Below are positions 1-35,044 of a stretch of 35,044 nucleotides of DNA, in pieces (the first letter of the stretch is position 1; the number at the start of each line of letters is the position of its first letter). The stretch is taken from the NCBI GenBank assembly GCA_020851255.1, contig JADZDA010000116.1:1-35044 (forward strand), given 5' to 3'. The position numbers and the translations under genes were made by a program. The stretch comes from Burkholderiales bacterium. Its GTDB lineage: Bacteria; Pseudomonadota; Gammaproteobacteria; Burkholderiales; Casimicrobiaceae. The notes beneath the pieces are model-generated. The model was given only the letters and a program-made list of their open reading frames with translations, made no database searches and was not told where the DNA came from.

Positions 1-500
1 ACGAGCCGTTCGCGGTGTTCCTCGCCGACGACCTGATCGACGCGCGGGTGCCGGTGATGAAGCAGATGGCCGAAGTGGCCGCGAGGGAGCTGGCCTCGGT
101 GGTCGGCGTGATGACCGTCGCGGAGGACGAGGTTGAGAGCTACGGCATCGTCGAGGCCGGGGCGCTGTCGGGCGGATTCGCCCCGGTCGACCGGATCGTC
201 GAGAAGCCGAAGCCGGGCGCCACCGCCTCGCGCCTCGGGGTGGTCGGGCGCTACGTACTGTCGCCGCGCATCTTCCATCACCTGCGGGCGATGGAGCCCG
301 GCGCCGGCGGCGAGATCCAGCTGACCGACGCGATCGCGCGCCTGTGCGCCGACGAGAAGGTGCTGGCCTACGCGTTCGACGGGCGCCGCTACGACTGCGG
401 CAGCCGCCTGGGCTACCTCGAGGCGACGCTGGACTACGGCATGAAGCACCCGGAGACCGGGGCGGCGTTCACCCGCTACGTCGCCTCGAAGCGCCCATGA
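1..500 (+). CDS. galU: UTP-glucose-1-phosphate uridylyltransferase, C-terminal part (5' end outside window)
   Basis: This enzyme makes UDP-glucose from UTP and glucose-1-phosphate in the cytoplasm, for exopolysaccharide, LPS core and trehalose precursors. The frame is open from the window edge (codons in phase with base 3) and begins EPFAVFLADDLID, the GalU segment that follows the nucleotide-binding core. Other GalU landmarks are DRIVEKPKPG near base 200, GRYVLSP, GGEIQLTDAI near 310, and the closing YDCGSRLGYLEATLDYG stretch. About 165 residues are visible, roughly the last 55-60% of a normal GalU of about 290 residues. The TGA stop at 498-500 overlaps the ATG of oxyR in an ATGA arrangement, so the two are probably translationally coupled. 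Identification is confident; the N-terminus cannot be assessed. Confidence 0.93.
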   Translation, partial: EPFAVFLADDLIDARVPVMKQMAEVAARELASVVGVMTVAEDEVESYGIVEAGALSGGFAPVDRIVEKPKPGATASRLGVVGRYVLSPRIFHHLRAMEPGAGGEIQLTDAIARLCADEKVLAYAFDGRRYDCGSRLGYLEATLDYGMKHPETGAAFTRYVASKRP

Positions 501-1411
501 CGCTCAACGAGCTCCGCTACGTCGTCGCGGTCGCGCAGGAGCGGAGCTTCGGGCGCGCCGCGGCGAAGTGCTTCGTGAGCCAGCCGGCGTTGTCGGTCGC
601 GATCCAGAAGCTCGAGGACGAGCTCGGAACGCTCCTGTTCGAGCGCGGCAAGAACGAGGTGACGGCCACCACCGTCGGGGCACGAGTGGTCGAGCAGGCG
701 CAGCGCGTGCTCGAGGAGGTTGCCCGCATTCGCGAACTCGCACGGGCCGGCCGCGACCAGCTCTCGGATCCGTTGAAGCTCGGCGTGATCTACACGGTCG
801 CCCCGTATCTGCTGCCGGACCTCGTGCCTGCGCTCCACGCGATCGCGCCGGGCATGGCGCTCGAACTCGAGGAGAACCTCACCGAGGCGCTCGAGACGGA
901 ACTGAAGAGCGGGCGACTCGATGCCGCGATCATCGCGCTGCCGTTCGCGCTCCCCGGCGTGCAGACCGACGTCCTCTACGAGGAGCCGTTCCGGGTCGTC
1001 GTCCCGGCCGCGCATCGGTGGGCGAAGCGCAAGTCGATCCGTCCGGACGAACTCGCCGGCGAGCACGCGATCCTGCTGAACGTCGGCCACTGTTTCCGCG
1101 ACCAGGTGCTCGACGCCTGCCCGGAACTCAACCGCCAGGACGTGCCGACCGCCCGCACCAATTCGCTCGAGACCGTCCGCAACATGGTGGCGTCGGGACT
1201 GGGCGTGTCGGTCCTGCCGCGCGACGCGCTGACGCCCAAGTACCACAGCCGGCTGGTGGTGCCGGTGCCGTTCGCGAAGCCGGTTCCGTCGCGCCGCGTG
1301 GCGATCGCCTACCGCAAGACCTTCCCGCGGCCCAGGGCGATCGAGGCGGTCAGGCGCGCCGTCGCGAAGGTCCGCTCGCCCGCGGCGGCGCGCGACGCTT
1401 CGCCGTCCTGA
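497..1411 (+). CDS. oxyR: LysR-type hydrogen-peroxide sensor and regulator OxyR
   Basis: OxyR is a cytoplasmic LysR-family activator that senses H2O2 through a reversible disulfide and switches on catalase and peroxiredoxin genes. The protein is 304 residues, the family length. An N-terminal winged HTH begins MTLNELRYVVAVAQERSFG and contains FVSQPALSVAIQKLEDELG (about residues 30-48). The effector domain carries GHCFRDQVLDACPEL, which places two cysteines nine residues apart, matching E. coli Cys199 and Cys208. This is followed by SLETVRNMVASGLGVSVLP, typical of OxyR. The start is the ATG overlapping the galU stop; an upstream in-frame extension is only galU in another frame. No promoter of its own is visible within the galU tail. 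Its last 62 bp overlap the 3' end of the convergent dehalogenase gene. Confidence 0.95.
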   Translation: MTLNELRYVVAVAQERSFGRAAAKCFVSQPALSVAIQKLEDELGTLLFERGKNEVTATTVGARVVEQAQRVLEEVARIRELARAGRDQLSDPLKLGVIYTVAPYLLPDLVPALHAIAPGMALELEENLTEALETELKSGRLDAAIIALPFALPGVQTDVLYEEPFRVVVPAAHRWAKRKSIRPDELAGEHAILLNVGHCFRDQVLDACPELNRQDVPTARTNSLETVRNMVASGLGVSVLPRDALTPKYHSRLVVPVPFAKPVPSRRVAIAYRKTFPRPRAIEAVRRAVAKVRSPAAARDASPS

Positions 1412-2129
1412 CGGCGGGGCGCGCGGCACGAGCCGGAGATTCGAGACCGGTCAGGATGGTCGCGACTTCCGCGAGCGATCCCACGATGTACGCGGGGGAC
1501 GGCGCGTGCCGGTCGGCAGGGATGCCGGCGCGGTTGATCCAGAACGCCGTGAATCCGAACGCCTGGGCGCCGGCGGCGTCCCAGGCGTTGGCGGACACGA
1601 ACGCGATGCCCGAAGGCGGCGCGTGAAGCCTGCGCGCTGCGAGCGCGTAGACGGAGGGCGCCGGCTTGTAGATGCCGGCCTCGTCCACCGAGATCACGCC
1701 GTCGATCACGTCGCGAAGCCCGGTTGCCGCCAGCAGCGGATCGAGCATGGCGCGCGTGCCGTTCGACCGGATCCAACGCGGGTGCCGCGAAAGCGACTCC
1801 AGCGCCGCGCGGGCGTCGGGGTACGGCGCAAGGCGCCGATACTCGTCGACGAGCGCGGTCCGGGCTGTCGCGTCCAGCGGAAGCACGAGTGCGGCGATCG
1901 CCCAGTCGAGCGCCATCGCCGTGACGGCGGCGAAGTCGGGGCGCTGGTAGCCGGGCGAGGCCATGAGACTCGCGAGCCAGGTGTATTCGAGCTGCTTGCC
2001 TCGCCACAGTCGCGCGAGGTCCGCGCCGTGTCCCGGCGCCAGCGATTCGGCGAGTGCGGCGACGCTCGCGACGTCGAACAACGTGCCGTAGGCGTCGAAG
2101 ACGCAGGCTGTGAGCTTGGTGGGCGACAC
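1350..2129 (-). CDS. (S)-2-haloacid dehalogenase (haloacid dehalogenase type II, HAD superfamily)
   Basis: Type II haloacid dehalogenases hydrolyse the carbon-halogen bond of L-2-haloacids via an Asp-ester intermediate. The N-terminus has ACVFDAYGTLFD, with the nucleophilic Asp at about residue 12. Further landmarks are the hydrophobic-pocket segment EYTWLASLM, the RSNGTRAML loop (family SNG), the KPAPSVYAL lysine and FVSANAWDAAGAQAFGF followed by WINR. All are diagnostic of the L-DEX/DehII subgroup. The GTG at 2129 is preferred because it puts the Asp at the usual distance from the start; a TTG at 2150 would add seven residues. Neither has a strong ribosome-binding site. The basic tail of about 30 residues (TAKRRAPPRASG) is longer than usual and lies where the gene overlaps the oxyR 3' end. 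The true substrate may be another small acid. Confidence 0.87.
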   Translation of the reverse strand: MSPTKLTACVFDAYGTLFDVASVAALAESLAPGHGADLARLWRGKQLEYTWLASLMASPGYQRPDFAAVTAMALDWAIAALVLPLDATARTALVDEYRRLAPYPDARAALESLSRHPRWIRSNGTRAMLDPLLAATGLRDVIDGVISVDEAGIYKPAPSVYALAARRLHAPPSGIAFVSANAWDAAGAQAFGFTAFWINRAGIPADRHAPSPAYIVGSLAEVATILTGLESPARAARPAVRTAKRRAPPRASGPSRRRA

Positions 2130-2217
2130 GGTGTTCCCGGATCGGTTCAAGAGGTTGGCGACAGCTGCAGCGCGCGGCGGAAGCGGGATGCGAGCGCGGA
2201 TCGCTCCGAGTCGCAGG

Positions 2218-2253
2218 CAAAAAAAAGGGGTTACGCTTTGCGCATAACCCCTC
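2218..2253 (-). terminator. Rho-independent terminator after tRNA-Val
   Basis: On the minus strand a hairpin with a perfect 7-bp GGGGTTA/TAACCCC outer stem is followed directly by eight T residues (A run at 2219-2226 on the plus strand). It lies 11 nt downstream of the tRNA CCA end, exactly where the tRNA transcript should stop, and insulates the dehalogenase gene. Confidence 0.85.
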
Positions 2254-2262
2254 GGTTCGATG

Positions 2263-2337
2263 TGGTGGGCATTGCTGGGTTCGAACCAGCGACCCCTGCC
2301 GTGTGAAGGCAGTGCTCTACCACTGAGCTAAACGCCC
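2263..2337 (-). tRNA. tRNA-Val (anticodon CAC)
   Basis: A full cloverleaf of 75 nt with an encoded CCA end. The acceptor GGGCGTT pairs with AATGCCC (one G-U). The D arm is AGCTCAGTGGTAGAGC. The anticodon stem CTGCC/GGCAG encloses the loop TTCACAC, giving anticodon CAC for GUG codons. The T arm is GCTGG-TTCGAAC-CCAGC. It is a single-gene unit with its own promoter and terminator. Confidence 0.97.
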
Positions 2338-2632
2338 CGCGAACCCAGACAGGAGCCTTGATTAGATCACAAGGGGGCAGGGGAGTAAACGTCGGGAAAC
2401 GCATGCACCCGGTCGGCCCGGCCGCACTTGCACCAAATCGGAGCCTGCCCACGCACCACAATAGATCACCAAGGCCGCGCATCGCGCTAACTGCCGGATC
2501 AGCCGGTCTTTTCTCCCACCGACCCCGGCCTGGTCTTCGAGGCCGGGACCTCCGGGGGCAACGACCCGGACCCGGGACGCGAGCGGTTCCGGATGCGGCC
2601 GGCTCAGGTCCGGAAGTCCGGCGAACGGCGGT
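2338..2632. other. Intergenic region with one strong inverted repeat
   Basis: Apart from the tRNA-Val promoter, no supported gene lies here. A perfect 8-bp inverted repeat (CCCGGCCT / AGGCCGGG, loop of 8) sits at 2524-2547, about 85 bp beyond the stop of the membrane-protein gene that ends at 2633. No T tract follows on either strand, so it is not a classical intrinsic terminator, although it could stop or stabilise that transcript. Confidence 0.5.
2361..2389 (-). promoter_or_regulatory. Sigma70-type promoter for tRNA-Val
   Basis: On the minus strand, TTTACT (-35) and TCTAAT (-10, five of six consensus bases) are separated by exactly 17 bp. The -10 ends 23 bp before the mature tRNA 5' end, so transcription should start about 16 nt upstream of the tRNA. 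This AT-richer patch stands out in the G+C-rich surroundings. Confidence 0.75.
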
Positions 2633-3649
2633 TCAGCGTCCTTCGAGCGCCGCTTCGGCGTCGCGCCGGGCTCGCCGCCGCAGCAGCGCTCGTCCGGGCC
2701 ACAAGAGCCGCGAAAGCGCGACGACCGTGCCCTTGAGCGTGGGGGTGTGCAGGCCGTTGCTCGACTGCGCGCGGAGATAGCCCTGTCCGATCAGCCAGCG
2801 CCGGTACTCGCGCGAGCCGCGGCTCAGGTTGGCCAGCAGGTCCTCGACACCCGGGGGTGGCATGCTGGCGCCAAGCCCGACCGGGGGGAACAAGCGGCGA
2901 ACGACGTCCTGCAGCGCGGCGGCGGTGCGCCCGGGAAAACGCAGCGTGCGGTGGCCGGGCATGGAAGGGAACGGATCGGGACCCGGCTGGTCGGTGACGA
3001 TCACCTGCTCACCGGAACCCGCGCCCGACAACGCTCCCAGGATCGTGCCTCCCGATCGGGCGGCGGTCGTCTGCAGGTCCCACGCCACCGCCAACAGGCG
3101 GTCGTTTGCGTGGATCAGGATCGCGGAGGTCTCGGTGCCCATCGGGTCACTGCGCCGCCGCGCTGTGCGCGGGACGAATCCGATGGCTTCCAGCGCCGTG
3201 ATGCGGTTCGCGAGCTCCGCGGAAAGGGAGGCGTCGTCGCCGGGGAGCTCCATCGGCTCGGAGTCTTCGGTCGGCCACCTCAAGGCGCGGTAGATGGCGA
3301 CCGGGACCCCGACGATGATGGCGACGAGCAGTGCGGCGAAGAGGCCGGCGACCACCAGCGTGAGCCCCGTGGTGAACGGGCTGAAGCCCCAGCGCGCGAA
3401 CGAAAGCGATGCGACCGACAGCAGAAGCATCAGCAGCGCGAAACCCTGCGCCCGCGGCGAAGGCTTGCGCCGCACGAGTACGAGCGAGCCGAGGGCGAGC
3501 ACAAGAGGCAACGTGTTCCATGCGGCCGCCGGCCCGCCGGCCAGCGGCGCGAACATGCCCTCGATCGCATTGAGGGCGAGGATCGCCGCCACGATCGCGC
3601 CGACGACACGCGCGTTGCGGGCCTGCTCCGGAGTCACCTCGGTTCGCAA
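2633..3649 (-). CDS. Unknown protein with four membrane segments and a soluble C-terminal domain
   Basis: I do not recognise a family. The TTG start at 3649 is chosen because GGAGAGG lies 4 nt upstream and the next codons read RTEVTPEQARN, giving 338 residues. An ATG at 3745 is possible. The open frame continues to 3901, but that would run into the gltX coding sequence. Hydrophobic segments lie at about residues 12-33, 45-60, 68-86 and 92-120, the last being long and possibly the exit into the cytoplasm. After this comes an acidic linker, then a domain with AVAWDLQTTAARSGGTI and a C-terminal basic tail (RRRARRDAEAALEGR). It is divergent from gltX with 184 bp between the starts. No signal peptide or catalytic motif is visible. 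Confidence 0.7.
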   Translation of the reverse strand: MRTEVTPEQARNARVVGAIVAAILALNAIEGMFAPLAGGPAAAWNTLPLVLALGSLVLVRRKPSPRAQGFALLMLLLSVASLSFARWGFSPFTTGLTLVVAGLFAALLVAIIVGVPVAIYRALRWPTEDSEPMELPGDDASLSAELANRITALEAIGFVPRTARRRSDPMGTETSAILIHANDRLLAVAWDLQTTAARSGGTILGALSGAGSGEQVIVTDQPGPDPFPSMPGHRTLRFPGRTAAALQDVVRRLFPPVGLGASMPPPGVEDLLANLSRGSREYRRWLIGQGYLRAQSSNGLHTPTLKGTVVALSRLLWPGRALLRRRARRDAEAALEGR

Positions 3650-3833
3650 GAGACCTCTCCTCGACGGCGAAACCGGCGCCTGGCGGGTCCGCGAGGACGC
3701 CTGGCCGGATGCCCGCGTAGGATGCGGTACGCCAAGGTAGCACATCGGCCGGATGTGGAATGCGCGGCGGGGGGCCGCGTAGAATTCGCGGCTTCCGTCA
3801 GCAAGCGGTCGCGTTCCGGCGACCGGGATTCCG

Positions 3834-5237
3834 ATGTCCGTCGTCCGCACCCGCTTCGCCCCCAGCCCCACCGGTTTCCTGCACCTCGGCGGCGCGCGCA
3901 CCGCGCTGTTCTCGTGGGCCTATGCGCGACGGCACGGCGGAACCTTCGTGCTGCGCATCGAGGACACCGACGTCGCGCGCTCGACGCCGGAAGCGGTCAG
4001 GGCGATCCTCGACGCGATGGCGTGGCTCGGCCTCGGTTACGACGAAGGGCCGCACTACCAGATGCGGCGGATGGACCGCTACCGTGCGGTCATCGCCGAC
4101 ATGCTCGCGCGCGGGCTCGCCTACCACTGCTGGATGTCGACCGCGGAACTCGACGAACTCCGCTCGCGGCAGATGGCGGCTGGCGAGAAGCCGCGCTACG
4201 ACGGCCGCTGGCGACCCGAGAACGTCGCGGCCCGGGGACTCGTGCCGCCCGAAGGCGTCGCGCCGGTGGTGCGCTTCCGCAATCCCGACGGCGGGGTCGT
4301 CGCGTGGGACGACCGGGTGAAGGGGCCGATCGAGTTCGCCAACGCCGAACTCGACGACCTCGTCATCGCGCGACCCGACGGCACGCCCACCTACAACTTC
4401 TGCGTCGTAGTCGACGACCTCGACATGCGCATCACCCACGTGATTCGCGGCGACGACCACGTCAACAACACGCCGCGCCAGATCAACATCTTCCGCGCGC
4501 TGGGCCACGAGCCGCCGGTGTTCGCGCACGTCCCGACCGTGCTGGGCGAGGACGGCCAGAAGCTCTCCAAGCGCCACGGCGCGGTGTCGGTGATGGAATA
4601 CGAGGCGGCGGGTTACCTCCCCGAGGCGATGGTCAATTTCCTCGCGCGGCTGGGCTGGGCGCACGGCGACGACGAGGTCTTCGGCTCGCGCGAGTTCGCC
4701 GCGTGGTTCGACCTGGATGCGATCAGCCCGTCGCCGTCGCGATTCAACACCGACAAGCTCCACTGGGTGAACCAGGAGCACATGAAGCGGATGGGGGCGT
4801 CGGAGCTCGGCGCGCGTCTCGTGCCCTATCTCGAACGCGCGGGTCTCGACCCGGCTGCGGGACCCGATCCGGGCGAGGTCGCGCTGCTGCTTCGCGACCG
4901 CGTGCGCACGCTGGTGGAGATGGCCGATGCCGCGCACTACTTCTACACGGCGCCGCATCCGTCCCGCGAGAGGATCGCCGAACACCTGACCGAGGCGAGC
5001 CGGCCTGCGGTGAAGGGGATCGCCGACGCGTTCGCCGACCTGCCGTGGACGCGCGAGGCGATCGGCGAGCGCCTGAAATCCGAAGCGAAGAAGCACGGCC
5101 TCAAGCCGCCGCAGCTCTTCATGCCGCTGCGCGTGCTGGTGGCCGGGACCCCGCAGACGCCTTCGCTCGACGCGGTCCTCGTGCTGATCGGCCGGGACGC
5201 GGTACGCGCGCGCATCGCCGCCGGCCTCGCGAACTGA
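3834..5237 (+). CDS. gltX: Glutamyl-tRNA synthetase
   Basis: This cytoplasmic class I synthetase charges tRNA-Glu with glutamate. The 467-residue protein has the family length. The HIGH-equivalent motif is [13 protein letters not shown] (His17), followed by LRIEDTD. The KMSKS-equivalent is KLSKRHG starting at residue 243. [18 protein letters not shown] is the GluRS catalytic-domain signature, and the all-helical anticodon-binding domain fills the last 150 residues. The ATG at 3834 gives the conserved start [21 protein letters not shown] -10-like hexamer lies at 3780-3785. Immediately upstream of it is a CGCGGC-GGGGG-GCCGCG hairpin; no good -35 is seen. The substrate tRNA-Glu gene is also in this window at 19.2 kb but is not linked. 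Confidence 0.98.
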
Positions 5238-5273
5238 CCACCCCCCGATTCCGCCGACGGCAGTTCGGTCCGT

Positions 5274-5331
5274 GGAACGTCCGTGGGATCCGAGGTGAAC
5301 GCCGTCCGCGGGACGTCCGGGGGATCGGAGG
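5274..5331. repeat. Imperfect 22-bp direct repeat, two copies at 36-bp spacing
   Basis: Copies at 5274-5295 and 5310-5331 agree at 19 of 22 positions (pattern GGRACGTCCGKGGGATCSGAGG). They lie between gltX and the pyrG promoter, with the second copy ending 7 bp before the -35. The placement suits a regulator site or a decayed duplication; no family is recognised. Confidence 0.6.
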
Positions 5332-5338
5332 CTTCGCC

Positions 5339-7071
<1,733 letters not shown>

Positions 7072-7201
7072 TGGATCGGATGGGCAACGGCGCCGGCTGC
7101 GACCCTCCGATGTCGCTCGCCGCGAGGCGGTCGGGCCGCGGTACGGACCGCAGGTCGCGACCAGCCGGGCGGGATGCGGCCGGCGCAGGCGGAGGTGTGG
7201 G

Positions 7202-9374
<2,173 letters not shown>

Positions 9375-9399
9375 CCGGGACGCGACGGGGCGCGCGACC

Positions 9400-9708
9400 A
9401 TGCGCTGGCTGGCCGGGATCCTGGTGGCGGCGATCGTTGCGATCCAGTATCCGATGTGGTTCGCCAAGGGCGGGTGGTTCGCCGTGCGCGAGCTCGACCG
9501 GCAGGTCGCCGCGCAGCGCGCGGTCAACGACAAGCTCAAGGCGCGCAACGACGCGCTCGACGCCGATGTGCGCGACCTCAAGTCGGGAACGGAAGCGATC
9601 GAGGAACGCGCCCGCGCCGAACTCGGGATGATCCGGGACGACGAAGTCTACTTCCAGATCGAGACCGGCCCGACGGCGAAGACGCCGCCTCCGGCCTCGC
9701 CGCGCTGA
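9400..9708 (+). CDS. ftsB: Cell division protein FtsB
   Basis: FtsB is a bitopic inner-membrane protein that forms the FtsQLB complex and helps trigger septal peptidoglycan synthesis. The 102-residue protein has the expected design. A very short cytoplasmic N-terminus precedes one membrane helix at about residues 3-20. A periplasmic coiled coil of heptad-like [20 protein letters not shown] character covers about 30-65. Next comes the family segment [20 protein letters not shown]. The Pro-rich tail (TPPPASPR) is dispensable in the family. It follows eno by 25 bp, the standard position of ftsB in beta- and gammaproteobacteria. Confidence 0.92.
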
Positions 9709-9724
9709 CGCGCCTGCGGTCGCG

Positions 9725-10525
9725 ATGCTCCGGGTCGCCTCGCGCAACAATCCGCGCTACCGCGAGGTCGCCCGGCTGGTGTCCTCGTCGCGCGACCGCC
9801 GCAAAGCGGGTCGGTGCGTGCTGGAAGGCGAGCACCTGGTCGCCGCCCACCTCGAACGGATCGGCGTGCCTGAGGTGGTCGTCGTCAACGAGGAGACGAT
9901 CGAGCGACCCGGCGTCGCCGCGTTGCTCGCCCGGCTGCCGGGCGATCGCGTGCTCGTCGTACCCGCGTCGATGTTCGACGGCCTGGGCACGCTGCCGCCG
10001 GACGTCGGGCTCGTCGCGGTGGCGCCCGCTCCGGCGCCATCGAACGCGCGTCCCGGCCGCTTCTGCGTGCTGCTCGAGGATCTCCAGGATCCGGGCAATC
10101 TCGGCTCGATCCTGCGCACGGCGGCGGCGTTCGGCGTCGACCAGGTCCACCTGTCGAAGCACTGCGCGTTCGCCTGGGCGCCCAAGGTCCTGCGCGCCGG
10201 GCAGGGCGCGCATTTCCATCTCGAGATCCACGAGAACGTCGACTTGGTCGTCTGGTCGCGGGCCTACCGCGCTGCGGGCGGGAGCGTCGTCGCGTCTGTG
10301 GCGGCCGGCGGCGTCGCGCCGGCGGCGCTGGCTCTGGCGGCGCCGGTCGCGATCGTCGTCGGCAACGAAGGCGCCGGGGTTTCGGCCGCGCTGCGCGCGC
10401 AGGCGAACGCGCTGGCGTGTGTGCCGATGCCGGGTCGCACCGAGTCGCTGAACGCCGCCGCCGCGGCGGCGGTCGTCCTCTACGAGGCGATAAGGCAGGG
10501 CGTCACTGCTGCGGGACGCCGCTGA
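9725..10525 (+). CDS. TrmH/SpoU-family RNA 2'-O-methyltransferase
   Basis: This SPOUT-class enzyme should use SAM to methylate a ribose 2'-OH in rRNA or tRNA. The N-terminal about 80 residues form the substrate-binding domain. The catalytic domain shows the three SpoU motifs: EDLQDPGNLGSILRTA (motif 1, with the conserved Asn and Arg), IVVGNEGAGVS (motif 2) and MPGRTESLNAAAAAAVVLYE (motif 3, SAM knot). Length, 266 residues, fits the RlmB/TsnR-like group, but sequence alone does not fix the target. The start is ATG 9725, 16 bp after ftsB, suggesting co-transcription. The last 23 bp overlap the 3' end of the convergent secreted-protein gene. Confidence 0.9.
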   Translation: MLRVASRNNPRYREVARLVSSSRDRRKAGRCVLEGEHLVAAHLERIGVPEVVVVNEETIERPGVAALLARLPGDRVLVVPASMFDGLGTLPPDVGLVAVAPAPAPSNARPGRFCVLLEDLQDPGNLGSILRTAAAFGVDQVHLSKHCAFAWAPKVLRAGQGAHFHLEIHENVDLVVWSRAYRAAGGSVVASVAAGGVAPAALALAAPVAIVVGNEGAGVSAALRAQANALACVPMPGRTESLNAAAAAAVVLYEAIRQGVTAAGRR

Positions 10526-11312
10526 ACGTCCCGGTCTCGGTGCAACCGTTGCCGAGGTTCGCGGTCCAGGCGAGTTCGATCCCGCCGTTCGACGTGCGGC
10601 GCAGGTCCGAGACGTTCGCCTGCGTGTCGACGCCGAACTGGCAGACGTACGACATCGCCGGCGCGCGGAACGTACGCCCGAGCTGTGTCGCGTTGCCCTG
10701 CATCGTGCAGTCGGTCGTCCCGCCGAGGCTGACCTGCTCGATCCTGACGACACCGTCCGACGGCTCGGTCACGAGCAGCTGGTAGGCGTAGGGCACCGAC
10801 GCGGCGCCGCCGCTGCACTGCGAGGAACTCTTGATCAGCATGCCCCCGATGTACACGCCGGCGAGCGGGATCGGCGTGAGCGCGAGCCGCTCGATCGTCT
10901 TGATCACCTGGGTCGTGTCGACGCGATAGGTGAAGACGCCCCTCTGGACGTTCTCGGCGACGAACTGGGCTTCTCCCACCAGCGTCTCGGTCGCATCGGA
11001 CGGGATCCAACCGCCGCCGAACCAGCTCCCGGTGACCCGGTAGAGCGCCCCGGAGTACCGGCCCGCGCCGGTCTGCACCATCGACGACACGTACCAGACC
11101 GGCTGCTTGTCCTGCCCGTAGATGAAGAACGTCACGAAGATCACCCCCGGACCTTGCGCGAAATTGACGCCCCAGCCCGCCTCGACACCGCCCGCGGCCC
11201 ACCAGATGTCCGAGTAATCGGGATCGGCGGCGCGGGCGGGCACGGCCAGCGCGGCGAGCAGGAGCGCGCCTGCGATCATGCGGGAGGCGAGGTGGGCGAG
11301 GCGTTCGATCAT
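10503..11312 (-). CDS. Secreted protein of unknown function with W-rich GWGxN repeat
   Basis: An exported protein of 269 residues. A signal peptide covers about residues 1-28 (basic start, hydrophobic MIAGALLLAALAVP, cleavage after ARA). The mature part opens with DYSDIWWAAGG, then GWGVNFAQGPGVIFVTFFIYG and QPVWYV. That pattern (W-rich, GWGxN, F/Y-rich strand, PxWY) occurs in many secreted betaproteobacterial proteins whose role is unknown. A second half contains several cysteines (SSQCSGG, TTDCTMQG, YVCQFG, NGCTETG) that could form two disulfides in the periplasm. The start at 11312 is the first ATG giving a complete signal peptide; longer readings would enter the kinase gene. It is last in the minus-strand cluster, 34 bp after the kinase. 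Confidence 0.82.
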   Translation of the reverse strand: MIERLAHLASRMIAGALLLAALAVPARAADPDYSDIWWAAGGVEAGWGVNFAQGPGVIFVTFFIYGQDKQPVWYVSSMVQTGAGRYSGALYRVTGSWFGGGWIPSDATETLVGEAQFVAENVQRGVFTYRVDTTQVIKTIERLALTPIPLAGVYIGGMLIKSSSQCSGGAASVPYAYQLLVTEPSDGVVRIEQVSLGGTTDCTMQGNATQLGRTFRAPAMSYVCQFGVDTQANVSDLRRTSNGGIELAWTANLGNGCTETGTFSGVPQQ

Positions 11313-11346
11313 CGGTGCGATCCCGGGGGGCACGGCTGCGCCGATT

Positions 11347-12273
11347 CTAGCGCGGCTCGATGCGCGCGCAGGGCAGCAGGCGCGCGGCGATGGCGGACCA
11401 CGCGGCGCGTGCCCCGATCGACGGTTGCGCGCCGTCGATCGTGCAGGCATGCGAGCCGGCGGCCACGGCGTCGACCAGCGCGCGCTCGAACGGCTCGACA
11501 CGGTCGAGCGCGGCGGCCAGCGCGCCGACGAAGGCGTCGCCGGCGGCGGTCGTGTCGCGGACGTCGACCGTCGGGGCCGGCACGTGAACCCGGTGGGTCG
11601 GAGTCGCGCCGACGGCGCCGCCGGCACCCAGTGTCACGACGGCGGCACCCCCGTGACGATCGGCGTACGCGTCGCAGAACGCGGTCGCGTCGTCGGGCAG
11701 ATCGACTTGCCCGGCGAGCGCCGCCGCTTCGTGCTCGTTGACGACGAGTACGCCCGTCGCCTCGAGCAGGCCCGGCGCGAGCGGCGCGGGCGGCGCGAAG
11801 TTGAGCAGCGTGCGCGCGCCGGCGGCGCGGGCACGGCGGAAGAGCGCGGCGACCTCGCGCACCGGAACCTCGAGTTGCGCGACCACGACCGCGCCGTCCG
11901 CGAGGACTCCGGTCGGCAGGTCGTCCGCGCTCGCCTGCGCGTTGGCGCCGGGCACGACCGTGATGGTGTTGCGGCCCGCGGCGTCGACGTGGATGAACGC
12001 GATGCCGGTCGGGCCCCGGTCGCGCCGGACCCGCGAGAGGTCCGCCCCGGCCGCGCGCAGAGGGGCGAGCGCGAACTCCGCGTGTCCGTCGTTACCGACC
12101 GCGCCGACCAGGATGACGCGGGCGCCGGCACGGCACGCGGCGAGCGCCTGGTTCGCGCCCTTGCCGCCCGCGTGGATCGCGTAGCCTTCGGCCAGTTGCG
12201 TTTCGCCTTCGCGCGGCAGCGTCCGGACGCGGGCCACCAGGTCCGCGTTGACCGATCCGAAGACGACGACCAT
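11347..12273 (-). CDS. PfkB-family sugar kinase, ribokinase-like
   Basis: A cytoplasmic ATP-dependent carbohydrate kinase of 308 residues. It begins VVVFGSVNADLV, the ribokinase N-terminal strand with substrate-binding Asn and Asp. Next is HAGGKGANQALA (PfkB signature 1, residues 34-45), VGNDGHAEF, a NEHEAAAL segment (NxxE, phosphate and metal) and DTTAAGDAFVGAL (signature 2) with catalytic base Asp246. It most resembles ribokinase, but the adjacent FucU-type mutarotase gene, 20 bp upstream, suggests that the pair handles one free sugar: the mutarotase supplies the right anomer and the kinase traps it. No sugar transporter lies nearby. No clear Shine-Dalgarno precedes the ATG, consistent with coupling. 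Confidence 0.88.
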   Translation of the reverse strand: MVVVFGSVNADLVARVRTLPREGETQLAEGYAIHAGGKGANQALAACRAGARVILVGAVGNDGHAEFALAPLRAAGADLSRVRRDRGPTGIAFIHVDAAGRNTITVVPGANAQASADDLPTGVLADGAVVVAQLEVPVREVAALFRRARAAGARTLLNFAPPAPLAPGLLEATGVLVVNEHEAAALAGQVDLPDDATAFCDAYADRHGGAAVVTLGAGGAVGATPTHRVHVPAPTVDVRDTTAAGDAFVGALAAALDRVEPFERALVDAVAAGSHACTIDGAQPSIGARAAWSAIAARLLPCARIEPR

Positions 12274-12293
12274 CGTGTTCGCGCCGACGCGCG

Positions 12294-12737
12294 TCAGCGC
12301 ACGCCGATGCGGTCGACCGTGCCCTTGACCAGCAGGATGTTGCCGTACGGCCGCAGCTCGCCGGTGCGCACGACCGCGTACGCGCGGCCGGCGCGCTCGT
12401 AGAACGCGTAGCGCTCCAGATGCCCGATCTCGACGTCACCCAGGCCGGCGTCGGCGAGCACGGCGGCGAAGTCGGCGACCGGCTCGGGAATCGCCTCCGG
12501 TTCGCCGATCACTTCCATCGTGTGGACCGTTGGCGCGACCGCGGTGTCCAGCGGCATCAGCGCTAGCACCGCGGCCAGCGTTTCGGGCGCACTCGCGCCG
12601 GCGATCGTCACGAGCCGTTGCGCCGTGGACGCCGACGGGAAGTTCGCGTCGACGATCGCGATCGAGTCGCCGTGCCCCATCGACGCGAGCGCGTGGAGGA
12701 GGTCGGGCGTGACGATCGGGGGTATTCCCTTGAGCAT
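12294..12737 (-). CDS. FucU/RbsD-family sugar mutarotase
   Basis: RbsD/FucU proteins speed the interconversion of sugar anomers or ring forms (fucose, ribose and others). The 147-residue protein has the general-base motif MGHGD (His22), and a C-terminal segment YAFYERAGRAYAVVRTGE followed by YGNILLVKG. This is the FucU form rather than the RbsD form. The start ATG has GGAGG with 5-nt spacing, the best ribosome-binding site of the cluster. It follows ppsR by 25 bp and precedes the PfkB kinase by 20 bp, forming a mutarotase-kinase pair. The sugar could be fucose, ribose or another; the sequence does not decide. Confidence 0.88.
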   Translation of the reverse strand: MLKGIPPIVTPDLLHALASMGHGDSIAIVDANFPSASTAQRLVTIAGASAPETLAAVLALMPLDTAVAPTVHTMEVIGEPEAIPEPVADFAAVLADAGLGDVEIGHLERYAFYERAGRAYAVVRTGELRPYGNILLVKGTVDRIGVR

Positions 12738-12762
12738 CGTGTCCTCCGGTTGGCGCCAACCC

Positions 12763-13590
12763 TCAGTAGACGTGGCGCTCGAGCCTGGCGCGGTGCAGGA
12801 TCTGCGTCGCGATCTCCTCGATCGACTTCGACGTCGTGTCGATCATCGGGATGCCTTCGCGGGTCATCATCGCCTCGGCCTCACGCACTTCGGTGCGGCA
12901 ATTCTCGAGCGTCGCGTAGCGGCTGCCCGGGCGGCGCTCCTCGCGGATCTCGCGCAGCCGCTCGGGCTGGATCGTGAGCCCGAAGAGCCGGCCGCGGTGC
13001 GGTTCCACCGACCCGGGCAGGCGGCGGCTGTCGAAATCGTCGGGCGTCAGCGGGAAGTTCGCGGCGCGCACGCCGAACTGCAGCGCGAGGTAGAGCGTGG
13101 TCGGCGTCTTGCCGCAGCGCGATACGCCGACGAGGATCACCTGCGCCTTCGCGAGGTCGCGCGTGGTGGCTCCGTCGTCGTGGGTCTGGGCGAAGTTGAT
13201 CGCCTCCATGCGCACGAAGTACTCGTGGCTGTCGGCGAGCCCGTGCGAGCGGCCGGCGGCGTGCGAGCTCTTGGCGCGCAGCTCCGCTTCCAGCGGTGCG
13301 ATGAAGATCTGGAAGAGGTCGAGTGTCAGCGCGTGCGCGCGCTCGCGGATGGTCGCGCTCGCGGCTTCGTCGACGACCGAGCTGAAGACGATCGGCCGCC
13401 GCGCCTCGGTGGACGCGGTGTCGTTGACCTGGCGGATCGCCTCCTCCACCTTCTCCGGGGAGTCGACGAAAGGCACGGTCACGCGCCGGAACTGGAAGTC
13501 CTCGAACTGCGTGAGCAGGCTGTTGCCCAGCATCTCGGCGGTGATGCCGGTCCGGTCCGAGATGAAGAAGACGGTGCGGCGGTTGGGCAT
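12763..13590 (-). CDS. ppsR: Phosphoenolpyruvate synthase regulatory protein (PpsR/PSRP, DUF299)
   Basis: PpsR is a bifunctional kinase/phosphorylase. It inactivates PEP synthase by ADP-dependent phosphorylation of a Thr next to the catalytic His, and reactivates it by Pi-dependent removal of that phosphate. The 275-residue protein begins PNRRTVFFISDRTGITAEMLG and has the P-loop GVSRCGKT at residues 155-162. LARSHG- and NFPLTPDD-like family segments and the C-terminal region around IPMIDTTSKSIEEIA are also present. Its target, ppsA, lies 1.6 kb away on the other strand. The ATG at 13590 is 20 bp after the PHP gene; an in-frame extension would run into that gene. The start has no good Shine-Dalgarno. 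Confidence 0.95.
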   Translation of the reverse strand: MPNRRTVFFISDRTGITAEMLGNSLLTQFEDFQFRRVTVPFVDSPEKVEEAIRQVNDTASTEARRPIVFSSVVDEAASATIRERAHALTLDLFQIFIAPLEAELRAKSSHAAGRSHGLADSHEYFVRMEAINFAQTHDDGATTRDLAKAQVILVGVSRCGKTPTTLYLALQFGVRAANFPLTPDDFDSRRLPGSVEPHRGRLFGLTIQPERLREIREERRPGSRYATLENCRTEVREAEAMMTREGIPMIDTTSKSIEEIATQILHRARLERHVY

Positions 13591-13610
13591 CGCGCCGGCG
13601 TTCGGGCGTC

Positions 13611-14468
13611 CTACGACCAGCGCGACCAGACCGGCTCGACGCCGGCCGGCAGCGGGGGCAGGTCGCCCAGGTCGAGCCAGCTCTCGCCGGGTCCGTGCCA
13701 GTCGGAGCCGGTGGATGCCGCGAGGCCGTGCAGCCGCGCGAGCGTGGCGAATTCGGCCGACTGCGCCGGCGAGTGCGAAGCCGACAGCACCTCGATCGCA
13801 TCGCCGCCGGCGTCGCGGAAGTCCGCGAGCAGCCGCCGCAGGCCGCGGGCGTCGACCCTGTAGCGTCCCGGATGGGCCAGGACGGCGACGCCGCCGGCAC
13901 CATGGATCCAGGCGATCGCCTGCGCGAGCGTGGCCCATTCGTGTTCGACATAACCGGGCTTGCCGGGGACGAGGTAGCGTTTGAACACGTCCTTGACGTC
14001 GCCGACGTAGCCGGCGTCGACGAGATAGCGCGCGAAATGGGTGCGGGAGACCAGCCGCTCGCTGGTCACGTAGCCGAGCGCGCCTTCGTAGGCCCCGGGA
14101 ATGCCGGCGGCCGCCAGCGAATCGCCGATGCGCCGGGCACGGCTCGACCGGCCGCTGCGAATCGAGTCGATGCCGCCGGCCAGCGCGCTGTCGCCAGGAT
14201 CGAACGCTAACGCGACCACGTGCAGCGTCAGGTCCTCCCAGCTCACCGACAGTTCGCTCCCCGGCACGAGAGCGATCCCGGCATCGCGGGCGGCATCGAT
14301 CGCCTCGGGCAGCCCGGCCAGCTCGTCGTGATCGGTGAGGGCGAGCACGTCGACACCTCTCCGGGCCGCGCGCAGGACGACCTCGGCGGGGGCGCAGAGG
14401 CCGTCCGATCTGGTCGAGTGGCAGTGCAGGTCGTAGCGCAACATGCGAATTCGCGGCGAATCGGTCAT
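13611..14468 (-). CDS. PHP-domain phosphoesterase, TrpH/YciV (RNase AM) family
   Basis: PHP-fold enzymes of this group act on short RNA ends or nucleoside 3',5'-bisphosphates; the E. coli relative YciV is an RNase that trims 5' ends of rRNA. The protein has the PHP metal motifs in order: DLHCHSTRSDG, LTDHDE, GSELS, VLAHPGRY, LSASHSP and GSDWHGP. The metal site therefore looks intact. The start could be ATG 14468 (285 residues) or ATG 14444 (277 residues, beginning MLRYDLHCHS); no Shine-Dalgarno decides. It is first in the minus-strand cluster leading into ppsR and is divergent from the HTH gene. Confidence 0.88.
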   Translation of the reverse strand: MTDSPRIRMLRYDLHCHSTRSDGLCAPAEVVLRAARRGVDVLALTDHDELAGLPEAIDAARDAGIALVPGSELSVSWEDLTLHVVALAFDPGDSALAGGIDSIRSGRSSRARRIGDSLAAAGIPGAYEGALGYVTSERLVSRTHFARYLVDAGYVGDVKDVFKRYLVPGKPGYVEHEWATLAQAIAWIHGAGGVAVLAHPGRYRVDARGLRRLLADFRDAGGDAIEVLSASHSPAQSAEFATLARLHGLAASTGSDWHGPGESWLDLGDLPPLPAGVEPVWSRWS

Positions 14469-14644
14469 TCTATCAGCCCGGTCGACCGCGATCCGCCGGG
14501 GCGTACGGCGAGGGCCGCCGGTCGGCATCACTTGCGCACCGGCCGCATTTCGATCGAGAATATGCCATTGGGATAGCTGTCTGTACGGCATCCCCCTGAT
14601 ACACTTGGGGCCGGACGGATCTTTCCGCCAAGGGCGTCGCTCAC

Positions 14645-15022
14645 GTGAAACTCCTCGACCGAGTCCTCAATCCCCGCGAGATCCGGCGCCGGCTGGGTCT
14701 CAACCAGGAGCAGTTCTGGACCCAGATCGGCGTGACCCAGAGCGGCGGGTCGCGCTACGAGAGCGGTCGCGAGATGCCGCGACCGGTCCGCGAGTTGCTG
14801 CGGCTGGTGCACGTCGAGCAGATCGACCTGTCGAAGGTCAAGCGCGTCGACTTCGAGATCATCAGCTACCTCAAGGAAGCGCATCCGGATCTCTACCGGA
14901 GCCTGCGCCGCGCCGCTCGCAGCCGTCGCAAGAGCACCGGCGAAGACGGCGCGCTGCCGTTCGACCTCGACGACGACGCGGACGAATCCGCTCCGGTCTC
15001 GGCGCCGGGCGATCGCATCTGA
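14645..15022 (+). CDS. Helix-turn-helix protein, XRE-like, conserved in betaproteobacteria
   Basis: A small DNA-binding protein of 125 residues. Residues 11-55 form a Cro/XRE-like helix-turn-helix: REIRRRLGLNQEQFW, then IGVTQSGGSRYESGREMP, then PVRELLRLVHVEQIDL. After a short linker the tail becomes basic (SLRRAARSRRKS) and then very acidic (DLDDDADES), so the C-terminus is probably disordered. The start is a GTG at 14645. TGATACACT at 14597-14605 could serve as an extended -10. The role is unknown. It lies between the PpsR cluster (divergent) and ppsA (176 bp downstream, same strand), so control of PEP metabolism is a possibility, but this is only context. Confidence 0.82.
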   Translation: MKLLDRVLNPREIRRRLGLNQEQFWTQIGVTQSGGSRYESGREMPRPVRELLRLVHVEQIDLSKVKRVDFEIISYLKEAHPDLYRSLRRAARSRRKSTGEDGALPFDLDDDADESAPVSAPGDRI

Positions 15023-15198
15023 ACGTCGTTCGCGCCGGACCCGCGGACCCGATTCGAGTCACCATCCCCGCGCCATCGCGCGTTGCGCGATGCAGCAGCG
15101 GATGCGCCGCGCGGTAGAATCCGGCGCGGTCGCTGCACCCTGCCAGAGGTCATCGGTGTGCGGTCGGACCGCGAATCCGCCCGTGGCAGGAGTCTTCG

Positions 15199-17580
15199 AT
15201 GGTGTCAGGCAAGCGCGTCGTTCCGTTCGACCAGTTGCGGATCACCGACGTCGACGCGGTCGGCGGCAAGAACGCGTCGCTCGGCGAGATGATCGGAGGG
15301 CTCGCGCACGCGGGCATCCGGGTTCCCGGCGGGTTCGCCACGACCGCCGCCGCCTTTCGCGAGTTCCTCGCGCACGAGCGACTCGATGAGCGCATCCGGG
15401 ACCGGCTGGCGTCCCTCGACGTCGACGACACCGCGGCGCTCGCTCGCGCCGGCGCCCAGATCCGGGGCTGGATCGCGCAGGCACCTCTGCCGGCCGCACA
15501 CGACGCCGAGATCCGGGCGGCGTACGCGCGGCTCGACGCGGATTCGCCCGGCGCGTCCTATGCCGTCCGTTCGTCGGCGACTGCGGAGGACCTGCCGGAT
15601 GCCTCGTTCGCCGGGCAGCAGGAAACATTCCTGAATATCAGCGGCTTGGAGAATATTCTTCATGCTGTCAGGGAAGTATTCGCGTCCCTCTACAACGACC
15701 GGGCGATCGCCTACCGGGTCCACAAAGGGTACGACCGGTCCGGGATCGCGCTGTCGGCCGGCGTGCAGCGGATGGTGCGCAGCGACCTGGGGGCGTCCGG
15801 CGTGCTCTTCACGCTGGACACCGAGTCGGGGTTCGACCAGGTCGTCCTGATCACGTCGTCGTACGGACTGGGAGAGACCGTCGTCCAGGGGGCCGTCAAC
15901 CCCGACGAGTTCGTCGTCTGGAAGCCCGCGCTCGCGGCCGGGCGTCCGGCGATCCTGTCGAAGACCCTGGGGGCGAAGGCGCTGAAGATGGTCTTCGCGC
16001 AGGCGCGGTCCGCCGGCCGGTCGACCGCGACGGTTCCGGTCGCCGATGCGGACCGGGCCCGGTTCTCGATCAGCGACGACGAGGTCGCGCAGCTCGCGCG
16101 CTGCGCGGTGGCGATCGAGCAGCACTACGGGCGCCCGATGGACGTCGAGTGGGGACGCGACGGCGTCGATGGCAGGCTCTACGTGCTGCAGGCGAGGCCG
16201 GAGACCGTGCGCTCGCAGGAAGCGGCGGGCGAGTTGCGGCGCTACCGGCTGACATCCACGTCGCCGGTGCTCGCGAGCGGCCGCGCGATCGGCCAGAAGA
16301 TCGGGCAGGGGCCGGTGCGGCTGGTCAAGGCCGCGTCGGAGATGGAACGGGTGCGGCCCGGCGATGTGCTCGTCACGGACATGACCGACCCGGACTGGGA
16401 GCCGGTGATGAAGCGCGCCTCGGCGATCGTCACCAATCGCGGCGGACGCACCTGCCATGCGGCGATCATCGCGCGGGAGCTGGGCATCCCGGCGGTCGTC
16501 GGCTGCGGCGACGCGACCCGCGTGCTCGTGGAAGGGGCGGAGGTCACCGTGTCCTGCGCCGACGGCGATACCGGCCACGTGTACGAGGGCCGCCGCGCCA
16601 TCGAGAGCGTCGAACTCGCGCTCGACCGGATGCCTCCGGCGCCGACGAAGATCATGATGAACGTCGGCAATCCGGAACTCGCCTTCGCCTTCCGCCGCCT
16701 GCCCAACGAGGGCGTGGGCCTCGCGAGGCTCGAGTTCATCATCAATCGCAACGTCGGCATCCACCCGAAGGCGCTGATCGAGTTCGACCGCCAGCCGCCG
16801 GAACTGCGCGCGGCGATCGGCGCGAAGATCGCCGCCTACGGCGATCCGGTCGAGTACTACGTGTCGAAGGTCGCCGAGGGTGTGGCCACGATCGCGGCGG
16901 CGTTCTGGCCCAAGAAGGTGATCGTGCGGCTGTCGGACTTCAAGTCCAACGAATACGCCAACCTGCTCGGCGGCGACCGCTACGAGCCGCACGAGGAGAA
17001 CCCGATGCTCGGGTTCCGGGGCGCGTCCCGCTATCTCGCGCCGTCGTTCTACGATTGCTTCGCGCTCGAGTGCACGGCGCTGAAGCGCGTGCGCGACGAC
17101 ATGGGACTCACCAACGTCGAGGTCATGATCCCGTTCGTCCGGACGCTGGCCGAGGCGGAGGGTGTGATCGCGCTGCTCGCCCGGAACGGCCTGAAGCGCG
17201 GCGACCACGGCCTGCGCGTGATCATGATGTGCGAAGTGCCGTCCAACGCGCTGCTCGCGGACCGTTTCCTCGATCACTTCGACGGATTCTCGATCGGCAG
17301 CAACGACATGACCCAGCTCACGCTCGGCGTCGATCGGGATTCGGGCGGCCCGATCGCCGCGACCTTCGACGAGCGCAACGACGCGGTCAAGGCGATGTTG
17401 TCGATGGCGATCGCCGCGTGCCGCCGGCGCGGCCGCTACGTCGGCATCTGCGGACAGGGTCCGTCCGACCATCCCGACCTCGCCCGCTGGCTGGTCGAGC
17501 AGGGCATCGAGAGCATCTCGCTCAATCCGGACACGGTCGTCGAGACCTGGGTCGATCTCGCGCGCGCGGCGGCGCGCTGA
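15199..17580 (+). CDS. ppsA: Phosphoenolpyruvate synthase (pyruvate, water dikinase)
   Basis: PEP synthase makes PEP, AMP and Pi from pyruvate and ATP in gluconeogenesis. The 793-residue protein has all three domains. The ATP-grasp part (residues 1-350) contains [27 protein letters not shown] and EWGRDG. The swivelling phosphohistidine domain has [14 protein letters not shown], with catalytic His420 and Thr418 as the predicted PpsR phosphorylation site. The C-terminal TIM barrel has [11 protein letters not shown] and [12 protein letters not shown] (Cys751). The ATG is preceded by GGCAGGAG with suitable spacing. A TAGAAT hexamer lies at 15115-15120 but lacks a good -35 at 16-18 bp. The regulator gene ppsR is nearby on the opposite strand. 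Confidence 0.97.
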
Positions 17581-17650
17581 CTCGGGGGCGGTCCGCCGGC
17601 GGGCGCTCGTCCGTACGGTCGATGGCGGCCGATCGACCCGGCGCGATGCA

Positions 17651-18169
17651 ATGGCGCGGATGCGCCGTGTCGTCTCCCGCCGTTTCGATTTCGCCCGATC
17701 CGTACGCGCGCGCGCGGCGATCGCGGCGCTGCATGTCGCCACGGCCGCTCTGGTCGCGTGCCTGCCGATCGATCCGGCGCAGGCGCTGTTCGGCGCCTGG
17801 CTCGCGCTCGCCTGCGGAGCCCGTGCGGCCCGCGACATCGACGGAACGATCGCCGGGCTGATCGTGCGCAGCGACGGCACGATCGTCGCGCTGGGCACCG
17901 ACGGCCGCGCGCGTCCGGGCCGGCTGGTCGCCGGCTCGGTGGCGCTCGCCGGATACGCCGCCGTGGCCTGGTGCGCCGACGGCGAGCGACGGGCGCGCCT
18001 CATCCGCGTGCCGGCCGATCGACTCGCGCCCGACGCGTTGCGCGAACTTCGCGTGCTGTTGCGCTACGCGACCAGCGGGGAGGAGGCCGGACTTCCCGAC
18101 AGCCACGCTCCGGCGTCGATCAGCGCACCGCTGTCCGCCTTGGCGCGGCCGCGGAGCAGGTGCACGTAG
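17651..18169 (+). CDS. Probable YgfX-like inner-membrane protein
   Basis: A 172-residue protein with a basic N-terminus and two membrane segments (about residues 23-40 and 44-60). A short beta-rich region includes IVRSDGTIVALGTDGRAR and closes with RLAPDALRELRVLLRY. Two membrane segments plus a final Arg/Leu-rich LxxDAxRRLRVxLR-like helix fit the YgfX/CptA family, which in E. coli is encoded beside a flavinylation factor and affects division. Overall similarity is weak and the succinate dehydrogenase assembly partner (YgfY) is not here. ATG 17651 or 17660 may be the start. The last 106 bp overlap the convergent SDR gene, so the final 35 residues (rich in Ala, Pro, Ser) may not be conserved. 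Confidence 0.6.
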   Translation: MARMRRVVSRRFDFARSVRARAAIAALHVATAALVACLPIDPAQALFGAWLALACGARAARDIDGTIAGLIVRSDGTIVALGTDGRARPGRLVAGSVALAGYAAVAWCADGERRARLIRVPADRLAPDALRELRVLLRYATSGEEAGLPDSHAPASISAPLSALARPRSRCT

Positions 18170-18855
18170 AGCGGGGCGAGCGCCTCGGGCGCGGGCAGGC
18201 GCGAACGGTCCTCGCCCGGATGGGTCCGGCCGCGCATCGGCGAGCGGATCGGTCCGGGCACGACGGCGTCCACGCGCAGGTTCGGCCGGTTCTCCCACTC
18301 GTCGGCGAGCTCGCGCGCGAGCGCGGCGACAGCGGCCTTGGTGACGCCGTAGCCGCCCCAGTAGGCCCGCGGCGCGACGCCCCGGTCGTCGAGCGTGAAG
18401 ACCACCGCGGCGTCGGGAGCGCGGGCGAGCAACGGGATCACCGCGCGCGTCATCCCCATCGGCGCGGCGACGTTGACCCGCAGCAGCGCGAGCCAGGCGT
18501 CGAACGACTGGTGCTCCATCGGACCGAGCGAGCCCAGCATCGCCGCGGTGTGGACGAGTCCGTCGAGTCGCTGGAACTGGGATTCGAGCGCGGCCGAGAC
18601 GTTCGCGAAATCGTCGCCTCCCGCCCTGGCGAAGTCGAGCGGCAGGATCACCGGTTCCGGACCGCCGGCCGCGACGATCTGGTCGTAGACGGATTCGATC
18701 CGCGCGAGCGTGCGGCCGTGGAGTACGACCGTCGCACCGCGCGCGGCCAGCGCCTTCGCGACCGCGGATCCCAGCCCCCCGGTCGCGCCGGTGACGACGA
18801 TCACCCGATCCCGCAGGTCGATGGTCGGCGCGATGTCGGGTGGGGGCAGGTTCAC
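18064..18855 (-). CDS. Short-chain dehydrogenase/reductase, YciK-like, lacking the catalytic Ser
   Basis: An NAD(P)-binding Rossmann-fold protein of 263 residues from the GTG at 18855. It has VTGATGGLGSA (TGxxxGxG, residues 22-29), LDGLVHTAAMLG (NNAG-equivalent), RVNVAAP and the YxxxK pair Tyr169/Lys173 in YGVTK. The overall pattern, including WLALLRVNV and SPMRGRTHPGED (YciK has a TAMRASAFPxED-like stretch), matches the YciK subgroup. The position 13 before Tyr, normally the catalytic Ser, is Asp156 in FTLDDRG. The start could be GTG 18897 (14 residues longer) or an ATG at 19005, but the latter would lie against the tRNA-Ala promoter. It is divergent from the tRNA genes. Confidence 0.82.
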   Translation of the reverse strand: MNLPPPDIAPTIDLRDRVIVVTGATGGLGSAVAKALAARGATVVLHGRTLARIESVYDQIVAAGGPEPVILPLDFARAGGDDFANVSAALESQFQRLDGLVHTAAMLGSLGPMEHQSFDAWLALLRVNVAAPMGMTRAVIPLLARAPDAAVVFTLDDRGVAPRAYWGGYGVTKAAVAALARELADEWENRPNLRVDAVVPGPIRSPMRGRTHPGEDRSRLPAPEALAPLYVHLLRGRAKADSGALIDAGAWLSGSPASSPLVA

Positions 18856-18986
18856 GATGGGATGCGGGTGACGGGGAACGGGGCGGGGGAAGTTCACGGT
18901 CGGCGCCCGGTCGCGTTCGGCCCGCGCGCGCCGCGCGGATGATAGCGCGAGACGTCCCGCGGGTGAGCGCGGCGGCGCGCCGCGAA

Positions 18987-19015
18987 TTGCGCAGCGGTAC
19001 GCCATCGCGTATAAT
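18987..19015 (+). promoter_or_regulatory. Sigma70 promoter for tRNA-Ala (and probably tRNA-Glu)
   Basis: TTGCGC (-35) at 18987-18992 and a perfect TATAAT (-10) at 19010-19015, spacer 17 bp. The predicted start is near 19022, about 8 nt before the mature 5' end of tRNA-Ala. This is the strongest -10 box in the window, as expected for stable RNA. Confidence 0.85.
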
Positions 19016-19029
19016 TACGAATTCGCCGT

Positions 19030-19105
<76 letters not shown>

Positions 19106-19219
19106 CCGAACGTTCGAGTCCGTGTCGTCGCAGTACAGCGCAGGACCCGGCGACGCTCGCCGGACGCCGGGAATCCGGCGCGCGGGCATGGACGGCAGAC
19201 GGCAGTACGCACGATCCGG

Positions 19220-19295
19220 GTCCCCATCGTCTAGAGGCCTAGGACATCGCCCTTTCACGGCGGTAACCGGGGTTCGAATCCCCGTGGGGACGCCA
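19220..19295 (+). tRNA. tRNA-Glu (anticodon TTC)
   Basis: A 76-nt cloverleaf with encoded CCA. The acceptor starts GTCCCCA and pairs with TGGGGAC, followed by GCCA. The anticodon loop CTTTCAC gives TTC. The T arm is CGGGG-TTCGAAT-CCCCG. It lies 114 bp after tRNA-Ala on the same strand, with no promoter or terminator seen between them. Confidence 0.97.
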
Positions 19296-19381
19296 GCGCA
19301 CGCGCTGGCCGGCATCGGGTCGGGCGGCGCGGGCGGCGGGTCGGCGCCGCCGCGGATCCTTTCGACGCAGAACCCTACGCC

Positions 19382-20887
19382 ATGTCCGACGCGACGCCGA
19401 CCGCGCGTGACGCCGCCACGGCGTCGTTGGAGCGCGCCTACGACTCGGTACTGTTCGTCGGTCGTCCGTGGCCCAACACCCATCCGGCGCGGATGGCGAC
19501 GATCGCGCGTCTGGTCGGGATCGAGGTCCCGGACCCGCGGCGCGCCCGCGTGCTGGAAGTCGGCTGCGGCGACGGCGGCAATCTCGTGCCGATCGCGGCG
19601 GCCTCTCCCGAAGCGCGCCTGGTCGGCATCGACCTTTCGCAGCGCGCCATCGGCGAGGCCCGGGCGTTCGCCGGGGCGCTGGGGCTCGCCAACGTCCGGT
19701 TCATCCACGGCGACCTGCGCGAACTGCCGACGTCCGGGGACACGTACGATTACATCATCGCCCACGGATTCCACTCGTGGGTGCCGCCGCCGGTGCGCGA
19801 CGCGCTGTTCGAGACGATCCGCGAGACGCTCGCAGACGACGGCATCGCGTTCGTCAGCCACAACACGCTGCCCGGGTGCTCGATCAGGAAGATCGTCTGG
19901 GACGTGCTCCGTTCCCAGACCGACGCCATCGAGTCGCCGCCGGAGAAGTTCGCGAGGGCCCGTGTCGTGGCGGCGCTGATGTCCGAGGCGATGCGCATGC
20001 AGCCGGGCTTGCCCCAGGCGCTCGCCGGCGAGTTCGACGACATCGCGTCGCGTCCCGACTTCATGCTGATGCACGACGATATCGCCCCGATCAACGATCC
20101 GGTCCTGTTGCGCGATTTCGCCGCTCAGGCGGACCGCCATGGCCTGACCTGGCTCGCCGACGCCGACCTGTTCAAGCACATCGCGCCGGCGTTCGGCGAG
20201 CGCGCGAACGCGTGGATCGACACCGTCGGGCGCATCGAACGCGAGCACCTCGTCGATCACATCCGGCTGCGCCGGTTTCGCGAATCGCTGGTCGTCCGCG
20301 CCGGGCGCGGCACGGGCACGCCGGTCGCAGCGGCGCGGCTCGAGCCCATGCATCTGTCGGCGGCCAACAGCCTCGTCGAGCAGCCGGGCGCGGCGCCGCC
20401 GCCCCCGGCGTCCGACCGGTCGCCCGCGGCGAGGCGCCGCCGGCTGCTCGACCGCCTGGTCGCCGCGCACCCCGCGTCGATCCCGGTCCGCGATCTGGTC
20501 GCGTGGATCGCCGGATCGAGCGCGCCGGGCAGCGCACTCGCGCAACCGGAGCAGGCGCTGCACCTGCTCCTCAGGGCCGCGCTCGCCGGCATGGCGCTGC
20601 CGCACGCCGAGCCCGTCCCGGTCGCCACCCGGATCGGCGAGCGGCCGGTCGCTTTCGCCCCGGCGCGCTGGCAGGCCCAGCGGCGCGACTTCGTGGTCAA
20701 TCGCCGCCACGATGCGGTGGCGCTGCACGGGGAGGCGCAGCGCCGCCTGCTGCCGCTGCTCGACGGCACGCGCGACCGGGCCGGGATCGCCGCGCGCGCC
20801 GAGGACTGGACTCCGCCGGGCGAGGCCCGGCATGCGCTCGACGACCACCTCGCCCACTTCCTCAAGCTGGGCGTCATCGATCCCTGA
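19382..20887 (+). CDS. SAM methyltransferase with regulatory domain, PKMT-like (first of a tandem pair)
   Basis: A 501-residue protein. Residues about 20-170 form a class I SAM fold: YDSVLFVGRPWPNTHP leads into VLEVGCGDGGN (motif I, Gly61-Gly65), GIDLSQRAI, FIHGDLREL, YDYIIAHGFHSWVP and FVSHNTLPG. Residues about 215-300 match the methyltransferase regulatory domain (HDDIAPINDP, HGLTWLADADL, HIRLRRFRESL). A third part (310-501) is helical with a terminal winged-helix-like stretch (LLPLLDGTRDRAGI). This order recalls the rickettsial PKMT1/PKMT2 enzymes that methylate lysines of outer-membrane protein OmpB. The substrate here is unknown. The ATG at 19382 is 86 bp after tRNA-Glu. The next gene is a paralogue. 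Confidence 0.85.
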   Translation: MSDATPTARDAATASLERAYDSVLFVGRPWPNTHPARMATIARLVGIEVPDPRRARVLEVGCGDGGNLVPIAAASPEARLVGIDLSQRAIGEARAFAGALGLANVRFIHGDLRELPTSGDTYDYIIAHGFHSWVPPPVRDALFETIRETLADDGIAFVSHNTLPGCSIRKIVWDVLRSQTDAIESPPEKFARARVVAALMSEAMRMQPGLPQALAGEFDDIASRPDFMLMHDDIAPINDPVLLRDFAAQADRHGLTWLADADLFKHIAPAFGERANAWIDTVGRIEREHLVDHIRLRRFRESLVVRAGRGTGTPVAAARLEPMHLSAANSLVEQPGAAPPPPASDRSPAARRRRLLDRLVAAHPASIPVRDLVAWIAGSSAPGSALAQPEQALHLLLRAALAGMALPHAEPVPVATRIGERPVAFAPARWQAQRRDFVVNRRHDAVALHGEAQRRLLPLLDGTRDRAGIAARAEDWTPPGEARHALDDHLAHFLKLGVIDP

Positions 20888-20931
20888 AACTACCGCGCGC
20901 CGGGCCTGCGGGCCGCGCACGAGTCGCCTGG

Positions 20932-22374
20932 ATGACCGACACGATGGCCGTGCACGATTCCCTGAAGGCCGCCTACGAGGACGTCGCCTACGACGGCCGC
21001 CCGAATCCGAACAGCCATCCGCGCCGGCTCGCGGCGGTCGGCCGGCTGTTCGGGCTGGCGCCGCCGCCGGTGGAGACGGCACGCGTCCTCGAACTCGGCT
21101 GCGGTGACGGCGCCAACCTGTTGCCGATGGCGCAGGCGCTCCCCGGGGCGCGTTTCACCGGCTGCGACCTGTCCGCGCTCCTCATGGGCCACGCCCGCGC
21201 GATGGCCGACGGACTCGGCCTGGACAACGTCGAGCTCATCGAGGGCGACCTGCGCCAGATCGCGCCGCGCCTCGCGACCTACGACTACATCATCGCGCAC
21301 GGTTTCTATTCCTGGGTGCCCGCGGACGTGCGCGAGGCGATGTTCGCGGTCATGCGCGACCACCTCGCACCCGGAGGGCTCGCGCTCGTCACCTACAACC
21401 TGCTGCCGGGCTGTCACGTGCGCCGGATCACCTGGGACGCGATGCGGCTGGAGACCGCGGACACGCAGGCGCCGCGGGAACGGCTCGCCGCGTCGCGGCG
21501 GATCGCGGAGGACCTGGGACGCGCCTGGGCGCGCACGCCCGGCGCGCCCGAGCTGCTCGAATCGGAGATGAGCTCGCTGCCGGGACGTTCCGACGCGGCG
21601 ATCTACCACGACAGCTTGTCCGGCGTGAACCACGCCGTCTATTTCTCCCAGTTCATCGCCCACGCAGGCGCCTACGGCCTCGGGTTCGTTTCCGAAGCCG
21701 AGACCGGGTCGCTGTCGGCGACCGGGCTGCCGCAGCGGATGCAGGACATCGTCTCGAAGGCCGACCCGATCGCGCGCGAGCAGTACCTCGACTTCGCCCG
21801 CCTGCGGCGGTTTCGCCAGTCGCTGCTCGCGCCGGCGGCCGACGTGCGCCGCGCGCGACTCACGCCGGAGGCCGTGGCGGAACTTCACTTCTCGGCGGCC
21901 ACTCCGCTGGTCCAGGAACGCGTGACCGGCGCCCCGCCGTCGGTGACCGGCGTGCCGGTCGACGTGCTGGTCGATCGCTATCCGGCCTCGATGAGTTTCG
22001 CGCAGTACCGGGGCGCGCTGATCGACCGCGGCTACGATGCGGCCGACGCCGAGAGCGTGATCCTGCGGGGGTGTTTCAGCGGAGCGCTCGATCTGTACGC
22101 CACCCCGTTGCCGGTCGCCACGACCGTGGCCGTCCGGCCCCGGGTGTGGCCGGTCGCGCGCTGGCAAGCCGAGCGCTCCGAACTCGTGACCAACCTGAGA
22201 CACGAGGGCGCCAGGCTCGACGACGACGCGGCACGCGAGCTGGCCGTCGCCTGCGACGGAACGCGGGACCGCGCGGCGCTCGTACGCGCGGTGGGTCCGG
22301 GACGACCCGACGCGACGGAGTTCGTCGACCACATCCTCGAGCGGTTCGCACTGGGCGCGCTGCTCGAATCCTGA
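20932..22374 (+). CDS. SAM methyltransferase with regulatory domain, PKMT-like (second of the tandem pair)
   Basis: A 480-residue paralogue of the preceding protein with the same layout. It has YDGRPNPNSHPRRLAAVGRL, VLELGCGDGAN (motif I near residues 53-63), GCDLSALLM, LIEGDLRQI, YDYIIAHGFYSWVP and TYNLLPGCHVRR. The middle has a HDSLSGVNHAVYFSQFIAHA regulatory segment, RLRRFRQSLL, and a C-terminal part ending LAVACDGTRDRAALVRAV. The shared stretches show an old duplication; the C-terminal halves have diverged much more. The start is ATG 20932, 44 bp after the first gene; a longer reading of the frame would overlap the upstream gene. An internal ATG four codons on is also possible. Both genes are probably co-transcribed. 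Confidence 0.85.
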   Translation: MTDTMAVHDSLKAAYEDVAYDGRPNPNSHPRRLAAVGRLFGLAPPPVETARVLELGCGDGANLLPMAQALPGARFTGCDLSALLMGHARAMADGLGLDNVELIEGDLRQIAPRLATYDYIIAHGFYSWVPADVREAMFAVMRDHLAPGGLALVTYNLLPGCHVRRITWDAMRLETADTQAPRERLAASRRIAEDLGRAWARTPGAPELLESEMSSLPGRSDAAIYHDSLSGVNHAVYFSQFIAHAGAYGLGFVSEAETGSLSATGLPQRMQDIVSKADPIAREQYLDFARLRRFRQSLLAPAADVRRARLTPEAVAELHFSAATPLVQERVTGAPPSVTGVPVDVLVDRYPASMSFAQYRGALIDRGYDAADAESVILRGCFSGALDLYATPLPVATTVAVRPRVWPVARWQAERSELVTNLRHEGARLDDDAARELAVACDGTRDRAALVRAVGPGRPDATEFVDHILERFALGALLES

Positions 22375-22389
22375 CCGAAAGACCGACCG

Positions 22390-23811
22390 ATGGACTCCGA
22401 ACGCCTGCGACACGCCGTTTCGCGCTGCTGGGACGCCGAGATCGTCCCGGCGCTCGCCGACTACATCCGCATCCCGGCGAAATCGCCGCACTTCGACGCC
22501 GACTGGGCGGCGCACGGCCAACTCGACCGCGTGGTCGCGGACGCGCTGGCGTGGGCCAGGAAGCGGCCGATACCCGGGCTCGCTGTCGACGTCGTGCGGC
22601 TGCCCGGACGGACGCCAGTGCTCTGGTTCGACGCGCCGGCGACCTCCGGCGCCGGCGACGCGACCGTCCTGGTGTACGGCCATCTCGACAAGCAACCGGA
22701 GATGTCCGGCTGGCGCGAAGGACTCGGCCCGTGGACGCCGGTGCTCGAGGACGGGAAGCTCTACGGGCGCGGCGGCGCCGACGACGGGTACGCGATGTAC
22801 GCCGCGCTCGCGGCGATCGAGGCGCTCGACGCGCAGCGTGTGCCCCGTCCGCGCTGCGTCGGCCTGATCGAGACCTGCGAGGAGTCCGGGAGCTACGACC
22901 TGCCCGCGTATCTCGCGCAGCTCGCGCCGCGGATGGGGCCGGTGGACTTCGTCGTCGGTCTGGACTCCGGCGCGGGCGACTACGAGCGCGCGTGGTCGAC
23001 GACATCGCTGCGCGGCATGGCGTCGGGCACGCTGTCGGTCGGCGTGCTGACCGAAGGCGTGCATTCGGGCGACGCGAGCGGCGTCGTGCCTTCGTCGTTC
23101 CGGATCGCGCGCCTGCTGCTCGACCGCATCGAGGACGCGGCGAGCGGCCGGGTGCTGCCGCCGGGTTTCCACGCGCCGATACCCGGCGAACGGATCGCGC
23201 AGGCGCACGCGGCCGCCGAAATCCTCGGGGCAGGGATGCTGGGACGCTTCCCCTGGGCCGGCGGCACGCGGCCGATGGCGGAGCCCGGTGTCGAGGCGGT
23301 GCTCGCCCGCACCTGGCGACCGGCGCTGTCGGTGACCGGCGCCGACGGGTTGCCGCCGATCGCGAGCGCCGGCAACGTGCTGCGACCGGCGACGCGCCTC
23401 AAGCTCTCGCTGCGGCTGCCGCCGACGGTCGACGGTGAGGCCGCGTCGGCGGAGCTGCGGCGTCTGCTGGAAGCCGATCCGCCGCACGGAGCCCAGGTGA
23501 CCTTCGAACTCGACCACGCCGCGAGCGGCTGGAACGCGCCGGCGACCGCACCCTGGCTCGCCGCCGCGCTCGACCACGCGTCGCGGACGCACTACGGCGC
23601 AGCGGCCGGGGCCCTCGGGGAGGGAGGGACGATCCCTTTCATGGGAATGCTGGGCGACGTGTTCCCCCGGGCCCAGTTCCTGATCACCGGCGTGCTGGGA
23701 CCGAAGTCCAACGCGCACGGTCCCAACGAGTTCCTGCACGTCGATTACGCGGCGCGGCTCACCGCCTGCGTCGCCGAGGTGATCGCCGCGCACGGCGCGA
23801 GCCGCGCCTGA
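22390..23811 (+). CDS. M20-family zinc metallopeptidase (dipeptidase/carboxypeptidase-like)
   Basis: A 473-residue di-zinc hydrolase of the M20/CNDP type, cytoplasmic because no signal peptide is seen. It has VYGHLDKQPE (zinc His98, catalytic Asp100), GRGGADDGYA (bridging Asp131), ETCEESGS (catalytic Glu and zinc Glu, 164-165), GLDSGAGD (Asp192) and the C-terminal GPKSNAHGPNEF with zinc His443. The dimerisation or lid insert has GVHSGDASG. All ligands of the family are present. Dipeptides, N-acyl amino acids or related amides are likely substrates. It begins 15 bp after the second methyltransferase, so it is probably in that operon; the link could be peptide recycling but is not established. 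Confidence 0.9.
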   Translation: MDSERLRHAVSRCWDAEIVPALADYIRIPAKSPHFDADWAAHGQLDRVVADALAWARKRPIPGLAVDVVRLPGRTPVLWFDAPATSGAGDATVLVYGHLDKQPEMSGWREGLGPWTPVLEDGKLYGRGGADDGYAMYAALAAIEALDAQRVPRPRCVGLIETCEESGSYDLPAYLAQLAPRMGPVDFVVGLDSGAGDYERAWSTTSLRGMASGTLSVGVLTEGVHSGDASGVVPSSFRIARLLLDRIEDAASGRVLPPGFHAPIPGERIAQAHAAAEILGAGMLGRFPWAGGTRPMAEPGVEAVLARTWRPALSVTGADGLPPIASAGNVLRPATRLKLSLRLPPTVDGEAASAELRRLLEADPPHGAQVTFELDHAASGWNAPATAPWLAAALDHASRTHYGAAAGALGEGGTIPFMGMLGDVFPRAQFLITGVLGPKSNAHGPNEFLHVDYAARLTACVAEVIAAHGASRA

Positions 23812-23828
23812 ATCGCCCTCCGGAGGAC

Positions 23829-23855
23829 TCAACTTCCTCCGCTGGCTGCCGATAG
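23829..23855 (+). promoter_or_regulatory. Sigma28 (FliA)-type promoter for the chemoreceptor
   Basis: TCAACTTC at 23829-23836 and GCCGATAG at 23848-23855 are separated by 11 bp. The enterobacterial sigma28 consensus is TAAAGTTT-N11-GCCGATAA, and TCAA variants of the -35 are common in other proteobacteria. The predicted start is near 23862, leaving a leader of about 85 nt. A 7-bp perfect inverted repeat (CGGAGGA/TCCTCCG, 23821-23841) overlaps the -35. Flagellar-regulon control fits the gene downstream. Confidence 0.65.
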
Positions 23856-23945
23856 CGTGGGAGACGTTCCGGCAGGTTCGTCCGGTCCCGGCCGGACGGC
23901 CACGCCTGTCCGGTCCCCCGACATTCGCGAGCAGGCGAGGTGGCG

Positions 23946-25916
23946 ATGCGCAGGAATCTCCCGGTAACCCAGGTCGAATACCCGCTGCCGGTCGGGACGA
24001 CGCTCGTGTCCAAGACCGACCTCAAAGGAAAGATCACCTACTGCAATCCGGCCTTCGTCGAGGTGAGCGGCTTCGACAAGGACGAGCTCCTGGGCGCGCC
24101 GCACAACCTGATCCGGCACCCGGACATGCCAGCGGCGGCGTTCGCCGACCTGTGGGCGACCGTCGGCAAGGGGCTGCAATGGACCGGGGTGGTCAAGAAC
24201 CGGCGCAAGAACGGCGACCACTACTGGGTGGTGGCGAATGTCACTCCGATGCTCGATCAGGGACGTGTCACCGGGTACCTGTCGGTCCGGACGACGCCGT
24301 CGCGAGAGGAGATCGCCGCTGCCGAGTCGCTCTACGCCCGGATGAACGAGGGGCGGTTGCGCGGCGTGGCGCTGCGCAACGGGTACCTGCGGCGGACCGG
24401 TCCGCTGGGGCTGGTCACCCATTTCTCCGACCTCAAGCTCCGCAGGCGGCTCGCGCTGGTCTCCCTGCTCGACGCGGTGTCCATGGCGACGATCGCCGCG
24501 CTGGCGATCACCGGCGCGCCGACGCTCTGGCTGGCGGCGGTTTCCGGCGTCGCCGTCGTGCTGACGCTCGCCACGGGTGTCTATATCAACCACGCGGTCG
24601 CCGATCCGGTCCACCAGGCGCTGGGAGTGGCCCGCGCACTCGCGTCGGGCTCGGTCAGCATCCGCGCATCGAGCCCGCGCGCCGACGCCCTGGGCCTGCT
24701 GCTGCGCGCGCTCACCCAGACGAGCATCAACATCCTGGGCGTGCTGACCGACATCCGCGGCGCGATGTTCCGGATCGGCGGGGCGAGCGCCAAGCTGTCG
24801 CAGGGGATGCGCGGACTCGCGTCGCGCACCGAGAGCCAGGCGGCCAGCGTCCAGCAGACCTCGGCGACGATGGAGGAGCTGACCGCCACCGTCCGGCAGA
24901 ACGCCGACAACGCGACACAGGCCTACGAGCTCGCGACGCAGGCCTCGCGGATCGCGGACCGCGGGGGCGGGACGGTGCGCGACGTCGTCGCCACGATGGA
25001 TTCGATCAACGCGAGTTCGCGGAAGATCCGCGAGATCATCGGCGTGATCGACGGCATCGCGTTCCAGACCAACATCCTCGCGCTCAATGCCGCGGTCGAA
25101 GCCGCGCGCGCCGGCGAGCAGGGCCGGGGATTCGCGGTGGTCGCCGGCGAGGTCCGCGCGCTCGCGCAGCGCTCGGCGTCCGCCGCGCGGGAGATCAAGG
25201 ACCTCATCACTGCGTCGGTGGGCGAGGTCGACCGGGGCGCCGCCCAGGTCCGTGAGGCCGGCACGACGATGGACGAGATGGTGGCGGCGGTCCAGCGCGT
25301 GTCCGACCTGATGAGCGAGATCTCTTCGGCGTCGCGCGAGCAATCGTCGGGCATCGAGCAGGTCGGCCAGGCGATCGTGCAGATCGACGAGATCACCCAG
25401 CAGAACGCCGCGCTGGTCCAGCAGACGCTCGCCGACACCGAGCGCGTGGCCGGCGAGCTCGAGTGGCTCACGTCGGCCACCGAGGTGTTCGACCTGGGCG
25501 ATCGGTTGCCTGCGCAGGCGCCGGCGCCGGCGACGCGTCCCGCCGCCGCCATCGACCCCAAGGTGCGGCGATTCCTCGACGACGCGGTCGCGGCGCACGC
25601 CAAATGGAAGCTGCGCCTGCACCATTACCTCAAGGGCGCCGAGCCGCCGCCGGACCCGTCGGAAGTGCGTCGCGACGACGCGTGCGCGCTCGGGCAGTGG
25701 CTGTGCGACGAGGGCGACGCCTTCGCCGGGACGCCGGAGTACGCGAAACTCAAGACCGAGCACTCGGCGTTCCACCACTGCGCGGCGGACGTCGTCGAGC
25801 ACATCCGGCGCGGCGACCGCGCGGGCGCACAGGCCATGCTGTCCGGCTCCGGGGCGTTCGCCCGGCAATCCACCCGCGTGGTCCAGGCGATCGAGGCGGT
25901 GAGGGAATCGGTCTGA
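23946..25916 (+). CDS. Aer-like PAS chemoreceptor with C-terminal zinc-binding CZB domain
   Basis: A methyl-accepting-type chemotaxis transducer of 656 residues. Residues about 18-118 are a PAS domain (TDLKGKITYCNPAFVEVSGF, NLIRHPDMP, WTGVVKNRRKNGDHYWV) as in the redox sensor Aer. Two adjacent membrane segments lie at about 169-190 and 194-214, with almost no periplasmic loop, so the sensor is cytoplasmic. The signalling domain (about 290-510) contains the hairpin tip GIAFQTNILALNAAVEAARA. The C-terminal CZB domain (about 548-640) has all four zinc ligands by pattern: His551, Cys580 in CALGQWL, and His606/His610 in HSAFH. ATG 23946 is preferred over GTG 23940 because GCGAGG lies 6 nt upstream. 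No other che or fla genes are in the window. Confidence 0.92.
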   Translation: MRRNLPVTQVEYPLPVGTTLVSKTDLKGKITYCNPAFVEVSGFDKDELLGAPHNLIRHPDMPAAAFADLWATVGKGLQWTGVVKNRRKNGDHYWVVANVTPMLDQGRVTGYLSVRTTPSREEIAAAESLYARMNEGRLRGVALRNGYLRRTGPLGLVTHFSDLKLRRRLALVSLLDAVSMATIAALAITGAPTLWLAAVSGVAVVLTLATGVYINHAVADPVHQALGVARALASGSVSIRASSPRADALGLLLRALTQTSINILGVLTDIRGAMFRIGGASAKLSQGMRGLASRTESQAASVQQTSATMEELTATVRQNADNATQAYELATQASRIADRGGGTVRDVVATMDSINASSRKIREIIGVIDGIAFQTNILALNAAVEAARAGEQGRGFAVVAGEVRALAQRSASAAREIKDLITASVGEVDRGAAQVREAGTTMDEMVAAVQRVSDLMSEISSASREQSSGIEQVGQAIVQIDEITQQNAALVQQTLADTERVAGELEWLTSATEVFDLGDRLPAQAPAPATRPAAAIDPKVRRFLDDAVAAHAKWKLRLHHYLKGAEPPPDPSEVRRDDACALGQWLCDEGDAFAGTPEYAKLKTEHSAFHHCAADVVEHIRRGDRAGAQAMLSGSGAFARQSTRVVQAIEAVRESV

Positions 25917-25989
25917 CGCCGGCGACGGAGGCGCTTCGGACCGCGACGCGACGGCGAACGCGCGGCCGGCCCGGCCCTGCGCCGCCGGC

Positions 25990-27444
25990 TCAGGCGACGG
26001 CCGGGTCGTCGCAGGCTCCGGCGCGATCCGCCGACGCGCAGCGGGGGACCGGCTCGAATCGTCCCGGCGACTTCGCATGCAGTCGCAGCAGCAGGCGGCA
26101 GACATCGAGGTCGAACGCCGGCTCGGCCGGAGTCGCGAGCAGCGCGTCCAGGTCGGCCTGGTCGCGCGCGGTGCCCAGCCAGTGCCAGTCGCGCACGACA
26201 TGGACGTCGACCCGCTCGCCGTCGGGCGCCGCCTCGCGGACCAGCGCCGGGCCCGGCCACGGCCACGCCGGGATGCGCTCGCCGGCGAGAGCGGCGACCA
26301 GGCGTTCGTCGTGGGTCCGGGCCGGCTCGTCGCCGACGCACGCTCCGGCACAACGCCTGAGCTGACGGGCGAAACAGGGGCCGTCGCGCCGTTCGAGGCC
26401 CAGGCGTGACCAGCACAGGCCGTGCTCGTCGGCCAGGGCGGCGAGCCGCGATCGCATCGCACGTCGTGACGCGTACGGACCCCAGGCGCCGGGGACTGCC
26501 GCAGGGTCGATCGACGCCGCGGGGACGAAGCGCGGCGGGCCGTCGGCAACGACGATCATGACTCCGGCGTCGCTCTTGCGACGCAAAGCCCGGTTGTGCG
26601 CCGGCATCAGCGATTTCACGAGAGCGGATTCGCGCAACAGCGCACCGAGCTCGCCGGCCGTCGTCTCGAACTCGATCCGGCGGATCTCGGCCGAGAGCCG
26701 CGCGTCGGTTTCGCGCTGCCAGTCGGTGCAGAAGTGCGCGGCGACGCGCTCGCGCAGGTGGATGCTCTTGCCGATGTAGAGCGGCAGCGGATTCTCGCCG
26801 TAGAACCGGTAGACGCCGGGGAGATCGGGAATCGCGTCGAGCGCGTCGGCCGGCAGCCGTGGCGGCAGGCTGGGGATCCTGAGCAACCGCTTCACTGCCG
26901 CCTCGATCGCCTCGGGCGGCCGCGATCGGTACAGCGCCAGGACGAATTGCCACAGCGCGCGCGCGTCGCCGAGCGCGCGATGACGTGCACCCGGGTCGAG
27001 ACCGTGGCGCGCGATCAGCGCGTCGAGGCCGTGGCTCTCCGCCTCCGGGTCGAGCCGGCGGGACAGGCGGACCGTGCACAGGGCCCTGGGCGAGAACGCG
27101 CGGCCGACCCGCGCGAACTCGTGCTTGAGGAAACCGAAATCGAAACGCGCGCTGTGCGCGACGAACAGCGACCCGGCCAGCAATTCGTCGATCCGGGCGG
27201 CGATCGCGCCGAACGGCGGGGCGCCTCGAACCATCGCGTCGGAGATGCCGGTCAGCGTCTGGATCGCCGGAGGTATCGGGACGCCCGGATCGACGAGCGA
27301 CGACCATTCGGTCACGCGGGGATCGCCGCCGGCCGGATCGGCGTCGACGCGGACGACCCCGACCTCGGTGACCCGGTCGGCGGACGCGCGGGTCCCGGTG
27401 GTCTCGACGTCGACGAACGCGATGGCGGGGGCGAACAGGCGCAT
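25990..27444 (-). CDS. DnaQ-like 3'-5' exonuclease fused to UvrC/Cho-like GIY-YIG endonuclease
   Basis: A 484-residue two-nuclease fusion. Residues about 8-170 are a DEDDh exonuclease: FVDVETTG (Asp12, Glu14), VAHSARFDFGFL (Asp102) and HRALGDA (His155, Asp160). Residues about 205-290 are a GIY-YIG nuclease: DLPGVYRFY, then LPLYIGKSIHLRERV with Arg231, then IEFETTAGELGALLRESALVK. A UvrC/Cho-like segment GPCFARQLRRCAGACVG follows near residue 375. The family resembles Cho, which makes the 3' incision at bulky lesions in E. coli. The exonuclease may process the incised strand; this is inferred. The gene is divergent from the lexA-like gene, whose operator at 27476 lies 32 bp upstream of this ATG, so damage-induced expression is likely. 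Confidence 0.9.
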   Translation of the reverse strand: MRLFAPAIAFVDVETTGTRASADRVTEVGVVRVDADPAGGDPRVTEWSSLVDPGVPIPPAIQTLTGISDAMVRGAPPFGAIAARIDELLAGSLFVAHSARFDFGFLKHEFARVGRAFSPRALCTVRLSRRLDPEAESHGLDALIARHGLDPGARHRALGDARALWQFVLALYRSRPPEAIEAAVKRLLRIPSLPPRLPADALDAIPDLPGVYRFYGENPLPLYIGKSIHLRERVAAHFCTDWQRETDARLSAEIRRIEFETTAGELGALLRESALVKSLMPAHNRALRRKSDAGVMIVVADGPPRFVPAASIDPAAVPGAWGPYASRRAMRSRLAALADEHGLCWSRLGLERRDGPCFARQLRRCAGACVGDEPARTHDERLVAALAGERIPAWPWPGPALVREAAPDGERVDVHVVRDWHWLGTARDQADLDALLATPAEPAFDLDVCRLLLRLHAKSPGRFEPVPRCASADRAGACDDPAVA

Positions 27445-27459
27445 CCGGTGCCGCAGGGC

Positions 27460-27468
27460 GGGGGGGGG
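27460..27468. repeat. G9 homopolymer tract between the divergent nuclease and lexA-like genes
   Basis: Nine consecutive G residues lie directly upstream of the TTGACC -35 of the lexA-like gene and 15 bp upstream of the nuclease start codon (C9 in its 5' untranslated region). Tracts of this length are prone to slippage. No reading frame is affected, so an effect would be on transcription or translation level only. Confidence 0.6.
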
Positions 27469-27497
27469 TTGACCGACGAACGATCGTTCGTTATGGT
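27469..27497 (+). promoter_or_regulatory. Promoter of the lexA-like gene, spacer filled by operator
   Basis: TTGACC (-35, 27469-27474) and TATGGT (-10, 27492-27497) have a 17-bp spacer. The operator at 27476-27491 occupies all but one base of that spacer. The expected start, 7 nt after the -10, is base 27504, the A of the ATG. No Shine-Dalgarno is present, so the message is predicted to be leaderless. Confidence 0.72.
27476..27491. promoter_or_regulatory. LexA-type operator 1, perfect 16-bp palindrome
   Basis: ACGAACGATCGTTCGT is a perfect palindrome with core GAAC-GATC-GTTC. This is the GAAC-N4-GTTC class bound by LexA of Bacillus and actinobacteria, not the CTGT-N8-ACAG class of most beta- and gammaproteobacteria. 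Its position between -35 and -10 would block RNA polymerase when bound. Confidence 0.8.
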
Positions 27498-27503
27498 ACC
27501 ACC

Positions 27504-28079
27504 ATGTCGAACGATCGTTCCTACCTGGAAACGCTGCAGGACTACTACGCGCGACACCGCGCGTTGCCGTCCTACGCGTCGATCGGCGGCCTGCTGGGGC
27601 TCAAGTCCAAGTCGTCGGTCGCCGCGCTGGTTGCCCGCCTCAAGCTGGCCGGGGTCCTCGAGTCGACGCCCGACCGCCGGCTCGCGCCGACGCGCAGGTT
27701 CTTCGCGCGGCCGGTCGCCGATTCGGCGGTGCGCGCGGGTCTGCCCGAGCGTGTCGACGACACCGCCTCGGATGCGCTCACGATCGACGACTACCTGATC
27801 GAGCGACCGTCGCAGACGGTGCTGATCCGCGTCAAGGGTGACTCGATGGTCGACGCCGGCATCCTCGATGGCGACCTGGTGGTGGTCGAGAAGCGGCCAT
27901 CCGCCCAGAAGGGCGAGATCGTCGTGGCGATCGTCGACGGTCAGTTCACGCTCAAGCGCCTCGACGTCGAGCGCGGACAGTTCATCCTTCGCGCCGAGAA
28001 CAAGGCCTACGCGCCGATCCGGCCCGAGGGGGCGCTCGAGATCTTCGGCGTGATGGTCGGGCTCGTCCGCAAGACCTGA
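27504..28079 (+). CDS. LexA-like self-cleaving repressor (S24 family)
   Basis: A 191-residue repressor, slightly shorter than LexA (202). The N-terminal winged helix is at about residues 5-55, with recognition-helix region GLKSKSSVAALVARLKLAG. Its SSxVxxLxRL pattern resembles Bacillus LexA more than E. coli LexA. The C-terminal S24 domain has a cleavage site Ala78-Gly79 in VRAGLPE, catalytic Ser114 in KGDSMVDAGILDGD and Lys151 in GQFTLKRL. The Ser-Lys spacing of 37 equals that in E. coli LexA. RecA-stimulated autocleavage is therefore expected. The start is ATG 27504, with no ribosome-binding site and a promoter placing +1 at the A. It probably represses itself and the divergent nuclease. Whether a classical LexA also exists in this genome cannot be seen. 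Confidence 0.9.
   Translation: MSNDRSYLETLQDYYARHRALPSYASIGGLLGLKSKSSVAALVARLKLAGVLESTPDRRLAPTRRFFARPVADSAVRAGLPERVDDTASDALTIDDYLIERPSQTVLIRVKGDSMVDAGILDGDLVVVEKRPSAQKGEIVVAIVDGQFTLKRLDVERGQFILRAENKAYAPIRPEGALEIFGVMVGLVRKT
27509..27520. promoter_or_regulatory. LexA-type operator 2, inside the first codons of the lexA-like gene
   Basis: GAACGATCGTTC is a perfect 12-bp palindrome identical to the core of operator 1. It spans codons 2-6 of the gene (S-N-D-R-S). The two centres are 31 bp apart, close to three helical turns, so two LexA dimers could bind the same DNA face. It would also block early elongation from a +1 at the ATG. Confidence 0.72.
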
Positions 28080-28149
28080 CGCGCGACCTGGCGAGCGGAA
28101 CGAGTCCGCTGCGCGCGCGCCGCCGGGACCACCGGCTCCGGCGCGGGGA

Positions 28150-29814
28150 TCAGGCGGCCATGACGCGATTGCGTCCGGCGGCCTTGGCCCGGTAGAGCGC
28201 TGCGTCGGCCGCCGCGAGCATCGACTGGCCGTCCGCCAGGCCGGTGTCGGCGCACCAGCCCACGCTCACGGTGATCGCGAGGCCGTGCCGGAGGCTCGCC
28301 CAGTCGTGGCGTTCGAGCGCCAGCCGCACCTTCTCGCAGGCGGCCTGGGCCGCGTCCGCACCGGTCTCGACGAGCAGCAGCACGAACTCCTCGCCGCCGT
28401 ATCGCGCCACGAGATCGGTGTGCCGGACCGACGCGGCGAGCACTCGGCCCACCGCCTTCAGCACCTCGTCCCCCGCGACGTGGGTGTAGCGGTCGTTGAC
28501 GTCCTTGAAATGGTCGAGGTCGGCGATCGCCACGGTCAGCGGCCGCCCGTATCGGGTCGCGCGCTCGAATTCCTCGGTGAGGCGCTCGTCGAGGCGGCGA
28601 CGGTTCGCGAGCCCGGTCAGGCTGTCCTCGCGGGTCTCGCGCTCGAGTTCGACCAGCAGGCGCGATTTCTGCGCATCGGCAGCGGCGAGTTCGAGGTTCA
28701 GCGCGCCCAGGCGGGCGTTGGCGGTCGCGAGTTCCTGCTGCTTGGCGCGGAGCAGCTCGGCTTCCCGTTGCGCCGCGGAAAGCTGGTAGCGGATCGACAG
28801 GGACTTGAGCTGCCGGTCCGAGGCCTCGGAGAGCAGTGCCCGTTCGATCGCATGGCTGGCGCGCAGGTGTTCGAGCGCGCGCCCCGCGGCGCCGGTGCGC
28901 TCGTGCAGCGCGGCGAGCGCGTCGTGCGCCTCGGCCTCCGCGGTGCGCAGGCCGTGCTGTCGCGCCGTCGCGAGGGCCGCGTCGAGGAAGGCGAGAGCCT
29001 CGGCGTCGCGGCCGGTGCGATCGCACAGGCGGCCCAGCGTCAGCGACGCGTTGACCGTACCCTCGACGTAGCCGGTCGATCGGGACAGGCGCAGCGCCTC
29101 GCTCAGCCGGACCTCGGCGTCGGCCAGCCGGCCCATGCGCTCGAGCGTCTTGCCGATGTTGTTGAGCGACGCCGCCTGACCGACCGCATGCGCGCACGAG
29201 CGGAAGCCCTCGTGGGCGGTCGTCAGCGTGTCGAGCGACTCGTCCAGGCGTCCCAGGTTCTTGAGATTGATGCCGATGTTGTTGAGCGTGCGGCTGCGCT
29301 CGGCCGGATCGTCGCCGGCGAGTTCGAGGCTCGACCGGTACCACTGCAGGCCGATTTCGGGCCGGCCGGCGCGCGAGTGGACCACGCCGATCGTACGCAT
29401 GGTCGTCGCCTGCGAGCGGGCGTCGCCCAGCGCCTCGGCGACCGCCAGCGCGCGCAGGTGGTGGGAGAGCGCCTGCGGCGCGTCGCCCAGCGTGTCGTAG
29501 ACGTTGCCGATCCCGCGCAGCGCGTCGGCTCGCCCCGCGTCGTTGCGGTCGGCTTCGAACGCGGCGAGCGCTTCCCGGTAGGCCTCGAGCGCGGCGGTCT
29601 CGTCCAGCAGGATCTCGGCGGCGCGTCCCTCGAGATAGCGCGCCCGCGCGCGCGACTTGCGATCATCGCGCTCGCGCGCCAGCGCGGAGCCTTCGCGCGC
29701 CAGGCGGGCCGCCACCTGCGCGTCGTGCGCGAGCGCGCGCTCCGCCTCCCGCAGCAGCGACGCGAGCTGGTGCTCGCGCGTGGCGGGCGACGGCACGGGC
29801 TCGGCGGCGCTCAC
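28150..29814 (-). CDS. TPR-containing diguanylate cyclase (GGDEF)
   Basis: This protein should make cyclic-di-GMP in the cytoplasm; it has no signal peptide or membrane segment. The 554-residue protein has an N-terminal helical array of TPR-type repeats (about residues 15-330), for example SRTLNNIGINLKNLGRLDES and ASLNNIGKTLERMGRLADAE. A coiled coil follows (about 335-400, SAAQREAELLRAKQQELATA), then a GGDEF domain. The active-site motif is GGEEF at 473-477. An RxxD inhibitory site, RHTD, sits at 464-467, exactly five residues before it, so product inhibition is likely retained. The GTG at 29814 is chosen because GGAAGG lies 7 nt upstream; longer readings run into the divergent reductase gene. 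The TPR part probably senses a protein or peptide partner. Confidence 0.92.
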   Translation of the reverse strand: MSAAEPVPSPATREHQLASLLREAERALAHDAQVAARLAREGSALARERDDRKSRARARYLEGRAAEILLDETAALEAYREALAAFEADRNDAGRADALRGIGNVYDTLGDAPQALSHHLRALAVAEALGDARSQATTMRTIGVVHSRAGRPEIGLQWYRSSLELAGDDPAERSRTLNNIGINLKNLGRLDESLDTLTTAHEGFRSCAHAVGQAASLNNIGKTLERMGRLADAEVRLSEALRLSRSTGYVEGTVNASLTLGRLCDRTGRDAEALAFLDAALATARQHGLRTAEAEAHDALAALHERTGAAGRALEHLRASHAIERALLSEASDRQLKSLSIRYQLSAAQREAELLRAKQQELATANARLGALNLELAAADAQKSRLLVELERETREDSLTGLANRRRLDERLTEEFERATRYGRPLTVAIADLDHFKDVNDRYTHVAGDEVLKAVGRVLAASVRHTDLVARYGGEEFVLLLVETGADAAQAACEKVRLALERHDWASLRHGLAITVSVGWCADTGLADGQSMLAAADAALYRAKAAGRNRVMAA

Positions 29815-30009
29815 GGGTCCGCCTTCCCTGGTTCGGCAATGACGGACGCCGGCGCGATTCGAAACCGCACGCCGACGGGATGGATGGCGTCGCCGCGCGA
29901 TCGCGCAGCGACGGGCGCAGGGTCGTGGTCGGGCTTCATCGGCGAGTGGGTCCGGACGATTGTATGCCACCGCCGCCGCCGCGCGGCGCGCGAGGAGTAC
30001 GCTGCCGAC

Positions 30010-30852
30010 ATGCGGAGAATTCCCGGCGTGACGCTCAAGGACGGCACCGGCGTGCCGGCCCTGGGCCTCGGTACCTGGCGCATGGGGGAGGCGCGCGCTA
30101 CGCGGGCGGCCGAAGTCAGGGCGCTGGTGCACGGCATCGAGCTCGGGCTCGCGCTCGTCGACACCGCCGAGATGTATGGCGACGGCGGCGCCGAGGAAGT
30201 GGTGGGCGACGCCATCGCCGGCAGGCGCGACCGCGTCTTCGTCGTGTCGAAGGTGCTGCCGCAGAACGCCGGGCGCCGGGCGACGATCACCGCCTGCGAA
30301 CGCAGTCTCGCACGCCTGCGCACCGATCGTCTCGACCTCTACCTGCTGCACTGGCGCGGTGGCATTCCGCTCGTGGAAACCGTCGAGGCGTTCGAACGGC
30401 TGGTCCGCGACGGCAAGATCCGGCGCTGGGGTGTGTCGAATTTCGACGTCGGGGACCTGCATGATTTGGCCCGTACGGGGCGTCACGCATCCTGTGTCGC
30501 GAACCAGATCCTCTACCACCTGGCGCAGCGGGGACCGGAAGCGGGCGTACTCCGCGGCATGGCGCACGACCAGATCGTGGCGATGGCGTATTCGCCATTC
30601 GACCAGGGGCGCCTGCTGGAATCGAAGCCGCTCGCCGCGATCGCTCGCGACGCGGGCACTACGGCGCCGACGCTGGCGATCGCCTGGCTGCTGACCCGCC
30701 CCGAGGTCATCGCGGTGCCCAAGGCCGCGCGCATCGGTCATGTCGACGCGATCCGCGCGGCGATCGACTTCGATCTCGACCCGCGAGTCCTGGAGAAGCT
30801 CGACGCGGCCTTTCCGCCCCCGCAGCGGCCGACGCCGCTCGCCATGCTCTGA
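30010..30852 (+). CDS. Aldo/keto reductase
   Basis: A cytoplasmic NADPH-dependent carbonyl reductase of 280 residues, the size of bacterial DkgA/B-like and YeaE-like AKRs. The catalytic tetrad is Asp51 and Tyr56 in DTAEMYGDGGAEE, Lys81 in VVSKVLP, and His114 in LYLLHWRG. SNFDVGDL and the closing VIAVPKAARIGHVD form the cofactor site. The substrate could be methylglyoxal or another aldehyde. The ATG at 30010 (MRRIPGVTLKDGTGVPALG) matches the family start. It is divergent from the diguanylate cyclase with 195 bp between starts, where I see no convincing promoter. Confidence 0.9.
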   Translation: MRRIPGVTLKDGTGVPALGLGTWRMGEARATRAAEVRALVHGIELGLALVDTAEMYGDGGAEEVVGDAIAGRRDRVFVVSKVLPQNAGRRATITACERSLARLRTDRLDLYLLHWRGGIPLVETVEAFERLVRDGKIRRWGVSNFDVGDLHDLARTGRHASCVANQILYHLAQRGPEAGVLRGMAHDQIVAMAYSPFDQGRLLESKPLAAIARDAGTTAPTLAIAWLLTRPEVIAVPKAARIGHVDAIRAAIDFDLDPRVLEKLDAAFPPPQRPTPLAML

Positions 30853-31037
30853 CGCGCGCGCGGCGGCCGGGCGTCCTGCGGCACGCCAGGCGGTCGACCG
30901 TCCGTCGGGAGTTCCGGTGAATTAGCAAGCGAAATCAAACGGTTGAATTCGGTGGGCGACGGGACTGCAGGCGGTGGCACGCTTGCTGCTCCAACGGGGT
31001 CGAGGACGCAAGCCCAGGAACCCGACAGGAGACCGTT

Positions 31038-31373
31038 GTGAACTACACCCACTACGACTATCTGGATCTCGCGCCGGGCGCGTCGCCGGCACGCGTGGAA
31101 GCGGCCTACGCGCAGGTCCTGCAGCGCTACCAGTTCGGCTGGACGGACGCCGGTCAGGATCTGTCGGGGCTGGTGCGCATGATCCACTCGGCCTATCAGG
31201 TGCTCTCCGACCCGGTCGCGCGCCTCGCCTACGACGACCAGCTCGCGCGTGAAGCCGCGGTCGCGGACGCGGAGCTCAAGGAATCGCTCGATGCGGCGGA
31301 ATCGGCGCGCGCGCGCTACGCCCAGGATGTCCCGGCGGCGCTGCGCGCGGTGTTCACGCCGCTCGCCGCCTGA
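31038..31373 (+). CDS. J-domain-like protein lacking the HPD motif
   Basis: A 111-residue protein whose first 70 residues follow the J-domain pattern. Helix I is YDYLDLAPGASPARVEAAYA, helix II is VLQRY, and helix III/IV is IHSAYQVLSDPVARLAYDDQL. The HPD tripeptide that triggers Hsp70 ATPase, expected just after VLQRY, is replaced by QFGWTDAGQDLSG, so it should not stimulate DnaK in the usual way. The tail (70-111) is helical and charged. The start is a GTG at 31038 with CAGGAG 7 nt upstream. The 185-bp upstream region has an AT-richer patch at 30918-30950 (GAATTAGCAAGCGAAATC) that may be the promoter. A protein-protein adaptor role is possible; the function is unknown. Confidence 0.75.
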   Translation: MNYTHYDYLDLAPGASPARVEAAYAQVLQRYQFGWTDAGQDLSGLVRMIHSAYQVLSDPVARLAYDDQLAREAAVADAELKESLDAAESARARYAQDVPAALRAVFTPLAA

Positions 31374-31740
31374 CCCGGGCGCGTCGATTTTCCGGTCGCC
31401 GCTTTTCAGAACTTCCCTCGACTGCCAACACAGCGATGCGGTCGGCGACCGTCTTTTCTTCCCAGCGCAGGAGGCCGTGCACGCGCCGCCAGCGCGCGTT
31501 GCGGGCGCGCACGAGCGCACCCGCGCAGCGCCGGGTGACGCGCGCGCCGAGGGCCCGCAACCGGGTGGTCGCCAGGGGATCTCGGCCGGTGCGCGCGATC
31601 CCGGCGGGTTACCTGCCGGCACGTCGGCACTGAGCCGCGGGCCGGACGCGGCGGGTCGGCCGTACGGACGAAGGCGCGCATGGGCATCGCAGGGCACGAT
31701 CGGGACGCTGGCGCCCCGTAACGCGATACGAGGAATGAAC
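31374..31740. other. Intergenic region without a supported gene
   Basis: Apart from the weak terminator candidate and the ribosome-binding site just before 31741, I see nothing functional. The open frames here are Arg/Pro/Ala-rich composition artefacts with no family motif and no start signal. Confidence 0.5.
31439..31460 (+). terminator. Weak intrinsic terminator candidate after the J-like gene
   Basis: CGGTC-GGC-GACCG (5-bp stem) is followed by TCTTTTCTT, 66 bp after the stop at 31373. The stem is short but G+C-rich and the T-rich run is unusual for this window. Confidence 0.35.
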
Positions 31741-32064
31741 GTGGAACGCTGCATCGACTGCCACTACTACGATCGTCACCAGCCCCACGGGGCCGCGAAC
31801 AAGTCGGCGCATGCCGGGCAATGCCGTCGGCAGGCGCCGGCGCTCTCGCCGCTCAACGCGAAGTCGTACATGATCGAAGGCGTCTGGCCGACGATCCGCG
31901 ACGACGACTGGTGCGGCGAGTGGAAACTGCGTTCGCGCCGGGCCGAAACCCGCGTCGCCGACGGGCTGATCGGAGCCGGCATGGCCGTCGCGACGCCGAT
32001 GCCGCGCGCCGGGAGCGCCGCGACGTCGCCTAAGATGATCGGCGCGGGGCACGGCGACGACTGA
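31741..32064 (+). CDS. Small four-cysteine protein with DWCGEW motif
   Basis: A protein of 107 residues from GTG 31741, or 109 from the ATG at 31735. The GTG is preferred because AGGA ends 6 nt before it, whereas it abuts the ATG. The first 60 residues carry CIDCHYYD (Cys4, Cys7), GQCRRQAP (Cys28) and WPTIRDDDWCGEWK (Cys58), a plausible zinc or iron-sulfur site. Short bacterial and phage proteins with the same C..C...C.R.P...WP....DWCGE plan are widespread and have no assigned function. The remainder (about 62-107) is Ala/Gly/Pro-rich and probably disordered. It precedes the addB-like gene by 137 bp; no functional link can be stated. Confidence 0.68.
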   Translation: MERCIDCHYYDRHQPHGAANKSAHAGQCRRQAPALSPLNAKSYMIEGVWPTIRDDDWCGEWKLRSRRAETRVADGLIGAGMAVATPMPRAGSAATSPKMIGAGHGDD

Positions 32065-32200
32065 CCGGTCGCCACGGGCTTTGCCGGCGCGGTCGGTTCG
32101 GCGCGTCGCGCGAGGCTCATCCGGTGAGCCGCCGGGCTGGTAGAGTCGGCCCGGTTCCCATTTCGCCGTGGCGGCATGCGCCGTCACGGTACGACCAGCG

Positions 32201-34870
32201 ATGTCCGACGCCCTCGCGAGCCTGGCCGCGGGCGCAACCGTCGTCACGCCCAACCGGCGGCTTTCGCGCCATCTGATCGACGCGCACGATCGCGCGCAGG
32301 TCGCGGCGGGCCGCCGTGCGTGGCCGTCGGCGCGGGCGCTGCCCTGGACCGCGTTCGTCGCGGCGCTGGACGACGAGGCGGTCGCGGCCGGCGCGCTGGC
32401 GGCACGGATGCGCCTCTCGCCGCACGCCGTCCTCCTGCTCTGGCGCGCGGCGATCGAGGAAGACGCGCAATCGGTGCCCGAGGCCGGGGCCCTCGCCGAG
32501 CTCGCGGCCGAGGCCTGGGCGCTGGTGCACGCGCATGGCACGGGCGCGGGGATCTGGCGCGCGTGGGCCGGCCGCGACGACGAACCGGCCGCGTTCGCCC
32601 GGTGGGCCGAACGCTATCAGGCCGCGCTCGACGCCCGGCGTGCCATCGACCTGGCGATGGTGCCGGATCGCGTCGCGCGCGCGGCCGGGGCGATGGCGTC
32701 GTGGCGAGACTGCCGCATCGGCTTCGCCGGATTCCTCGACTTCGATCCGCAGCAGCGCCGGGTGGTGGACGCGCTCGAACGCGCCGGCGCGCGCGTCGAC
32801 CGTGTGTCGACGCTGGGGGACACGCCGGCCGGCCCGCGGCGTGCCGAGTTCGCCTCGTCGCGCCGGGAACTCGTCGCGGCGCTCGCCTGGGCGCGCGCGG
32901 AGGTCGAACGCCGACCGTCGGCCCGCGTCGGCATCGTGGTTCCCGATCTCGCACAGCGCCTGGCGGCGGTGCGCCTGGACGCGATCGACGTCCTGGGGCT
33001 CCCCGGCGAGGACGCGGACCGCTCGCCGGCGTGGAATCTGTCGCTGGGGGCGCCGCTCGACTCGGTGCCGATCGTCGCCGCCGCGCTCGACCTGATCGCG
33101 CTGGCCTGGCGTGCGCTTCCCGTCGGCCGGGCCGCCGCGCTGCTGCGCTCGGCGTACGTCGCCGGCGCTGCGGATGGCACCCGCCTGCGGCGCGCCGGTG
33201 TCGAGCGCGAGTGGCTCGAGCGAGGTGTCGATCCGGTCCGGATCGGTGATGCGATCGGAGCGCTGCAGGCGCGCGACGACGCGCTGGCACCGCGGCTGGC
33301 GGCGATGGCCGCGCTCGCGAAGCGCACGCGCCGCGCCACGCGGCACGGATGGATCGACGCCTGGCGCGAGGCGCTCGCGATCGCCGGCTGGCCCGGCGAT
33401 CGACCGCCGGGGAGCGCCGAACACCAGGCGCGTGGCGCGCTGGACGGACACTTCGCGGCCTACGCGGCGCTCGACGGGCTGGAGTTGCGCGGGCGCGGCG
33501 AGTTCGCGGCCGGCGAGGCCTGCGGCGCGGTCGCCGGAATCCTCGCGTCGTCGCCGTTCCAGCCCGAGTCCCCCGATGCGCCGATCCAGATCCTCGGGCT
33601 CTACGAGGCGGTCGGCCTGCCGTTCGACGCGCTGTGGATCTCCGGCATGAGCGACGAGATGCTGCCGCGCGCGCCGCGCCCGCACCCTCTGTTGCCGGCC
33701 GGCTGGCAGCGCGCGCACGGCGTGCCGCGCAGCGACGCGGCGCGCGAGCTCGCTCACGCACGCGACATCGCGTCCTGGCTGCTGCGCGCGGCGCCCGACG
33801 TCGTCGCGAGCCACGCATCGGCGATCGACGATCGTCCGGTGTCTCGCTCCGCCGTCTTCCCCGAGGTCGCGGTCACGGCCGCGCCGGAGCCAGCGACACC
33901 GGCCCGCGCGCAGTTCGATGCGCGGCCCCGGCTGGAACGCCTCGCCGACGACGTCGCCCCGGCCTGTGCGCCGGGCGAGCGGGTACGGGCCGGGTCCGGG
34001 TTGGTCGCGGCGCAGAGCGACTGCCCGTTCCAGGCGCTCGCCTCGAAGCGCTGGCGGGCCGATCCCTGGCCTGAGGCGGCGGCGACCCTGACGTCGATGG
34101 AGCGCGGCAGCCTGGTGCACGCCGCGCTGGCTTCGTTCTGGCGCGCCACCGCCGACCACGCGACGCTCGTGGCGCTGCGCGCCGACCCCGCGCGCTACGC
34201 CGCGGCGAGGCGTGCCGCCGCGTCCGAGGCGATCACCGGATTCGACCCGGCGCGCTGGGGGCGCATCCCCGGGGCGGTCCGCGCGCTCGAGGAGGACCGC
34301 CTCGCGCAGGTCGTCGGCGAGTGGCTCGCCGTCGAGGCGGCGCGACCGCCGTTCGCGGTGGTCGGCGTCGAGCACCAGGCATCGCTCGCGCTCGCGCCGT
34401 TCACGCTCGACCTGCGGCTCGCTCGCGTCGACCGGCTCGCCGACGGCGGCGTGGCGATCCTCGACTACAAGACCGGCGGTGTCCCCGGCATCGCGGCCTG
34501 GCGGGCGGATCGGCCCGAGGCGGTGCAGATGGCTCTCTACACGCTCGCCTGGCGGGCGGCGAATCCCGCGGAGCCGGTGCGCGCGGCGGTGATGGGAGAG
34601 GTCAGGCGCGGCCAGGTGCAAGCGACCGGGCTCTACGCGGACGCGGGCGCGCGCTTCGACGATCGTCCGGGCGGGCGCGAGCCCGTGGTCGTGGACTGGC
34701 CGGAGCTCGAAGCGCGCTGGAACGGGCTGATCGGGGGGCTCGGGGCGGCGTTCGCGCGCGGCGACGCGGCCGTCGTCCCGCGCGAGCGCGGCGTGTGCCG
34801 GCACTGCTCGCGGGAGTCGCTGTGTCGCATCGGCACCCGGCCGGCGACGGACGAGGAGGGCGGCGCATGA
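32201..34870 (+). CDS. AddB-like recombination nuclease (PD-(D/E)XK, probable Fe-S cluster)
   Basis: An 889-residue protein of the probable DNA repair family found beside UvrD-like helicases in betaproteobacteria; the pair acts like AddAB/RecBCD on double-strand breaks. The N-terminal and middle part is an inactivated helicase-like region ([32 protein letters not shown]). The C-terminal RecB-type nuclease has RGSLVHAAL (His of the GxxxH motif) and AILDYKTG (Asp and Lys). Four cysteines in the AddB pattern flank it: Cys608 in QSDCPFQA, then Cys866, Cys869 and Cys875 in [10 protein letters not shown], which should hold a 4Fe-4S cluster. The ATG at 32201 lacks a clear Shine-Dalgarno; TAGAGT near 32140 resembles the -10 boxes of other genes here. 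Its stop overlaps the next start (ATGA). Confidence 0.87.
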
Positions 34871-35044
34871 GCGCCGGCTCCGGCCCGTCGCTGCCCGTCC
34901 AGGACGAGGCGGCGCGCCGCGACGCGCTCGACGTCGCGCGGTCGTTCATCGTGCAGGCGCCCGCCGGCTCGGGGAAGACCGAACTCCTGATCCAGCGCCT
35001 GCTCGCGCTCCTGGCCATCGTCGACCGGCCCGAGCGGGTGCTCG
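34866..35044 (+). CDS. UvrD/REP-type helicase, AddA-like, N-terminal fragment (runs off window)
   Basis: About 59 residues are visible. The sequence begins [20 protein letters not shown] and reaches [20 protein letters not shown], the Q-motif and Walker A of superfamily 1A helicases. The ATG at 34866 overlaps the TGA of the addB-like gene, so the two are translationally coupled, as expected for subunits of one helicase-nuclease. The nuclease domain that would confirm an AddA subunit lies outside the window. Confidence 0.87.

Follow-up and report, generated by a model that had tools for sequence, protein, structure and literature searches.

The window, a stretch of 35,044 nucleotides, comes from an uncultured betaproteobacterium that encodes two DNA-damage repressors. 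One of them, a LexA-like protein of 191 aa (P0001), is encoded in the window at 27504..28079 on the plus strand, behind a control region that spans 27469–27520. The −35 element TTGACC (27469..27474, plus strand) and the −10 element TATGGT (27492..27497, plus strand) were recognized from the sequence and are separated by a 17-base spacer (27475–27491). This spacer is filled by a perfect 16-bp palindrome, ACGAACGATCGTTCGT (operator 1, 27476..27491, no strand). The ATG start codon at 27504 lies between the −10 element and a second perfect palindrome of 12 bp, GAACGATCGTTC (operator 2, 27509..27520, no strand), which begins at base 3 of codon 2 and ends at base 2 of codon 6. A preliminary description of this DNA had reported two palindromes with identical 12-bp cores 31 bp apart, the first between the two promoter elements and the second over codons 2–6, and our inspection confirmed this arrangement. 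The gene is flanked by a GGDEF gene and by dnaQ::cho (25990..27444, minus strand), which starts 59 bp from lexA and was assigned by profile matches as an RNase_T/DEDD exonuclease with a UvrC/Cho-like part.

The pattern GAAC-N4-GTTC occurred four times in the window, compared with a shuffled mean of 0.51, and a count of four was reached in 1 of 100 shuffles. The remaining two sites, at 2623 and 7369, have cores that differ from those of the operators. In the whole 4.28-Mb assembly, GAACGATCGTTC was present at four places, two of them at lexA. In addition, a run of nine G residues (27460–27468) immediately abuts the lexA −35 element, and shorter G runs occupy the same place in L023 and L025. A slippage-prone tract at this position could vary promoter strength or mark a weak spot of the assembly.

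P0001 has the domain organization of LexA, with an N-terminal winged HTH and an S24 autoprotease domain. Profile searches matched it to PF00717 (Peptidase_S24, 4.3e-28) and to PF01726 (LexA HTH, 6.4e-4, under the Pfam cut-off), and it scored 109.1 bits against TIGR00498 lexA, narrowly below a cut-off of 110.95 that is an annotation threshold for equivalogs and not a biological defining trait. The AlphaFold model (pLDDT 85.2) retrieved LexA structures as its top Foldseek matches in the PDB (3jso, 1.6e-13, and 3k2z), and the C-terminal half scored higher against UmuD (81.8 bits) than against LexA (57.6 bits) among PDB sequences. Moreover, the Ala-Gly cleavage site and the catalytic Ser and Lys residues of LexA, described earlier as intact, correspond to A78–G79, S114, and K151 and were invariant in 27 of 27 aligned orthologues. 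This alignment comprised 27 of the 30 orthologous loci; L031, L036, and L042 were omitted because an upstream in-frame start left their true start unsure. Inspection of the locus showed that the gene does not lie within an imuA-imuB-dnaE2 cassette, unlike LexA2 of the Pseudomonas putida type. These domains, residues, and model, together with the tree described below, identify P0001 as a noncanonical LexA.

The conservation of the operators was then evaluated among the orthologues. GAAC-N4-GTTC was found upstream of noncanonical lexA in all 30 loci, with 56 sites in total (shuffles: mean 0.20, maximum 2), so that a further LexA trait, an operator of its own in its own promoter, is present as judged by sequence. 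In 29 of the 30 loci, with L046 as the exception, the box lies within a promoter frame defined by the loose pattern TTGNNN-N15..19-[TC]ANNN[TA]. Operator 2 was identical at every base in all 22 rows whose protein starts with M[SA]NDRS, although it requires synonymous codons that are rare elsewhere in those genes (GAT for 79 of 313 Asp and CGT for 36 of 350 Arg). The number of such rows expected from codon use under an assumption of row independence was 0.43, a value that is not a probability because the rows are related. In L049, L050, and L051, which have divergent N-termini, a second GAAC-N4-GTTC instead precedes the point at which homology begins. Both sites are hence conserved in relatives, which supports the earlier reading of a LexA-type repressor with a two-operator promoter, and this conservation of the box is, at the level of sequence comparison, strong evidence beyond chance.

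Phylogenetic placement was assessed using a quick tree with SH-aLRT support and no bootstrap, which contained 15 of the 27 alignment rows, 52 hand-picked loci of 80 homologue loci, and 13 of 27 classical LexA loci. The homologues dropped were mostly partial matches and near-duplicates, together with L062, L122, L127, and L130. P0001 fell into a clade of 31 rows (SH-aLRT 99) with Gallionella-type, Methylobacillus, Sulfuricellaceae, and Thiobacillaceae homologues, and the 13 classical LexA rows fell apart from this clade. The Gallionella-type proteins share 54–59% identity with P0001. The LexA motif of Sideroxydans and Gallionella is reportedly GAACGaaCGTTC, with a regulon said to be comparable to that of other betaproteobacteria; P0001 resembles these proteins both in clade membership and in motif class, and a GAAC-class operator is, by the same report, already described for betaproteobacteria. 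The noncanonical betaproteobacterial LexA is attributed to Sanchez-Alberola et al., 2015 (J Bacteriol 197:2622), a work cited in PMC8565304. Unlike the four Gallionella-type genomes, all of which lacked a classical LexA over the cut-off (they may be incomplete), the genus of the window has both repressors in 15 of the 19 genomes searched for both.

The sister group of the P0001 clade consists of 12 proteins from Patescibacteria, Nitrospirales, Omnitrophica, Spartobacteria, Lentisphaerae, and a deltaproteobacterium, and GAAC-N4-GTTC was found upstream of 11 of the 12 genes (L068, L071, L072, L074, L077, L079, L081–L083, L085, and L086). The presence of the box in these distant relatives suggests an old or laterally spread pairing of LexA and box. 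Among the 34 homologue loci tested, 23 had the box within 250 bases, and it was not seen near 6 of the 31 genes of the wider clade, including those of Methylobacillus (L056) and Desulfobacillus (L064). GAAC-N4-GTTC is also the box class of Bacillus-type LexA (DinR), which P0001 shares. Unlike P0001, however, the Firmicutes and actinobacterial proteins form another group in the tree, in which 4 of 17 rows had the box. Since the two lie in different tree groups, their common box may be convergent or ancient.

The preliminary description had proposed a search for a second, classical lexA, and one was found in the same genome on contig C182 (PF01726, 90.8 bits). P0001 and this protein share 38% identity over residues 22–189. 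The classical lexA promoters of the genus mostly carry ACCGnA-N5-ATACGGT, which resembles CTGT-N8-ACAG with one base altered per side, and the order-level relatives L157 and L159 retain CTGT-N8-ACAG at classical lexA. The corresponding box in the window's genome, ACCGAACGTTTATACGGC, is one base off the genus pattern. A slightly looser pattern matched 13 of 15 classical lexA windows (15 of 16 genus loci, L172 being missed by the motif), a count that is circular because the pattern was derived from those same promoters. The error-prone polymerase gene dnaE2 is an independent check on the classical box. The exact classical box was sought in eight genomes and located at nine positions distributed over six of them, preceding classical lexA in four cases and dnaE2 in five; G000 and G001 had none. 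Two of the five dnaE2 genes were named by NCBIfam and the rest by motif or by tblastn to those two; in the window's genome, dnaE2 was not located. In G014, imuA and an imuB-type gene lie slightly downstream of classical lexA.

The two box sets did not overlap in the tested promoters. GAAC-N4-GTTC was absent from all 15 classical lexA promoters, and the classical box was absent from all 30 noncanonical lexA, all 10 recA, and all 11 mraZ windows. From the distribution of its box, the classical LexA is apparently the one with the tiny regulon. A classical LexA was also sought in 14 genomes with named records that encode the noncanonical LexA or one of its homologues; in 10 none scored above the cut-off, but many are MAGs and may be incomplete.

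We then examined which genes carry the noncanonical box. On the recA contig of the window's own genome, a GAACGNNCGTTC box lies upstream of the (partial) recA, and GAAC-N4-GTTC preceded recA in 9 of 10 usable windows, the window's genome included (shuffle mean 0.03). These windows came from 10 of 12 genomes, G001 and G025 having only a partial recA, and recA of G050 had no exact box. In six of the nine, TAT follows the box directly, and in G024 and G040 the box reads GAACGATTGTTC. Operators of the GAACGnnCGTTC type are therefore present at both lexA and recA, a trait of noncanonical LexA, and the unusual LexA probably controls recA, as far as box positions indicate. Furthermore, the box was found before uvrB in G014, G019, G001 (two loci), and G024, that is, in four of seven box-scanned genomes, as sites that came from the box scan and not from an unbiased uvrB search. 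None was recognized before uvrB in G000, G006, and G009, with 36 of 64 box places inspected in six relatives.

The box also preceded mraZ in 6 of 11 windows (shuffle mean 0.12), taken from 11 of 12 genomes. In G001, which the window motif missed, the box was seen separately, so that seven of eight genus genomes tested have it. An exact box was absent from 5 of the 11 windows, and three of these five have a site with one mismatch. Among the rows listed (n = 5), the box lies 323–415 bp upstream of the MraZ motif. The gut SOS meta-regulon predicted in PMC3998124 includes uvrB and mraZ along with a type I restriction gene, and in EMSA B. subtilis LexA bound an mraZ site. The mraZ sites are more credible because of this in vitro binding and the occurrence of uvrB in the gut meta-regulon.

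A further candidate is dnaQ::cho, which lies next to lexA in divergent orientation in 18 of 45 loci, with about 41–113 bp between the two. At such distances the lexA operator also lies in the control region of dnaQ::cho, which makes this gene a probable co-target of operator 1. Whole-genome counting of bare GAACGNNCGTTC was rejected as regulon evidence, since the counts deviated from the reversed control in both directions among relatives (21 vs. 0 in G000, 8 vs. 15 in G006, 6 vs. 16 in G009, and 3 vs. 9 in G024); many of the 21 places in G000 fall inside reading frames. A perfect 24-bp palindrome at C38:26520, between a radical-SAM gene and a sulfhydrylase gene, was left out of the regulon as its neighbours did not cluster with those of the box places inspected in relatives. 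DUF1800, Ig-like, and methylase-like neighbours of the box, each seen once, were likewise left out. Gene calls around both kinds of box places are heuristic and do not represent annotation.

Two other observations concern single genomes. In G019 (C43:12756, L235), the box lies upstream of a frame that by eye resembles an N-6 DNA methylase and recalls the restriction gene of the gut SOS meta-regulon. In G000, GAACGCGAGTTC or its complement accounts for 11 of the 50 GAAC-N4-GTTC places listed (100 in all) and is spread over many contigs, perhaps as a dispersed element or a codon habit.

Taken together, we consider it likely that the SOS response of this genus is split between two repressors, the noncanonical LexA governing the core repair genes and the classical LexA the mutasome. 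P0001 is likely a member of the noncanonical betaproteobacterial LexA family that represses its own gene and cleaves itself. With a LexA dimer bound at operator 1, RNA polymerase would be blocked at the promoter of lexA and probably also at that of the divergent dnaQ::cho gene; binding of another dimer to operator 2, at a distance of three helical turns, would strengthen repression. Upon DNA damage, RecA filaments would trigger cleavage of P0001 at A78–G79, which would derepress lexA, recA, uvrB (where it has the box), and dnaQ::cho, and probably also the mraZ division cluster. The classical LexA would act on its different box, ACCGnA-N5-ATACGGT in the genus, and would repress chiefly the imuA/imuB cassette of its own locus, along with dnaE2. 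With two LexA proteins on different boxes, the SOS response would therefore be split. This model builds on genes, residues, conserved boxes, and two box sets that are non-overlapping in the tested promoters, and it predicts from them binding, cleavage, induction, and cooperativity as well as the control of dnaQ::cho and mraZ.

In the preliminary description, P0001 was instead a second LexA with a small regulon of its own; on that view it would be accessory, and the classical LexA would govern the standard SOS response, recA included. Two LexA genes are indeed present together, and only four perfect GAACGATCGTTC places exist in the assembly. However, of 10 recA windows, 9 have the noncanonical box and none the classical one, and in the eight genomes searched every exact classical box lay before classical lexA or dnaE2, which makes this arrangement improbable. 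With the box before recA in nine of ten genomes, uvrB in four of seven, and mraZ in seven of eight, the inference of a private regulon looks inverted on the present sequences. Thus, the LexA-type repressor, its conserved two-operator promoter, and the second, classical LexA of the preliminary description are supported, and the small separate regulon is not.

Somewhat less improbable, yet still unlikely, is cross-talk, in which both LexA proteins bind both box types and a single SOS regulon has two repressors. GAACG is found inside the classical box of the window's genome, ACCGAACGTTTATACGGC, and inside a few others, but exact boxes overlapped in none of the tested promoter sets and the proteins are 38% identical (residues 22–189). 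The palindromes might also be operators of another regulator, for example of the TetR family (AACGnnCGTT-type box), with the LexA-like protein as a mere neighbour. TetR-type operators can resemble such palindromes, and the 24-bp palindrome at C38:26520 could be one. Against this, the box travels with the P0001 clade through different phyla (23 of 34 loci), sits in the promoter spacer of lexA itself in 29 of 30 loci, and is common to recA and uvrB, which are classic SOS genes; in addition, none of the six window reading frames that were scanned matched TetR. We regard this reading as the most remote of those considered.

The split SOS response was also compared with known two-LexA systems. In P. 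putida, two lexA regulons coexist and LexA2 runs lexA2-imuA-imuB-imuC, according to PMC3901139 and PMC5261740. As in LexA1/LexA2 of that species, so described, there are two LexA proteins per cell, one of which is tied to an imu mutagenesis cassette. Unlike in those descriptions, the cassette-associated LexA of the window's genus is classical-looking, and the LexA linked to recA is of the GAAC type. A literature search limited to titles and abstract openings, with few subscription journals covered, returned no report of a GAAC-type LexA at recA paired with a classical LexA at dnaE2.

In the model proposed in PMC8565304 (Figure 10), a LexA that has diverged after lexA duplication retakes the SOS regulon upon loss of the primary LexA. 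The window's genus resembles the intermediate step of this duplication-and-takeover model, yet the newcomer comes from a distant clade. We therefore reason that lateral acquisition of the noncanonical LexA is likelier than local duplication. The genus might represent a living intermediate of SOS takeover, in which the noncanonical LexA took recA, uvrB, dnaQ::cho, and the mraZ cluster, and the ancestral-type LexA became a private mutasome repressor with a shifted box; we put forward this evolutionary reading tentatively, at slightly less than an even chance. If it were true, the cell would govern accurate repair and mutagenesis through separate repressors, neither of which binds the other's sites, and the two could differ in threshold and timing. 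In this genus, both repressors seem to be present and to have already shared out the regulon, recA having gone to the newcomer, which makes the intermediate state of a takeover directly testable. This opens the questions of the order of gene transfer and of the separate tuning of accurate repair and mutagenic bypass. Moreover, the two-operator lexA promoter with its divergent repair nuclease gene offers a compact control region for bench work.

Two further loci of relatives deserve mention. G014 contains a second LexA-like paralogue (C7:307221, L226) that is 59% identical and has its own GAACGATCGTTC upstream. In the order relative G050 (C74), a Y-family polymerase gene (L262:2162–3394) lies approximately 100 bp downstream of noncanonical lexA, which ends at L262:2061.
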